Shown here: positions 1-64,000 of the stretch, one piece after another
How the letters are laid out: every line of letters starts with the position of its first letter
How positions within the stretch are numbered: position 1 is the stretch's first letter
Origin: Bifidobacterium sp. WK012_4_13
Lineage (GTDB): Bacteria; Actinomycetota; Actinomycetes; Actinomycetales; Bifidobacteriaceae
NCBI RefSeq assembly: GCF_041080835.1
Contig: NZ_CP129683.1
Coordinates: forward strand, 310,001-374,000
Length of the DNA: 64,000 nt
Direction: 5' to 3'
Made by a program: the position numbers and the translations under genes
Notes under the pieces: generated by a model
Database searches by the model: none
What the model was told of the DNA's origin: nothing
Seen by the model: the letters and a program-made list of their open reading frames with translations, nothing else

Positions 1-172
1 TGCCATGAGGATCCTTATGGTACCAAGGCATTGCCTCGCCTGCGCACAGCGCCGTCGAACTGGTGGCGACAAGTGCCTCATCCTCGCGTATTCTTGGAAT
101 TTCGCGTGCTTCGACCCTGATGTCGTCAGGACCGTAGTACACCCCGACATGGTTGATCTGCGAACTTGACAC
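1..172 (-). CDS. Zinc-type (MDR) alcohol/polyol dehydrogenase, N-terminal fragment
   Basis: Only the first 57 codons are present; the gene runs off the left edge. It starts with GTG at 172, seven bases after the kinase stop, with a purine-rich RBS (GGAAAGGAAG) inside the kinase tail. The N-terminus reads VGVYYGPDDIRVE and then TALCAGEAMPWYH. This is the opening beta-strand and catalytic-zinc cysteine region of medium-chain dehydrogenases, where CxGE/CGSD is usual near residue 40. As last gene of a sugar import operon it probably oxidises a polyol or sugar intermediate. The family is likely; the substrate is unknown and the NAD-binding half is not visible. Confidence 0.6.
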   Translation of the reverse strand, partial: MSSSQINHVGVYYGPDDIRVEAREIPRIREDEALVATSSTALCAGEAMPWYHKDPHG

Positions 173-178
173 AGTATG

Positions 179-1606
179 TCACTTCCTTTCCTTCCATAAG
201 GGCAGCGATGCCGATATGGACTCCAAATATCTGTTGAACCGTCGCTGGGCGTCTTCACCATCGCCCTGCGGAGTGAAGGTCGTTCGCTCCACACTGCGAT
301 GGCTCAGCGCTTCGAACCCAGGAATGAACGATGCGACCCCAATGGTTCCCAATTGCGCATTGGAATCAACCAGGACTGGGCGAGAGAGCGTGTTCGCAAT
401 GAGCTGGCAGAAATGCGGGTCCGACGTTCCGCCACCGGTAAGGACGATGTCCGAGATCTGCCCTGATGACTCAAGGCAATGCCGCATCGAGAAGGCGATT
501 CCGTCGGCCACTGCGGCGGCAAGTCTGGGTCGCGTCGTCCGCGAGCTGATTCCCATGAACGTGCCGGTGGCATCGGGAGCCAGAAACGGGGCTCTTTCGC
601 CGAAGAGGAACGGTAGAAACAATTCGTCATGTTCCTTGGCCTCATCGACGTCCTGCCAGAACTGCAGGTAGCGTTGGGGACCGTGATATCCGAATTCCCT
701 GAGGAACCATTCCAGCACCTGCGCTCCCGACGACGAACCCAGCACTCGCAGAAACAGGCCTGGTTCTGGCCATACGATGGTCGCCCCGACGGGCTTGCCC
801 TCAGGAACCGGCTCATGAACCAAGGAAAAGACTGCGCTCGTCGTGCCAAGTGAAGCAACGGTGTCATGCATCGCGTGCGCGCCCGCGCCTCTTGTGCTCG
901 CAACGCAGTCGAGAGAACCAAGATACACAGGTGTGCCCTGGACTATGCCTGAAAGCGCCGATGCCCTCTTATCGACCCTTCCGATCAATGAGCCCGGGCG
1001 GCGAGGTTCAGGAATCGCATCCGTGAAGTCAGCGCATTCAAGCAGGTCAAGAAGGTCATGGTCAAGCTTTCGCGTGTAGGGATTGACGAAAGGAATGCTG
1101 GCATCGGTGATGTCGGTGGTAATGACGCCGGTGAGCCTATAGTCGATCCAGTCCTTCGCGGTGAGGATTGCCGCAAGGTCTTCCGGTCGAAGACCATGGG
1201 ATTCGCGGAGCCAGCGGAGGATGGGCGCAGAGGTGCCCGGCCAGATCACCGTTCCGGTCTGTCGATACAGCTGAGCGACGACACCGGTGCGTTCCCACTC
1301 GTCGATGACACCCGATGCGTGCGTGGAATTCCATGTAAGGGAATTCCTGCCGTTCCCATCATTGCCGAGTTCCCAGCATCCATCTCCCTGACCGCTGGCG
1401 ATTATTGCGTCAGGCACATCATCACATGAATCAAGAGTATCCCGAATCAATCGCGCAGTGTGCGACCACACCTGTTCCGGGTCCACGATTCCAGGCGAGA
1501 TCGTCGGACTGGGACATGTTTTCAGAGCTCTGATCGAACCGCTGTCGTCGATGAGCGAGGACTTCAGCGTCGATGTTCCAATATCCAAGGCAAGCGCAAC
1601 GGACAT
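179..1606 (-). CDS. FGGY-family carbohydrate kinase (xylulokinase-like)
   Basis: 475 aa, the usual length for FGGY kinases, which phosphorylate pentuloses, pentitols or glycerol with ATP in the cytoplasm. The N-terminal phosphate-binding strand is LALDIGTSTLKSSLIDD. The mid-protein substrate and ATP region reads GSLDCVASTRGAGAH followed by VASLGTTSAVF. The C-terminal adenosine motif is IVLTGGGTSDPHF. It lies 7 bp after the second permease and 7 bp before the dehydrogenase, so it is co-transcribed with the transporter. Xylulokinase-like is the best guess; ribulo-, erythrulo- or other kinase specificity cannot be excluded from sequence alone. Confidence 0.85.
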   Translation of the reverse strand: MSVALALDIGTSTLKSSLIDDSGSIRALKTCPSPTISPGIVDPEQVWSHTARLIRDTLDSCDDVPDAIIASGQGDGCWELGNDGNGRNSLTWNSTHASGVIDEWERTGVVAQLYRQTGTVIWPGTSAPILRWLRESHGLRPEDLAAILTAKDWIDYRLTGVITTDITDASIPFVNPYTRKLDHDLLDLLECADFTDAIPEPRRPGSLIGRVDKRASALSGIVQGTPVYLGSLDCVASTRGAGAHAMHDTVASLGTTSAVFSLVHEPVPEGKPVGATIVWPEPGLFLRVLGSSSGAQVLEWFLREFGYHGPQRYLQFWQDVDEAKEHDELFLPFLFGERAPFLAPDATGTFMGISSRTTRPRLAAAVADGIAFSMRHCLESSGQISDIVLTGGGTSDPHFCQLIANTLSRPVLVDSNAQLGTIGVASFIPGFEALSHRSVERTTFTPQGDGEDAQRRFNRYLESISASLPLWKERK

Positions 1607-1613
1607 ATGACCT

Positions 1614-2645
1614 TCACCTGCCTCTTCCTACAAGACTCGACTTCGCAAGTCCGGACACTGCGGCAAGTGCGAGCACCAGTATGAGCCCACGAATCGCGAC
1701 CTTGAGATTGAAGTCCAGCCCCATCAGATCCAATCCGGTTCCTACGGTGCTCAGGAACAGCACGGCGAATACGGTTCCACCGACATTGGGACGTACGCGC
1801 TGATGCATCGCCGCACCGATGAACACTGCAGAGATCGCATCCGTCTGATAGTTGTAGCCGGTCAGAGGTGTGAACATCTGAAGCTGCGCCGTCAGCAGCA
1901 CCCCTCCAAGTGCGCAGATTGCCGAGGAAAGCACATACGCCTCGGTCTTATAGCGAGAAACCGGTATTCCCATGTTGACGGCGCTGCGTTCCTGCATGCC
2001 AATTGCTTCTATCCTTCGGCCGAAGACGGTTCTTGACAGTGCGAACCAGACGAGCAGCGCAACCACTGCGGCTATCCAAGCCTTGGTGTTGATGCCCAGG
2101 ATGTTCCCTGCCCCGATTTCGTGGAAGGCATCCGGCATGTCGAAGAATTCGACATTGCCACCACCATTGGTTCCCACTTTCTGGAAGCTGCGTCCGACGA
2201 AATATACGCCCAGCGTCGCAAGGAAGGGAGAGATCCTGAGCCGTGCGATGAGCAGTGCATTGATCAATCCCACCAAGGAGCCAATCGCCATGGCCAGCAG
2301 TGCGGCAACGGGCCAGGGCAGACCGGTATTGAGCATGATTACGACGACGAACCATGCACCAAGGTCGAACGAGGTGTCAACAGAAAGATCGATTCCCCCC
2401 GTCGAAACGACGACGGTCATTGCGAGGGCCACGAGCATGAGCACCGCTCCGCCTGCGATGACATTCTTCAATGTGCTGGCGGACCAAAAGGTCGGGACTG
2501 TGACGATGAAGACCAGCAGAAGAATCAGGAATAGCATCGGGAATGCCAGACGACGCCATGGGATGTTCCCGCGACGAAGTCCACTGTCTTTGGCCATTCC
2601 TGCGAATCGTGGTCCCACATTCGCAGACGTCGTGTCGTCACTCAT
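1614..2645 (-). CDS. Sugar ABC transporter permease (RbsC/YjfF type), second subunit
   Basis: 343 aa, very hydrophobic, with about eight to ten membrane segments and the BPD_transp_2 landmark MTVVVSTGGIDLSVD in the second third of the N-terminal half. The start chosen is ATG at 2645, which overlaps the stop of the preceding permease (ATGA) and has GAGGAG upstream; a longer reading frame to 2786 would run into that permease and is rejected. It should form a heterodimer with the other permease and dock the ATPase. Two different permeases per system is the arrangement of bifidobacterial FruEKFG and enterobacterial YtfQRT-YjfF transporters. Confidence 0.88.
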   Translation of the reverse strand: MSDDTTSANVGPRFAGMAKDSGLRRGNIPWRRLAFPMLFLILLLVFIVTVPTFWSASTLKNVIAGGAVLMLVALAMTVVVSTGGIDLSVDTSFDLGAWFVVVIMLNTGLPWPVAALLAMAIGSLVGLINALLIARLRISPFLATLGVYFVGRSFQKVGTNGGGNVEFFDMPDAFHEIGAGNILGINTKAWIAAVVALLVWFALSRTVFGRRIEAIGMQERSAVNMGIPVSRYKTEAYVLSSAICALGGVLLTAQLQMFTPLTGYNYQTDAISAVFIGAAMHQRVRPNVGGTVFAVLFLSTVGTGLDLMGLDFNLKVAIRGLILVLALAAVSGLAKSSLVGRGR

Positions 2646-3649
2646 GATGCGCTCCTCTTGCTCAGCGCGGTCGATCCGACCACGACCAGAATCAGCAGGC
2701 CCTTCGAGCCGTCGATCAGTGAATTGTCGACCCCGCCGAGCACAAGTGCATTGGACAGTGCGGCTACGAGAATCGCACCGATGCACGCTCCAACGGGCGT
2801 ATACATCGACCTGCGCGAAAAGATCGGAGCAAGGTATGCTGCGAGCAGCATGTCAAGCAGAAGCTGATCTTCCGATCCTGTCGACCATCCGGAGGCTCGG
2901 GAGAGCAATGTCACCGATGACAGTCCTGCGAGCAGTGAGGCTGCCAGCATCGACGCTGCGATGCACAGACCTGGTCGTATGCCCGATTGCAGAGCGAATT
3001 CTCGATTGCCACCGACCGCCTGCAGATGAAGCCCGAATCGGGTATGGTTAGTCGCGCAATGCACGACGACCAGAACTGCGGATGTGAGCACGATGATGAT
3101 TGGCACGCCCACGACGGCATCGTCGCGCAGGGCGAGAACAGCTGCGTCGTGCACCTCTATGCGACGATTCGTCGTTGCCGTTCTGGTGATGCCGTCGATC
3201 AGTACGGATGAAGCCAAGGTCGCGAGGATCGGGACCATTCGCAGCCACACCACCAGCAGCGAATTGACGATTCCAAAGACGATGGCAGCAGCCACCCCCA
3301 CAAGCAATGACAGCCACAGTGGCGCTCCACCTGCAAGGGACAGCGCCACGATTGCTGCGGAGAGCACGGACTGATTCGGCAGTGACAGGTCGATGCCGCC
3401 ATGGATGACATCGTCCCCGGAAGCGATGATGATGATGGACATTCCAATCGCAAGCAGCGCGCTTGGCACGGCTGCCACGACAATCGCCTCGAGATTGCCG
3501 ACTGCGATGATGTTGGGATTGTGCATGACCAGCGCCAGGAAGAGTATTGCCACAAGCAGGGCTGGAATGGATTGCACCGCTCTTGTGGCCGGTGCAGGAT
3601 GATGCGCAGCATGCATCCGTGCGCGCACGGCTAGCGAGGATTGAATCAT
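2642..3649 (-). CDS. Sugar ABC transporter permease (RbsC/YtfT type), first subunit
   Basis: 335 aa integral membrane protein. After about 30 polar residues come repeated hydrophobic helices and the family motif IIIIASGDDVIHGGIDLSL, the counterpart of the GGIDLS loop in RbsC-type permeases. The ATG at 3649 overlaps the ATPase stop by four bases (ATGA), and its own stop overlaps the next permease in the same way, so translation of the three genes is probably coupled. It differs clearly from the second permease, which argues for a heterodimeric channel. The transported sugar is unknown. Confidence 0.88.
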   Translation of the reverse strand: MIQSSLAVRARMHAAHHPAPATRAVQSIPALLVAILFLALVMHNPNIIAVGNLEAIVVAAVPSALLAIGMSIIIIASGDDVIHGGIDLSLPNQSVLSAAIVALSLAGGAPLWLSLLVGVAAAIVFGIVNSLLVVWLRMVPILATLASSVLIDGITRTATTNRRIEVHDAAVLALRDDAVVGVPIIIVLTSAVLVVVHCATNHTRFGLHLQAVGGNREFALQSGIRPGLCIAASMLAASLLAGLSSVTLLSRASGWSTGSEDQLLLDMLLAAYLAPIFSRRSMYTPVGACIGAILVAALSNALVLGGVDNSLIDGSKGLLILVVVGSTALSKRSAS

Positions 3650-5175
3650 ACCTCGCCTCCCTGTCCGGTCGTTGGACTCTGCGACGATCCGGAAGCCATT
3701 GCCAGAAGGCTTTGTTCCGTGATCTGGTCATGAGAAAGCTCGGCTGCAATCGAAGATCTTCTCAGGACGAGAACCCTGTCGCACAGTCCTGCGAGCTCCG
3801 CGAAGTCACTGCTCGATATGAGTATGGCCACGCCATTGCGCGCCAACTCGACGATTAGCTTGTAGATATCGGCCTTTGCTCCCACATCGACACCGAATGT
3901 AGGATCCTCGAGAACCAGCACGGAGGCTCCTGAACCGATCCAGCGGCCGATGACCGCCTTCTGCTGATTGCCTCCGCTCAGCAGACGCATCGGATGGTCC
4001 GGATCGTTGGGGACTATATGAAGCTGCTGAATCACATCCTGGACGAATCGCGAGACGCGGGATTTCCTTACGACATTCCATGTCGAAAGCTGAGCAATCC
4101 TGGGAAGCGAAAGATTAAGCTCCAACGAAGCATCCTGGATCAGTCCGGAGCTGCGTCGATCCCGTGGGATGAAGGCAATGCCTGCTGCGATGGCGGCACG
4201 GACCGACCCTCTTCTGATTGGATGCCCGTCAACCTCGACTTTTCCGGTGTCTGGGCGTGACAGACCGACGATCAGGTCAATCAGATGTTCCTTGCCGGCT
4301 CCTACGATTCCGCTGATTCCAAGAATCTCGCCGCGATGGACGGTAAAGGAAACGTGCTTCGGCTGACGGCGATCGCTCAGATTCTCGACCATGAGACGTG
4401 GGCTGGCGGACCGCTGCGTGAAGCTACGATCGGGATACAGCTGGGTAAGCGTGCGTCCGACCATGAGTTCGGCCAATTGGTCGCTTCTCACCTTGGCGGT
4501 GTTCTCAAGCGAGCTGACGCAACGGCCATTGCGCAATACGACTATTCTGTCCGAATGGCCCAGAACCTCGTCGAGATAGTGCGAGACATATATGATCGCG
4601 GTTCCGCCCTGCTTGAGTGTGTCTATCGCATGGAACAGAAGCCTTGTCTCGTCCGAAGACAGCGGCGCTGTCGGCTCATCGAGTACGAGCACCCTTACCC
4701 TGCCGTTGAACAGAGCCTTCGCAATCTGCACAAGCTTGACTTCGGCGGTCGAAAGCTCGCGCAGCAACCGTGATGGTTCGATGCTGACGCCTAATTTCGT
4801 GCGAAACTCTTCCCGCACTCGGTCATGAAACGCCCGACCATGCAGCCGCCCATGAAAATTCGATTCACCCACTGCAAGCGTTTCGGCCACGCTTAGATTC
4901 GGGGCGACGGAGAGTTCCTGATGTACGACTCGAATTCCCAGATGGGCGGCGTCTTTTGGAGAAAGTGCTCCGAGCGTTCTGCCATCGACCCTGATCTCGC
5001 CTCCGTCAGGCGCATAGAGTCCTGACACGATGTTGATGAGAGTGGACTTTCCTGCGCCATTCTGACCGACCAGCGCGCAGGTCTGCCCTTTCTCCAGCGA
5101 GAGTGAAACGTCGTCGAGCGCCATATGGCCATGGAAGGCCTTCGAAAGGTGCTCGATCTGAAACACCGCAGTCAT
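3646..5175 (-). CDS. Sugar ABC transporter ATP-binding protein (RbsA/MglA family)
   Basis: 509 aa with two nucleotide-binding domains in one chain, typical of the CUT2 family. Domain 1 has Walker A GQNGAGKST (about residues 37-45), a degenerate signature LSTAEVKLVQ and Walker B VLVLDEPTAPLS. Domain 2 has the usual degenerate Walker A (GIVGAGKEHL), a canonical signature LSGGNQQKA and VLVLEDPTFGVD. It powers import through the two downstream permeases. The start at 5175 lies 105 bp after the binding-protein gene, and GGAG precedes it. The family is certain; substrate specificity is not encoded here. Confidence 0.92.
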   Translation of the reverse strand: MTAVFQIEHLSKAFHGHMALDDVSLSLEKGQTCALVGQNGAGKSTLINIVSGLYAPDGGEIRVDGRTLGALSPKDAAHLGIRVVHQELSVAPNLSVAETLAVGESNFHGRLHGRAFHDRVREEFRTKLGVSIEPSRLLRELSTAEVKLVQIAKALFNGRVRVLVLDEPTAPLSSDETRLLFHAIDTLKQGGTAIIYVSHYLDEVLGHSDRIVVLRNGRCVSSLENTAKVRSDQLAELMVGRTLTQLYPDRSFTQRSASPRLMVENLSDRRQPKHVSFTVHRGEILGISGIVGAGKEHLIDLIVGLSRPDTGKVEVDGHPIRRGSVRAAIAAGIAFIPRDRRSSGLIQDASLELNLSLPRIAQLSTWNVVRKSRVSRFVQDVIQQLHIVPNDPDHPMRLLSGGNQQKAVIGRWIGSGASVLVLEDPTFGVDVGAKADIYKLIVELARNGVAILISSSDFAELAGLCDRVLVLRRSSIAAELSHDQITEQSLLAMASGSSQSPTTGQGGEV

Positions 5176-5280
5176 ACGCTCTCCTTATTCAACCGAGTTC
5201 TCCATTCCGTGTCCGATGAGCGGCAGGGGAGGGTCTGGCCGCAATCATGCCGACCAAACCCCTGAGCCGTTTCGTGGATG

Positions 5281-6363
5281 TCAGTCCGCGGTCTTGTCAT
5301 ACCCAAGCTTCTTGTAGATGGCAGCCGCTTCCTGTGAACCGTCGACCGGGAAGCTTTCCACATAGGTCGTCTTCTCGACCTTTTCGCCCTTGATGTATTT
5401 CGCAAGGGCAACCGCGGACTTGTGTCCCTGAAGTCGCGGTTGCTGAGCCACGTTGGCAACGAATGGACTGTTCTTCTCCTGCATGATCTTGAGGGTGTCG
5501 GGTCCGGCATCATAGGCCGAGACCTTCACATCGCTTCGTCCTGATTCCTTGATGGCCTGCACCACGCCTATGGCTGGCTGATCCCAGCATGCGACATGAA
5601 TGTCACTTAAGGTTCCCTTGGCATATTTCTGGAGAAGGTTCAATGTCTGCTGCCGCGCATCGTCGGCTGGACTCGAGAATTTCTCGGCTAGTTCCGGCTC
5701 TATGATCTTGATGCCTGGGTATTCCTTCTTGATCTCTTCCTTGAAGCCCTTTGCGCGTGCGCTGCAGTAGCTCAGGCTGCTCTCGAATGCGTTGAACAAT
5801 GCGATCTGACCTTTGCCGTTCAGATCCTTTCCGACAATCTTGCCCACGTCCTTGCCGCCTTGGTATGCATCGTCCTCGACATCGTTGACCACATATTGGG
5901 ATGGGTGCTGAACCGAGAAGATCGGGATGCCGGCTGCCTTGATCCTCTTGAGATAGGGGTCGACCGAGCTGTCGCCGAGAATCGTGATCACGGCATCCAC
6001 CTTCGCCGTGAGGAATTTCTCATGATTCTGAGCGTTTACGGTGTTGTCGCGCCCTCCATCCGTGGTGATGACTTTCCCGCCAAGTTTCTTGACCTCGTCT
6101 ATTGCGCCGTTGAACGCTTCGCGATCCCAGAAATGCTGTGTGCCGACGGTTGCCACGCCAACGGTCTTTCCGGTGAGCACCTTGTCGAGACCCTTGTCAT
6201 CGGCGGCATCCGATTTGCTGATCTCCGACTCCTCCTTCGCCGAACTGCTTGAGGATGAGCCGAACGAAGTGCCCTGGCATCCTGACAATATCGACACGAT
6301 CGATAGCATTGCAATGGCGGAAACTGCGATTTTCCTGGCGTTATCCTTAACTTTGTACTTCAT
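5281..6363 (-). CDS. Sugar-binding lipoprotein of the ABC transporter (periplasmic-binding protein type 1)
   Basis: 360 aa from ATG 6363 (RBS GAGGGAAGC). The basic N-terminus is followed by a hydrophobic stretch and a lipobox ILSGC with the lipidated cysteine near residue 29, then a Ser/Glu-rich linker. The mature part has the RbsB/FruE-like pattern: [13 protein letters not shown] early, [23 protein letters not shown], and [14 protein letters not shown] late. It captures sugar outside the membrane and delivers it to the permeases. Its start overlaps the 3' end of msrB by 17 bp. An upstream-extended frame to 6492 lies inside msrB and is rejected. Confidence 0.9.
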
Positions 6364-6901
6364 GTCTGCTTCCCTCATCAATCCGATTCTCTTGCTCTCT
6401 TGACTGGTCACCGGCATCTGACTGGCTGGCATCGCGCTTCTCTTCGAAAAGATGTCTGTATTCGGCATATCCCTCAGCTTCAAGACGATCAACGGGGATG
6501 AATCTCAAGGCTGCGGAATTGATGCAGTATCTCAAGCCTCCCAACTCCTTCGGCCCATCGGTGAAGACATGGCCCAGGTGACTGTCAGCCTGGGCGGATC
6601 TGACTTCTATCTTGAAGTGCCTCGGATTCGAGTAATCATCGGACTTTCTGGTGGAATCGCTGCTTATCGGACGGGTGAACGAAGGCCATCCGCAGCCTGC
6701 ATCGAACTTATCGAATGAAGTGAAGAGCGGTTCTCCGGAAACCACATCGACATACAGGCCATCCTCGAAGAAGTCATCGTACTCACCTGAGAAGGCCTCT
6801 TCGGTTCTGCCCTGCTGGGTCACTTCCCGTTGAAGCGACGTAAGGCTCTGTATGCTTGATTCGAGCCCTTCGAGTGATTCCTTTGACTGCTTGCTGACCA
6901 T
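6347..6901 (-). CDS. msrB: Peptide-methionine (R)-S-oxide reductase
   Basis: 184 aa from ATG 6901, preceded by AGGAG at a spacing of 10. MsrB repairs methionine-R-sulfoxide with thioredoxin as electron donor. Visible family motifs are [25 protein letters not shown] (Cys70), [11 protein letters not shown] and the catalytic [11 protein letters not shown] (Cys126). The CxxC zinc pairs of some MsrB proteins are absent, as in the class with VVSGEPLF. An extra 35-residue N-terminus and a polar C-terminal tail flank the domain. Unusually, it is the first gene of the sugar-transport operon and its end overlaps the binding-protein start. Confidence 0.92.
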
Positions 6902-7370
6902 ATGATGTATGCTCCTTGAATTCTGAAAATGCCAGTTCATCGACGACGGTCAGGTCATCTTAGGCAGCGCTTATGCGTGGAAACGCTTTCCGGCATATAG
7001 GCAATGGTTATGGCCGACATTCGAGGGCAGCGAATAGGCCGAAGATCCGCGAAATCGATGCCATAGCGAATTGTTATAGCGAGTTCAAAAGTGCGTATGC
7101 CAATCGCCTTCGTCCTCGTTGGCGTCGGCGATGGCTTGCATCCTGCCTGATTGTCTCAGTGACTCCCGCTGTCATCGACCTCGCGAAACGGTGAGGATCC
7201 GATCATGGTTCGCCTCATTCAGATGTACGGATCGGGGAGGGAACGCACAGAGGGAGAGAGAGGGACAGCGGGAAAGAGAGTGAAACAAAAGGAAACAGTG
7301 AGTGACAGGGAGCGGAGCTGCATGTACTGGCTGATCGGATACGATGAGCACATGCACCGAAGAAGAAGTG
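6902..7370. other. Intergenic region between msrB and rnpB
   Basis: About 470 bp with no convincing gene. It holds the operator-like palindrome and presumably the promoter of the msrB-transporter operon. From about 7230 to 7320 the plus strand is strongly purine-rich (repeated GGGA, GAGA, GAAA), so downstream of the RNase P RNA its transcript would be pyrimidine-rich and may serve as the 3' trailer or termination zone. Short open frames here have no RBS or recognisable product. Confidence 0.4.
6978..6992. promoter_or_regulatory. LacI-family operator-like palindrome upstream of msrB and the sugar operon
   Basis: The sequence TGGAAACGCTTTCCG has inverted GGAAA/TTTCC arms around CGC, the layout of LacI/GalR operators and close to the cre consensus. 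It lies about 77-90 bp before the msrB start. No regulator gene for it is in the window. Its role as the operon switch is inferred from shape and position only. Confidence 0.5.
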
Positions 7371-7733
7371 AGTGAGACCTCTTATACCCCGGGTTCTGTC
7401 GTTCTTGCGAACGTATGGCCATCCATCTCGACCTGACGTTGCCGTCAGGCTCCAGCAGCCTACCCGAAGACATGAGCGAGCAGCTCTTGGCGTCTTCTGC
7501 TTGGCCTTGCTCCCGATGAGGCTTGCCTTGCAATCGCTGTCACCAGCGATCCGGTGGTCTCTTGCACCGCCGTTTCACCCTTACCTGCAAACATGCGTCC
7601 GCAGGCGGTCTATTCTCTGTTGCGCTATCTCTCAGGTCACCCTGGGCGGACGTTATCCGCCATCGTGCTCTTTGGAGCCCGGAAGTTCCTCAACGCTAAA
7701 ATATCAGCATCGCGGCCATAAAGAGGTCTCAGT
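7371..7733 (-). ncRNA. rnpB: RNase P RNA (bacterial class A)
   Basis: The minus strand carries the conserved landmarks in order: GAGGAACTTCCGGGCTCC (5' core), an AGGGTGAAACGGCGGTGCAA block, ACCACCGG, and near the 3' end GACAGAACCCGGGGTATAAG. The ends pair: GAGACCTCTT at the 5' side (7730-7721) matches AAGAGGTCTC at the 3' side (7383-7374) over 10 bp, as expected for helix P1. A P3-like hairpin follows. This defines a molecule of about 360 nt, normal for actinobacterial M1 RNA. With protein RnpA it trims tRNA 5' leaders. Exact termini may shift by a few bases. Confidence 0.93.
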
Positions 7734-8163
7734 CGACAAGGATACAGCATCGGGGGCATTGGCGAGCCTGACAGACCTCGTTGCCATGAAAGCTGCGGGA
7801 TGTCGGCGTGGCATCATGAGTCTTGTGATCGATGACTGCTTGCTGAATGCATGGTGACCACAGCGATGATCGCATTGACCACAGCGATACCTGACCACAG
7901 TGATACTCATGGCGTTGCCCATGGCGGTATTCATATCGACCGCTATGTTGCCCATATGGACCACTATTCTACCCATATCGCAAACGCCCGAAGTCGCAGA
8001 AACCGAAAGTTTCGAAATCCGCTGAATTCTATGCGATTCGAGTGCGAGAACCCTGAGAAACCCCAACAATGCGAAGCTTTCGGCTACAATGTTGACTACC
8101 GGAACGGTGATGATGCCGTTCAACACACACGGCGGGTCACACCGCCCGATTAAGGAGGCTCAC
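7734..8163. other. Intergenic region upstream of hpf
   Basis: About 430 bp without a credible gene. It contains short direct repeats near 7855-7912, copies of TTGCCCATATGG-like words near 7914-7960, and a good -10 hexamer TACAAT at 8085-8090. That hexamer would give hpf a leader of about 65-70 nt. A 140-codon frame on the minus strand has no RBS and a composition like background, so it is not called. Confidence 0.4.
7854..7912. repeat. Short degenerate direct repeats (TGACCACAGCGAT)
   Basis: Three copies of TGACCACAGYGAT lie close together, near 7854, 7879 and 7893, followed by related GATACTCATGG words. They are non-coding and lie between rnpB and hpf. No function is evident. Confidence 0.55.
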
Positions 8164-8832
8164 ATGGAAATCGTCGTAACGGGACGCCACACGCAAATCA
8201 AGCAGAGGTTCCGTGATGTAGCTGACACAAAGATGAATCGTGTGACCGCCATAGCGCCAGATGCTCAGCGCGTTCAGATTGTTCTCTCCCACGAGGGCAA
8301 TCCTAAGCAGGCGGATACAGCTAAGCGAGTCGAGATAACGGTTATCGCGGGCAGGACCGTCGTTCGCGCCGAAGCCTCGAGCGCTGACGAATTCAGCGCG
8401 CTCGATCTGGCTCTTGACAAGCTCACGCTTCGTCTGCGCCGAGCTCGCGACCGCCGCAAGGATCACCGTCGTGGCTATACGAATCCCGTACCGGTCGACA
8501 TGGGCGTCGTTGTTCCCGAGACAGCGCCAGAAGCCAAGGAACCCGAGGATTCGGTGCCATCCGACAGTCCTGCCGCCGCTCTGGCAAGCGAGCTGGGGCC
8601 AGGTGAATCAGTCGAGGTACAGGTCGGGGACACCCCCATCGTCATCAGGCGGAAGCTGCATCTTGCCGAGCCGATGAGCATCGATGAGGCTCTGTATGAG
8701 ATGGAGCTCATCGGACACGACTTCTTCCTCTTCGTCAACAAGGAGACCAATAGGCCTTCCGTGGTGTATCACCGTCATGGCTGGAGCTATGGAGTCTTCG
8801 AAATCGACACGCCTGAGAACGTGTCGAAGTAG
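8164..8832 (+). CDS. hpf: Ribosome hibernation-promoting factor, long form
   Basis: 222 aa from ATG 8164, which has a strong GGAGG upstream; the longer frame from 8089 is rejected. The N-terminal domain (residues 1 to about 105) begins MEIVVTGRHTQIKQRF and has the basic end RLRRARDRRKDHRR typical of the YfiA/RaiA fold that sits in the 30S decoding channel. After an acidic linker, the C-terminal dimerisation domain (about 155-222) reads VIRRKLHLAEPMSIDEALYE and FFLFVNKETN. Long HPF makes 100S ribosome dimers during starvation or stress. It is monocistronic, ahead of a hairpin and secA. Confidence 0.93.
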   Translation: MEIVVTGRHTQIKQRFRDVADTKMNRVTAIAPDAQRVQIVLSHEGNPKQADTAKRVEITVIAGRTVVRAEASSADEFSALDLALDKLTLRLRRARDRRKDHRRGYTNPVPVDMGVVVPETAPEAKEPEDSVPSDSPAAALASELGPGESVEVQVGDTPIVIRRKLHLAEPMSIDEALYEMELIGHDFFLFVNKETNRPSVVYHRHGWSYGVFEIDTPENVSK

Positions 8833-8867
8833 GTTCCTCAATGGTCTGTAGATAGGTCGAATGTGTG

Positions 8868-8911
8868 GAATGTGGGTCTGCTCGGTGAAAAGCCGAAGCA
8901 GACCCACATTC
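8868..8911 (+). terminator. Strong hairpin terminator after hpf
   Basis: Nearly perfect inverted repeat with arms of about 20 bp (GAATGTGGGTCTGCT matched by AGCAGACCCACATTC plus a CGG/CCG extension) and a tiny GAAA-type loop. It sits 36 bp after the hpf stop. There is no T-run, which is common for actinobacterial terminators. Confidence 0.7.
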
Positions 8912-9073
8912 ATGCAGGAAACGATGCGGTTGCAGCCTCGGGATGCATGAAACCCTTGTTAGGCAAAATCCGCGCATTCAAGTACTATGGACGAAGTTTG
9001 TGCCTGATATTAGTATCGGGTATTTCACCTTGTTGTTTAGTTGTTGCAGATGCAACACATTAGGGAGCTCAAC

Positions 9074-12034
9074 GTGGTAGCAGTCCTGGACAAAGTCCTT
9101 CGCATGGGCGAAGGTCACCAGCTTCGTAAACTTCAGAACGTCGCGAAGGCGGTCAATGCGCTTGAAGACGGCATAAAGGCCATGAGCGATGAGGATTTGA
9201 AGGCTCAGACCGGAAAATTCAGAGAGCGCATCGACAATGGCGAGTCGCTTGACTCGTTGATGCCTGAGGCATTCGCCACAGTGCGCGAAGTATCACGACG
9301 AACCCTGGGGCAGCGTCACTTCGACGTGCAGCTCATGGGAGGCGCTGCCCTGCATTGGGGCAACATCGCAGAGATGAAGACCGGCGAGGGCAAGACGCTG
9401 GTGGCGACACTGCCAAGCTATCTGAATGCGCTTTCAGGCAAGGGCGTGCACGTGGTGACCGTCAACGACTATCTCGCCAGCTACCAGTCAGAGCTCATGG
9501 GACGCATCTTCCGTTTCCTCGGCATGAACGTCGGCTGCATCATCACCGACCAGAAGCCGCCGGAGCGTCGCAAGCAGTATGAGGCCGATATCACTTACGG
9601 CACCAACAATGAGTTCGGCTTTGACTATCTGCGCGACAACATGGCTTGGGAAAAGGCCGATCTTGTTCAGCGAGGCCATAATTTCGCCATCGTCGACGAA
9701 GTCGATTCGATTCTCATCGATGAGGCCCGAACCCCACTGATAATCTCTGGCCCGGCCGAGGGCGACGTCACACGCTGGTACCGTCAGTTCGCGCGTCTGG
9801 TTCCAAGGCTCACGAGGGACGAGGACTACGAGGTGGACGAGAAGAAGAAGGTCGTCGGCATTCTTGACCCAGGCATTACCAAGGTCGAGGACTATCTGGG
9901 CATCGAAAACCTGTATGAGCCAAGCAACACACCTCTTATCGGCTATCTGAACAACGCCATCAAGGCCAAGGAGCTCTTCATCCGTGACCGCGACTATGTC
10001 GTCCAGAGTGGCGAGGTGCTGATCGTAGATGAGCATACCGGCCGTATCCTGTCCGGACGACGCTACAACGAGGGTCTTCATCAGGCCATCGAGGCCAAGG
10101 AGAACGTCGAGGTCAAGGCTGAGAACCAGACCTTTGCGACCATCACGTTGCAGAACTACTTCCGCATGTATGACAAGCTCGCAGGCATGACGGGCACGGC
10201 GGAGACGGAAGCCGCGGAGTTCATGGGAACATACAAGCTTGGAGTCATTCCCATTCCGACGAACCGTCCGATGGTGCGCATGGATCAGGATGATCTGATC
10301 TTCCGTACCAAGAAAGAGAAGCTCACCGCCATCGTCAAGGATGTCGCCAAGCGTCATTCGACCGGTCAGCCGGTCTTGCTCGGCACGGCCTCGGTCGAAT
10401 CCTCCGAAGTCGTCTCTTCGCTTCTCGATGTGGCTGAAATTCCGCATCAGGTGCTTAACGCGAAGCAGCATGCGAAGGAGGCGGCGGTCGTCGCCGTCGC
10501 AGGGCGCAAGGATGCCGTGACCGTCGCGACCAACATGGCCGGGCGAGGCACCGACATCATGCTCGGCGGCAATGTGGAGTTCCTTGCCGATCAAAAGCTT
10601 CGCGCACAGGGGTATTCCGCAGAGGACACCCCTCAGGAATACGAGAAGCTTTGGCCTGAGACCCTACAGGAAATCAAGGAGCAGGCCAAGGACGAGCACG
10701 AGGAAGTCGTCGACCTGGGCGGCCTGTATGTGCTTGGAACCGAGCGTCACGAATCACGCCGCATCGACAATCAGCTTCGTGGCCGTTCCGGTCGTCAGGG
10801 TGACCCTGGCGAGTCGCGCTTCTACCTGAGCCTTGAGGACGACCTGATGCGTCTGTTCAACACCCAGCTTGTCGCACGCGTCATGTCCAGGGGCATGCCG
10901 GAGGGCGAGCCGATCGAGTCAAAGAGCGTTTCCAAGGGCGTGAGGAATGCACAGAAGGCTGTCGAGTCACGCAACTTCGAAATCCGTAAGAACGTTCTCA
11001 AATATGACGATGTGATGAACAAGCAGCGTCAGGTCATCTATGCGGAGCGTCAGTCCGTCTTGAAGGGCGAGGACATCCATGACGACATCGAGCGATTCAT
11101 CAGTGACACGGTCGCTTCATACATCCGTGGGGCGAACAAGGGATCGGACAAGCCGGGCAACTGGGACATCGACGGACTATGGGAAGCGCTGTCGAGCGTC
11201 TATCCGGTGAGCATCGACAAGGACGAGACGACCGAGAAAATCGCCAAGCTTAAGGGCGACAAGGCCGCCGAGGCCTTGCAGGAGGCCATAGTCGATGATG
11301 CCCGCGAACAGTATGAGTCGCGTGAGGAGACCATCGGCGAAGTGGGCATGCGTCAGCTCGAACGCAGGGTGGTGCTTGCCGTGCTCGATCGAAAGTGGCG
11401 TGAGCACCTTTACGAGATGGACTATCTCAAGGACGGCATAGGACTGCGCGGCATGGGACAGCGCGATCCCTTGGTCGAGTATCAGCGCGAGGGCTATCAG
11501 ATGTATAACTCCATGATCGAGGCGATCAAGGAGGAGTCCGTGCAGCTGCTCTTCAACGTCGACATCCAGCAGGTTGCCGAAACCGAAGATCCTGACTCCG
11601 AACGGGACGAGGATGCCGCTGTGGATTCCGCTCAGGAGCAGCTTGACATTCATTCGACGAAGGACGCGAAGGGCGTTCCCAGCGTCGAGAGTGACGAGTC
11701 CGACGCGGTGGCCGATGCCGAAGGTGATCTCGAGGCTGACGGCGGTTCCGAACATGATGCCGTGGTCCTGGACGGTAGCCAGGATACGGCCGATACGGCA
11801 TCCGAGAAGGAAGTCGGCGAAGATGGATCCGATGGTGAGTCTGTGGGCATCACCGGCCGAGAGCCAATGAGCCATGCCGATGCCAAGGTCAAATCCAAGC
11901 GTCCGAAGGACGAGGAGCTTCGCTCCCCATGGGCAGATGGAAAGACCTACCCAGGAACCTCGAAGAACGCGCCATGCCCATGTGGATCGGGCAGAAAGTA
12001 CAAGATGTGCCATGGTCAGAACGAGAAGCACTAG
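9074..12034 (+). CDS. secA: Preprotein translocase ATPase subunit SecA
   Basis: 986 aa from GTG 9074 with GGGAG upstream; the protein then opens [14 protein letters not shown] like other actinobacterial SecA1. The motor domain 1 has Walker [12 protein letters not shown] (about residue 100) and DEAD-type [15 protein letters not shown] (about residue 208). Motor 2 holds [14 protein letters not shown] and [13 protein letters not shown]. The scaffold and wing domains follow, then an acidic, poorly conserved linker (about 840-940) and a SEC-C zinc motif [15 protein letters not shown] at the end. It drives secretory proteins through SecYEG. A single monocistronic housekeeping gene. Confidence 0.98.
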
Positions 12035-12056
12035 GAAACTCGCCTGGTCATGAAAT

Positions 12057-12108
12057 AACCCGTTGCCATATTGTGCGCTAATATCGTGCAGTAATGGCAG
12101 CGGGTTTT
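12057..12108 (+). terminator. Rho-independent terminator of secA
   Basis: AACCCGTTGCCAT pairs with ATGGCAGCGGGTT across a loop of about 22 nt, followed by TTTT. It lies 23 bp after the secA stop. Confidence 0.8.
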
Positions 12109-12161
12109 CCATTTTTCATTGAAATTCCCAAACATATCAGCAATCAGCATTCGGAGGAATC

Positions 12162-13211
12162 ATGACTGAACCGTTTACATGGAAGTCCATACTGACCACC
12201 TTGGTGGCAGGCAACCATCTTTCAGCGGAACAGTCACAGTGGTATATGGATGAGCTCATGAGTGGCAAGGCGGATCCTGTTCCAGTCGCCGCGGTGCTTG
12301 CCGTGCAGTCAACGCTTGGCTTCACCAGCGAAGAGGTCGCCGGTGCGGCGAAAGCGATGGTCTCACATGCCGTGCCGCTGCATGTCTCGGGCGAGACGAC
12401 CGACATCGTCGGCACCGGGGGAGACGGTGCAGCGACCGTGAACCTGTCCACGATGGGCGCGATCATCGCCTCCGCTGCAGGCGTGAAGGTCGTCAAGCAT
12501 GGAAACCGCGCTGCGACAAGCAAGTGCGGAGCTGCGGACTGCCTGGAAGCCCTGGGACTGCCACTTGACATTCCGGCTGCCCGGGTGGGCGAGATCGGTG
12601 ATGAGGTCGGCATCACCTTCGCCTTCGCGAAGACCTTCCATCCTTCGATGCGCTTCGCTGGTCCGGTTAGATCCGCCTTGGGCGTCACCACGATTTTCAA
12701 TCTTCTTGGACCCCTCACCAATCCTGCAAGTCCCAAGCACGTCGCCATCGGCTGCGCGAAGCGCGAGCTGAGCCCCATGATGGCCGATGTCTATGCAAGA
12801 CGCGGACAGGAGGGCATGGTCTACACCTCATCCGAGGGCCTTGACGAAATGGCTCCGACAGGACCGGTTTCGGTATGGGAGATACGCAACGGTCAGGTTC
12901 ATGAGACCCAATTCGATCCCACCGTCGAATTGGGGTTGAAGCCGGTCAAGGTCGCGGATCTGAGAGGTGGGGAGCCAGAGTTCAACGCGCAGGTGGCTCG
13001 CAATCTCTTCGCAGGCGAACAGGTACCGTCCCGCAGCACGGCACTGCTGAATGCGGCATCGGCGATCGTCGCCGATCAGCACCTGCTGGACTCGCCTGAT
13101 GCTTCGCTTACGGACAGATTCAAGCAGGCATATGCATTGGCTGAACATGCCGTCGATTCAGGTGCGGCGCAGGCGCTCCTTGAACGCTGGGTCTCCGTCG
13201 CCCAGAAGTGA
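12162..13211 (+). CDS. trpD: Anthranilate phosphoribosyltransferase
   Basis: 349 aa, standard length; RBS CGGAGG before ATG 12162. TrpD transfers phosphoribose from PRPP to anthranilate, the second committed step of tryptophan synthesis. Diagnostic motifs are the PRPP loop GTGGDGAATVNLST, KHGNRAATSKCGAADCLEALG-type glycine-rich segment (anthranilate site), and FAKTFHPSMR. It stands alone between secA and a convergent membrane-protein gene, away from any other trp gene in the window. Confidence 0.95.
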   Translation: MTEPFTWKSILTTLVAGNHLSAEQSQWYMDELMSGKADPVPVAAVLAVQSTLGFTSEEVAGAAKAMVSHAVPLHVSGETTDIVGTGGDGAATVNLSTMGAIIASAAGVKVVKHGNRAATSKCGAADCLEALGLPLDIPAARVGEIGDEVGITFAFAKTFHPSMRFAGPVRSALGVTTIFNLLGPLTNPASPKHVAIGCAKRELSPMMADVYARRGQEGMVYTSSEGLDEMAPTGPVSVWEIRNGQVHETQFDPTVELGLKPVKVADLRGGEPEFNAQVARNLFAGEQVPSRSTALLNAASAIVADQHLLDSPDASLTDRFKQAYALAEHAVDSGAAQALLERWVSVAQK

Positions 13212-13230
13212 TGCTGAGGCAGACGTCCCG

Positions 13231-13290
13231 GGTTTAAAATTTTGGCGTTTGAAATCATAACTTTTGAAATCACAATGCTTGAAATATCAG
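13231..13290. repeat. Degenerate 15-bp tandem repeat between trpD and the convergent gene
   Basis: Four consecutive 15-bp units: GGTTTAAAATTTTGG, CGTTTGAAATCATAA, CTTTTGAAATCACAA, TGCTTGAAATATCAG. The shared core is TTTGAAAT. It fills the 97-bp gap between the trpD stop and the convergent gene's stop and is markedly AT-rich for this genome. Confidence 0.6.
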
Positions 13291-13308
13291 CGTTGTGCGA
13301 GCGCCGGA

Positions 13309-13983
13309 CTATACGCGCGACCCATCATCGAATGGGTCGCTTCTTGTCTCCGTGTGCCCTCGATGCTGATAGAACAATCCGGCAGCGCCGAGAATCGTGA
13401 GCAATCCGCCGATCGTTCCCAGCACTGATGCGAATTGTGACAGCAGAATGGCGCCGGCCAATGCCAGGACGCCGAGAACGACGAATGCCACATAGATCAG
13501 GGTGGTCTTCCGAACCGGTCCAATCGCAGGATTCGGCGGAATGAAGTCATTGCCCTGATCCATCACATCCTCGGTATCCAGCCAGCTGCTGCCAGTGAAA
13601 TCACGCGGCCCGTGGCCGGCGCCCCGCGCGCCCGCAAAGGAATCCGCCTTGAGATCCCTGACATTGAGCGCCGCCTTTTTCTGTTCACGCTGAACGTGCC
13701 TTTCAAACTTCTTCGCGTTGCGGGATTGCTCGATCGAACCCATATCGTCCGCATGCTCGCTCATGAACATCTCCCAATCGTCATCGGGATTCGATGGGCG
13801 GGACTTTCTGTCCCCTTCCTTCGGCATGTCGGCTTTGTTCGCTCTGCCATCGTGGCCATGGCCGTTCGCCGCGCTTCCGACTGCGTCATCGCTGCCATCG
13901 GAATCGTGTGCGTCGCCGTCGCCGTTCCCTGGATTTGGCTGCTCGTCAAACGGATTGGTATTCTTGTGCTCGGTCATACTCAT
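13309..13983 (-). CDS. Hypothetical membrane protein with acidic cytoplasmic domain
   Basis: 224 aa from ATG 13983 (GAGG at a spacing of 7; ATG 13977 is an alternative). The first 110 residues are hydrophilic, rich in Asp, Gly, Asn and His (GNGDGDAHDSDGSDD), then basic (KKFERHVQREQKK). Two adjacent transmembrane helices follow at about 160-205 (TTLIYVAFVVLGVLALAGAI and the LGTIGGLLTILGAAGLF segment), ending in a short polar tail. I do not recognise a characterised family. It is divergent from the acyltransferase gene with only 42 bp between starts, so the two may share a regulatory region. Confidence 0.75.
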   Translation of the reverse strand: MSMTEHKNTNPFDEQPNPGNGDGDAHDSDGSDDAVGSAANGHGHDGRANKADMPKEGDRKSRPSNPDDDWEMFMSEHADDMGSIEQSRNAKKFERHVQREQKKAALNVRDLKADSFAGARGAGHGPRDFTGSSWLDTEDVMDQGNDFIPPNPAIGPVRKTTLIYVAFVVLGVLALAGAILLSQFASVLGTIGGLLTILGAAGLFYQHRGHTETRSDPFDDGSRV

Positions 13984-14025
13984 ACTTTAGCCTCAGCGGT
14001 TGGCAATCCGCTGGCCAGGAGGAAC

Positions 14026-14754
14026 ATGCTGTATTGGTTTTTCGTTAAGCTCATAGGACCTTTTGCCCGTCGCCGTCTGAGCCCGTCGGTTTCCGGACTT
14101 GAGAACATTCCTGCACGGGGTGGGGCCATCATCGCTTCCAACCATCTTGCCGTCATCGATGATGGGCTGCTGCCGCTTGTCAGCCCCCGAATGATTCATT
14201 TCATGGGCAAATCCGAATACTTCACCGGCAAGGGGTTCAAGGGAGCGTTCAAGAAGTGGTGGTTCACTTCCGTGGGCGTATTCCCGGTAGACCGCTCCGG
14301 AGGATCGAAGTCGCTGGGGGCCTTGGAGACCGCCCGGCACATTCTTGAATCCGGGGAGCTGTTCGGCATTCATCCGGAAGGGACGAGAAGCCCTGACGGA
14401 AGGCTGTATCGCGGACATACCGGCGTGGCACGTCTGGCATTTGAGACAGGAATGCCGATTGTTCCCGCCGCCCTTGTCGGGACGCGTGAATTGCAGAAGC
14501 CTGGAAAGATCCTGCCGTCGAAAGGCAAGACAAAGGTGCGTTTCGGTCAGCCGATAGCAGTGCCGAAGATTCCAGAGGACCAATTGACGCATGAACAGAT
14601 CCGCTCGCTCACCAACCGCATGATGAAGTCGATCGCCGATCTGAGCGGACAGGAATACGTCGACATCTATGCCCAGATCGCGAAGAAGGATATGGCGGCA
14701 CGCCAGTCGCAGGGGCAGCAGCAGAGCGAATCCAAGCCGACGCAGGATCGATAG
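14026..14754 (+). CDS. plsC: 1-acyl-sn-glycerol-3-phosphate acyltransferase family protein
   Basis: 242 aa from ATG 14026 with CCAGGAGGAAC immediately upstream; the longer frame to 13612 runs antisense through the neighbouring gene and is rejected. The LPLAT catalytic motif HLAVIDD (HX4D) occurs near residue 40 and the glycerolphosphate motif HPEGTRSPDG near residue 117, followed by GMPIVPAALVGT. This enzyme family acylates lysophosphatidic acid to phosphatidic acid at the membrane. A PlsC-type gene near a Ser/Thr kinase and a polyprenyl synthase also occurs in mycobacteria around pknL/idsA2. Confidence 0.87.
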   Translation: MLYWFFVKLIGPFARRRLSPSVSGLENIPARGGAIIASNHLAVIDDGLLPLVSPRMIHFMGKSEYFTGKGFKGAFKKWWFTSVGVFPVDRSGGSKSLGALETARHILESGELFGIHPEGTRSPDGRLYRGHTGVARLAFETGMPIVPAALVGTRELQKPGKILPSKGKTKVRFGQPIAVPKIPEDQLTHEQIRSLTNRMMKSIADLSGQEYVDIYAQIAKKDMAARQSQGQQQSESKPTQDR

Positions 14755-14836
14755 CATCCGTATCTGAAGGGTTTCGAGGCGCTTATTCGCACAAGCTCGC
14801 AGCCATTCTCACAAGTTCGCAGATGTGTGCGATAGA

Positions 14837-17053
14837 TCAGACCACAGTCAGGGTCACCACGGTGGGATTCCCGGAAGTGTCCCTGATTCTGATCTGGGCT
14901 CCCGGATCGGGGCTCTGCAGGCGAACCGTCTGCGTGATGTCTCCGAGTGGGGCGGAAATCTTTACGTCAAGGCCGAGCGCCTTGAGAATCTTGCTCGCGT
15001 CATCCTCATTCTTACCTCGGACGTCTGGAAGGGTCACCATCTGAGGACCCTTGGAAATGACCACTGAAACGGCGTCGCCCCAATGCAGCTGCGCTCCGGC
15101 TTCCTTGCTGCTGGAAATCACCTTGCCCGATGCGACCGTATCTGACCAATCTTCGCTAAAGGTGACATTGAGCTTTGCCTCGGCAAGCTGATGACGTGCG
15201 GAATCCTTTGTCGCCCCGACGATGTTTGGCATGCTCACCGGTTTTGGACCCTTCGACAGCACTATTTCAATCTCTGCGTTATGGTCCATCGTCGTGCCAG
15301 GCTCCGGGTCGATGCTTATGGCGGCGTTCTCCGGGATGTCGACCGAGTATTCGTCCTTCGCCTCGTCATGCATGACCTTGCTGAATCCAGCCGCCTTCAA
15401 TGCGTCGAGGGGGGCCTTGCCATGCGTCGTCGACGGATCGAGAATATCCGTTGGAATCGTGGCCTGACGCACCCCCTTGGAAATCACGAGACTGACGGCG
15501 CCGCCACGTTTGCTGATGTGAGCCCCGACGGTCTCGGGCCTTGCTGAAATGATGGATCCCTTGGGCACGGAATCGCTGAATTCCTCAGATTGGGTGAATG
15601 CTATCCCCGACGCTTTCAGAACAGAGCGGTATCTGGACCATGAGGCTCCCGAAACGCTGCACTCCTGGCTGGCCTTGCACGATACATCCGTCGGCGCCGG
15701 CAGACTGGAATAGCTTCCAGGGCCGAGGAAGTACCACCATGCGGAACCGCCAGCGATGCCCAGCGCGAAGAGAATTCCGACTATGCACGCGATGAGGCCG
15801 AGGCGGCGTCGGGGCCTCAAGGTCTTCGTCTCGCGTGCAGCGTCTTTGGGACCGACATCTTTAGGGTCGACGCCTTTGGTACCGATGCCTTTGGAGTCGG
15901 TACCTTTGAGGTTTGCGGCTTCGGAAGGGCCGGCAGCGTCAGAGCCGTCGGGTGGAGTCAGTCGGCGGGTCTCCAGATCCTGCGAGTTTGGCATCATATG
16001 AGTTGGCGTCATATGGGTCTGCGTCATATTGGTCTGTGCGATGTTCTCACCATGGTTCGAAGGTGGCTGCCCCTCTGTCTGGGATGACGGAAACGGCGGA
16101 TGCGTCTCATGGACTGCCTTGGACGTGGGAGCGTCGGTTCGCCTGTGTCCGAGCTGTGCAGGCATTTGGAATTGGCTGGCATCAAGGCTGAGCAGTCCGT
16201 TGAGTCCATGCAGTTCGTCCAAGGCCTCCTGAGCATTTCGTGGCCTGTCCTCGACTCGGCGGGAGGTCAGTCGTGCGATGAACGCCGATACGGCGGAGTC
16301 GATTCCTGGGCATGTCTCAGACAGCGGTGGGATGTCACTGTGGACATGCTTGAAGATGACGGTCACTGGATTCTCGCCGACAAAGGGAACCGTTCCTGTG
16401 AGCATCTCATAGGCGATGATGCCGCATGCATACACGTCGCCCTGCATCGTGGCCTGGTTGAATTCAATCATTTCCGGCGCAAGATACGCCGCGGTGCCCA
16501 AAAGCATGCCGGTGGTCGACAGCGTCGCCTGAGAGGCTACCTTCGCCAATCCGAAGTCGGTGAGCTGCACATGGCCACGGCTGTTGATCATGATGTTCTC
16601 CGGCTTGACGTCGCGATGCACGACCCCGGCTGCGTGCGCTGATGCCAGACCGTCAAGCGTTTCGGACAGTATCCGCAGGCTTTCATGAACCTTGAAGGTT
16701 CCACGCTGATTCATTTCGTGGCGAAGGTTGACTCCATGGACATATTCCATGACGAGAAACCCGACACCTTGATAGGTCCCTGTGTCATAGACCTGAACGA
16801 TGTGTGGATTGGCTATGGATGCGGAGGAGCGAGCTTCGCGATGGAACCGTTCGATGAACTGCTCCCTGTGATTTCCCTGGATGAGCTGCATATGCATCAT
16901 CTTCAGCGCCACGTGGCGGGAAAGGCGCTCATCCACCGCCTCGAAGACGCTCGCCATGCCGCCATCGGCAATCTTGCGAACGATGCGATAGCGCCCCTCA
17001 ATCACCTGCCCCTCGATCGTCGGGCTGTCGGATGCATACGGTTCTTCGCTCAT
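14837..17053 (-). CDS. PASTA-domain Ser/Thr protein kinase (PknB/PknL-like)
   Basis: 738 aa. The N-terminal kinase domain (about 15-285) has the glycine loop KIADGGMASVFEAV, Lys51 in HVALKMM, catalytic loop HRDVKPEN (Asp148) and DFG (Asp166). A long juxtamembrane linker contains two pentapeptide repeat tracts. One membrane helix follows (about 416-442, LGLIACIVGILFALGIAGG), then four extracellular PASTA repeats that in this family sense muropeptides or lipid II. No Shine-Dalgarno is visible; TACGAT lies six bases before ATG, which suggests a leaderless mRNA. The position next to a polyprenyl synthase resembles mycobacterial PknL. Confidence 0.94.
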   Translation of the reverse strand: MSEEPYASDSPTIEGQVIEGRYRIVRKIADGGMASVFEAVDERLSRHVALKMMHMQLIQGNHREQFIERFHREARSSASIANPHIVQVYDTGTYQGVGFLVMEYVHGVNLRHEMNQRGTFKVHESLRILSETLDGLASAHAAGVVHRDVKPENIMINSRGHVQLTDFGLAKVASQATLSTTGMLLGTAAYLAPEMIEFNQATMQGDVYACGIIAYEMLTGTVPFVGENPVTVIFKHVHSDIPPLSETCPGIDSAVSAFIARLTSRRVEDRPRNAQEALDELHGLNGLLSLDASQFQMPAQLGHRRTDAPTSKAVHETHPPFPSSQTEGQPPSNHGENIAQTNMTQTHMTPTHMMPNSQDLETRRLTPPDGSDAAGPSEAANLKGTDSKGIGTKGVDPKDVGPKDAARETKTLRPRRRLGLIACIVGILFALGIAGGSAWWYFLGPGSYSSLPAPTDVSCKASQECSVSGASWSRYRSVLKASGIAFTQSEEFSDSVPKGSIISARPETVGAHISKRGGAVSLVISKGVRQATIPTDILDPSTTHGKAPLDALKAAGFSKVMHDEAKDEYSVDIPENAAISIDPEPGTTMDHNAEIEIVLSKGPKPVSMPNIVGATKDSARHQLAEAKLNVTFSEDWSDTVASGKVISSSKEAGAQLHWGDAVSVVISKGPQMVTLPDVRGKNEDDASKILKALGLDVKISAPLGDITQTVRLQSPDPGAQIRIRDTSGNPTVVTLTVV
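15840..15914 (-). repeat. 15-bp in-frame tandem repeat in the kinase linker
   Basis: Five 15-bp units such as GCGTCTTTGGGACCG, ACATCTTTAGGGTCG and ACGCCTTTGGTACCG encode consecutive pentapeptides (NLKGT, DSKGI, GTKGV, DPKDV, GPKDA), about residues 380-405, just before the membrane helix. Confidence 0.75.
15991..16035 (-). repeat. Second 15-bp in-frame tandem repeat in the kinase linker
   Basis: Three units, GCATCATATGAGTTG, GCGTCATATGGGTCT and GCGTCATATTGGTCT, encode a Met-Thr-His-rich stretch (MTQTHMTPTHMM), about residues 340-354. The unit sequence is unrelated to the neighbouring tract but the period is the same. Confidence 0.75.
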
Positions 17054-17153
17054 ATAGGTATCGTAAGGTCGATGCTCGTCAAATCAATTCATGGCGTTGA
17101 GCTTCTTGGCTAAAAATACACGCTCTGACACGTGGAACAGCCCACCGTCGATG

Positions 17154-18323
17154 CTATCGGAGGGTTTGCGGGATGAAGAGGGAGCAGCAGCGTACCACGG
17201 AATCTCGAGAATCGTCAGACATGCGCAGCGCCTGTGCAGTGAGTTCGATGGAGCCGCGAACATCTGACCACAGCTGGGAAATTCTCCGCCTGGATTTGTC
17301 GATGGCACCGCTTTCATCAAAGATTCGAGTGATACGCTCCACATCGTTGCCGTCGCGCGTCTCAGCGGCGAAGACTTTCGCCAGATACTCCCTGTCGGTT
17401 CTGTCAGCCATGGTCAAGGCGTCTGCAAGCAATACCGTGCGCTTGCCTTCACGGATATCGCCGCCTGTGGGCTTGCCGATGCGTTCAGGTTCTCCGATGA
17501 CGTCGAGTAGGTCGTCGGCGAGCTGGAATGCCGTTCCCAGACGACTTCCGATGGCTTCGGCCATATCGGTGCCTTCGCCTGCATGCGATGGGGAATCAGA
17601 GCCTATGCAAGGCTGAATGCCGGCGGCAAGCATGCCTAATGTCAATGGAGCGACTGTGGTGTAGCTCGCGGTCTTCCAGCGGAAGACCGCCAATGACGCC
17701 TCTGCGAGCCTGCCCGGTTCGTCGAGCGGAACACGTTCGACGGCCAGATCGAGTACCTGACCGATCTCAACCTCGCGGTGCATGCGAAGGAAGGCCTGCA
17801 ATATGCCCTCCGAATGTTCCAGTTTCGAGACGGTCTCGTTCACGATGCCTATGCTCGCGGTCGACAGCAGATCTCCCAGCATTATTCCCAATCCAGCGCC
17901 TATATGCGTGATATGGCCGACGGCCGAGGGGAGGGCATCGTCGTCGCTGTGACCGGTCAGCTGGCCGAGGGCGGCTGCGAGCGCGACATGCGCGGATGGT
18001 CTTCCCCTGCGCAGGTCGGAGTTGTCGATTATGTCGTCATGGACCAGAGCAGCCGTCTGGAAGACTTCAACCGCACATGCAAGATCCATCACATTGCTGC
18101 GGTCGTTCGACCGATCGCCCTGAATCGCATCGTAGATGGTGAGCAGAAGCCGGGCTCGCAGCCGTTTCCCGCCTTCGTTCGAGATGATTCCCTGATCCTG
18201 CACGGTTCGATAGATCGGTGAGCACGATTGCGGTATGTGCGTTCCCGCGGGGGCTGCAAGGTGTGTGCCCACCAGGGATTCGATGCGATGGTTTATTGCC
18301 GGAATGTCTTCAGGGATCGTCAT
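17154..18323 (-). CDS. Polyprenyl diphosphate synthase (IdsA/GGPP-synthase type)
   Basis: 389 aa trans-prenyltransferase that condenses isopentenyl diphosphate with allylic primers to make C15-C20 or longer chains for quinone, carotenoid or carrier lipids. The first aspartate-rich motif is VHDDIIDNSDLRRG and the second is FQLADDLLD. The GGKRLRARLL segment near residue 54 is also typical. No Shine-Dalgarno precedes ATG 18323, but TAGTCT lies seven bases upstream, consistent with a leaderless transcript. Chain length cannot be set with confidence. It lies 100 bp upstream of the kinase on the same strand. Confidence 0.9.
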   Translation of the reverse strand: MTIPEDIPAINHRIESLVGTHLAAPAGTHIPQSCSPIYRTVQDQGIISNEGGKRLRARLLLTIYDAIQGDRSNDRSNVMDLACAVEVFQTAALVHDDIIDNSDLRRGRPSAHVALAAALGQLTGHSDDDALPSAVGHITHIGAGLGIMLGDLLSTASIGIVNETVSKLEHSEGILQAFLRMHREVEIGQVLDLAVERVPLDEPGRLAEASLAVFRWKTASYTTVAPLTLGMLAAGIQPCIGSDSPSHAGEGTDMAEAIGSRLGTAFQLADDLLDVIGEPERIGKPTGGDIREGKRTVLLADALTMADRTDREYLAKVFAAETRDGNDVERITRIFDESGAIDKSRRRISQLWSDVRGSIELTAQALRMSDDSRDSVVRCCSLFIPQTLR

Positions 18324-18792
18324 GTCTATGAGACTAACCGTTTTTTGCGACGTATGCCCTGATCTGGACCCTGAATGTGACGAACGCCGCTATGACGAAG
18401 CTTGGATCGGCCCCGGGGCCGGGGGAGGGGGAAACGATCGGATGACGTATCGGTCACTCTACCGATTACTCTACCGATCACTTTACCGATGACTTATCGA
18501 TCGGTCATCGATCGCCCTACCGATGACTCGACAGTGCGGAACATCTGTGCATGGGGATGTGCACTGTTTGAAAGCAATCCACAGAGTCTCACATTCGACC
18601 ACATGCCTCTTTTTCGCTTTCCATCAAGCGATGTCGGTGGCAGGTTTGAATGACCGCTTCCCCTTGGCGTCGTCCGCTCCCAACGGGGAGGTGGGCATAA
18701 TGCAGGCAGAAGTCGCCTTGATGCACCCTTGCGGTATATCAGCTACGCGACATGGCTGCGATCGAGCATCGTACAAGTGAGGAACATACATC
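18324..18792. other. Intergenic region between polyprenyl synthase and DUF4192 gene
   Basis: About 470 bp with no supported gene. It holds the divergent promoters of the flanking genes, a GC-only run near 18412-18430, a TACCGAT tandem repeat (18455-18533) and a GAGGAA RBS for the next gene at its right end. Confidence 0.4.
18455..18533. repeat. Degenerate 12-bp tandem repeat (ACTCTACCGATY)
   Basis: Three clear 12-bp units, TCACTCTACCGAT, TACTCTACCGAT and CACTTTACCGAT, are followed by decayed copies (GACTTATCGAT, GCCCTACCGAT). Intergenic, between two divergent genes. Confidence 0.65.
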
Positions 18793-19365
18793 ATGACAAC
18801 ATCCACCGCTTCAACTCCAACCTTGCACCGTCCTCGGCGACGGAGGAAAGCCTCATGGAATTCCTTGGCCAAGCCACTTGAGGAATGGCTCAGACTGATA
18901 CAGTCCTCATCCGGCGATCTTGGCGAGGACTCGATCCGGACGATTGACTCAGCCATGAAGAAATCCACAGCGCTTCGTGACTTGCTCATCATCTCGCTTC
19001 TGGGAAAGGATGACTGCAGGGAACTCGACAGGATCAGGACCATCTTCGAAAATCCATATGCGCCAAATTCGGTCCGGGTGATCCGTTGCAATCTTGAGGA
19101 TGCGTTCGCCCACCCACAGGATCCGGAGATAAGGGAACGATGCAATCGTGGACTGGCGATTCTTGAGCGCGCCGTGCGGCATGTCGACAGACAGAAGGGT
19201 GCCTCGACGCTGGCTATCATCACCTATATCAGATGGTGGATGGGAGACAAATCCGCATATGCATGGGCTCAGGCGTGTCTTAAGCGTGATTCCAGCTGCA
19301 CGCTGGCCTCCATCATCCTTTCCGCCTTGGAGCATGGCATGTTTCCATCGGAGAGCAAAGATTGA
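18793..19365 (+). CDS. DUF4192-like hypothetical protein upstream of rpoD
   Basis: 190 aa from ATG 18793 with GAGGAA upstream. Basic N-terminus (LHRPRRRRKASWN), then a largely helical protein. The C-terminal third, with LAIITYIRWWMGDKSAYAWA and SSCTLASIILSALEHGMFP, resembles the end of actinobacterial DUF4192 proteins, which have a similar Trp-rich helix and a closing leucine-rich helix. Function unknown. It ends 115 bp before rpoD on the same strand. An overlapping 199-codon minus-strand frame is judged a shadow because it lacks an RBS. Confidence 0.65.
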   Translation: MTTSTASTPTLHRPRRRRKASWNSLAKPLEEWLRLIQSSSGDLGEDSIRTIDSAMKKSTALRDLLIISLLGKDDCRELDRIRTIFENPYAPNSVRVIRCNLEDAFAHPQDPEIRERCNRGLAILERAVRHVDRQKGASTLAIITYIRWWMGDKSAYAWAQACLKRDSSCTLASIILSALEHGMFPSESKD

Positions 19366-19480
19366 GGAATTTGGGAATAATCGTCCTAGGAAGATGGTTC
19401 ACTCTATTAGTTGACAATTTGCCCTTGCCATAATTGGGCCTTAATGCTGATAGGTAGCGGACAAGAACTTCCAGGAGGAT

Positions 19481-21034
19481 ATGTTGGCCACAAAGGATAC
19501 GGCTGAGAAGACGGTACGCACACAGACTTCGAGCACGGCAACCGAGGAGAAAACCAAGAAAACCCGGGCCAAACGAGTCACGAAGCCACGAACCAGGGCG
19601 GCGGCGTCTGCAGGGTCGTCTTCCCGTCGCAAGAGCCGGTCGATTCCATCCACATCCGAGCGCTCGGAAAAGTCGACGCTCGCGCATGATGCCGATGTGG
19701 CTGACGGGCAGGGCATTGCCAAAGGCTTGGACGAGGACGTAGCCAACGACAATACCGGCACTCCAGAAACTGGTACCGATGAGACCAACGCCGCCGAAGA
19801 AGATATCGATCTGGATGACGACACGCTAGACGATGATTCGGATGACGATTCTGATGATGACTCGGATGACGATTCTGATTCGGATGACGACTCAAACGAT
19901 GATTCTGACGATGATTCCGATGATGATGCTTCGGACGACGATGATTCGAATGATGACGATTCGAATGGCTCGCACGCGTCCGGACATGGACATCGTTCAC
20001 GTCGTTCCCCCCGCATCCCTGTGATAAAGGCGAAGGGTGCCTTCGTCGTAAGCGATTCTGACGACGATGAGAACATCACGCCATCGGGAAACCCTAAGCG
20101 CCGTGTCATAGCGACCGGTGCGACCGCTGATCCCGTGAAGGATTATCTGAAGCAAATCGGCCGCGTGAGCCTGCTCAACGCGGAACAGGAGGTTGACCTT
20201 TCCGAACGCATCGAGGCCGGTCTGTATGCGCAGCATCTTCTTGAGAACGATGCCGAGGGAATGGATTTCAAGCGCAAGAGGGAGCTTAAGTGGGCTGCCT
20301 CTGACGGAAAGAAGGCCAAGGATCATCTGCTCGAAGCCAACCTTCGACTTGTCGTGTCCCTTGCGAAACGATATACCGGCCGCGGAATGCTCTTCCTTGA
20401 CTTGATCCAGGAGGGCAATCTTGGTCTTATCCGCGCAGTGGAAAAGTTCGATTGGAAGAAGGGCTTCAAGTTCTCCACGTATGCGACCTGGTGGATTCGT
20501 CAGGCAATAACCCGAGCCATGGCGGATCAGGCTCGAACCATCCGCGTGCCTGTCCACATGGTCGAAGTCATCAACAAGCTGTCGCGCGTCCAGCGTCAGA
20601 TGCTTCAGGACCTGGGCCGTGAGCCGACTCCTGACGAATTGGCCCGTGAACTTGACATGCCGGTCGAAAAGGTTCAGGAAGTTCAGAAATATGGGCGTGA
20701 GCCAATCTCTCTCCATACTCCTCTGGGCGAGGACGGCGATTCCGAATTCGGCGACTTGATCGAGGACACGGATGCGATCGCACCTTCTGATGCAGTGGCA
20801 TTCTCGCTGCTTCAGGAACAGTTCCGGCAGGTGCTCGAGACGCTGAGCCCTCGTGAGGCAGGCGTCATCAAGATGCGCTATGGGCTCGAGGATGGGCAGC
20901 CCAAGACCCTTGATGACATCGGCCGCGTATACGGCGTGACACGTGAGCGCATTCGTCAGATCGAATCCAAGACGATGTCGAAGCTGCGTCATCCGTCTCG
21001 TTCGCAGACTCTGCGTGACTTCCTCGACCAATGA
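19481..21034 (+). CDS. rpoD: Primary RNA polymerase sigma factor (sigma-70, HrdB/SigA)
   Basis: 517 aa. After a basic Lys/Arg/Ala-rich start, residues about 107-165 are an Asp/Ser tract. Region 1.2 is [16 protein letters not shown]. Regions 2.1-2.4 run from [20 protein letters not shown] through [19 protein letters not shown]. Region 4.2 has the helix-turn-helix [20 protein letters not shown]. It directs core polymerase to housekeeping promoters. AGGAGG lies only two bases before ATG 19481, so the in-frame TTG at 19484 may be the true start. A TTGACA at 19411-19416 may belong to its promoter. Confidence 0.97.
19806..19972 (+). repeat. GATGA/TTC-rich tandem repeat encoding the Asp-Ser tract of RpoD
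   Basis: Imperfect 12-bp units of the type GATGACGATTCT (DDDS) are iterated through this stretch of rpoD, giving a run of about 55 residues that are almost all Asp, Ser or Asn. Confidence 0.8.
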
Positions 21035-21089
21035 TCCGTATGCGGCTGTTCGTTGGCGTCGGGTCTTGACACAAATTTGTCGGGGCAAC

Positions 21090-21164
21090 GGAGTGATTAG
21101 CGCAGGTGCGATCGATCTCGGTGTGATTGACACAGCTGTGATCGATGTCGGTATGGTTGTCGAC
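21090..21164. repeat. Degenerate 15-bp tandem repeat between rpoD and parE
   Basis: Five consecutive 15-bp units: GGAGTGATTAGCGCA, GGTGCGATCGATCTC, GGTGTGATTGACACA, GCTGTGATCGATGTC, GGTATGGTTGTCGAC. Consensus GGTGTGATYGAYRTC. It is non-coding, in the 237-bp gap before parE. Confidence 0.65.
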
Positions 21165-21271
21165 GCGATGGGCTGACTGCCTTCGGGCTGACCGCTTGCG
21201 GCAGTCCATCTGTGTGGCAGAGCACGGGATGAATGCAATGACTGTGAATGAAGGAACAGGGGAGAGGTAGC

Positions 21272-23560
21272 ATGGCGGATTCGTACGGCGCAAGGAGCCT
21301 TACGGTTCTCGAAGGTCTCGATGCGGTACGCAAGCGTCCAGGCATGTACATCGGTACGACGGACAGTCAGGGTCTTATGCACTGTCTGTGGGAGATCATC
21401 GATAATTCCGTAGATGAGGCTCTGGCAGGCGTATGCACGAAGATCGTCGTGACCCTGCATGCTGACGGTTCGATCAGCGTCGCGGACAATGGACGTGGCA
21501 TTCCCGTAGACATCGAGCCAAAGACGGGACTGACCGGTGTCGAGGTGGTGCTGACCAAGCTGCATGCCGGAGCGAAGTTCGGCAATGACTCATACAATGC
21601 CGTTGGCGGTCTGCATGGTGTCGGGTCATCTGTCGTGAATGCCTTGAGCTCCCGTCTGGATGTCGAGGTCGATCGCAATGGCAAGACATACAGGATGGAG
21701 TTTCATCAGGGTCATCCTGGCATATTCCAGGACGTAGAGGCGGATAGTCCTTCTCCTGAATCGCATTTCACAAGAACTCGAAAGAACCGTCCGACAGAGT
21801 TGCGCGAAGTTGGCAAGGTCTCGCCGAAGACCACCGGGACTCGCATAAGATATTGGGCGGATCCGGAGATCTTCAATGAAACGGCACGTTTTAGCTACGA
21901 TCAGCTGATCGACAGGGTGCGTCAGACGAGTTTCCTGGTTCCTGGATTGAAGCTTGTTGTGATTGATGAGAACATTCCTGAGAACATTCACGAAGACGTT
22001 CACGAAGACGTTCATGAAGACACTGGCGAGGATGCTGCCGAGAATGGTGTCAGGAACGCTATCGAGGATGTTGATGAGAGCGCTGCTGAAGAAGCTGCTG
22101 AGGAAGCTGGAATATCCGCCGTCTCCGAGACCGAGGCCCATCTCAGTGAGAGCATGCCACTGGTTCCATCCCACCATCGAGTCGTGGAGTTCATGCATGA
22201 GGGCGGTGTCAAGGATTTCGTTGATTTCCTGACCGTCGGCGAAGCCATCAGCGATGTCTGGCATGTTACCGGCGAGGCAAGCTATGAGGAGGAAACGCAG
22301 AAGGTCGAGCCAAACGGCGAACTCAAGGCGGAGAAGGTAAGACGCGTCTGTGGCGTTGATATTGCGATGCGATGGGTCAATGGCTATGAGACGGTCATGA
22401 GAAGCTTCGTCAATGTCGTCGAGACGCCTGGCGGCGGCATGCATGTCGATGGCTATCTGAACGCCCTGACCAGACAGGTCCGCAAATGCGTTGAGGCGAA
22501 TGCCCGCAAGTTCAAGGTCAATCTCAAGGACTCCCACACCAAAATCGAACGTGAGGACATTCTTGCAGGCCTGGTGGTCGTCGTAACCGTGCGCATAGCC
22601 GAACCGCAGTTCCAGGGGCAGACGAAGGACGTTCTGGGAACCGCACAGGTCAAGCCAATCGTCACTCGCATGACCGATAAGCAGTTTGGCGAGATAATCA
22701 ACGGCTCACGACGTGGCTTCAAGGATCAGTCGTTGCGGGTTCTCGACAAGATCGTCGGTGAGATGCACGCCAGAGTTCAGGCCCGCAAGACCAAGGAAGT
22801 GACAAGGCGAAAGAATGCGCTGGAATCCGCTTCCATGCCGGCCAAGCTGTCGGATTCCCAGCCAGGAAACGACGACATTGCAGAATTGTTCATCGTTGAG
22901 GGTGATTCCGCATTGGGAACGGCAAAGGCAGCACGCAATTCGATGTTCCAGGCGCTTCTGCCAATTCGAGGTAAGATACTGAACGTTCAGAAGGCTTCGC
23001 TGAACCAGATGCTTTCGAACAAGGAGTGCGCTGCAATCATCCAGGTCGTCGGTGCCGGCTCTGGGGCGAGCTTTGACATTGAGCAGGCTCGATACAGCAA
23101 GATCATCATGATGACGGATGCCGACGTCGATGGAGCCCATATCAGAATACTTCTGCTGACGCTTTTCTATCGCTATATGAGGCCGCTCATCGAGGCAGGA
23201 CGGGTATATGCAGCCGTGCCACCGTTGCATCGCATCGCATTGGCGGGAAAGCATAAGGGCGAATACATCTATACATACTCCGATGACGAGCTGGCCAAAC
23301 GGCTTTCCGACCTGAAGCGGCAGCGTATTGACTTCCGCGAGGACGTACAGCGCTACAAGGGCCTTGGCGAGATGGACGCGGACCAGCTGGCGGATACCAC
23401 GATGGATCCGAGAACCCGCATGCTGCGTCGAATCCGCATGGAGGACGCGGAAAACGCCTCGGACATCTTCTCGTTGCTCATGGGCGATGAAGTCCCACCT
23501 CGCAAGCAGTTCATCGTCGAGAATGCCGACGATTTCGATCGTTCGAAGATTGACACCTGA
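21272..23560 (+). CDS. parE: DNA topoisomerase IV subunit B (GyrB/ParE family)
   Basis: 762 aa from ATG 21272 (RBS GAGGTAG). The GHKL ATPase domain has LEGLDAVRKRPGMYIGT, EIIDNSVDEAL, DNGRGIPVDI and GGLHGVGSSVVNAL. The Toprim domain has ELFIVEGDSALGTAK and MMTDADVDGAHIR, and the C-terminus QRYKGLGEMD. With the subunit encoded at 26205-28841 it relaxes and decatenates DNA. An acidic insert at about residues 230-300, partly built of four-residue repeats (ENIH, EDVH), interrupts the transducer domain. ParE rather than GyrB is inferred from linkage to rpoD and parC. Confidence 0.92.
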   Translation: MADSYGARSLTVLEGLDAVRKRPGMYIGTTDSQGLMHCLWEIIDNSVDEALAGVCTKIVVTLHADGSISVADNGRGIPVDIEPKTGLTGVEVVLTKLHAGAKFGNDSYNAVGGLHGVGSSVVNALSSRLDVEVDRNGKTYRMEFHQGHPGIFQDVEADSPSPESHFTRTRKNRPTELREVGKVSPKTTGTRIRYWADPEIFNETARFSYDQLIDRVRQTSFLVPGLKLVVIDENIPENIHEDVHEDVHEDTGEDAAENGVRNAIEDVDESAAEEAAEEAGISAVSETEAHLSESMPLVPSHHRVVEFMHEGGVKDFVDFLTVGEAISDVWHVTGEASYEEETQKVEPNGELKAEKVRRVCGVDIAMRWVNGYETVMRSFVNVVETPGGGMHVDGYLNALTRQVRKCVEANARKFKVNLKDSHTKIEREDILAGLVVVVTVRIAEPQFQGQTKDVLGTAQVKPIVTRMTDKQFGEIINGSRRGFKDQSLRVLDKIVGEMHARVQARKTKEVTRRKNALESASMPAKLSDSQPGNDDIAELFIVEGDSALGTAKAARNSMFQALLPIRGKILNVQKASLNQMLSNKECAAIIQVVGAGSGASFDIEQARYSKIIMMTDADVDGAHIRILLLTLFYRYMRPLIEAGRVYAAVPPLHRIALAGKHKGEYIYTYSDDELAKRLSDLKRQRIDFREDVQRYKGLGEMDADQLADTTMDPRTRMLRRIRMEDAENASDIFSLLMGDEVPPRKQFIVENADDFDRSKIDT
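21968..22027 (+). repeat. 12-bp tandem repeat inside parE
   Basis: Five 12-bp units (GAGAACATTCCT, GAGAACATTCAC, GAAGACGTTCAC, GAAGACGTTCAT, GAAGACACTGGC) encode ENIP-ENIH-EDVH-EDVH-EDTG at the start of the acidic insertion. Confidence 0.8.
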
Positions 23561-23595
23561 TTTACGGGCATCTCTGACGGGTCTGAAAGCCTTGC

Positions 23596-23705
23596 TTCAA
23601 GTTTTTGGCACTTGCACAGGTATGGAAGCGCTGAATCCTTGAAATGGTCACCGCATTATGGCCGAATGGCGTGCCTTATACATGGGCAAGTGCCAAAAAC
23701 TTGAA
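23596..23705. repeat. Long-stem intergenic element, copy A (110 bp)
   Basis: A perfect 20-bp inverted repeat (TTCAAGTTTTTGGCACTTGC at 23596-23615 and its complement at 23686-23705) encloses 70 bp. Pairing extends imperfectly inwards (CAGGTAT with ATACATG). It sits between the parE stop and the convergent marR gene. Related elements occur at 41324-41433 and 46049-46153. No T-run follows either arm. Confidence 0.8.
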
Positions 23706-23756
23706 ATTTCGAACAGAGTATGTCGGATAAGAGCTCTACAGCGGTGATGGAGGTGG

Positions 23757-23789
23757 CCGGGATATGAGCCGAGTCGGCTTGTATCCCGG
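23757..23789. terminator. Hairpin between parE and marR
   Basis: CCGGGATA...TATCCCGG with an inner AGCCGA/TCGGCT stem makes a compact hairpin in the convergent parE/marR gap. The flanking 23706-23973 otherwise holds only GGTGGCCT/GTGATC-type low-order repeats and no gene. Confidence 0.5.
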
Positions 23790-23973
23790 ATCATGAGGGG
23801 ATATCCCCGTTCAGGGTCACGTGTCTGTGCCTGTGTCTGTGTGGACGCGCCTTTGCTGGTGGCCTGGTGATCTGGTGGCCTAGTGGCCTTAGTGACATGG
23901 TGATTCTAGAGACCCTGTGATCACCGTGGCTGTGGTCGCGGCCATGATCTGGTTCGACACGCCCGCCGTGGCC

Positions 23974-24504
23974 TCAGATGTCACTCGACTTGTCGTTAAA
24001 TCTGACCCGTTCTCGGACTGCGTCATTGAAACGTGTGAGTGATTGAGCGAAACTGTCTATTTCCTCACCTGTCCAGTCACTCAGCACGGTTGACAGCGCT
24101 CCAAGGTTTCTTCGCCGCTGCTTCTCCAGGCTTCTGGCCCCTCTTTGGGATATCTTGAACTTTCTCGCCATGCCGCCGTCGGGATCGGCGATGCGTTCGA
24201 TAAGGCCGATTCTGCGCATTGCCGCGGTCTGCCGGTTCAGCGTCGAAGCCTCAAGGCCGGTCACCACGCTCAGCTCGCCAATGCTCTGGGGAGCGTTTTC
24301 CAGACTGACCAGCAGAATGTATGCACTTCGATCGAGAATCCCAATCTGGTGGTCTCGGAAACCTGCGACACGCGCAAGCCGCTTGCCGAGCAACAGGGAT
24401 TCGTACTCGATCGTCACTATGTCTTCAAGCAGCTTGGGATCTTCCGCAGCCGTTTCGTCGCTGAGCTTAGATGCTCCATCATCGCGCTGATGGCTCTGTG
24501 TCAT
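23974..24504 (-). CDS. MarR-family transcriptional regulator
   Basis: 176 aa from ATG 24504 (GAGGAG at a spacing of 6). A longer frame to 24657 crosses the operator region and is rejected. The winged helix lies around residues 65-135: SIGELSVVTGLEASTLNRQT forms the helix-turn-helix and IADPDGGMARKFKISQRG the wing. Dimeric MarR proteins repress efflux or stress genes and are released by small ligands. It is transcribed divergently from an MFS drug/H+ antiporter across a 194-bp gap containing two palindromes, so it most likely controls itself and that transporter. Confidence 0.88.
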   Translation of the reverse strand: MTQSHQRDDGASKLSDETAAEDPKLLEDIVTIEYESLLLGKRLARVAGFRDHQIGILDRSAYILLVSLENAPQSIGELSVVTGLEASTLNRQTAAMRRIGLIERIADPDGGMARKFKISQRGARSLEKQRRRNLGALSTVLSDWTGEEIDSFAQSLTRFNDAVRERVRFNDKSSDI

Positions 24505-24570
24505 AGAAGCTCCTCTACCTTGTATGCCGTTCTCTCCTTTGTATGATACAGCAAACATGCACATTGCATA

Positions 24571-24623
24571 ACTTGTGTATCTTACACAAGTGTGTATTAT
24601 GCATATTGAATGTATAACACACA
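24571..24623. promoter_or_regulatory. Two palindromic MarR operator candidates between marR and the MFS gene
   Basis: 24571-24591 is a perfect 9+3+9 palindrome, ACTTGTGTA-TCT-TACACAAGT. The next stretch (24591-24623) is an imperfect palindrome with outer TGTGTATTATGCAT and ATGTATAACACACA arms, matching at 12 of 15 positions. Both share TGTGT/ACACA ends and lie upstream of both divergent starts. Operator role is inferred. Confidence 0.7.
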
Positions 24624-24698
24624 TTGAAATATCCATGGAGTCTGCGTGCATCTGCACGCGTCAAGACCATCTATCCTCGTATCGAAAGAAATCAGTTC

Positions 24699-26123
24699 AT
24701 GAATGAAATAGGAACGCAGCCACAGCATTCAGAGGCCGTTGACCGCAATGAAGGGTCGACGCGACCTTCCCTGATCGTGGCGGTCCTCGCCGCTGCAGGC
24801 ATCACATCGTCGCTCACGCAGACCCTGGTGATTCCACTGGTGGGCGATTTGCCCAAGCTATTTTCCGCTGATGCGTCAGTCACGGCATGGGCAGTGACGG
24901 TCACATTGCTCACAGGAGCAGTCGGAATGCCAATCCTTGGCAAGCTGGCGGATACCTATGGCAAGAGAAGAATGCTGCTGCTTGCACTCATACCGCTTAT
25001 TGCAGGCTCTCTGATCTGCGCGGCAGCCCCGAGCATCGGTGTGATGATTGTCGGAAGGGCGTTGCAAGGCATCGCGACCGGCATGGTCCCGCTTGGAATC
25101 AGTCTGCTTCATGACGTGCTTCCTCCCAAGCGAGTGGGTACGGCAATCGCGCTGATGAGCTCGTCGATGGGAATCGGTGGCGCTCTTGGACTCCCCATTT
25201 CTGCAGCGATCATACAATACGTAAGCTGGCGTGGTCTCTTCCTGATAGACTTCGCGATAGCGGCGCTGATCTTTGTCCTGATCTATGCCCTGATTCCAAG
25301 GCCGCGGCAGGAACACAACTATGCCCCGTTCGACTTCCTTGGAGCAATCGGGCTCGCGGCCGCACTGCTCTGCCTGCTCCTTGCGATAATCAAGGGAAGC
25401 TCCTGGGGATGGACGAGTCCCTCGATCATCGGTCTCCTGATTGGGACGGTTGCCGCCGCACTGCTATGGGGTTGGTGGGAGCTGCGTTTCACCAATCCTC
25501 TCGTCGACCTGCGCATAACGAGACGCCACAATGTCCTGGTCACCAACATCGCATCGATCTTTGTGGGATTCGCGATGTATGCGCAATCCCTGATCCTGCC
25601 GCAGCTGATGGAACTTCCAAGTTCGACCGGATACGGTCTCGGCCAGACGATGCTGCAGATGGGACTGTGGATGGCACCGAGTGGATTCGCGATGATGGCG
25701 GTCTCCTCCCTCGGCGCCAAGCTCACGGCGAGGAATGGAGCCAAGACGACGCTCATATGCGGCTCCTTGGTCATGGCCGGTGGATATGGCTTCGCCGCAG
25801 TCGTCCTGCACTCGCTCGTCGGGCTGATGATCGCCTCATGCATAGGAAGCATGGGAACGGGCCTGGCATTCGGTGCCATGCCGACGCTGATCATGAATGG
25901 CGTGCCCGCCAGCGAGAAAGCCTCTTCGAACAGCTTCAACACCGTCATGCGTTCCATAGGAACGTCAGTGTCATCGGCCGTCATCGCGGCGATACTTGCC
26001 GGAACCAGCATGAACGTTCAGGGCGCAAGCATTCCGAGCCTTTCGGGCTTCAGAATCGGGCTGCTATCGGGATGTGCGGTCGCCATCGTGGCTGGCATCA
26101 TCGCTGCGTTCAATAGAAAATGA
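24699..26123 (+). CDS. MFS multidrug efflux transporter (DHA2/EmrB-like)
   Basis: 474 aa from ATG 24699; the RBS is weak (GAAAGAAA), and ATG 24624 is a less likely alternative because it lies in the operator region. About 14 hydrophobic segments, with the MFS motif A GKLADTYGKRRMLL after the second and GRALQGIATGMVPLG (motif B region) after the fourth; GIGGALGLPIS resembles the antiporter motif C. These point to a proton-driven exporter of toxic compounds. Divergent from a marR gene with palindromic operators between. Substrate unknown. Confidence 0.88.
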   Translation: MNEIGTQPQHSEAVDRNEGSTRPSLIVAVLAAAGITSSLTQTLVIPLVGDLPKLFSADASVTAWAVTVTLLTGAVGMPILGKLADTYGKRRMLLLALIPLIAGSLICAAAPSIGVMIVGRALQGIATGMVPLGISLLHDVLPPKRVGTAIALMSSSMGIGGALGLPISAAIIQYVSWRGLFLIDFAIAALIFVLIYALIPRPRQEHNYAPFDFLGAIGLAAALLCLLLAIIKGSSWGWTSPSIIGLLIGTVAAALLWGWWELRFTNPLVDLRITRRHNVLVTNIASIFVGFAMYAQSLILPQLMELPSSTGYGLGQTMLQMGLWMAPSGFAMMAVSSLGAKLTARNGAKTTLICGSLVMAGGYGFAAVVLHSLVGLMIASCIGSMGTGLAFGAMPTLIMNGVPASEKASSNSFNTVMRSIGTSVSSAVIAAILAGTSMNVQGASIPSLSGFRIGLLSGCAVAIVAGIIAAFNRK

Positions 26124-26204
26124 ATCCGCAGCGTCGATGCGGGGCACGGCCTGTTGCCATGATGCCACGACGTTGCCATGATGCCGCGGCATCCCAAGGG
26201 ACCT

Positions 26205-28841
26205 TCAGGAGACAAAGGCGATCGGTGCGCTCAGATCCTGTCCGGAAGCGTCACGGCGCATGTCTATCTCGGGCAAGTCGACCGGTGTGCCCGATGCCGT
26301 CGAGGCACGAAGCGGCCATGTGCCTACGCAAGCCGTGAGCAGGGTGTCCTGTCCCTTGAGGAAGCGCTGCGAACGCACGCCGCGGCTTCCACGACCCTTG
26401 GTCGGATACATCTCGAGCGGCGTGATCTTGCCGCTTCCATTCTCCGTGCCAGCAAGGGCATGAGAGTCGCCGGCGATGGTCAGCACGACGGCCCCAGCCT
26501 GGGAAGTCATGCCGTTATCGTCATTCTCCGTGTATGTCCATGAGACCTGACCTGCGGCTATGGCGTTGAAGGCGCATACATGCTGGCCCTCACCGAGTCG
26601 GATTCCCGCCATGCCTGCGGCATTTCGCCCCTGAGACCTGACTTCTCCCGCATGGAATGCGAGCAGGCTGGAATCGGATGATACGAAGACCAGCAACGAA
26701 TCGTCGTCTGCAGGCACCGCGAAAACGACTGAGTCATCTTGTTTCAGATCGATGACGCTCCATGAATCCATCGTGCTGGGAGCCTCCGCATTCCAGCGTT
26801 TGACGACCCCATTGCGAGTGCCTATGGCAAGTGGAGTGGCATCGCTGGCAGATACCGCGGCAACGACATGCTCATTCTCGGATCGTTCGGTGGACTGTGT
26901 CATGCCGAGCAGCTCATCGGCATGGACACCTCCGCTCAGGCTCAGGGCCGCAGTCGCCGGGAGAGAAGGCAGGTCGGAAACGCTGGCAAGCAGGTAGCGG
27001 CCTGCGGAAGTCACCAACGCGTAGTTCGATCGCGTGGTCGTGACGAATATCGAGACTATCTGGTCATTTTCTGCACGGCCATCCGACGCGGAGCGACTGT
27101 TCCAGACATCGAGGGCGGTGGATGTGCTTCGCGCGACCAATCCCGACGCGCTGAGCATGACGGTGCATGGTTCGTCCTCAATATGCAGCCCGTCGCCATC
27201 TTTCAGCGATGATGGTGAGGCAGCACCGTGGGATTTTTGCGAAAGCGTGCTGGCCGAACGTGCAGCCGCAAGAGCCGAGGCTGAATGAGAGGCGGCACCC
27301 GATTGATCGGTTATCGCGACGGGCGACAGGGAACCTGACGGATCGGCGTCGAGGAGCACCGTGCGTCGGGGATTTCCCCATGTGTCTGCAGCGCTTGTCA
27401 TCTCGTCCGTGACGACATGATCCAGCTCCTGCTTCGAGGAAAGAATCCTGTCAAGCTCCTCGATTCGTCTATGCAGTTCGTCCTGCTCGCTTTCCAGCTC
27501 GATTCTGCTGATGCGGGTCAGCCTTCGCAGACGCAGATCGAGTATGTATTGAGCCTGCACCTCATCGAGTTCGAACACGGCCATGAGGCGGGTCTTTGCG
27601 GCATCGGCATCCTCCGAACTGCGGATGACCTGGATGACCTCGTCGATGTCGATGAGGGCGAGCAGCAGTCCCTCCACCAAGTGCAGCCTTTCGAGCGCCT
27701 TGCGCCTTCGATATTCGCTGCGACGCTTGACCACCGAGCGTCGATGATCGATCCAGACGCTGAGCAGCTCCTTCAGCCCCATCGTGCGTGGCCTTCCGTT
27801 GACAAGGGCAACGTTGTTGATGGTGAAGGACTCCTGCAGAGGAGTGTGCCTGAAGAGCTGTGCGAGCACGGCGTCGGGGTCGAAGCCTGTTTTGATCTCG
27901 ATCACCAGCCGTGTTCCGTTGTGTCGGTCGGTGAGATCGATGGCCCCTGATATTCCTTCGAGCTTGCGGTTCTTCACGCATTCCGAGATGCGCTCGAGCA
28001 CACGCTCGGGACCTACCATGAATGGGAGTTCGGTGACGACTATCGCCTTCTTGCGTGCGGTGACATTCTCGACATGGGTCGCCGAACGCGTTATCACAGC
28101 CCCACGGCCATGCTCGTAGGCCTCGCGGATTCCATCTCGACCGACGATGATGCCGCCGGTCGGCCAGTCCGGACCGGGAACGAAGCGCATCAGCTCCTCA
28201 AGGCTCGCCTCTGGATTGTCCATAAGACATTTGGCTGCCGCAACGACCTCACCAAGGTTGTGGGTCGCCATGTTGGTTGCCATGCCGACGGCGATGCCGG
28301 AGGCGCCATTGACCAGCAGATTGGGGAATGCCGAAGGCAGGACGACCGGTTCCTGCAGCTTGTTGTCGTAGTTGGGAGAAAAGTCGACGGTGTCTTCGTC
28401 GATGTTCTCGTTCATGCCCAGCGCCGCCGGTCCCAGACGGGCCTCCGTGTATCTCGATGCGGCAGGTCCGTCATCCAGCGAACCGAAATTCCCATGACCA
28501 TCGACGAGAGGCAGACGCATTGCAAAGGGCTGTGCCAGACGCACCATGGCCTCATAGATGGCCGAATCGCCATGCGGGTGCAGTTTTCCCATCACCTCAC
28601 CCACCACTCGGGCGGATTTCATATAGGACTTGTCAGGGGTGAGGTTCATCTGACCCATCTGGTAGACGATCCTGCGCTGCACGGGCTTGAGACCGTCGCG
28701 TGCATCAGGCAAGGCTCGCGCGTATATGACCGAGTATGCGTATTCGAGGAAGGACTTGCTCATCTCATCGCCCAAAGGCGTTTCGACGATGTGCTCCTTG
28801 ACGCTTCTTGGATCGAACGGCGGCTTTCTGCGCGATGCCAT
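26205..28841 (-). CDS. parC: DNA topoisomerase IV subunit A (GyrA/ParC family)
   Basis: 878 aa from ATG 28841 (GAGGAG RBS). The N-terminal breakage-reunion domain has [20 protein letters not shown] and [11 protein letters not shown], with Tyr131 as the DNA-linking residue. A coiled tower follows (about 420-500), then the C-terminal beta-pinwheel with several blades of the GyrA_C type. A GyrA-box-like QGRNAAG occurs late in the protein, so gyrase-like activity is not excluded. It is the natural partner of the ParE gene 2.6 kb away; the marR/MFS pair lies between them. ParC is assigned by that linkage. Confidence 0.9.
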
Positions 28842-29067
28842 GAATGAAACTCCTCGCTCTATGACTTGTACCGGCAACCATTATCCAACACACGCTAGGC
28901 CAGTGTGTCTCCCATGATTCCAGCAAACTCGACAATTCTACCGGATGTGCGGAATAGCGTATGTTCCCACGAATGAATTCTCTGCTGAAATCGCTGCAGC
29001 GGGCAGGATTCGATCGCTGTGCCTCTGAAGGGTGCGCACATGGGCAATATCGCGCACCAGTAGTTCA

Positions 29068-30315
29068 ATGAAAGGCATGAGCGTCGAAATACCTGAAGAG
29101 AAAAGCCTATTGCAACATGTGAGCATCGCCGACTATGGCGATGAAATTCCCGAACCCAGTGCGGACGGGTTCCATAGGGGAGGCGCCTACAGGATCTCCG
29201 CGGTGCTGCCTGCGATCAGCAGTGCCATCGGCCATCCCGTCCAGACCGCAATCCACCGAGATCCGAAGGCGCTGCAGGAGACATTGGGATTCCCTGACTG
29301 CAGGTCGGCAATCGTGGTATTGGTCGACGGCATGGGCTTTTGGAATGTGGCGACGCGGGTCGGTCACGCGCCGTATCTGCGCAGTCTGCTGCAGGACGAT
29401 GCCAATGCGCGCCCCATCTCGACGTGCCAGCCAAGCACCACAGTCGTGGCTATGGCGGCATTCGGCACGGGAACGTGCCCAGGCAAAACCGCCATGACCG
29501 GCTACACGCAGCTCAACCCCTACAACGATCGCATAAGCCAGATGATTCAGTTCAGGAATGCCGTGCCACCGGAGAAGCTTCAGCGTGAGCCCACGATTTT
29601 CGAACGGCTGCATGACCAGGGCGTTCGGGTCACATCGTCAGGGCTGCCGGAGTTCGCGGATTCCGCGCTGACGAAGGCTGCTCTGAGAGTAACGGACTAC
29701 ATCGGGCATGACGATGCCGACGAGAGGATCCTCGAGGCATGCAGGGCCGCTCGCAGGCCTGGACTGACCTACCTATACATCCGTGATGTTGACAAGACCG
29801 GGCATGAATACGGTTGGGAATCGCCACAATGGATCGCCCAATTCGAAACCATCGACTCTCAGCTTGCCATGCTGCATCGCAACGCCCCCAAGGGCACGCT
29901 GATCGTGATCGTCGCCGATCATGGGATGATTGAGGCCGATCCTGACCAGAGAATCGACATGGCCGCAAATCCAAGGCTGCTTGATGGAGTCAGGTTCTAT
30001 GGAGGTGAGCCGCGTTTCGTCATGGCCTATGCCGAGGAAGGCGACGATGCCGGAGACATCGCAGGCAGGTGGCAGGAGGAGCTTGGCGAGCTCGCAGAGG
30101 TCCACACAAGGCAGGAGGCGATTGCCTCAGGACTGTTCGGTCCGGTCAAGCCGGAGGTGGAGCCCATGCTGGGCGATGTGCTTGCGCTCATGAATGATCA
30201 TGCGACCCTCGTCGATTCGCATGTCCAAAGGGATGGGGCGACGCGCCTGCCCGGAGTGCATGGTTCACGGTCCATGATGGAAACGGACATTCCATGCCTG
30301 ATTGACCTGGTGTGA
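29068..30315 (+). CDS. Alkaline phosphatase superfamily protein (type I phosphodiesterase/nucleotide pyrophosphatase)
   Basis: About 415 aa. Metal and nucleophile motifs are clear: AIVVLVDGMGFWN (first Asp), QPSTTVVAMAAFGTGTCPG with the Thr nucleophile, IVIVADHGMIEAD, and a C-terminal LPGVHGSRSMMETDIP. Such enzymes hydrolyse phosphodiester or pyrophosphate bonds using two zinc ions. No signal peptide is visible, so it is probably cytoplasmic. The start is uncertain: ATG at 29032, 29068 and 29077 are all in frame and none has a strong RBS. It is convergent with sepH. Confidence 0.82.
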   Translation: MKGMSVEIPEEKSLLQHVSIADYGDEIPEPSADGFHRGGAYRISAVLPAISSAIGHPVQTAIHRDPKALQETLGFPDCRSAIVVLVDGMGFWNVATRVGHAPYLRSLLQDDANARPISTCQPSTTVVAMAAFGTGTCPGKTAMTGYTQLNPYNDRISQMIQFRNAVPPEKLQREPTIFERLHDQGVRVTSSGLPEFADSALTKAALRVTDYIGHDDADERILEACRAARRPGLTYLYIRDVDKTGHEYGWESPQWIAQFETIDSQLAMLHRNAPKGTLIVIVADHGMIEADPDQRIDMAANPRLLDGVRFYGGEPRFVMAYAEEGDDAGDIAGRWQEELGELAEVHTRQEAIASGLFGPVKPEVEPMLGDVLALMNDHATLVDSHVQRDGATRLPGVHGSRSMMETDIPCLIDLV

Positions 30316-30342
30316 TCGAGGTGTGATCGAGGTGTGATCGAA
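30309..30342. repeat. 11-bp tandem repeat (GTGTGATCGAG)
   Basis: Three head-to-tail copies of GTGTGATCGA(G/A) span the stop of the phosphodiesterase and the 37-bp gap to the convergent sepH stop. Confidence 0.7.
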
Positions 30343-30352
30343 AGGGCTGCGA

Positions 30353-31738
30353 TCAATCTCCGAAAAGAATCTCATCCCAGCTTGGCACTGCGGAACGTCC
30401 TGATTTCTTCTTCGACGTCTCCTGACCATGTGCGGTGGAATTCGCTGAGCTGGTTCCGGTGGCGTGAGAGTCCGAACGCTGTGGATTCGAGTTGGACGGT
30501 TCCTCAAACGCAGCGCGCCCATCAGTCCCGTCTGCCGGATGGGCGGAGACAGGGACGCTTCCGCTGCCCTTGCCTGACGATCCATGTCGAAGATCACCGG
30601 CATCCTTGGTGGACTGCCGACCCGCCTTGTCTTGGGACGATTTATACATCCACGAACTGTACCGGTTTGCACGAGGTTCGCGTCCGCTGGATCTGCGATC
30701 CTTGCCTTCGAGGGCTTCATCGGTCGCATCCTTGGGTGAGGCGGCATCCCCTTCGACGTAGGCCATGTGGCTGCTCACGTCAGGAATGTCCGTGTTCTGC
30801 GGAGCGAATTGCAGGTCGATGCCTTGGGAATCCACAAGTCCGGAATCCACAAGCCCGGAATCCGCGGAGGATGCGTGATTGTAGTCGGAGCCTCGCAGGT
30901 TGTCGCCGTCGGCAGCATTGCCCTTGTCCGAAGGCTTGCGAAGCGCTGACGCTCGCGCGATTCCCTGATGGCTTCCATTCGTGATCTCGGATGCCTGAGG
31001 CTGTGCGTCTGTGCCGCTTGCAGTCTCATCCGTGCCGCTTCCAGTCTCATCTTCGGAGATGGCATCCTCATCGTGCTCCATCCATGAGAAGGGGAGAGGA
31101 CCTCTGCCGTCGAGCGCCTGATCGAGCGAGGATTTCTCGGTGGGCAGGGCCTTGTCCGGCAATCCGATAAGGCGCTTTGCCTGCCTGTTGACGGGGCTGA
31201 CGGAATTGTCCCTTATGTTCCAATTCCAGTCGGCCGTGATTATCCGACCTGCGGACTGGAATTGTGCACGAATCCTCCACGGTTCATGACCTCGGCGTGT
31301 TGCAGACCATGTGATCGAAGCCATCGGTATGCGTGCGTTCCTCAATGTCATCTCAATGAGGTCACCATAGCTCTTCGCCTTGGAATTCGGCGGAACTGCG
31401 ACAGTCAAAAACTGATCTATGGCATATTTCTTCTCAGTTTCGACGGGCATCGAGAAGCGGCGTACCAGCGCCTGTGCAATGTTGAATTGTCGGGCGACGG
31501 CCTCGGGATCGGCACCGGCTCGTATGAACGACTGAATTCTGGAGATAGGCAGCGCAGAGGATGCCTGTGGTGAGGGATATCCCTCTTCCTCGGCGCGAAT
31601 CTGCTTGGCCTCAAGAATGCCACGCTCGAGCGAGTCATCCACGCGCACAGCGAAATGCCGGTGGTCGAAAACGAAGACAAGGTCTCCACCGTCACTCACA
31701 TGGTCAAATTGCGCAATTCTTAGGGGTTCTTCGGGCAT
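30353..31738 (-). CDS. sepH: Septation protein SepH (DUF3071)
   Basis: 461 aa. The N-terminal DUF3071 domain begins RIAQFDHVSDGGDLVFVF and contains an HTH-like segment QSFIRAGADPEAVARQFNIA, then ITWSATRRGHEPWRIRAQF. The C-terminal 240 residues are low-complexity, Ser/Asp/Gly-rich and positively charged at the end. In Streptomyces and mycobacteria SepH binds FtsZ and promotes Z-ring assembly through the N-terminal domain. The start at 31738 has GGAAGGAAG upstream, and a -10-like TAGAAT lies further up. Clustering with DUF4193 and dut is conserved in actinobacteria. Confidence 0.88.
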   Translation of the reverse strand: MPEEPLRIAQFDHVSDGGDLVFVFDHRHFAVRVDDSLERGILEAKQIRAEEEGYPSPQASSALPISRIQSFIRAGADPEAVARQFNIAQALVRRFSMPVETEKKYAIDQFLTVAVPPNSKAKSYGDLIEMTLRNARIPMASITWSATRRGHEPWRIRAQFQSAGRIITADWNWNIRDNSVSPVNRQAKRLIGLPDKALPTEKSSLDQALDGRGPLPFSWMEHDEDAISEDETGSGTDETASGTDAQPQASEITNGSHQGIARASALRKPSDKGNAADGDNLRGSDYNHASSADSGLVDSGLVDSQGIDLQFAPQNTDIPDVSSHMAYVEGDAASPKDATDEALEGKDRRSSGREPRANRYSSWMYKSSQDKAGRQSTKDAGDLRHGSSGKGSGSVPVSAHPADGTDGRAAFEEPSNSNPQRSDSHATGTSSANSTAHGQETSKKKSGRSAVPSWDEILFGD

Positions 31739-31894
31739 ATCCGCACCTAGCTTCCTTCCAACACGTCCATTCTATTGTGCACTAACTACGGCGTTTTATG
31801 GGTATTTATGTCGAAGTTCGTGTGCCTGACTAAAAATCGTGTATCCTATGGCGCAGTGCTTGGCACAGAACCACGTTATGACGAAAGGAAAACA

Positions 31895-32188
31895 ATGGCT
31901 CAGGACTATGATTCCCCACGCAACAAGGATGACGATGAGGAGTCCTTGCAGGCGCTTGGGAAAGGGTCGCAAAATTCGTCGAACGACATTGATGACGATG
32001 AGAATGCCATTGCCGAAGACTATGAATTGCCCGGAGCTGACTTGAGCAACGAGGATTCATCGGTGACGGTAATTCCCATGCAGGGCGATGAGTTCATCTG
32101 CTCTGTCTGCTTCCTGGTGAAGCACCGCAGCCAGCTGGCATATATGGACAAGGATGGTCAGCCGGTATGCAAGGAGTGCGCCGCCTGA
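31895..32188 (+). CDS. DUF4193 family zinc-ribbon-like protein
   Basis: 97 aa from ATG 31895 with AAAGGAAAA upstream. The first two thirds are acidic (DDDEESLQALGKG, IDDDENAIAEDYEL). The C-terminus has two CxxC pairs, FICSVCFLVKH and PVCKECAA, likely holding zinc. The family is actinobacteria-specific with unknown function; the acidic region plus zinc ribbon suggests a protein- or polymerase-interacting role, but that is a guess. The stop shares a base with the dut start (TGATG), so the two are probably translated in a coupled way. Confidence 0.85.
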   Translation: MAQDYDSPRNKDDDEESLQALGKGSQNSSNDIDDDENAIAEDYELPGADLSNEDSSVTVIPMQGDEFICSVCFLVKHRSQLAYMDKDGQPVCKECAA

Positions 32189-32661
32189 TGTCGTTCGACG
32201 AGCAATATAACGAACCGGAACACACTGAGGTGCTCATCGTCCTGCAGGATGGTGAGCACTCTCGCATTCCTGCCTATGAGCATGCAGGCGATGCCGGCGC
32301 AGACTTGCGGACCACCATCGATTTCACCCTCAGACCCTTCGAGCGCAGGCTGGTTCCGACCGGAATCCGCATTGCTCTGCCGGCCGGATATGTGGCACTC
32401 GTGCATCCGCGTTCCGGACTGGCGGCCAAGAAGGGTGTCACCGTCCTGAACACGCCGGGAACGATCGATTCAGGGTACCGTGGCGAAATACAGGTGACGC
32501 TGATCAACCTTGATCCTCATGAATCCGTTTCCTTCCACCAGGGCGATCGGATTGCACAGATGGTCGTTCAGCGTTACGTCGAGGCACGCTTCGTAAGGGC
32601 GCAGACGCTACCCGGATCAGACAGATCGGATCGTGGCTTTGGCTCCACGGGAGTCCGCTGA
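32188..32661 (+). CDS. dut: Deoxyuridine 5'-triphosphate nucleotidohydrolase (dUTPase)
   Basis: 157 aa from ATG 32188; AAGGAG lies inside the DUF4193 end. It hydrolyses dUTP to dUMP and pyrophosphate, keeping uracil out of DNA and feeding dTMP synthesis. The five trimeric dUTPase motifs are visible: AGDAGADLRT, HPRSGLAAKKGVTV, NTPGTIDSGYRGEI, FHQGDRIAQMVVQ and the flexible C-terminal RSDRGFGSTG that closes the site. Standard length and cytoplasmic. A hairpin follows 32 bp downstream. Confidence 0.96.
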   Translation: MSFDEQYNEPEHTEVLIVLQDGEHSRIPAYEHAGDAGADLRTTIDFTLRPFERRLVPTGIRIALPAGYVALVHPRSGLAAKKGVTVLNTPGTIDSGYRGEIQVTLINLDPHESVSFHQGDRIAQMVVQRYVEARFVRAQTLPGSDRSDRGFGSTGVR

Positions 32662-32693
32662 GGACTGAATTCGGTGTGGACCGACCTTGCCTC

Positions 32694-32722
32694 GCCATTC
32701 GCCGACCGCATTGGCGAATGGC
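32694..32722 (+). terminator. Hairpin after dut
   Basis: Perfect 10-bp stem GCCATTCGCC / GGCGAATGGC with a 9-nt loop, between dut and rel. There is no T-run, so it may act as a weak terminator or as a processing site. Confidence 0.6.
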
Positions 32723-32796
32723 TCCGGGAGAGGAATGCAAGCGAACGACGCGTACACGAGTAGGATGATGAAGTCATACCTGCAGAGGGAGGAATC

Positions 32797-35256
32797 ATGG
32801 CAAGCACAGCGGATGAGCATGCGAAGCGATTGAACCGATCTGCAGAGAATCCCGCCGATAGCCCCTTGGAAAGTCTCGACGCCAGACTCAGTGGGCAGGC
32901 GGAGCGCATGGGCAGAACGAATGGACGGGACGCGAACGAGCGACTTCAGGACTTCTCGTCGCGTTCGCTTGGATGCGAGATCAGCGACAACCCCCTCGAT
33001 CCATTGGCGCCCATCGTGAAGGTCTGTCAATACCATCATCCCGATGAAGACATGTCCATGCTGCCCCGTGCGTATCGCCGCGCGGTCGTTCAGCATCGTC
33101 TGCAGCGTCGCAAGTCTGGCGAGCCGTACATCATCCATCCGCTTGCCGTCTCACAGATACTTGCGGATCTCGGCATGGGGCCGATCGTGGTATCCGCGGG
33201 GCTTCTGCATGACACGGTCGAGGATACCGACTACACCCTCGATCAGTGTCGCGATGAATTCGGAGACACGGTCGCCGGTCTGGTCGACGGAGTCACGAAG
33301 CTGACGAAGATGGACTATGGCGATTCGGCGCAGGCCGAGACCATCAGGAAAATGGTCGTCGCGATGAGCCGTGACGTTCGCGTCCTCGTGGTCAAGCTCG
33401 CCGATCGAGTGCATAACGCGAGAACCTGGCGGTATGTGAAAAGCTCCAGCGCGCAACGAAAGGCGAGCGAGACGCTCGACGTCTATGCGCCTCTTGCGAA
33501 CCGTCTGGGAATGAATGCGATCAAGACAGAGCTCGAGGAGCTCAGCTTCAAGGTCCTCTATCCCAAGATATACAACGAGATAGTCGTGCTGGTGGCTCGC
33601 AGGGCCGGTCAGAGGGACGTGTATCTGAAGCAGATCCTGCATGAGATCAAGGACGATCTTCACGATCAGGGCATCGATGGCGTGGTCACTGGACGCCCCA
33701 AGGACTATTTCAGCATCTATCAGAAGATGATCGTCAGGGGTCATGATTTCGCGAACATCTATGATCTGGTCGGTGTCCGCATTCTCGTCGATTCGATTCA
33801 GGACTGCTATGCCGCTCTGGGAGCCGTCCACGCTCGATGGAATCCGGTGCCTGGTCGTTTCAAAGACTACATCGCCATGCCCAAGCTGAACATGTATCAG
33901 TCCCTGCACACCACGGTCGTGGGACCTGGCGGCAAGCCAGTCGAGATTCAGATTCGCACCTGGGACATGCATCGCCGGGCCGAGTTCGGCATCGCTGCGC
34001 ATTGGAAGTACAAGGAGAATGCCACGGCTGGGCGTGTGCTTTCGAAACCCGACAAAAACGATGAGAAACGTCTGACCCAGGAGAGTTCCGAACTGAGCGA
34101 AGCCGATAATCTCAAGTGGATTCAGCAGCTTGCGGATTGGACCAGCGAGACGCCCGATTCCGACGAGTTCCTGGGCTCGCTCAAGGAGGACCTGGGATCT
34201 GCCGAGGTCTATGTCTTCACGCCGAAGGGCATGATCGTCTCGTTGCCTGCCCACGCGACGCCAGTCGACTTCGCATACGCCGTGCACACCGAGGTCGGAC
34301 ATCGCACGATGGGTGCGCGCGTCAATGGGCGTTTGATTCCTCTCGATACCGAGCTGGAAAATGGCGATACGGTAGAGATTCTCACGAGCAATTCGGAGAA
34401 TGCCGGACCCTCCAGGGATTGGCTGAGCTTTGTCAAAAGTCCGAAGGCGCGCAACAAGATTCGTCAATGGTTCAGCAAGGAGCGCCGTTCAGAGGCAATA
34501 GACGAAGGCAGGGATGACCTGACGCGTGCCCTGCGGAAGCAAAATCTGCCAGTGGCGAGTCTTCTATCGAACGAGGCCTTGATCGGAATCGCCGATGAAC
34601 TCAACTATCCCAATGCCGAGGCCGTCTATGCAGCCTTGGGCGAAGGACAGATCTCAACCCAGAATGTGATCTCGCGGCTGGTCAAGGATGCCGGACCCTC
34701 TGAGGTCGATGACGAGGTTGAGCAGGAAGCGCTCCCTCTCAGCAAGTTCGAAGGGCCGCAGGAGAGTGGTTCGCAGGGCATCTCGGTCAAGGGAGTCGGC
34801 GATGTCTGGGTGAAGCTCGCCCGTTGCTGCACGCCGGTTCCCGGAGATGAGATAGAAGGATTCATCACACGAAACCAGGGCGTTTCCGTACACCGCTCGG
34901 ACTGCCAGAACCTCATCGATCTGAAGAAACGCCAGCCTGAACGCATCGTGCCCGTCTCATGGACAAGCACCAAGGGATCCTTCATGGTCAAGATTCAGGT
35001 CGAGGCGCTCGACCGTCAGCATCTTCTCTCCGATGTGACCCGCGTTCTTGCCGATCACGGTGTGAACATCCTGTCAGGAAGCCAGGCGACTGGCCGGGAT
35101 CGTGTCGCGGTCAGCCAGTTCGTCTTCGAGATGGCCGACCCGCAGCATCTGAACCGTCTGCTGTCCGCAGTTCGCAAGATCGACGGCGTCTTCGATGTAT
35201 ACAGGCTTACCGGCGCCAAGGATTCCGCCGAGTCGCGCATGCGGCACATGCAGTGA
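32797..35256 (+). CDS. relA: Bifunctional (p)ppGpp synthetase/hydrolase (RelA/SpoT homologue)
   Basis: 819 aa from ATG 32797 (RBS GAGGGAGG). The hydrolase HD domain is intact: [18 protein letters not shown] and LLHDTVEDT. The synthetase domain has [22 protein letters not shown] and [24 protein letters not shown] domain ([15 protein letters not shown]), a Cys-containing zinc-finger-like segment ([14 protein letters not shown]) and a C-terminal ACT domain follow. Both catalytic halves look active, as for the single long RSH enzyme of most actinobacteria. It makes and removes the stringent-response alarmone on the ribosome. Confidence 0.95.
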
Positions 35257-35328
35257 TGCACAGCGCGTCGCAGCGTTTCGTGGCTGTCCGCATTCGCCGA
35301 TGTTTCCTGTCTGTAATGCGGATGCGGG

Positions 35329-35341
35329 TAGTCTTGGTCGC
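35329..35341 (+). promoter_or_regulatory. Candidate leaderless promoter of pdxS (-10 TAGTCT, 7 nt to ATG)
   Basis: TAGTCT at 35329-35334 is followed by exactly 7 nt and then the pdxS ATG, while no Shine-Dalgarno is present. This is the actinobacterial leaderless pattern (TANNNT 6-7 nt before the start). The same TAGTCT-N7-ATG occurs before the polyprenyl synthase at 18324-18336. Confidence 0.45.
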
Positions 35342-36217
35342 ATGACAAACGACAGATATGAATTGAACAAGAATCTTGCACAGATGCTCAAGGGTGGGGT
35401 CATCATGGATGTCACCACTCCGGAGCAGGCGGTGATAGCCGAGGACTCCGGAGCTTGCGCCGTCATGGCCCTGGAACGCATTCCAGCGGATATTCGTGCC
35501 GCAGGTGGTGTCTCGAGGATGAGCGACCCCAAGATGATTCATGGGATTCAGCAGGCGGTATCGATTCCGGTCATGGCCAAGGTCCGCATCGGGCATTTCG
35601 TAGAAGCTCAGATCCTGCAGGCGATCGACATCGATTATATTGACGAGTCCGAGGTCCTGACGCCTGCCGACGACAAATATCACATAGATAAAACAGCTTT
35701 CACGGTTCCCTTCGTGTGCGGAGCGAAGAATCTTGGCGAGGCCTTGAGAAGGATCGCCGAAGGCGCTTCGATGATCCGGACCAAGGGCGAGCCGGGAACG
35801 GGTGACGTCGTTCAGGCAGTACGGCATATGCGCGAGATGAACAGACAGATTCATGAGGTTGCAGCCCTGCGTGCGGACGAACTGTTCGAAAAGGCGAAGG
35901 AGCTTGAGGTTCCTGTCGAGCTGCTGCAGTCAGTTCATGACAACGGTCGGCTGCCTGTGGTGAACTTTGCTGCCGGCGGTGTGGCGACGCCTGCCGACGC
36001 CTCTCTGATGATGCAGCTTGGTGCGGAGGGTGTGTTCGTCGGTTCGGGCATCTTCAAGTCGGGAGATCCTGCCCAGCGTGCCTCGGCGATCGTCCAGGCG
36101 ACGACTAACTATCAGGACTGGGATTTGGTGGCGCGCGTCTCCGAGGGTCTTGGCGAAGCCATGGTTGGCATCAATGAGCATGAGATAGCCGTCTTGATGT
36201 CGGAGCGTGGCAAGTGA
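35342..36217 (+). CDS. pdxS: Pyridoxal 5'-phosphate synthase lyase subunit PdxS
   Basis: 291 aa, the expected length. It begins [20 protein letters not shown] and contains [16 protein letters not shown], the [13 protein letters not shown] lysine segment, [36 protein letters not shown] and the phosphate loop [13 protein letters not shown] with [11 protein letters not shown]. It builds PLP from ribose 5-phosphate, glyceraldehyde 3-phosphate and ammonia as a dodecamer. The longer frame to 35195 overlaps the rel gene and is rejected. It overlaps pdxT by one base. Confidence 0.97.
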
Positions 36218-36831
36218 TGGATGCGACGGAAGACTCTGTGCCGGGCGGCGTTTCCGCAGCGGCACCGGTCATTGGCGTTCTTGCCTTGCAGGGTGCCTTC
36301 GCAGAGCATGAAAGCATGCTCGCCTCATTGGGTGTCAAGTCAGTCGAAATCCGCCAGCTACGCGACCTCGACCAGAATCTGGACGGTCTCATTCTTCCTG
36401 GCGGCGAATCCACCGTGCAGGGCAAGCTTCTTCAAGACCTCCATATGCTGGCTCCGATGCGTCGGCTTATCGAGAATGGATTGCCGACCTTCGGCACATG
36501 TGCGGGTCTGCTGCTTCTCGCAAAGCGTGTCGAAGATGGGGACACCCATCTTGGAATCATGGATATCACTGCAAAGCGCAACGCCTATGGTCGTCAGCTT
36601 GGCTCCTTCTTCGCTTTGCAATCGCTGTCAGGAGTGGGGGAGATACCGATGACCTTCATCAGGGCCCCATACATCGAAGAAGTCGGCAAGGGCGTGCGTG
36701 CGCTTGCCAGGGTCGATGGCCATGTCGTGGCTGCCCAGGAGGGGAACATGCTTGTCACGTCATTTCATCCTGAGCTCAATGATGATCCATCGATGCACAG
36801 GTACTTCATCGACATGGTCACCCACGGCTGA
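36217..36831 (+). CDS. pdxT: Pyridoxal 5'-phosphate synthase glutaminase subunit PdxT
   Basis: 204 aa from ATG 36217 (TGATG overlap with pdxS; GTG 36214 is an alternative). Class I glutamine amidotransferase that supplies ammonia to PdxS through a tunnel. Motifs: [25 protein letters not shown], the nucleophile [11 protein letters not shown] and the catalytic pair in [10 protein letters not shown]. An extra 13 residues precede the usual start. The coupled pdxST pair means vitamin B6 can be made de novo. Confidence 0.96.
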
Positions 36832-37040
36832 GGCCCTGGCCAGCCCTTCGAAGACGCTGCAGGGCGTCGACCGCGAGGAATCCGAGTGTGGGTTTTGCAT
36901 CGTCAGCTGAAATCCTTGATGCGTCTGACTGATCCGTGAATAATGAACAGAAGGATTGGTCGATGTGCCGGCGGCAGTGAGCTTCGAGAATCAGGAACGC
37001 GATCTCGAGACTGTCACCGGAACGATGCTAAGGAGCTGGA

Positions 37041-37514
37041 ATGAGCGTTTACGATTTCACTGTCAAGGATCCTCAGGGCAAGGACGTCAGTCTTGGACGA
37101 TACAAGGGCAAGGTGCTGCTCATCGTCAATACTGCGACCAAATGTGGCTTCACGCCGCAGTATGAGGGACTTGAGAAGCTGTATCACGAATATGAGTCAA
37201 AGGGACTCGAGATTCTCGACTTTCCCTGCAACCAGTTCAACAGTCAGGCTCCCGGAACGGACGAGGAGATAGGTTCCTTCTGCCGGTTGACCTATGGAAC
37301 GGAGTTTCCTCGCTTTGCGAAGATCGACGTCAACGGCGAACAGGCCGACCCCCTGTATCAGTGGCTGAAGGATCAGAAATCAGGAATTGCTTCGAAGAAC
37401 ATCAAATGGAATTTCACGAAATTCCTCATTGACAGAGAGGGCAACGTAGTGAGTCGCTACGCTCCGACGACCACTCCGGAAAGCATCGAAAAGGACATCG
37501 TCGCTCAACTCTGA
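37041..37514 (+). CDS. Glutathione peroxidase family protein (thiol peroxidase)
   Basis: 157 aa from ATG 37041 (AAGGAGCTGG RBS). The peroxidatic cysteine is in VNTATKCGFTPQY (Cys35, not selenocysteine). The other family residues are in FPCNQF and WNFTKFLIDREG. Bacterial Cys-GPx enzymes usually take electrons from thioredoxin rather than glutathione and detoxify hydroperoxides. With msrB at the left end, this suggests an oxidative-stress capacity somewhat above that of a strict anaerobe. It stands alone; the 210 bp upstream show no gene. Confidence 0.9.
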   Translation: MSVYDFTVKDPQGKDVSLGRYKGKVLLIVNTATKCGFTPQYEGLEKLYHEYESKGLEILDFPCNQFNSQAPGTDEEIGSFCRLTYGTEFPRFAKIDVNGEQADPLYQWLKDQKSGIASKNIKWNFTKFLIDREGNVVSRYAPTTTPESIEKDIVAQL

Positions 37515-37581
37515 CGGATAATTATTTATTAACTTTGTTCACATAGCGGTCATCGACCTTGCTTTACACTGGAATCGGCGT

Positions 37582-37608
37582 ACCTTTCCGGTCTAACGAA
37601 GGGAAGGT
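37582..37608 (+). promoter_or_regulatory. Hairpin that can hide the RBS of the BASS transporter
   Basis: ACCTTTCC at 37582-37589 can pair, with one bulge, with GGAAGGT at 37602-37608, which is the Shine-Dalgarno region for the ATG at 37619. The loop is about 12 nt. Regulatory use is inferred. Confidence 0.35.
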
Positions 37609-37618
37609 GGACGATACA

Positions 37619-38653
37619 ATGGCAAAGGTCCAGAAATTCAGCTCATGGCTTACGAAGTGGTTCACACTTGTTGTGGTGCTTTGGGCGATACTCAACTTCT
37701 TCGAACCGCAGACGAGTCTGTGGGCGAAGAGCTACGTCAACTATTTCCTCAGCATCATTCTCTTTGGAATGGGAATGACGCTGAGTCTCGAGGACTTCAA
37801 GCGAATTATTCGCATGCCTCTGATGGTGATCGTCGGCACCGTCGCCCACTACCTGATAATGCCACTTCTTGCCGTGCTACTCTGCTGGATCTTCCGCTTG
37901 AACGGCATGATTGCCGTCGGCGTGATACTCGTCGGATGCTGCCCTTCAGGGACATCTTCGAACGTGATGTCGTTCCTCTCCAAGGGCGATGTCGCCCTGG
38001 ACGTATCCATCGGACTGCTTTCGACGCTGTGCGCGCCATTCATGGTGCCGCTGCTGATGAGCGCACTCGCAAGCTCCTATGTTCAGATTCCAGTGGAGAA
38101 GCTGTTCCTCACCTCGGTTCAGGTCGTTCTGATACCTGTTGCGCTTGGGGTCATCGTCCACACGATATTCGGCAATAAGGTAGGCAAGGTCACCGTCGCG
38201 CTGCCGGCTGTTTCGCAGATAGCCATATTGGTGATAATCGGCGTCGTCGTCGCTGCAAACAACTCGAAGCTCTTCACCGCCCAGACCGCGCTGCTGCTTC
38301 CCGTCGTGATGCTCCATAACATCTGTGGCTACACGCTTGGCTATCTGTTCAGCAAGGCGATGTACCGAATCTATCCGAAGGGGTTCCGATATGCCCAGCA
38401 GAAGGCAATCACCTTCGAAGTGGGCATGCAGGACTCAGCCTTGGGAGCGACCCTTGCCCTGCAGGCCTTTGCCGCGAATCCGATCGTCGCCATTCCATCG
38501 ACCTTCTTCAGCGTGTGGCACAACATATCCGGCTCGGTGCTGTCGTCGTGGTGGTTGCGCCACGATGCCAAATATGGCATCAAGGCAGGTTCTGAGAATG
38601 GAAAGATTCATCACGAGACCAAGGGCGTCGAGCTCGGCGCAGCCCAGGCGTGA
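37619..38653 (+). CDS. Bile acid:sodium symporter (BASS) family transporter
   Basis: 344 aa from ATG 37619 with GGGAAGGTGG upstream. Nine or ten hydrophobic helices. Family hallmarks are FGMGMTLSLEDFKRI in helix 3, VGCCPSGTSSNVMSFLSKGD (the crossover sodium-site region) and FEVGMQDSALGATLA. BASS proteins import organic anions such as bile acids, pantothenate or pyruvate with sodium; which substrate applies here cannot be read from sequence. Monocistronic, ending at a large hairpin. Confidence 0.9.
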   Translation: MAKVQKFSSWLTKWFTLVVVLWAILNFFEPQTSLWAKSYVNYFLSIILFGMGMTLSLEDFKRIIRMPLMVIVGTVAHYLIMPLLAVLLCWIFRLNGMIAVGVILVGCCPSGTSSNVMSFLSKGDVALDVSIGLLSTLCAPFMVPLLMSALASSYVQIPVEKLFLTSVQVVLIPVALGVIVHTIFGNKVGKVTVALPAVSQIAILVIIGVVVAANNSKLFTAQTALLLPVVMLHNICGYTLGYLFSKAMYRIYPKGFRYAQQKAITFEVGMQDSALGATLALQAFAANPIVAIPSTFFSVWHNISGSVLSSWWLRHDAKYGIKAGSENGKIHHETKGVELGAAQA

Positions 38654-38679
38654 CAATCTGACGACCCGCCTTGATTCAA

Positions 38680-38736
38680 CGTGGCTTCCGCGTTGAATCA
38701 AGGTTGAATCAAGGCTGAATCAACGCGGAAGCCACG
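38680..38736. terminator. Large bidirectional hairpin between the BASS gene and the convergent DUF218 gene
   Basis: Perfect 21-bp arms (CGTGGCTTCCGCG plus TTGAATCA and their complement) enclose a 15-nt loop that itself carries another TTGAATCAAGGC copy. A further TTGATTCAA lies just before the left arm, so TTGAATCAA words occur four times in 65 bp. Probably terminates both convergent genes. Confidence 0.75.
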
Positions 38737-38748
38737 CGGAATTATCGA

Positions 38749-39777
38749 TCAGCGAAACAGGGCGGGCAGTGCCGGTCCGAAATATTGCAGCATTGCGGAA
38801 ATCAGCCATATGCAGGCGATGATCACATATGGTGAGCGATGGTCAAGGGATATTGCGACGAATTCTCTTATGAATGCTGTCGGCCAGTAATAGCCCTTGG
38901 TATGGCTGCCGATGCCGTCTGCCTTGAGATGCAGCCTATGGGCATATTCCGCCGCGCGGAACACATGGTAGTCGCTGGTCACCAACGCGCAGCGGTAGCG
39001 GCTCCCTCCAGATCGTTCGTTCATGATCGACTGGGAGTATCGCAGGTTTTCCAAGGTAGTCGTCGAACGATCCTCGAGAATGATGTCGGTTTCGCGAATC
39101 TTATATTTGTCCTGCATATATCTACTCATCGCTTCAGCTTCGGATATGGCTTCGTCGGCCCCCTGACCGCCGGACGCGATGAGCTTGCCGAAGCCTTCCT
39201 GACGATTCCACAGACGGACCGCCTTGTCGATTCTGCCACGCAGCAGGGGAGTGGGCTGGGTGCCTTGCAATCCTGCCCCATGGATGATGATGTAGTCGTA
39301 TCGTCTGCGCTTTGGCAGCACGCGATACAGCCATGAATACAGCAGCAGTGCAGTGAAGGTGAAGAAGAACCAGATGCCCTCGAGCACGATGAGACCGGCT
39401 ATGCCCACCAACCATTGCGGCGCGCGCAACGCTGACAGTATCGGGAATGCCACGAAGAACAGCACGATCGCCAAGGCCAGAAGCCCAGGAAGGATTGTGG
39501 TCCTGGACAGTCCCTCATGTCTGGCCACCACGACGGAATTGATGCCAAGAAAGAGAGTCACGACTATCGGGCACATGACGATGACCAGCAGGATCGGCAG
39601 CACCATCCACTCCTGTCCGAATCCCATGAGCAGATTCGTTGCGAGACAGAGAATGAACAGGCTGAGATAGATGGAATTTCGGAACTGTCGTGGTTCGCGC
39701 CAGAAGGATACGGCGAAGAGGACTCCAAACAGCACCACTGGCACATACAGTATAGCGATGCCAACCGTCGGATTCAT
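38749..39777 (-). CDS. YdcF/SanA (DUF218) family membrane protein
   Basis: 342 aa from ATG 39777 (GAAGG RBS). Four or five membrane helices fill the first 170 residues. The C-terminal DUF218 domain then reads DYIIIHGAGLQG, LIASGGQGADEAISEAEAM, ILEDRSTTTLENL and ALVTSDYHVFRAA. Related proteins (YdcF, SanA, ElyC) influence envelope integrity and carrier-lipid use, though the biochemical activity is not settled. A final hydrophobic segment anchors the C-terminus. It is monocistronic. Confidence 0.88.
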   Translation of the reverse strand: MNPTVGIAILYVPVVLFGVLFAVSFWREPRQFRNSIYLSLFILCLATNLLMGFGQEWMVLPILLVIVMCPIVVTLFLGINSVVVARHEGLSRTTILPGLLALAIVLFFVAFPILSALRAPQWLVGIAGLIVLEGIWFFFTFTALLLYSWLYRVLPKRRRYDYIIIHGAGLQGTQPTPLLRGRIDKAVRLWNRQEGFGKLIASGGQGADEAISEAEAMSRYMQDKYKIRETDIILEDRSTTTLENLRYSQSIMNERSGGSRYRCALVTSDYHVFRAAEYAHRLHLKADGIGSHTKGYYWPTAFIREFVAISLDHRSPYVIIACIWLISAMLQYFGPALPALFR

Positions 39778-40128
39778 GATGTGACCTTCAATCTCTTTTA
39801 TGTCTCCCGAGCACCATGGCAGATGCTCATGGAAGCCTTCCTGAACGTTCGCAGGGCACTTGTGGGAGCTTTCGCCCGGCGCTCTCTGCCACACCTATGC
39901 CTCGCCTGGCAGACGCCCGGACACCTTGGCTGCGGACCGCTTGCTGCGGACACTTGGCTGGGGCGAAAGGTGACCTCCACCTTGCTTCAACCATGCTAGC
40001 GAACGATATGGAGACTGAGCTAGGCAAGTCTTGACGCGGGTCATGAAGCGGGCTGGGAGATGTCTGAACAACGGCGTGGTAGGGATGAGAAATGCCCCCC
40101 TTCGCATGCCCGTACTACCATCGAACCC

Positions 40129-41307
40129 ATGACCTTGCGAATTGGCTTTGTTTTTGACGACACGCTCGACGTTTTGGACGGAGTCCAGGCACACATACTC
40201 ACCCTTGGCAAGGAACTCTCGAAACGGGGCAACGAGGTTCACTATCTGGTTGGTCAGACCGAGCAGCGGCCCGTGGAGCACATTCATCCCTTGGCGCGCA
40301 ATGTGATGGTTGCATTCAACGGCAACCGCATGCGGATCCCCATCCTTTCGAAGGCCGGTGCAATCAATCAGGTCCTGGAGAAGACTCATTTTGACGTGCT
40401 CCACGTCCAGGCCCCATACAGTCCACTTTTTGCCGGACGAGTTCTTGCGAGGGCGAATGATGCGACCGCAGTGGTGGCGACGTATCACATTGCCCCTACG
40501 GGAATGCTCTCGTATGTCGGGGGCAAGCTGCTGGGCGCGATCAATTCCCACTCGCACAGAAGGGTCGACGAGGTCATATCGGTGTCGAAGGTGGCTGCGG
40601 ACTACGCACATCTGACCGCACACGTCGACAGCAGCGTCATCCCGAATCCCGTAGATGTATGGGATCTGCTGAGGCGCAGGGAAGAATCCGGGCAGCAGAC
40701 AATCGACCGGTTCCACGGTGACGGGCCTCATGTCGTGTTCCTTGGCAGGTTCGTCGAGCGCAAGGGAGCGAAGGTCCTGCTTGAGGCATTGCGTTGGGGA
40801 GAGCGACGCCATCTGTTCCCGCGGGGCATGCATGTGACCTTCGCGGGGAAGGGACCCCTGCTCGCCGAATCGCAGAGGCGGGCTGACGAGCTCGATACGC
40901 AATGCAGCTTCATCGGATTCATCGAGGAAAGCGAGAAGCCTGCGCTGCTGGCAAGCGCCGATGTCGCCGTATTCCCTTCGACGGGTGGCGAGTCCTTTGG
41001 GATAGTGCTGCTTGAGGCCATCGCCTCGGGATCGAATGTCGTGCTTGCAGGGGACAACCCGGGCTATCGAAGCACGATGATGAACGACGAAGATGCTCTG
41101 TTCACCGTAAACAGCGAAGGAAGGGCGAAGGCGCTGGCAGAGGGAATCGCCCGGGCTCTTGCAGACAGGATCTGGGCCGAGCGTGTCCATGCGCATGAGC
41201 AAGGCTTGCTGAAGCTCTATGACGTTTCCACGGTCGCGGATCAGGTTGAAACCGTCTATCGTCAGGCGATTCACGACAGGAGACGTGCCGCAGTCCCGAA
41301 ATCGTGA
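40129..41307 (+). CDS. Glycosyltransferase family 4 (GT-B fold)
   Basis: 392 aa from ATG 40129. The N-terminal acceptor domain begins RIGFVFDDTLDVLDGVQAHI with the glycine-containing loop of GT4 enzymes. The C-terminal nucleotide-sugar domain has VVFLGRFVERKGAKVLLEAL and VFPSTGGESFGIVLLEAIAS, including the EX7E motif. It resembles PimA-like mannosyl/glucosyltransferases acting on membrane lipids, but donor and acceptor are not known. There is no RBS at this start; TACCAT lies exactly seven bases upstream, suggesting a leaderless mRNA. ATG 40060 is a possible longer start. Confidence 0.85.
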   Translation: MTLRIGFVFDDTLDVLDGVQAHILTLGKELSKRGNEVHYLVGQTEQRPVEHIHPLARNVMVAFNGNRMRIPILSKAGAINQVLEKTHFDVLHVQAPYSPLFAGRVLARANDATAVVATYHIAPTGMLSYVGGKLLGAINSHSHRRVDEVISVSKVAADYAHLTAHVDSSVIPNPVDVWDLLRRREESGQQTIDRFHGDGPHVVFLGRFVERKGAKVLLEALRWGERRHLFPRGMHVTFAGKGPLLAESQRRADELDTQCSFIGFIEESEKPALLASADVAVFPSTGGESFGIVLLEAIASGSNVVLAGDNPGYRSTMMNDEDALFTVNSEGRAKALAEGIARALADRIWAERVHAHEQGLLKLYDVSTVADQVETVYRQAIHDRRRAAVPKS

Positions 41308-41323
41308 ACGCGCTGACCCATAT

Positions 41324-41433
41324 TGCAAGTTTTTGGCACTTGCTGAAGTAGCATCGTCCGAATTCGTTGCGGGTCGGTGCGGTGTCATGCCGATTATCGG
41401 CCCATCTACTTCAGCAAGTGCCCAAAACTTGCA
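41324..41433. repeat. Long-stem intergenic element, copy B (110 bp)
   Basis: 28-bp inverted arms with one mismatch: TGCAAGTTTTTGGCACTTGC then TGAAGTAG at 41324-41351, and the complement at 41406-41433. The spacer is 54 bp. It lies between the convergent GT4 and GH3 genes. Its outer arm is nearly identical to copy A (23596-23705), but the spacer differs. Confidence 0.85.
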
Positions 41434-41511
41434 TGTTCACCGTGATTGCACGTTCACTCTGCTTGCATGTTCACCGTAAAACCGACACCGCCAGTAACAA
41501 TGGAGCGCCGA

Positions 41512-42828
41512 TCATCGGATCAGCTGCCTTTCATACTTCAATGTCAGCACGCGAGTCGCAGAGTCGGCGACCCTCTGTCTGAACGCCGTGTCTGATTGGG
41601 CCGTGGCTATGATGCCGTCGAGTATGCGATCGATGTATCCCGGCGCGTCAGCGCATATCAGATCGCCGCCCGCCTGGATGAAGCGCACACCCAGCTCATT
41701 CGCAGGAATATCAGCAAGCGCCTGCGCCGAGAGGGAATCGGATACTATGATGCCCTGATAGTTCTTGCCATCGCGCAGATGTCCTTGCATGATGGTTGAA
41801 GAAAACGCCGCAGGATTGCCGGGATCGATTTTCGAATACGTCGCCAACGACATCATGACCATCGCAGGATCCGACTTCAGCGCCTCATCGAAGGCGGATA
41901 TCTCCTCGCCGTCCAGTGTGGTCGTGCCATCGGTGATTCCTGAATTCGTAAGATCGGTGTTCCCGGCAACCGCACCGAGCCCTGGGTAATGCTTGATTGC
42001 AGTTGATATTCCTGCCTGGGACATCCCCTCGATGAACGCTCTCGCATGCAAGGCATTGCCTGAGGCGTCCAGACCAAAATCACGATTCAGCGCGCCGATT
42101 GCGGCGTTTGCCGAGCGCGGCTGTGTCTGGACGGTATCCACGGATGGTGCAAAATCAACGTTGATTCCTGCGGATCGGAGCTGTGCGCCCCATGTCTTGG
42201 CATTGGACTCAAGGCTGTCCGCGCTCATCTGCCCTTGAACCACGGCACTTGGCATGACAGAGAAGCCAGGACCTTTCAAGTGCTGGACAGTGCCGCCTTC
42301 CTGATCCGTGGCGAAGAGAAGACCATCGCCGTCATCGACGTATGACTGGATTTCGCTGATTTCCTCATGAACTGCGTCGATGCCCGCTGTGCTATTGCCG
42401 AACAGCAGCACCGAACCTATGTGGCGACCCTGAATATCCTGACGTATCGCCGTGGGCGGCGTTCCTGCCTGAAGAGGAACCATCACCAATTGGGCGGCCT
42501 GATCCTGAATCGACATATTCGCCGTGCGTGCCCTCGCTCGCTGTGCAGCCTGCTGTCTGCCGCTGAGCTGGGGTTCCGGAGCCGCAGTCCTTGCCATGTC
42601 GGACTTCATGGACGATGGAACCGATTCAGAGCCTGATGCCGAGCTTCCTGTGTGAGGGGAACCGATCTGCGTCGCACTGTGCGAGGCGCATGCGCTGAGC
42701 GAGAGCAGTGCCAGAACTGCGACAGAGATTCCGAGCAGTCGACCCAGGTGTGCGAACGCACTGAATCCATGTCGGTGTCTATGCAGAATAAGCACAGCAT
42801 AAGATGGGATATCTTTAAGCTCATTCAT
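41512..42828 (-). CDS. Glycoside hydrolase family 3 lipoprotein (NagZ-like)
   Basis: 438 aa from ATG 42828. The N-terminus has a long hydrophobic helix ending in lipobox LSAC (Cys47), so the enzyme is anchored outside the membrane, followed by a Ser-rich linker. The GH3 barrel shows LLFATDQEGGTVQHL, TAIKHYPGLGAVAGNTD and the nucleophile segment GIIVSDSL. NagZ-type enzymes remove N-acetylhexosamine. The Asp-His acid/base dyad of NagZ (usually DSH after KHFPGHG) is not present; NTDLTNSG is found instead. It may have another specificity or be a non-catalytic relative. Confidence 0.8.
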   Translation of the reverse strand: MNELKDIPSYAVLILHRHRHGFSAFAHLGRLLGISVAVLALLSLSACASHSATQIGSPHTGSSASGSESVPSSMKSDMARTAAPEPQLSGRQQAAQRARARTANMSIQDQAAQLVMVPLQAGTPPTAIRQDIQGRHIGSVLLFGNSTAGIDAVHEEISEIQSYVDDGDGLLFATDQEGGTVQHLKGPGFSVMPSAVVQGQMSADSLESNAKTWGAQLRSAGINVDFAPSVDTVQTQPRSANAAIGALNRDFGLDASGNALHARAFIEGMSQAGISTAIKHYPGLGAVAGNTDLTNSGITDGTTTLDGEEISAFDEALKSDPAMVMMSLATYSKIDPGNPAAFSSTIMQGHLRDGKNYQGIIVSDSLSAQALADIPANELGVRFIQAGGDLICADAPGYIDRILDGIIATAQSDTAFRQRVADSATRVLTLKYERQLIR

Positions 42829-42836
42829 AGCTTTCA

Positions 42837-42864
42837 ATGGTATCTTGAGGGGTTCATGTAATCT
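42837..42864. promoter_or_regulatory. Closely spaced divergent -10 elements of the GH3 and UPF0182 genes
   Basis: On the plus strand TAATCT (42859-42864) lies six bases before the UPF0182 ATG. On the minus strand TACCAT (42842-42837) lies eight bases before the GH3 ATG. The two starts are only 42 bp apart and neither has a good RBS. Promoter assignment is by pattern only. Confidence 0.4.
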
Positions 42865-42870
42865 TGAGGC

Positions 42871-45800
42871 ATGTCTTTTTTTGATGGTTTTTCACATATG
42901 TTCGATAACGGTCCCTCAGATGGGCGTCGTTCCCCCCATGACGGTGATGGGCAAGCCCATGCGAACGGTGCCGGCTCGGGTGGCGAGAGCTCCGGCGCTG
43001 CAGCCGCGGCCCGGAGAACTCGAGGCAGGTCCTGGATCACTTCACGGCACTCGGGATCATTCCGCAATTCACTGGGATCCAAGGTCCTGATCGGCCTTGT
43101 CGCGGTCATCGCACTCATACTGGCCGCCATTGCATTGCTGGCCCATTTCATCACCGACGTCATGTGGTTCACACAGATTGGGTATGCCTCCGTCATATGG
43201 ATTCAGCTCGCCATCAAGATCGGCCTTTGGCTTGCATATGCCTTGGTCATGGCGTTGATCACCTATTGTTCCGCGACTCTGGCCATTCGCAGGCGCCCTG
43301 CTGAGCCTGATGGGTCGACCATTCGTGTCAAGGGCGACGTGATCGAAGTCGGCAAGTCCGTGAGCTCAAAGGTCGCCCGACGCACGGCTGTGGTGATTTC
43401 CCTGATCGTCGGCCTCATGTTCGGATCGCGGCTGAACTCGAACTGGTCGCAGATCGTTCTGATGTTCCACGCGCAGCCCTTCGGCACGAAGGATCCTCAA
43501 TTCGGACTCGATGACGGATTCTTCGTATTCATACTTCCCGGCCTGCAGCTTTGCATGGGAGCCCTCGCGATGCTGCTCCTTGCAGGTCTCGTCTTCTCCG
43601 TCATCACTCACTTTCTGATGAGCGGCATCCGTCTGACCATGCCGGTTCATGGGCACAGCATCGTCAGTCTGACCAAGCATGCACGCAGGCAGATAGGCAT
43701 CTGGGTCATCGTCAACATGGTCGTCTGGTCAGCGCGGATATTGCTCGGCATCTTTGACACCGTGACCGAAGAGAGTGACAGAATCACAGGCGCCGGCTAC
43801 ACCTCCGTGCATGTCACCATTCCTGCGAGCATCGTCATGTCAGTACTTACCCTGCTCCTAGGAATCATCGTGGGAGTGTGGATCATGAACGCCAGGAGTC
43901 TGAGCGAGAACGTGAATCGCAGCGCCTCGGTTTCCTCCGTGCTCAAGGAGTGGAGGGTGCCGGCGATAGCGGTTGCCACCGTGGTGGTGGTGAGCATCAT
44001 GCTCACTGGCGTCGGACCGATGATCATTCAACGCTTCAAGGTGAATCCGAACGAGCAGGAGACGGAATCCCCGTACATCCAGCGCAACATCACGGCGACC
44101 ACTGCTGCATTCGGGCTGAACAAGCTTACGGTCGAGAACTATCAGGCAACCACCACCGGCAAGTCAGGTGCGCTGACCGAAGACGCCGAGACCACGGCTC
44201 AGATTCGTCTGCTCGATCCGCAGGTCGTGTCACCGACCTTCCGTCAGCTGCAGCAATCCAAGCAATATTACAATTTCGAAGACACATTGGCCGTCGATAA
44301 ATATGATATCGACGGAAAGAGCCAGGACACGGTGATCGGCGCACGCGAATTGAACCTCGCGGGCAATGACAATCGTAACTGGGTCAACGATCACACGGTT
44401 TACACACACGGATACGGAGTCGTGGCGGCCTATGGCAACAAGGTCACCGCTGATGGGCAGCCCGAATTCTTCGAATCCGGCATTCCGACGCAGGGAAAGC
44501 TGACTGACTCGGAGCATTATGAGCCGAGGATCTATTTCTCTCCGAACGCACCCGAATATTCGATCGTGGGTTCGCCGAAGGGAACGCAGTCCTGGGAGTT
44601 CGACTATCCCAAGGGTTCTGAGGGAGCCACCAACACGTTCACCGGTAATGGTGGTCCCAGTGTCGGGAATCTCTTCTCGCGCCTGATGTATGCCATTCGC
44701 TTCGGATCGGATCAGATTCTGTTCTCCGACCGCGTCACCTCATCCTCCCAGATTCTCTATGACCGCAATCCCAAGGAACGCGTAGCCAAGGTCGCTCCAT
44801 ATCTCACCCTCGATGGCCGCGTCTATCCGGCAGTCGTCGATGGTCGGGTGAAATGGATAATCGACGGATACACCACCTCTGCAAACTACCCATATTCGCA
44901 GACCGTCGATCTTGGCACTGCGACCAAGGATTCCACCACGCAGACGTCGTCAGCGGTAAAGGGGTTGGGATCGCAGAATGCCAACTACATTCGCAATTCC
45001 GTCAAGGCAACCGTCGACGCATATGATGGTTCGGTCGATCTGTATGCCTGGGATCCGCAGGATCCAGTGCTCAAGGCGTGGGAAAAGGTCTTTCCTGGCC
45101 AATACAAGCCGATTTCCAGCATCTCAGGCGACCTGATGAGTCACCTGCGCTATCCGGAAAGTCTGTTCAAGGTGCAACGTCAGCTACTCGCCAAATACCA
45201 TGTGGACTCTGCGAACCAGTTCTTCTCGGGAGAGGACTTCTGGCAGACGCCGATCGACCCTGTCGAGTCCAAGCGAAATCAGGCCGAGAACGTGCTTCAG
45301 CCTCCGTATTATCTCACGATGAAGACTCCAGGAACCTCGAAGCCCCTGTTCTCGCTGACGTCTACCTACATTCCAGCAGGAAGCTCCACCCGCGAGATTC
45401 TGACCGGATTCCTTTCCGTCGATTCCGATGCCGGCAACAAGGCAGGAAAGGTCGGGGCCAACTATGGAACGATTCGTCTACTCGAATTGCCGAAGAATGC
45501 AAACGTTCCAGGTCCGGGGCAGGCGCAGAACAACTTCAATGCGAATGCAGACGTTTCCAAGGAACTGAATCTGCTCGAGTCGGGCAGTACCACAGTCAAG
45601 CGAGGCAATCTGCTTACCCTGCCGATCGGAGGTGGCCTGGTATATGTCGAGCCGGTCTACGTTCAATCCAGCGGCAACACGAGCTTCCCGCTGTTGAAGA
45701 AGGTACTCGTTGCCTTTGGAGATCAGGTGGGCTTTGCCAACACCCTGGACGAGGCGTTGAATCAGGTGTTTGGCGGCAACTCAGGCGCTTCGGCTGGCGA

Positions 45801-46038
45801 TGCCGAGAATGCAACCGGTCAGCAGTCCGATTCGAGTTCGGAGGGAAGCGAAGCTGCCGGTTCAACGAGCGGGGAATCTTCCACGAAGGATAGCACTGCC
45901 TTGAAGAAGGCCCTGGACGCAGCCAATCAGGCGATGGAAGATTCTGAGAATGCCTTGAAGAAGGGCGATTTCAGCGCATACGGCCAGGCTCAGAATCAGT
46001 TGAAGCAGGCAATAAAGGACGCCGTGAACGCGCAATGA
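42871..46038 (+). CDS. UPF0182 (COG1615) large membrane protein
   Basis: 1055 aa. After a polar start there are seven membrane helices in the first 370 residues (for example [20 protein letters not shown] and [20 protein letters not shown]). A large extracytoplasmic region follows, with YVQIP-like segments, [37 protein letters not shown] and [20 protein letters not shown]-type sequence. The C-terminal tail is acidic/Ser-rich and ends in a helical segment. The family is widespread in actinobacteria and of unknown function. Its -10 and start pattern suggests a leaderless transcript. Confidence 0.9.
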   Translation: [1055 protein letters not shown]

Positions 46039-46048
46039 TCCGAGATTC

Positions 46049-46153
46049 CGAGTTTTGCGGCAATTGCTGAGTATCTCATGGCGAAAACGGTGAAAGCTTG
46101 TCCCCTTTAAGCCAAAAAACGACTGTGATACTTCGCAATTGCCGCAAAACTCG
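46049..46153. repeat. Long-stem intergenic element, copy C (105 bp)
   Basis: 27-bp inverted arms with two mismatches: CGAGTTTTGCGGCAATTGC then TGAGTATC at 46049-46075, and the complementary arm at 46127-46153. The spacer is 51 bp. It lies between the UPF0182 gene and pth. The arm matches copies A and B in layout (AGTTTTxxGGCAxTTGC) but several bases changed on both sides together, keeping the stem. Confidence 0.8.
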
Positions 46154-46228
46154 ACTTCTCATGCGCTCTGCGTCATCTCAGTTGGTACAATCTGAGAGGT
46201 TTTGTGCAAGAAAGATTGGTTTTGAGGC

Positions 46229-46828
46229 ATGGCGTCTGATTTTTGGTTGATCGCAGGGTTGGGAAATCCTGGTTCGAAGTACGAGGGCACCCGTCACAAC
46301 ATGGGTTTCATGTGTGCGGATGTATTGGCAAATCGTTGGAGCGTTTCGCTTTCCGACCACAAGGGGCTGGCCTTGCTCGGCAAGGGCGTGATGAGGCTTT
46401 CCGGGGCACCACGCAAGTTTTTCCTGGCCAAGCCACTGACCTTCATGAACGATTCGGGCAATGCCGTTGCTTCCATTTGCTCGTACTATGACATCGCACC
46501 GGAGCACGTCATAGCGATTCATGACGATATGGATCTGGAATTCGGACGCATCAAGGTCAAGGCCGGTGGTTCGGCCGGAGGACATAATGGCATCAAATCC
46601 ATTGACCGATCGCTCGGAACCAACACATATTCTCGAGTCAGGCTTGGGGTCGGGCATTCAGCCAGACAGGGCGATGCCCATGCAAAAACAGTGAACTGGG
46701 TTCTTGGCGGTTTCAATGCCGATCAGAAGTCGCGCCTCGCCGATTTCTTAAGCGATGGGGCAGACGCAGTCGAAACGATTATGAACGAAGGCCTCGGACA
46801 GGCTCAGGAGAAATTCAATGGTCGATGA
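46229..46828 (+). CDS. pth: Peptidyl-tRNA hydrolase
   Basis: 199 aa from ATG 46229. It releases tRNA from peptidyl-tRNA that dropped off the ribosome. Active-site motifs are AGLGNPGSKYEGTRHNMGF (Asn12, His23), KPLTFMNDSG and VIAIHDDMDLEFGRIKVKAGGSAGGHNGIKS-type core (written here only in part), followed by RLGVGH. The 3' end overlaps the mfd start by 11 bp, so the two are co-translated. A -10-like TACAAT lies about 46 bp upstream. Confidence 0.95.
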   Translation: MASDFWLIAGLGNPGSKYEGTRHNMGFMCADVLANRWSVSLSDHKGLALLGKGVMRLSGAPRKFFLAKPLTFMNDSGNAVASICSYYDIAPEHVIAIHDDMDLEFGRIKVKAGGSAGGHNGIKSIDRSLGTNTYSRVRLGVGHSARQGDAHAKTVNWVLGGFNADQKSRLADFLSDGADAVETIMNEGLGQAQEKFNGR

Positions 46829-49800
46829 AGTGACATGGCAGGCACTTTCGAATACCACAGCCACCAGCGGCAGGCATGCCATATCTCAAGGCGCTCCGAC
46901 AGAGGGGTCATTGTCGCATCTGCTTGACAATCTGAGAGATGACCCGATTTTTCATGATGTGGTGATCGGCGACACTGATATTTCGCAATCAAAGACCGAT
47001 CCGTCAACCACATTGGGCATTCCCGAAGGCTTACGACCGGCGCTCATTGCAGCCACGTCGAAGAGAAAAACCGTGGTGGCAATCACCGCCTCGGGCAGGG
47101 ATGCCGAAGAGCTGGCAGCCGCGGTACGCTCATGGTATCCAGGCAATCCGCAGGACATCGCACTCTTGGAAGCATGGGAAACGCTGCCACACGAGCGTCT
47201 TTCGCCACGCGCCGACACGGTTGCGAGCAGAATGGCCGTGTTCCGCCGTCTGAAGCATCCCGTCGCCAACAGCGACATGTTCGGTCCGATACGCATGCTC
47301 GTCATGCCGGTTCGCTCGCTGATTCAGCCCGTCGTCGCCAACCTTGGCGACGTCGAACCGCTGGTGTTCGAAGATGGCAAGGAATTCGCACTCGATGAGG
47401 CGTCAAGACTGCTGGTCAGAAATTCCTATACACGAGTCGACCTGGTCATGGATCGAGGGGAATTCGCAGTTCGCGGAGGCATCCTCGATGTGTTCCCGCC
47501 GACGGCACCGCATCCGGTACGCATCGAATTCTTTGGTGACGAGGTCGACGGCATCCACGAATTCAATGCTTCGGACCAACGCACCTATGGCGATTCCATT
47601 CCTCGCATCTGGGCGACGGCATGCAGGGAACTGCAGCTGACGCCTGAGATACGCGAACGTGCGGCATCGCTTGTCGGCAAGATCGACAATGCGGAGGACA
47701 TGCTCGAATCCATATCCAAGGCCATACCTGTCGAAGGGATGGAATCGCTGCTTCCGGCATTGGTGGATCATCTCGATCAGGTGCCGAGCTTGCTTCCTGA
47801 CGATGCCATAGTGATGCTCGACGACCCTGAACGCCTTCGCAGATCCTCAGAAGACCTGGCCAAGACGGCGAACGAATTCCTAGCCGCTAGCTGGCATGTC
47901 GCAGCTTCAGGCCATGGGTCCGGTGCCCCCATCAGCTTTGATCAGGCAAGCTTCCTCGACTTCGATGAGACTGTGTCAGCAATGGAATTCGGGCATACCG
48001 AGGTAATTCGTCTCACTGGATTTGGCGTTGATGCGAACGTTCAGGGGCATTATCAGCTCGATGCCCAGAACCCCGAGAATTTCAGGGGAGGGGAAGGCAA
48101 GGTAAGTTCAGGAATCGAAGGACTCATCGAACAGGGCTTCACCGTCATTCTGACAGCGGCAGCGCAGGGAACGCTTTCGCGTCTCAAGCGCGTCATCAAC
48201 GAGATCGGCATCACCACATTCACGCCAATCCGATCGCTCGCACCGAATGGCTTCATTGATCGCGGCGCAAGACTTGCGGTCTTGACGGAGCGCGATCTGA
48301 CAGGAAGAACCAGCGCGACAGGTCAGCTGAAAACGCCAAAGCGAAGGCGCAAGAGCATCGATCTGATGGAACTCAAGCCTGGAGACTTCGTCGTTCATGA
48401 ACAGCATGGCGTCGGCCGCTTCATTGGCATGAAGCAGCGCACCGTCGGTCAGGGCGCGCAGCGCGCGCAGCGCGAATACCTTGTCATTGAATATGCACCG
48501 AGCAAGCGCAATGCGCCATCTGACAAGCTGTATGTGCCAACGGACCAGCTTGATATGATCAGCAAATATATCGGTGCCGAAGCTCCGAAGCTCAACAAGC
48601 TCGGTGGCGGTGACTGGGCGGCCACCAAGGCCAAGGCGCGCAAGCATGTGCGTGAGATCGCCGCAGACCTGGTGAAGCTGTATTCGGCCCGTCAGCGCAC
48701 CAAGGGCTTTGCCTTCAGCCCTGACACGCCTTGGCAGAAAGAGCTCGAAGACGCCTTCCCATTCCAGGAGACACCCGACCAGCTCACCACCATCGACGAG
48801 GTCAAGCATGACATGGAGCAGCCCATGCCGATGGATCGCCTGATCTGCGGCGATGTGGGATTCGGCAAGACCGAAATCGCCGTGCGTGCGGCATTCAAGG
48901 CCGTCCAGGATGGCAAGCAGGTCGTGGTGCTGGTTCCGACAACCCTGCTGGTGCAGCAGCATCAGGAGACCTTCAATGAGCGGTTCGAAGGTTTTCCCAT
49001 CAATGTCGCAGCCATGAGCCGCTTCCAGACGCCGAAAGAAATCAAGGCAGCCATGCAGGGGCTTGCCGATGGCACTGTCGATGTGGTGATCGGGACGCAT
49101 AAGCTCTTGAATCCCAAGATCAAGTTCAAGGACCTGGGACTCGTCATCATCGACGAAGAGCAGCGCTTCGGCGTCGAACACAAGGAGACGCTCAAGGCAC
49201 TGCGCACGAATGTGGATGTGCTGAGCCTTTCGGCCACACCCATTCCAAGAACCTTGGAAATGGCTGTGACCGGCATTCGGGAGATGTCCACCTTGGACAC
49301 GCCACCAGAGGATCGTCTTCCGGTGCTCACCTATGTGGGAGCGAGCGAGGATTCGCAGATAACCGCAGCGGTGAAGCGAGAGCTGCTCCGTGGTGGTCAG
49401 GTCTTCTACGTCCATAATCGCGTCGAAGACATCGATCGCGTCGCCTCTCACATCGCGCAGCTTGTACCAGAAGCGCACATCGGCATCGCCAACGGCAAGA
49501 TGGGGGAGCGTCAGCTCGACCATGTCATCCGTGACTTCTGGCACCGCGACATCGATGTGCTGGTATGCACCACGATCATCGAGACCGGCCTTGACATCTC
49601 GAACGCGAATACGCTCATCGTCGATCATGCCGACCGCTTTGGTCTCAGTCAGCTGCACCAGCTCAGAGGACGCGTCGGCCGTGGCCGCGAGCGGGCATAT
49701 GCATACTTCCTCTACGATCCAAGCAAGCCCATGACGCAGACCGCTCACGACAGACTCGCGACGATCGCACAGAACACGGCCCTTGGCTCAGGATACGAAG

Positions 49801-50417
49801 TCGCGATGAAGGATCTTGAACTTCGCGGAACAGGCAATCTTCTTGGCGATGAGCAGTCAGGCCATATAGAAGGAGTCGGCTTCGACCTTTACGTGCGCAT
49901 GGTGTCCGAGGCCGTCGAGCATTACAAGGAGCCGGATGCCCAGGAGGAGCAGGCGGTGACGATCGATCTGCCCATCGAGGCTTCGATTCCGGTTGATTAC
50001 ATCGATTCAGACAAACTGCGTCTGGAAGCATATAGAAAGCTCGCCGCCGCAAGGAACGAGGAGGATCTGAACGACTTGCGAGACGAGCTCACCGATCGCT
50101 ATGGCAGGCCACCACAGGACTTCGACACGCTCTTTGACGTCGCCCGTCTGCGTTTCAAGGCACAGAAGCTCGGCATAACCGAAATCTCAGGTCAGGGAAA
50201 GAACGTCCGCATCGCGAAGATCGACCCGCAGGAATCGTTGCTGATGCGCATACAGCGAATCTACAGAGGTTCACAATACCGTCCCGTTACGCATGTTCTG
50301 CTGATTCCAGCACCCTTTGCCGGTTCTCTGGGCCAGCCTGCCATGGATTCCGAGCAGATCATGGCTTGGACCGAGCAGCTCATGGAAGACCTGGCATGGC
50401 ATCCACACCTGCAGTGA
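46818..50417 (+). CDS. mfd: Transcription-repair coupling factor Mfd
   Basis: 1199 aa from ATG 46818 (CAGGAGAAATTC upstream, inside pth). The UvrB-like N-terminal region has DRGEFAVRGGILDVFPP. The RNA polymerase-binding domain has LKPGDFVVHEQHGVGRFIG. The RecG-like translocase has Walker A CGDVGFGKTEIAVRAAF, the DEEQ box VIIDEEQRFGVEHK, LSLSATPIPRTLEMA and QLRGRVGRGRERAYAY. It pushes stalled polymerase off lesions and recruits UvrA. The pth-mfd-eno order is partly shared with mycobacteria. Confidence 0.97.
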   Translation: MVDEVTWQALSNTTATSGRHAISQGAPTEGSLSHLLDNLRDDPIFHDVVIGDTDISQSKTDPSTTLGIPEGLRPALIAATSKRKTVVAITASGRDAEELAAAVRSWYPGNPQDIALLEAWETLPHERLSPRADTVASRMAVFRRLKHPVANSDMFGPIRMLVMPVRSLIQPVVANLGDVEPLVFEDGKEFALDEASRLLVRNSYTRVDLVMDRGEFAVRGGILDVFPPTAPHPVRIEFFGDEVDGIHEFNASDQRTYGDSIPRIWATACRELQLTPEIRERAASLVGKIDNAEDMLESISKAIPVEGMESLLPALVDHLDQVPSLLPDDAIVMLDDPERLRRSSEDLAKTANEFLAASWHVAASGHGSGAPISFDQASFLDFDETVSAMEFGHTEVIRLTGFGVDANVQGHYQLDAQNPENFRGGEGKVSSGIEGLIEQGFTVILTAAAQGTLSRLKRVINEIGITTFTPIRSLAPNGFIDRGARLAVLTERDLTGRTSATGQLKTPKRRRKSIDLMELKPGDFVVHEQHGVGRFIGMKQRTVGQGAQRAQREYLVIEYAPSKRNAPSDKLYVPTDQLDMISKYIGAEAPKLNKLGGGDWAATKAKARKHVREIAADLVKLYSARQRTKGFAFSPDTPWQKELEDAFPFQETPDQLTTIDEVKHDMEQPMPMDRLICGDVGFGKTEIAVRAAFKAVQDGKQVVVLVPTTLLVQQHQETFNERFEGFPINVAAMSRFQTPKEIKAAMQGLADGTVDVVIGTHKLLNPKIKFKDLGLVIIDEEQRFGVEHKETLKALRTNVDVLSLSATPIPRTLEMAVTGIREMSTLDTPPEDRLPVLTYVGASEDSQITAAVKRELLRGGQVFYVHNRVEDIDRVASHIAQLVPEAHIGIANGKMGERQLDHVIRDFWHRDIDVLVCTTIIETGLDISNANTLIVDHADRFGLSQLHQLRGRVGRGRERAYAYFLYDPSKPMTQTAHDRLATIAQNTALGSGYEVAMKDLELRGTGNLLGDEQSGHIEGVGFDLYVRMVSEAVEHYKEPDAQEEQAVTIDLPIEASIPVDYIDSDKLRLEAYRKLAAARNEEDLNDLRDELTDRYGRPPQDFDTLFDVARLRFKAQKLGITEISGQGKNVRIAKIDPQESLLMRIQRIYRGSQYRPVTHVLLIPAPFAGSLGQPAMDSEQIMAWTEQLMEDLAWHPHLQ

Positions 50418-50512
50418 GGCCTGCATGCATACCCACGGTTTCGATGGGACTTCGGCATACGGGTGAACGAGTCGTGCATCAACTTTCGTCAGCATGTGCA
50501 AGCGTATATGGG

Positions 50513-50541
50513 TTGAAAGCTGTGAGCGCTAACAATGTTCT
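50513..50541 (+). promoter_or_regulatory. Promoter of eno with an embedded LacI-type operator
   Basis: TTGAAA (50513-50518) and TGTTCT (50536-50541) are spaced by 17 bp. The spacer contains the near-perfect palindrome TGTGAGCGCTAACA (50521-50534), a typical LacI-family site. In bifidobacteria the LacI-type global regulators AraQ and MalR1 control central carbon genes, so one of them is the likely binder; this is inference. Confidence 0.55.
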
Positions 50542-50612
50542 CTTCACGACACGCGCTGTTCGTCCAATAAAAGCACTACGCTGGGGAATGTCAGAACAAC
50601 ACAATGTCTTAA

Positions 50613-51917
<1,305 letters not shown>

Positions 51918-51978
51918 GGCAAGTCGGCAGGTCAGGAATTGTCGCGTAGTGGTATGAGCGCAGACTGACATTGCAATG

Positions 51979-52014
51979 CCCGTCACATTCCCAGTCGAGT
52001 GTGGCGGGTATTTT
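51979..52014 (+). terminator. Rho-independent terminator of eno
   Basis: CCCGTCACA pairs with TGTGGCGGG (one G-T wobble), then TATTTT. It lies about 60 bp after the eno stop. Confidence 0.8.
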
Positions 52015-52098
52015 CGTATGTCAGGCATTGGTGGAGCTTGACCGCAATCCGAACTTGGCATAGATGTGTTGGCATAGATGTGGCGAAAGGGTCTGGGG

Positions 52099-52821
52099 AT
52101 GGCAATGAGCAAGGAATCAAGGAACGGAAGGCGTGTGGCTGCTGGCAAGGCCAGTCGAAAGGCGAGCGTCTCTGATTCGCGCGAATCCTCTCGATCCAGG
52201 CAGACGCATGTGGATCCTGCCGGGACTTCTGCCTCCGGAAAGTCCACCGCTTCGCGGCAGTCCGGGAAGACGGGCAAGTCCACAACCCGTACAATTGGCA
52301 ATTCCGGTCCGATTTCCTTCTTCATCGCCATGATCATCATTCTGTTGGGCACCGTGGAAATCGTGTCGACCTTCCATACATATGCCATAAATCTTTCCGA
52401 ACTCAATGGTCTGCGCAAGCAGGAGGCAAGTCTTGTCGTCCAGAATAGGGATCTGGAAAACCAGATTTCACGGTGGAGCGACAACGCATATGTGACAGCC
52501 CAGGCCCGCGAACGCCTAGGCTTCGTTTTTCCTGGCGAGGAGGCTGTCAGAGTGCTTCATCCTGAGGCGGTCACCGGCACCAAATCAAACGGGAGCGAGA
52601 AGTCCGACGATAGCTCCACCGATACGACGACGCTGCCTTGGTACAGTGAGTTGGCCTATTCCTTCAACAAGGCCGACAAGCAGGCCGGGGATTCCTCGAA
52701 GAGCAAGTCATCCACGTCCGGATCAGACTCCAATCCTTCCAGCACGGCAACGTCGTCATCCTCTTCGAGTGCCAGTTCATCCAAGTCATCCGCGAGCCCA
52801 TCCGCATCATCCTCGGACTAG
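52099..52821 (+). CDS. Septum formation initiator (DivIC/FtsB-like) protein
   Basis: 240 aa from ATG 52099 (ATG 52105 is equally possible). Basic, Ser-rich cytoplasmic N-terminus; one membrane helix at about 75-95 (ISFFIAMIIILLGTVEIVS); then the coiled-coil LNGLRKQEASLVVQNRDLENQ and the family motif AQARERLGFVFPGEEAV. The C-terminus is a long Ser/Thr tail outside the membrane. DivIC/FtsB proteins join FtsL and FtsQ in the divisome. The order eno, this gene, DUF501, ppx is the same as in Mycobacterium tuberculosis. Confidence 0.85.
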   Translation: MAMSKESRNGRRVAAGKASRKASVSDSRESSRSRQTHVDPAGTSASGKSTASRQSGKTGKSTTRTIGNSGPISFFIAMIIILLGTVEIVSTFHTYAINLSELNGLRKQEASLVVQNRDLENQISRWSDNAYVTAQARERLGFVFPGEEAVRVLHPEAVTGTKSNGSEKSDDSSTDTTTLPWYSELAYSFNKADKQAGDSSKSKSSTSGSDSNPSSTATSSSSSSASSSKSSASPSASSSD

Positions 52822-52946
52822 AACGCTCACCTTTGCCGCGGGCAGAAGCGTCATTCTGCGAAGGCCTGCATACCCGCGAAACCATCCAAGCTGTACGAGA
52901 CGAATTGCGTCGTCCCCGATTGCATGAAGGCATATGGAATACGATA

Positions 52947-53582
52947 ATGAATAATCAGGAATGCTCCCAGACTGTCATAGGCAGCCCGTCCGTCGAGCAG
53001 ACAGGCCCCGCACTCAGCGATGAGATGCGGACACGGGTCAGAGGCCGTCTGCGCGAAGTGCTCGAAGCGCCAGCCACCAAGGACGAGATCGATCTGGTCG
53101 AGCGACAGCTGACCCGTTATCCACGAGGCATGATCGCCGTCGGCGCGAGATGCGTCTGCGGACGTCCCTTGGCTGTTGTCACGCGCCCGTTGCTGAATGC
53201 GTCGATACCATTTCCGACGACCTTCTATCTCACGAGTCCCGAGGCGGTCAAGGCAGCATCAAGCCTTGAGGCGGATGGCACGATGAAGAGGCTATCCGAG
53301 TCACTAGCTCATGACGACGCCATCGCCAGGGCCTATGAACAGGCGCATCTGGCATACCTGGACTTCCGATCTCAGCTTGCCGCCCTGCTGGGCGACGATG
53401 ACAGCCATATCAGAGGCATCAGCGCAGGCGGCATGCCGACCAGGGTGAAATGCCTGCATGCGGCCCTTGCCCATAGCCTGTGCATGGGCGAGGGAGTCAA
53501 TCCGATCGGCGACATCGCACTGCGCATGGTCCGCGAGGATAGGCATTTCGACCCCAATGTCTGCCGCTGCAGCATTCTCTGA
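52947..53582 (+). CDS. DUF501 family protein
   Basis: 211 aa from ATG 52947; the RBS is weak, and the reading frame stays open to 52833. Conserved DUF501 features are RGMIAVGARCVCGRPLAVV, PFPTTFYLTSP, a middle EADG..KRL segment, and the C-terminal TRVKCLHAALAHSLCMG with NPIGDIAL. Cysteines in the CVCG and CLH segments may bind metal. Function is unknown. It is fixed between the DivIC-like gene and ppx in actinobacteria, hinting at a link to division or phosphate metabolism, but that is only context. Confidence 0.85.
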   Translation: MNNQECSQTVIGSPSVEQTGPALSDEMRTRVRGRLREVLEAPATKDEIDLVERQLTRYPRGMIAVGARCVCGRPLAVVTRPLLNASIPFPTTFYLTSPEAVKAASSLEADGTMKRLSESLAHDDAIARAYEQAHLAYLDFRSQLAALLGDDDSHIRGISAGGMPTRVKCLHAALAHSLCMGEGVNPIGDIALRMVREDRHFDPNVCRCSIL

Positions 53583-53794
53583 TGTCTGTCGTCCAGAAGC
53601 GGCGGTCTGGGCATCTCTGTCTGGGGGCATCTCTGTCTCAGATTCTTTGTCTCTGAGGCACTGTCTCTGAGCCATTGTCTTGCTCGAATGGTCTGGGGAA
53701 GCGTCCATCCTGCGGCGATGGCGAGGGATCGATTGGTACTGGGGAATTGTAGAATCGTGATGAAAAAAGAACAGCTGTGTTGGAGGAGAGACTG

Positions 53795-54826
53795 ATGGAT
53801 TCAGTGACCATAGCCGGAGTTGACTGCGGAACCAATTCGATACGTTTGATGGTGGCTGAGGTCGATGCCAGGGGAATGCATGTGGTCATGCCGAGAATGC
53901 TTCGTATCATCAGGCTCGGCCAGGGTGTGGATAGATACCGTCGATTTGCGGAGGATGCCCTGCAGCGTGCATACGCCGCGGTCAGGGAGTTCGCCGACGT
54001 TCTCGGTAGGCAGCATGTCGATGGCATTCGCTTCGTAGCGACATCCGCAACGCGCGATGCGTCGAACCGATCTGAGTTCGAGGACGCGGTGGAATCCATT
54101 CTTGGTGTCAGACCCGAAGTCATTCCCGGATCCGAGGAGGCTGCGCTAAGCTTTCTCGGCGCGACCGCAACTCTTGGCGAGTCCCAGCTCCCTGGACAGC
54201 AATCGGCCACTGGTCAGCAGACAGACCCTGCATATATGGTCGTCGATCTGGGCGGCGGCTCCACGGAAATCGTTGTCGGCGGAGATGGCGTCGACATTCC
54301 CGCGCAGACGGTTCGTGCCGGTTTCTCGATGAACATCGGTTCCGTTCGCATGACTGAGCGTCACCTGCTGTCCGATCCTCCCACACAGACGCAGATCGAG
54401 CGGGCGACTGCGGACATCGACGCACATATAGACGAGGCCTTCACCCATGTCCCCGCTCAGGATGTGTCCACGATCATCGGGGTGTCGGGAACGGTGACCA
54501 CGATGAGTGCGATAGCGATGGGCTGCGAGACATACGATCGCAATGCCGTCGATGGCGCGACGATTGGGTTCGACAGCATCTTCGAAGCCGATGGACGGGT
54601 GCTGCGCATGAGCCGCGAGGAGAGAGGCGCGCTTGGAGCAATTCATCCAGGACGCATCGACGTCGTCGGAGGGGGAGCGCTGATCTGGACTCGAGTCCTC
54701 AAGAGAGTCGCCGCAGCGGCAGCCACTCGCGGAACCCATATCGATTCCTTCCTGTCGAGCGAGCATGGGCTGCTTGACGGAATCGTCCTCGATTACGGCA
54801 GAAGGATGCTTGCCGGTCAGATCTGA
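53795..54826 (+). CDS. Exopolyphosphatase / pppGpp phosphohydrolase family (Ppx/GppA)
   Basis: 343 aa from ATG 53795 (TTGGAGGAGAG upstream). Actin-like ATPase fold with AGVDCGTNSIRLMVAE (phosphate 1), RFVATSATRDASN, EVIPGSEEAALSF, and YMVVDLGGGSTEIVV (phosphate 2), then TIIGVSGTVTTMSAI. These enzymes shorten polyphosphate and/or turn pppGpp into ppGpp. It is the short two-domain form without the C-terminal HD part, like mycobacterial Ppx1/Ppx2. Upstream, 53583-53794 holds only ATCTCTGTCT-type direct repeats. Confidence 0.9.
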   Translation: MDSVTIAGVDCGTNSIRLMVAEVDARGMHVVMPRMLRIIRLGQGVDRYRRFAEDALQRAYAAVREFADVLGRQHVDGIRFVATSATRDASNRSEFEDAVESILGVRPEVIPGSEEAALSFLGATATLGESQLPGQQSATGQQTDPAYMVVDLGGGSTEIVVGGDGVDIPAQTVRAGFSMNIGSVRMTERHLLSDPPTQTQIERATADIDAHIDEAFTHVPAQDVSTIIGVSGTVTTMSAIAMGCETYDRNAVDGATIGFDSIFEADGRVLRMSREERGALGAIHPGRIDVVGGGALIWTRVLKRVAAAAATRGTHIDSFLSSEHGLLDGIVLDYGRRMLAGQI

Positions 54827-54898
54827 TTTCATGGTATTGTGTCCTATTGTCCGCTGCCGGTTAGATTGCCCATCAGTGCAAGCGGTTCGGACGTCGTT

Positions 54899-54978
54899 GC
54901 CCCAGTGGCGAAACGGTATACGCATCGGACTTAAAATCCGACGTCGCGAGACTTGTGGGTTCGATTCCCACCTGGGGC
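54899..54978 (+). tRNA. tRNA-Leu (anticodon UAA)
   Basis: Folded by eye: acceptor GCCCCAG/CTGGGGC, D-arm GCG...CGC, anticodon stem TCGGA/TCCGA with loop CTTAAAA (anticodon TAA), a long variable arm GTC-GCGA-GAC typical of type II tRNAs, and T-arm GTGGG-TTCGATT-CCCAC. The next base A is the discriminator; CCA is not encoded. A short CCGGC/GCCGG hairpin at 54991-55005 may terminate it. Confidence 0.97.
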
Positions 54979-55050
54979 ACGCTTTACCTGCCGGCCTTTC
55001 GCCGGTGCTAGGCTACATTGCATACAGCCCAAGTTCGAGATGAGGTTCAT

Positions 55051-55629
55051 ATGCCAAACGCACCGGCCCGCAGAAATGCCCGGGAGGTTCCGGAGATACT
55101 GACGCAGGTGATATGCGCCGCCGGGGTTCTCTGCATAGGGGAGATCGTCTGTGCGCCATTCATTCTCGCCATGGCCAGCAACGTGGGCCTCGCACTTGTT
55201 CCTTGGGCATGCATCGCAAGCATGCTGGCGGTCTTCTTCTGCTATACCGTTGGGTTTGCCCTCTTCTGGGCGATTGACTACGTTTCGGCCCAGATAAGGC
55301 AGGGCCTACGTGAGCGCCTGACTCCGATTGTCTTTGGACTTGGCGGGTTCATAGGGTTTGCAGCATGGGGATACTTCGTCATCCCGGCGATCTTCAACTC
55401 ACTTCTGGCCGGCATCGACGCGGACCCCCTTTCCCTCGGACAGCGCCTTGCTATTGGCTTCAACTGTGCGGTGCTCGGATTCATCGCATGGTTCGTGGCC
55501 AAGATGGTCTCCAGACGATTCTCGCATCATCTGGCTTCGGTCGTCTCAGTTGGAATCGTCACCGTCGTGATAGCCGCCTTGGGCGTGTTCTATATGATCA
55601 TGATGTTCCGATACATCGCACAGTCCTGA
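55051..55629 (+). CDS. Hypothetical membrane protein with five or so helices
   Basis: 192 aa from ATG 55051 (TGAGGTTCAT RBS). Hydrophobic helices run through the whole protein, e.g. ILTQVICAAGVLCIGEIVCA, WACIASMLAVFFCYTVGFAL, PIVFGLGGFIGFAAWGYFV and VVSVGIVTVVIAALGVFYMI. A short basic N-terminus (RRNAREV) precedes them. I recognise no family signature or catalytic motif. It lies between tRNA-Leu and an FKBP gene on the same strand. Confidence 0.72.
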   Translation: MPNAPARRNAREVPEILTQVICAAGVLCIGEIVCAPFILAMASNVGLALVPWACIASMLAVFFCYTVGFALFWAIDYVSAQIRQGLRERLTPIVFGLGGFIGFAAWGYFVIPAIFNSLLAGIDADPLSLGQRLAIGFNCAVLGFIAWFVAKMVSRRFSHHLASVVSVGIVTVVIAALGVFYMIMMFRYIAQS

Positions 55630-55751
55630 TTCGCGACATGGCCAGTCGTCGTGTGGCTCGGATAGGATAACAGGCCAACGACGCTGTAACTTGTGGTATT
55701 GCTGAAAAGGTTATAGCGTAGAGCTTTGTTATTTTAAGGCAAGGAGAACAT

Positions 55752-56159
55752 ATGTCAGACGCGAATATGCCCAAGGTTGCAGAGGACTTTGGTCACAGGC
55801 CAACCATCGAATTCGATGGCGAGGCTCCAGACGGGTTGAAATCCGTCGAGCTGGTCGAAGGCACTGGTCCCGTTGTTCGCAAGGGCGATACCGTGACTGT
55901 AAACTATCACGGCGTCACCTGGGGCTCTGACAAGCCATTTGATTCGAGTTTCGACCGTCATCAGCCTGCCAGCTTCCCGATCGGCGTCGGCCGCGTCATC
56001 AAGGGCTGGGATCAGACCGTTCCTGGGCATAATGTCGGCTCCCGCCTTCTGGTGAGCATTCCACCAGAGTATGGCTATGGAAGTCAGGGCGTGCCACAGG
56101 CTGGAATCGGCGGTTCTGACACATTGGTTTTTGTCGTTGACATCATTTCAACGCGCTGA
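55752..56159 (+). CDS. FKBP-type peptidyl-prolyl cis-trans isomerase
   Basis: 135 aa from ATG 55752 (AAGGAGAACAT). Single FKBP domain with VRKGDTVTVNYHGVTWGSD, FDSSFDRHQPASFPIGVGRV, IKGWDQTVPGHNVGSRLLVS and IPPEYGYGSQG, all typical of the active-site strands. No signal peptide or trigger-factor domain, so it is a cytoplasmic folding helper that speeds prolyl isomerisation. It is 180 bp ahead of greA. Confidence 0.95.
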   Translation: MSDANMPKVAEDFGHRPTIEFDGEAPDGLKSVELVEGTGPVVRKGDTVTVNYHGVTWGSDKPFDSSFDRHQPASFPIGVGRVIKGWDQTVPGHNVGSRLLVSIPPEYGYGSQGVPQAGIGGSDTLVFVVDIISTR

Positions 56160-56340
56160 ACGCTGGTGGTAAGGACGTCGGCTGCGGTCGGCGTCTTTTG
56201 CTATCTCGACGTCATCCGCGCAGGGCGCCTGACCGCAACGCATTCGCGGATTCATGCGGCTTCGACGATCTGTGGTGGACGCCGCAATGCACTTACCGCT
56301 CAATCAATAGAGTTCTCAATGAACGACTGAAGGAGGAATC

Positions 56341-56820
56341 ATGGCAGAGGAAAAGACCATCCTGCTCACGCAAGAGGCTTACGACAAGCTCAAGGAAGAG
56401 CTTGAGCATCGACAGGGTGAATATCGCGAGGAGATAACCGAGCGTATCGCAACCGCACGCGCAGAGGGAGATCTGAGCGAGAACGGTGGCTATCAGGCCG
56501 CTCGCGAGGAGCAGGGAAAGAATGAGGGACGCATCAACGAGCTCATCGTCAAGCTGCGCAACACCAAGATTCTCCAGGCACCAAAGGCTGGCCTGGTTGG
56601 CAACGGCTCGATAGTGACGCTTGACCTGGCAGGCAACAAGGTGACCTATGTGCTTGGATCGCGCGACATAGCCGTGGCGACCGACTACGATGTCATCAGT
56701 CCTGAATCACCGATCGGCGCTGCCATCATGGACGCGAAGCAGGGCGATGAGGTCACATACAAGGCACCCAACGGACGGGATATCAAGGTGAGCATCCTCG
56801 AATCGAAGCCACTGAAATAG
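56341..56820 (+). CDS. greA: Transcription elongation factor GreA
   Basis: 159 aa from ATG 56341 with a consensus AAGGAGG. The N-terminal coiled coil (LTQEAYDKLKEELEHRQGEY, then IATARAEGDLSENGGYQAAR) reaches into the polymerase secondary channel, with the acidic tip D/E residues kept. The C-terminal globular domain has GSIVTLDLAGNKVTYVLG and SPIGAAIMDAKQGDEV. It rescues backtracked RNA polymerase by stimulating transcript cleavage. A bidirectional hairpin follows. Confidence 0.97.
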   Translation: MAEEKTILLTQEAYDKLKEELEHRQGEYREEITERIATARAEGDLSENGGYQAAREEQGKNEGRINELIVKLRNTKILQAPKAGLVGNGSIVTLDLAGNKVTYVLGSRDIAVATDYDVISPESPIGAAIMDAKQGDEVTYKAPNGRDIKVSILESKPLK

Positions 56821-56842
56821 CATCCTGATCAGTCATGGCTCA

Positions 56843-56880
56843 TGGGAGCTCCTTGTCAGCCCTTGGAAACGGAGCTCCCA
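56843..56880. terminator. Bidirectional hairpin between greA and the convergent hemolysin III gene
   Basis: TGGGAGCTCC pairs perfectly with GGAGCTCCCA across an 18-nt loop, 20 bp after greA and 15 bp after the other stop. Likely shared terminator. Confidence 0.75.
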
Positions 56881-56895
56881 CAAGCTGGGAATGCA

Positions 56896-57606
56896 CTACA
56901 TCAGTCGACAGATGACGAGATAGATGGCCACCATATGGCAGGCATATCCGGCGATGGTGCCGCAATGGAATATCTCGTGGAATCCAAAGACCCGAGGCCA
57001 TGGGTCCGGCCATCTGAAGGCATATACGATGGCTCCTGCAATGTAGCAGATTCCTCCCGAGACAATGAGCCAGACGACGGATGGACCGGCCACCGCCGAC
57101 TTCCAGAACAGCCCGAGGAATGCGACGCCAGACACGCCGAAGATGATGTACACGATCGTATATAGCCAGCGCGGCGCATTGATCCATATGACATGTATGA
57201 GTATGGCGACTGCAGTGCTGATCCACATCCCAGAAAGAATCAGGTTTCGCCAGAATGGTGCGAGTGCGAACGATGTAGGCGTATATGTACCTGCAATCAG
57301 CAGGAATATGTTTACGTGGTCGAATCGTCGCAGCAGCATGGTCAGCTTCGGTGACCAGTTGCCAAGGTGATAGAGCGCCGAGTTCGCGAAGAGGATCAGC
57401 GAGCATGTCATGAATATGGCGCAGGCCCATTTCAGGCCAAGAGTTGGGCTGAGACATATGAGCACGATTCCCGCGGCCAGGGCAAGTGGCGTCGCCACTG
57501 CGTGAATCCATCCGCGCAGCATCGGCTTTTCCCTGCCGTGAACGTCCAGCCTCGGCTTGCGAGGGTTATGGGTCTGCGTCGGCGAGAGATGGTTATGAGA
57601 TGACAT
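56896..57606 (-). CDS. Hemolysin III (PAQR/HlyIII) family membrane protein
   Basis: 236 aa from ATG 57606 (GGAGGTTC upstream on the minus strand). Polar N-terminus followed by seven helices. HlyIII features are GWIHAVATPLALAAGI, the SALYHLGNWSP segment with the conserved His, RRFDHVNIFLLIAGTYTP and, at the end, GFHEIFHCGTIAGYACH with the metal-binding histidines. The family is related to adiponectin/PAQR receptors; bacterial roles in membrane homeostasis are proposed, not proven here. Tandem 15-bp repeats lie just upstream of its RBS. Confidence 0.92.
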   Translation of the reverse strand: MSSHNHLSPTQTHNPRKPRLDVHGREKPMLRGWIHAVATPLALAAGIVLICLSPTLGLKWACAIFMTCSLILFANSALYHLGNWSPKLTMLLRRFDHVNIFLLIAGTYTPTSFALAPFWRNLILSGMWISTAVAILIHVIWINAPRWLYTIVYIIFGVSGVAFLGLFWKSAVAGPSVVWLIVSGGICYIAGAIVYAFRWPDPWPRVFGFHEIFHCGTIAGYACHMVAIYLVICRLM

Positions 57607-57622
57607 GCATGAACCTCCAGAA

Positions 57623-57652
57623 CTTACGATACCGTAACCTACGATACCGTAA
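57623..57652. repeat. Two 15-bp tandem palindromic repeats upstream of the hemolysin III gene
   Basis: CTTACGATACCGTAA is followed directly by CCTACGATACCGTAA. Each unit is itself a near-palindrome (TTACG....CGTAA). They lie 17 bp upstream of the hemolysin III start and about 80 bp upstream of the divergent kinase start. A paired operator is possible. Confidence 0.65.
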
Positions 57653-57732
57653 GTTGTTCAGATTGCGAATTCCCCTAACTCTGCGCGTTTCCCGCACATC
57701 GATAGTTCGGCAGTCTCATTATGATGGAGGTC

Positions 57733-59238
57733 ATGGCTGATTTTACCCACATCCTTGCTACCCGTCCTGATTTTGCAGATGACGACAGAGAGTGGCTCCA
57801 TCATTTGGTGGCTGACTGGCAGGTTATATCCGATCTTACTTTCGCCGATCTTCTGCTGCTGCTGCAGACAGGGGACGGACATTACGTCGTGGCCGAACAG
57901 TGCAGACCGTCGACCGTCATGTCGCTTCGTTCGGAGGACGTGGTCGGCGACCAGATTCCAGACAACCTGACCGCCGAGCTCGACTCGGCGATGAAGCTCG
58001 ACGCGCCGCTTCACTCCAAGCGCGTGAGAACCATCGGCCGCTCTACCGTGTGCGATGTGTACGCTCAGGTAAAGCATAACGGCAAGACCCTGGGAATCGT
58101 CGTGAGGGAGACCAACATGGCGACCCGCGAATCCAACGGTCGCTACGAGAATGAGAGCATCGACGCCGGCAAGATGCTCTTTGACATGATTGCACGGGGG
58201 GAGTTCCCCTATGTCGATGCAATCATCAACCAACGGCACATAGCACGTGTGGCCGATGGATTCATCATCATCACCGCAGAGGGCATCGTTCGCTATGCCT
58301 CGCCGAATGCCACGAGCTGCTTCAGAAGACTGGGCTCCGTGAAGACCATGCAAGGTCGATATCTCAGCGAGATCGGGACTTCCCTGCTTCACAAGAACGA
58401 TCCGGTCCCCGAAAGCCTTCCTTTGGTCCTGAGCGGGAAGGCCGCCGTGGATTCGGAATTGGCGGCGAATCGATCAGCGGTCTCCATCCGCTCCTTGCCA
58501 CTTATCGATGAGAACGGACGCTCCGGTGCGGTTATTCTATGCCGTGACGTGACCGAGCTGCGCCGTCGCGAACAGGAGCTGCAGACGAAGGATGCGACGA
58601 TTTCCGAGATCCATCATAGGGTGAAGAACAATCTTCAGGCCGTTTCCGCACTGCTGCGTCTGCAAGCCCGAAGAACCAAGCTTCCTGAAGTCAAGAAGGA
58701 GCTTGAGGAGGCACAGCGCCGCGTGCAGACCATAGCGGTCGTTCACGAAGGCCTGAGCCAGACAGCCGACGAGATCGTGGACTTCGACAAGGTGATTTCC
58801 AACCTGCTCAAGCTGAGCGTCGATCTGGCCACGACCGAGGACCAGAGGATCTCGATAACCTTCCTGGGAAAGTTCGGGATGATGCCGGCACAGGATGCGA
58901 CCCCTCTGTCGCTTGTGCTGACCGAGCTCATCAACAACGCCGTCGAGCACGGCTTTGAAGGGCGCAAGGAGGGACATATAACCATATCCGTGGGCAGAGG
59001 CGGCAACACCCTGAGCGTGGTCGTCGAGGACGATGGCAACGGCTACAGAAGCGAATCCAGGGAAGGCATGGCCAAGTCCACGGGATCGGGTCTGGGAACG
59101 CAGATAATCAACACCTTCGTCACGAACGACTTCGGCGGTTCCGTGACATGGGGGCCGCGTCGTGACGGTGGCACCAGGGTCTCGCTGTCGATGAAGCTGA
59201 GAGCGGCGCAGGAATCCAAGAACGACCAGGAACGATAG
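57733..59238 (+). CDS. Sensor histidine kinase with HisKA_2 domain (PdtaS-like)
   Basis: 501 aa from ATG 57733 (ATGGAGGTC RBS). Residues 1 to about 140 form a GAF-like sensor, about 165-275 a PAS domain (DGFIIITAEGIVRYASPNAT), then the HisKA_2 motif EIHHRVKNNLQAVSALLRLQ (His294/295) and a HATPase_c domain with ELINNAVEHGF and TGSGLGTQI. It is soluble. The layout matches mycobacterial PdtaS, whose gene also neighbours whiB1, as here. The cognate RNA-binding antiterminator PdtaR is not encoded nearby. Confidence 0.92.
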   Translation: MADFTHILATRPDFADDDREWLHHLVADWQVISDLTFADLLLLLQTGDGHYVVAEQCRPSTVMSLRSEDVVGDQIPDNLTAELDSAMKLDAPLHSKRVRTIGRSTVCDVYAQVKHNGKTLGIVVRETNMATRESNGRYENESIDAGKMLFDMIARGEFPYVDAIINQRHIARVADGFIIITAEGIVRYASPNATSCFRRLGSVKTMQGRYLSEIGTSLLHKNDPVPESLPLVLSGKAAVDSELAANRSAVSIRSLPLIDENGRSGAVILCRDVTELRRREQELQTKDATISEIHHRVKNNLQAVSALLRLQARRTKLPEVKKELEEAQRRVQTIAVVHEGLSQTADEIVDFDKVISNLLKLSVDLATTEDQRISITFLGKFGMMPAQDATPLSLVLTELINNAVEHGFEGRKEGHITISVGRGGNTLSVVVEDDGNGYRSESREGMAKSTGSGLGTQIINTFVTNDFGGSVTWGPRRDGGTRVSLSMKLRAAQESKNDQER

Positions 59239-59381
59239 GGAACGGTAGGGAACGATCGACCTGCTCAAGGCCTCGGAATCACAGCGGCAATCGCGCAGAC
59301 AACCACTGCGCTCCGGTGGATGCGGGTATGACCGAAGGCGAAGGCATATGCATGAATCCAGCTAAGCGCCGGGCATGAAGA

Positions 59382-59422
59382 AAGGGATCCTGTCGGATGA
59401 TCTACATCCGACAGGATCCCTT
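59382..59422. terminator. Strong bidirectional hairpin between the histidine kinase and whiB
   Basis: Perfect 18-bp stem AAGGGATCCTGTCGGATG and its complement with a 5-nt loop. On the minus strand it is followed by a pyrimidine-rich TTCTTC, fitting whiB termination; the kinase ends 143 bp before it, in a stretch with no gene. Confidence 0.8.
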
Positions 59423-59503
59423 GTGCATTTCCAGGACGCTGGTCAACGTCGCAGAGTCATCGCGTGGGGGTCATATGAGTTCCCCATGCATCGCCTGCAT
59501 CGC

Positions 59504-59782
59504 TCATGCCTGCATCTGGATTGCCTGAGAACGTCGCGCTCTCATGGCCCTGCGCTTGAGCGCACGGCGCTCGTCCTCGCTCAGACCACCCCAGACGCCA
59601 TAATCCTGATTGGTGTCCAAGGCGCATCGCAGACATGCGTCGATGACCTTGCACGTTCTGCAGACGCTTTTTGCCTCTTCGATTTGCTGATACGCAGCAC
59701 CGGTGTTACCGACTGGGAAGAATAGTTCAGGATCCTTGTCTCGGCAAGCGGCTTTGGCTCGCCAGTCGAATGCACTACTCAT
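59504..59782 (-). CDS. WhiB-family [4Fe-4S] transcription factor (WhiB1-like)
   Basis: 92 aa from ATG 59782 (AAAGAGGCGACC). All four cluster cysteines are present: Cys13 in KAACRDKDPELFF, Cys41 and Cys44 in VCRTCKV and Cys50 in DACL. The turn GVWGGLSEDERR and a basic tail KRRAMRARR follow. WhiB1 binds region 4 of the primary sigma factor and reacts with nitric oxide. Position beside a PdtaS-like gene supports WhiB1 identity. A longer frame to 59839 has no RBS. Confidence 0.93.
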   Translation of the reverse strand: MSSAFDWRAKAACRDKDPELFFPVGNTGAAYQQIEEAKSVCRTCKVIDACLRCALDTNQDYGVWGGLSEDERRALKRRAMRARRSQAIQMQA

Positions 59783-59865
59783 GGTCGCCTCTTTCAAGTC
59801 TGTTGCCCGGTTTATCCGAGCCTTTATCAAGGAAAGCACGATTAGGCCGACTTTTCAAGATTTTT

Positions 59866-61863
59866 CTAGTATTTATATGCAGTTGAACATTGTATGACGT
59901 GTTCAATTCCTGACATCAGCAGCACCGCCCGTCCCACTATGGCAAAGTCTTCGGGGGAGAATCCTCTCAGGGTCTGCGCGGAAATGCCTGACATGATGTC
60001 GAGGCTGGTATCGCCTGTGGGAAAGACGATTCGCGTCGGACAGTATTCATGAAGTCGAAAATGATGGGGTGAGTCAAGCGAGAACAGGACGCATGTTCTC
60101 GGATCCCGGATCGCATCCATGAATCGTCCATGCAATGGATGCATCGCGGATGGATCGCTCATCGCATCGGCATCGTCGACCAACCAGACTCGAGCATGAT
60201 CCCGATCGCATGATGGCAGCGACGTGGCGTCTGCGGAAATCATGTCGCAGGCCATGCCGTCGATGCGTGAAAGCACATATCGTATGTTGTGCAGCAGCGT
60301 GGTCTTGCCCTTCCCAGGAGGACCCACTATCGCGATGTTGCCATCCACGCTCAGACGGCAGCGGCCATGGCGAACACCATCGTCTTCCAGACCGATGACC
60401 ACCTGGGGAGCTGTGCCATGTCCATCCATCGTCCGTCTGGCCACGGCAGGGAAGCGCCCATCCTGTGCATCCAGGATGCCGTCGGACGAAGATCCCAGAT
60501 CGCATGTGATCGGCAACGGTGCGGTGAACAGGGGGGAGGGAGTCGAAGCCTTGCAGAATGCGGCAGCTGCATTCACACTGTCCATCAGCAGCCGTCGATC
60601 GTCGACATGCGCGCTGCGAAATGTCGTGACGGAGCCCCCGTCCGCGAAGATGCCGACTCCCGGCGATTTGGGGCTGATATGCGAGGCATCGGGCAGTCCT
60701 ATCATTTCCAACGATTGGAGGGTGTCCTGAACGCGAAGGCATATGCGGACTGCCATATTGGCCTTGATGTCGCCACTGAGCTGACTCACTGGATTCTGGC
60801 TGCAGACGATCAGATTGATCGCAAGCGAACGTCCCAACGATGCCAGACGCGACAACCGGGTCATGGCATCGGGAATCTGCTGACACAACGCATTCGCCTC
60901 GTCAATGACGACCACCATGCGTGCCGGGGGATTGGCAAGCTCCATCACATCGGTCAGCCTCCAACGCGCGACCAAGGCCTCACGGCGACGCAGCTCGTCT
61001 TCCAGACCCCGCAAGGCGCGCTCGGCATGCCTCAGATGCAGGTCGCTGACGCATCCGACGGTATGAGGCAGCTTCTCGAGCGCATGGAGTCCAGCCCCAC
61101 CCTTGAAGTCCAGCAGCACGAGATTCAGTCGTTCAGGCGGCATGTGCATCGCCATGGCAAGACACCAGCATTGAAGCATCGCGGATTTGCCTGAACCCGT
61201 CGTGCCGGCGATCATCGCGTGAGGGCCCTGAAGGGGCAGACTGACCTTGAACGACTCGCCATCGTCGCGCATGCCGAGAGTAACGCTCTCGTCCGATTCC
61301 GGACCAAGCGTGGCCTGTGATTGCAGCCATGAGCGTACGATCGCCTGCCAGAGCCGAGCATGGCTGACATCCTGCCGGGTCACGCCATCGCATGACACGC
61401 TTAGGCCCGAAGTTCGTCTGAGAAAGAGCTCTTCAACGACGCTGTCGGCTGGCACGCATGCCTTGGAGGCGTCACGCCCGCCAGCGCTGTCTCCTGCGAA
61501 GGCAGGGGCTTGCGCATGGATTCGCGAATTCATGCGCACGTCATTGGTGCGGTAGTCGGTGCCGTCGTCCGTGCTGTCACCTGCGCCGCCACCAGTGCCA
61601 AGCCTACTCGGGCCGTCAGGGGAGCGAGATCGGTGAAGCTGGCCCTGTGTCATGCTCATCCACACGTATGAGACGATGCCCATGCAACTGACCGTTGCGG
61701 CCATCCATTGGCCTTGGAACAGCATAAGCAGAGCAAGAATCGACTGTGGCATCACGATTGGCAACAGATCCAGAGTCCGCTTCGACACAGAGAAGCCCTG
61801 TCGGAGTCTCCGTCGCCTGGACGAGTCCGCGGCGACCGCGTCGGAGTATGAATGCCTTTCCAT
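59866..61863 (-). CDS. FtsK/SpoIIIE-domain ATPase (EccC-like), membrane-anchored
   Basis: 665 aa. Two membrane helices at about 33-70 (LLPIVMPQSILALLMLFQ and ATVSCMGIVSYVWMS), then a Gly/Ser/Asp-rich linker. The first FtsK/SpoIIIE ATPase has Walker A GTTGSGKS (220-227) and Walker B MVVVIDEAN (316-324). A second P-loop domain has VGPPGKGKTTLLHN (about 513) and VWLVDDADAM. The layout resembles type VII secretion EccC, which has three ATPase domains, but no WXG100, EccB, EccD or EccE gene is in the window. The start at 61863 has a poor RBS. Real function is unknown. Confidence 0.82.
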   Translation of the reverse strand: MERHSYSDAVAADSSRRRRLRQGFSVSKRTLDLLPIVMPQSILALLMLFQGQWMAATVSCMGIVSYVWMSMTQGQLHRSRSPDGPSRLGTGGGAGDSTDDGTDYRTNDVRMNSRIHAQAPAFAGDSAGGRDASKACVPADSVVEELFLRRTSGLSVSCDGVTRQDVSHARLWQAIVRSWLQSQATLGPESDESVTLGMRDDGESFKVSLPLQGPHAMIAGTTGSGKSAMLQCWCLAMAMHMPPERLNLVLLDFKGGAGLHALEKLPHTVGCVSDLHLRHAERALRGLEDELRRREALVARWRLTDVMELANPPARMVVVIDEANALCQQIPDAMTRLSRLASLGRSLAINLIVCSQNPVSQLSGDIKANMAVRICLRVQDTLQSLEMIGLPDASHISPKSPGVGIFADGGSVTTFRSAHVDDRRLLMDSVNAAAAFCKASTPSPLFTAPLPITCDLGSSSDGILDAQDGRFPAVARRTMDGHGTAPQVVIGLEDDGVRHGRCRLSVDGNIAIVGPPGKGKTTLLHNIRYVLSRIDGMACDMISADATSLPSCDRDHARVWLVDDADAMSDPSAMHPLHGRFMDAIRDPRTCVLFSLDSPHHFRLHEYCPTRIVFPTGDTSLDIMSGISAQTLRGFSPEDFAIVGRAVLLMSGIEHVIQCSTAYKY

Positions 61864-61895
61864 CGATGCAGTATCTCAGCCATGGATGGCCGATG

Positions 61896-61927
61896 CCACG
61901 TTCGACCATAAGTGTGGTCGAACGTGG
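61896..61927 (-). terminator. Hairpin between the LCP gene and the FtsK-like gene
   Basis: CCACGTTCGACCA and TGGTCGAACGTGG form a perfect 13-bp stem with a 6-nt loop, 9 bp after the LCP stop. No T-run; it could reduce rather than block read-through into the ATPase gene. Confidence 0.65.
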
Positions 61928-61935
61928 TGGCGTGG

Positions 61936-63309
61936 TCACACCTGTCCGCCGACGGTACCCTTCGCATGCGTGCCGGCTGCGAGGGAGGTGAAGAGCGACT
62001 TGTTCTTTGAGGCATCAAGCAGAACCGTCGATCCCACGCTGCTGTTCGGATAGTAGTCGGGGTTCGTCCAATAGACGCTGCCGGTGACTCCATTCGTGCC
62101 GGAGGCATCCTTGAATGCGAGAGCCATTTTGAGCAGAGTATAGGGATTCGTCTTGTTATCGACGACAATCGATGCAAGGGAAGCCTTCGCTACCTTCTGC
62201 ACTGTGGAAGGACTGGTCAGAATCGAGGAACTCGAAGCCTTCTTGACGATCGCCGCTATCACCTGACGCTGCCTCTTGGCCCTGCCAAAGTCACCTGTCG
62301 GATCCGAATAGCGCATTCTCGAGAACGCCAAGGCAGTCGCACCGTTCGCGACATGGCATCCGGCAGTCCAGTTCAGTCCGGAGTTGGCATCGTTGACGGT
62401 GGTGCTATAGCACAGTTCGACGCCGCCAAGTGCATTCACGACCTTCTCGAGGCCGCCGAACTTGATCATCGCAACATGGTCGATTTTCTGTCCGGTGATG
62501 CTTTCGACCTGACCGGTAAGTGCAGAGTAACCGTCGATTTCGGCAACGGCATTGATCTTCATGTATGTGCTGTTGACCTGCACGAGGGAGTCGCGTGGTA
62601 TCGAAATCAACGAGCTATTCCCACTTTTGGGCTTGGTGAGCACCAGTATGGTATCCGTTCTGAATCCCGGCGCATCCGCCTCGGTTCCGGTTCCTGCGGT
62701 TCCGTCACGTTGGTCGGATCCCAGAATCAGCCAAGTCTGCGCTGTCGTGTCGGCGGCGGTGGTCAGCATGCTCTTTTTCGTGAGCTGGCCGTCGACCCAA
62801 TTCCACAGTCCGATTCCAAAGACCGCAAGAAAGAGAAGGATCAGGATGATGACGACGGCGACGATTCGTTTGACATTGAACCTTATGCGTGTATTCCCGT
62901 TTCTCCGGCCTCCTGGACGCATCGCCGACGATTGCCGCTGCGGACGTCGAATGCCTGACGCAGGCGATCCATACTGTCTGCCATCACCAGAAGCGTTGCG
63001 CGACACGTCCCGGGACGAATCTCGCCTCTGGCCCCGGGGTTGGGAGGAACCGCTTCTGTAGGCAGCGGAGGCCGCTCTCTGTGGACGGGCGGACCCTGAA
63101 GTTCGTGGTGTCGCCCTGGGGAAGTCATGTCGTGGCGCCGATGACTGTGAATTATGGCTTGAGCTTCTTCGTGGGGCGAAGCTGGGCAGGTCATCCTGGT
63201 TGCCCGCACTCGCATGCGTCCCTGATTGACTCGGATTCTTTGAATGATGGGTCGGCACAAAGCTGGGCGGAGTGTCGTTGGATGTCACATCATCAGATTC
63301 TTGAGCCAT
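61936..63309 (-). CDS. LytR-CpsA-Psr (LCP) family cell-wall glycopolymer transferase
   Basis: 457 aa from ATG 63309 (CGGAGGATAC). A long Ser/Arg/Pro-rich cytoplasmic N-terminus (about 1-145) is followed by one membrane helix (about 149-171, RIVAVVIILILLFLAVFG). The LCP domain has ILGSDQRDG, GFRTDTILVLT, LISIPRDSLVQ, VNALGGVELCY, ALAFSRMRYSDPTGDFGRAKRQRQ-type arginine cluster (shown in part), and KTNPYTLLKMAL. LCP enzymes move polymers from a lipid carrier to peptidoglycan outside the cell. It lies in tandem with a second LCP gene. Confidence 0.93.
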   Translation of the reverse strand: MAQESDDVTSNDTPPSFVPTHHSKNPSQSGTHASAGNQDDLPSFAPRRSSSHNSQSSAPRHDFPRATPRTSGSARPQRAASAAYRSGSSQPRGQRRDSSRDVSRNASGDGRQYGSPASGIRRPQRQSSAMRPGGRRNGNTRIRFNVKRIVAVVIILILLFLAVFGIGLWNWVDGQLTKKSMLTTAADTTAQTWLILGSDQRDGTAGTGTEADAPGFRTDTILVLTKPKSGNSSLISIPRDSLVQVNSTYMKINAVAEIDGYSALTGQVESITGQKIDHVAMIKFGGLEKVVNALGGVELCYSTTVNDANSGLNWTAGCHVANGATALAFSRMRYSDPTGDFGRAKRQRQVIAAIVKKASSSSILTSPSTVQKVAKASLASIVVDNKTNPYTLLKMALAFKDASGTNGVTGSVYWTNPDYYPNSSVGSTVLLDASKNKSLFTSLAAGTHAKGTVGGQV

Positions 63310-63378
63310 GTATCCTCCGAACTTATGTTTCTGGACATAGCTTTAACACAGAAATGCACCTATTGGTGAGCTCCCGCT

Positions 63379-64000
63379 CTAATCCAGTGCAGTAATCCCA
63401 CAAACCGTGAAGTTGATGTACTTCGATGCCATGCCTATGTATTGGCCCGTATTGGGGTCGCGGATGGCTCCGCTTTCCGGATCCACGGTTCCACCCGTTT
63501 CCGGGTCTATCAGAGTGCCGTCGGATTCGGTGATCAATCCCGTATTGGCGTTCACCGTCGCACTTGCCGTCGATGTGGCGCTCGCGGTGCTGGAAGAGGA
63601 CCCTGCGCTGCTTGCGCTGCTCGAACTACTGCTTGAAGAACTGCTCGAACTGCTGCCAGAAGAGCTTGAGGTGCTTGCCGTGGACTCCACCAACGGTTGC
63701 GCCGCCTTGAACTTAGCCCATACGCTCGAAGCCGAGCTTGCCCACACCACGCGATTCGAATCGGAGGGCGCAGTCGTGACGGGCACCGTCTGAGAATAGA
63801 TATGCGATGTGGTCAGGTTCTGCAGACTCATGGCCAGACCGACAAGTCCGGTGGTGGTCGCCAGATTTTCGCTGAATTTCAGGGAACTGATCGCCGATTT
63901 CGCAAGCTTGTACAGCTGCGACGCATTCGAGAGCAGACTCTTTGACTGCGCGGTCGATACCAGTGCCTTGACCAGATACTGCTGACGTGTGGTTCGCATT
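63379..64000 (-). CDS. Second LCP-family protein, C-terminal part
   Basis: The 5' end lies beyond the window; 206 codons are visible and the first ATG at 63999 is probably internal. The sequence begins with the conserved LCP segment RTTRQQYLVKALVSTA and ends the catalytic domain near SLQNLTTSH. A Ser-rich run of some 30 residues follows, then three degenerate octapeptide repeats around DPETGG, DPESGA and DPNTGQ, and a short end ASKYINFTVCG. Paralogue of the neighbouring LCP gene, 69 bp upstream on the same strand. Confidence 0.82.
   Translation of the reverse strand, partial: MRTTRQQYLVKALVSTAQSKSLLSNASQLYKLAKSAISSLKFSENLATTTGLVGLAMSLQNLTTSHIYSQTVPVTTAPSDSNRVVWASSASSVWAKFKAAQPLVESTASTSSSSGSSSSSSSSSSSSSASSAGSSSSTASATSTASATVNANTGLITESDGTLIDPETGGTVDPESGAIRDPNTGQYIGMASKYINFTVCGITALD

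Follow-up and report, generated by a model that had tools for sequence, protein, structure and literature searches.

Dispersed palindromic DNA elements and a linked nuclease-like gene in Bifidobacterium

REPINs and their RAYT enzymes, as set out in two papers on these systems (PMC3116915, PMC3733652), combine two inverted, highly conserved ends, a less conserved spacer, a near-constant length and an extragenic location; several sequence groups per genome are found near specific enzyme genes, and the gene is flanked by repeats. The palindrome family described here, which includes three hairpins (A, B and C) in a 64,000-nt window of a Bifidobacterium genome, likewise has inverted conserved ends, a less conserved spacer and many extragenic copies. 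A further likeness, a dialect-matched enzyme gene between repeats in 7/7 cases, is analogous only because the enzyme family differs: the protein here is a predicted Vsr-like PD-(D/E)XK protein, unrelated to Y1 transposases, and the Y1/HUH transposase profile PF01797 had 0 matches at E<=1 in the window genome while 10 of 14 control genomes were positive. The family also differs in that the GTAG (or CGTC) tag is absent from its consensus, in its phase-locked flanks and in its Bifidobacterium host. Since the REPIN/RAYT plan is found here with another enzyme, the elements are regarded as REPIN-like in their working and as different by their enzyme.

Two other known systems share some of these features. 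Like MITEs, the elements are about 120 bp long, non-coding and dispersed, with terminal inverted repeats; unlike MITEs, they show no notable target duplication, and their ends are fixed while the interiors are highly diverged. No longer parent with the same ends was seen; the arms occur as pairs about 100 bp apart, and element-gene-element cassettes exist. The linked protein is related in fold and profile of its C-terminal domain to Vsr and to the Vsr-like homing endonuclease I-Bth0305I (3R3P), but it sits between dispersed palindromes, was not seen in an intron or intein, and has an N-terminal half with no clear match. It belongs, at sub-threshold scores, with the Pfam families DUF559 and MTES_1575. 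To our knowledge, no dispersed repeats are linked to DUF559 proteins; literature searches found no DUF559-linked dispersed repeats and no earlier description of this palindrome family in Bifidobacterium. It appears probable (roughly 0.64) that A, B and C belong to a family of miniature mobile palindromes, within a REPIN/RAYT-like system served by a fast-evolving Vsr-like nuclease.

Anatomy and census of the elements

Hairpins A, B and C are members of a family of palindromic DNA elements of about 120 bp that exists in two arm dialects, own1 and own2 (Table 1). They lie where the original prediction had placed them, starting 36, 17 and 11 bp past the plus-strand ORF ends at 23560, 41307 and 46038. 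The prediction had counted three copies. Further ones do exist, in the window genome and in related genomes, and three was far too few: the 2.47-Mb genome holds 108 or more paired copies. Across this genome (2 contigs), the A/B arm, searched as a single arm with up to 3 mismatches, gave 67 + 67 matches per strand vs 7 + 9 in the reversed control; the C arm gave 47 + 45 vs 0 + 1. Pairing of arms in the fetched stretches yielded 63 own1 and 45 own2 elements, a total that is a lower bound, as a few degenerate copies (e.g., L087) may escape the count; L050, a coding-like hit and false pair, was dropped from the own1 set. C had been read as a single drifted copy of the A/B type; its arm indeed differs from theirs, but as that of a member of a second dialect with 45 copies.

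Table 1. Family members and flanking tracts in the window
Feature	Position	Strand	Dialect	Core	Context
Copy A	23591..23710	.	TTTTTGGCACTT (own1)	AGT..ACT, 102 bp	convergent genes either side
Copy B	41319..41438	.	TTTTTGGCACTT, opposite arm TTTTGGGCACTT	102 bp	convergent genes either side
Copy C	46042..46160	.	TTTTGCGGCAATT (own2)	101 bp	right behind stop codon, upstream of next plus-strand gene
Flank of A	23470..23590	.			among the flanks pooled for the phase-locked A/T periodicity (a property of the family as a whole)
Flank of B	41439..41560	.			among the flanks pooled for the phase-locked A/T periodicity (a property of the family as a whole)

Overlap with called genes did not exceed 60 bp for any of the 108 elements. 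Thirty lay between convergent, 47 between tandem and 7 between divergent genes, with one side uncalled for the remaining 24; for comparison, the intergenic gaps of at least 100 bp in the window comprise 3 convergent, 18 tandem and 9 divergent ones. At L064:607-2730, three own1 elements are found within 2.1 kb around two other genes, which by eye from the translation are short-chain-dehydrogenase-like and HigA-like HTH. The window also holds other inverted repeats, namely an overlapping cluster at 38668-38742 with units TTGATTCAACG (I2, I6, I14) and a perfect 18-bp inverted repeat with a 5-base loop at 59382-59422 (I5).

The own1 consensus, built from 52 copies of modal length, reads (C)GAGATTGCAAGTTTTTGGCACTTGCC.AAGTATAAA..., with inward A/T runs near 35 and 45, a CG..CG centre and then the mirror image; own2 has the same layout with an arm carrying TTTTGCGGCAATT. 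The inner box has the consensus AAGTAT, its last T being replaced by G in 11 of the 52 own1 copies. The spacers, which had been taken as unrelated, thus have in common the inner box, the W-runs and a CGRYCG-like centre. Beyond the consensus, copies are akin to one another, as median nearest-neighbour identity was 0.65 and 0.63 in the two dialects vs 0.54 after column shuffling. Core length was 101-103 bp in 57/63 own1 and 100-102 bp in 44/45 own2 copies, the others measuring 112 bp (5), 113 bp (1) and 123 bp (1). In genome G024, 62 exact pairs, found with a pattern that admitted lengths of 77-107, fell at 84 (2), 94-95 (10) and 104-106 bp (50) with nothing between. These steps of 10-11 bp indicate that both arms stay on the same face of the helix. 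Direct repeats of k>=5 at the element ends occurred in at most 2/108 copies at any boundary and length; excesses at k=2-4 fall inside the palindrome, and a target duplication of 2-4 bp is possible.

Deviations in one arm were matched on the opposite arm more often than expected in both dialects (69 compensated changes vs a shuffled mean of 34, maximum 50; 30 vs 8, maximum 19), under a shuffle that leaves the relatedness of the copies in place, indicating that either selection or copying preserves the palindrome as such. The earlier view that the stem is kept while its sequence drifts therefore stands statistically within each dialect; the A/B-versus-C difference on which it was based lies between dialects. 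As these dialects are each tied to their own nuclease-like gene, the difference does not require a selected RNA structure. A structured RNA at transcript 3' ends, acting as mRNA stabiliser, RNase III site or small RNA, would account for the compensated changes, the short distance behind stop codons and the strong folding of A, B and C, which was much better than for shuffled sequences (z -5.1, -9.3 and -8.5). It would not account for core lengths that change by helical turns, for W-runs in common at non-pairing interior positions, for dialects that track a nuclease-like gene or for a constraint that reaches about 140 bp beyond the hairpin on both sides with the period of the DNA helix. Rfam at gathering scores identified only RNase P and one tRNA in the window, with nothing at A, B or C. 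This reading, one of those offered by the original prediction, is thus very improbable, and an RNA role is not needed. The absence of a U-tract behind the three copies, already pointed out from the window sequence, argues against simple intrinsic termination.

Site turnover and phased flanks in related genomes

By a neighbouring protein, the nearest named relatives are B. aquikefiri (88% identity) and B. psychraerophilum (73%), a ranking in which the own species may be absent from the protein collection used. Elements of the same design in other dialects were found in B. aquikefiri (G005 and G027, taken as the genome of strain LMG 28769) and in two further species (G006 and G024). An inner-box survey of 151 genomes of the family gave a clear signal in the window genome (G000; 35 vs 2), G005 (21 vs 3) and G006 (35 vs 4), with 17 vs 6 in the AT-rich G069. 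G024 gave 4 vs 2 even though it carries 62 elements of its own dialect, so the survey misses other designs. B. psychraerophilum and B. subtile had zero pairs with the arm pattern and no inner-box excess (0 and 1 vs controls of 3 and 0).

Exact pairs in B. aquikefiri, searched with the pattern open at the variable arm position, had T there in 9/9 cases (GTGGCAATT), and the arm at the orthologous sites L191 and L079 reads GCGGCA. GTGGCAATT of B. aquikefiri and GCGGCAATT of the window genome and G006 differ by a single, concerted C-to-T change in both arms, which is seen in most GYGGCAATT arms of B. aquikefiri. A separate B. aquikefiri inverted repeat of CTCGAGCGAGCGCAGCGAGTCGAGAG type (L106:5859-6013), also present near other sites, is unrelated to the palindrome family.

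Aligned B. aquikefiri counterparts were available for 52 of the 108 sites (28 own1, 24 own2), of which 21 were occupied (8 own1, 13 own2), 14 clearly empty and 17 long-gapped, the last with a possible relic arm in 6. The sites of copies A and B are empty in B. aquikefiri (gaps of 84 and 75 bp); that of copy C holds an element with a homologous interior, both arms being of GTGGCAATT type rather than GCGGCAATT. The interior was homologous at 10 of the 13 occupied own2 sites (not at L207, L222 and L227), in the same orientation at 7 and inverted in place, with unchanged flank order, at 3 (L196/L238, L199/L235, L226/L272). Either template switching or recombination involving the two arms could produce such in-place inversion; plastid-genome papers deal with small inversions in connection with hairpins. 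Homologous interiors were found at none of the 8 occupied own1 sites, where B. aquikefiri carries other arms: TTCATTGTGAACT at L042, L048, L059 and L081, GTGGCAATT at L043 and L061, GCGGCAA at L079 and an uncertain one at L040. Most own1 interiors differ more among themselves than orthologous own2 interiors do between the species, and the own1 copies are absent from B. aquikefiri. By their interiors own1 copies look old, and by their sites young.

Outside the repeated unit, A/T content oscillates in step with the element, at a period of 10.5 bp. Across the 216 flanks of the 108 elements, power was 0.266, and none of 1000 random-shift controls exceeded 0.013; the pooled amplitude was above the 95% null in every 21-bp bin out to 138-159 bp (last bin 0.031 vs 0.026), with single dialects falling under it in some distant bins. 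The flanks were also phased in sampled stretches of B. aquikefiri (62 flanks, 0.241 vs 0.044), around 15 elements of G006 (30 flanks, 0.28 vs 0.11) and around 15 of the 62 elements of G024 (30 flanks, 0.57 vs 0.12). Ordinary genomic periodicity does not account for this signal.

The period was kept at 23 orthologous sites in B. aquikefiri at which no element was recognised (0.095, 0.067-0.122), with no bias at discordant sites (-0.005 +- 0.036). Thirteen of the 14 short-gap sites, at which the gap is too small for an element, gave 0.071 (0.031-0.110; own genome 0.091), and discordant sites favoured the own genome by 0.064 +- 0.046. Occupied sites gave 0.073 vs 0.095 in the own genome, which was favoured by 0.086 +- 0.037. 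In G006, values were 0.085 +- 0.021 at 6 short-gap sites and 0.036 +- 0.028 at 4 other non-occupied sites (own 0.086 for both), and 0.099 at 8 occupied sites (own 0.058). Since the period is present where an element is not, the phasing largely predates the element or needs none; it may have been reinforced afterwards, or the relative may have lost an older element. The own1 subset of the short-gap sites (8 sites) was lower, at 0.049 (0.010-0.094) vs 0.096 in the own genome, which was favoured by 0.166 +- 0.069, and part of the phasing may therefore arise after insertion.

Phased flanks would also be expected of domesticated chromosomal sites, at which a protein descended from a nuclease has come to do no more than bind the arms and bend or wrap some 350 bp of DNA, the elements being retained as useful, for instance in nucleoid organisation or in relief of supercoils near gene ends. 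Placement near gene 3' ends with few copies between divergent genes, arms extremely conserved while interiors diverged, and the interior homology retained at occupied own2 sites are all consistent with such a role. This explanation is nevertheless unlikely, as own1 sites in B. aquikefiri are empty, long-gapped or differently occupied, phasing extends to sites that lack the element, dialects turn over rapidly, and the presumed active-site residues of the linked protein, discussed below, are invariant.

A nuclease-like gene between element pairs

Two close element pairs in the window genome bracket paralogous genes for a 275-aa protein (L038:788-1615, own1; L222:695-1522, own2). Among 27 same-genus genomes, the protein was found twice in the window genome, twice in G005, in two full copies and one weak match in G006, once in G024 (42%) and as one weak match (29%) in G023, with no relatives in the other 22. 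Close relatives are thus confined, among these 27, to the four genomes that bear elements. All seven full-length genes in these four genomes have an element on both sides; five cases were identified by inverted-repeat search and the second side of L346 and L347 by eye. A shorter, distant DUF559-like protein is present in G006 and G023 (L352, L348), and a search of its surroundings gave no such element pair.

The elements around each full-length gene are of one dialect or, in one case, of two close variants. These flanking dialects are GTTGCCTTT and TTCATTGTGAACTT in G006, TTCATTGTGAACT (one side degenerate) and TTTTGCGGCC/TTTTGTTGCC in G005, and GTGTAGGGATT in G024. The own1 pattern gave a signal in the window genome only, and TTCATTGTGAACT in G005 and G006 only, of the 27 genomes; GTGTAGGGATT gave one in G024 only, of five genomes. 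The dialects therefore appear, from these sequence comparisons, to track the genes, with the exception of the GTGGCAATT set of B. aquikefiri and the GCGGCAATT set of G006, for which no gene in the same genome bears exactly those arms. The two proteins with the TTCATTG dialect in common are 86% identical. The own2 locus (L349) is syntenic with L345 of G006 and L351 of B. aquikefiri, with different arm dialects. Its left flank is 86% and 85% identical to these, respectively, and its right flank 67% identical to L345, its match in L351 being limited to 105 bp; protein identity is only 50% (L345) and 47% (L351), which may reflect very fast divergence or cassette exchange.

Within the protein, the N half diverges more than the C half. 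The C-terminal domain shows a fold and profile relation to I-Bth0305I and is predicted to adopt the Vsr/I-Bth0305I-type PD-(D/E)XK fold; Foldseek alone gave nothing below E 0.001, its best match (7e-3) being I-Bth0305I. The presumed active-site residues (acidic, together with conserved H/Q/R) are invariant. Pfam scores were below the cut-offs, at 24.5 of 38.2 bits for MTES_1575 and 20.1 of 20.6 bits for DUF559 with the own1 protein, and 19 and 18.3 bits with the own2 protein.

This linkage bears on two other explanations. The elements could be ordinary MITEs derived from a DDE-type transposon that has been lost or has escaped notice, with the nuclease gene a passenger between two copies, as terminal inverted repeats, intergenic dispersal and interrelated copies might suggest. 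A passenger would hardly be the same gene family between elements of matching dialect in all four genomes; moreover, the ends almost never carry direct repeats of at least 5 bp, and the A/B arm was found as a pair about 100 bp apart in 57/61 sources scanned (including the false L050; the other 4 held weak unpaired matches only), making this explanation quite improbable. Least probable of all is a genome-defence or addiction module, in which the nuclease would cut the arm in foreign DNA, or once a protecting factor is lost, and the dispersed arms would be a by-product; the space between two elements holds little besides the nuclease gene, and the host would bear dozens of cut sites.

A proposed mechanism and its significance

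The REP/MITE-like guess of the original prediction is supported by the many dispersed copies, their lineage-specific sites, their interrelatedness and the dedicated linked gene. In the REPIN/RAYT-like system preferred here, the nuclease would move the elements. Its N-terminal half would recognise a dialect-specific arm, two protein molecules would bind the two arms a fixed number of helical turns apart, and phased A/T runs would assist bending of the DNA. The C-terminal half may then cut at or near the element, with host repair copying the element into intergenic DNA, in many cases close to the 3' end of a gene, leaving no long target duplication and preferring destinations that are themselves phased or curved. 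Nuclease versions would drift, adopt a new arm dialect and found a new element population. Several observations count against this best explanation. Element pairs also surround unrelated genes (L064), so flanking on its own is not specific, and target duplications of at least 5 bp are essentially absent. Plain recent copying would also predict the opposite of own1 copies with diverged interiors that are absent from B. aquikefiri. The lower B. aquikefiri periodicity at the own1 short-gap sites, the GTGGCAATT and GCGGCAATT sets that have no exactly matching gene and the lack of a Foldseek match below E 0.001 weigh in the same direction.

We put at even odds the broader proposal that these palindromes form a class of their own among bacterial mobile DNA, a new one in which a Vsr-type (homing-endonuclease-like) nuclease takes the place of a transposase. 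Each arm dialect would have its own fast-changing nuclease, the rotational phase of curved DNA would steer insertion, and the cassettes found at one locus in three species would have exchanged dialects or drifted to different ones. If this is true, the REPIN/RAYT way of life, in which a single-copy enzyme maintains many tiny palindromes, has evolved twice, the second time around an unrelated nuclease. The family would then offer a defined enzyme-site system with natural matched variants in which to study how repair-type nucleases become mobilising enzymes, and the phase-locked flanks would make site choice by DNA curvature directly testable.
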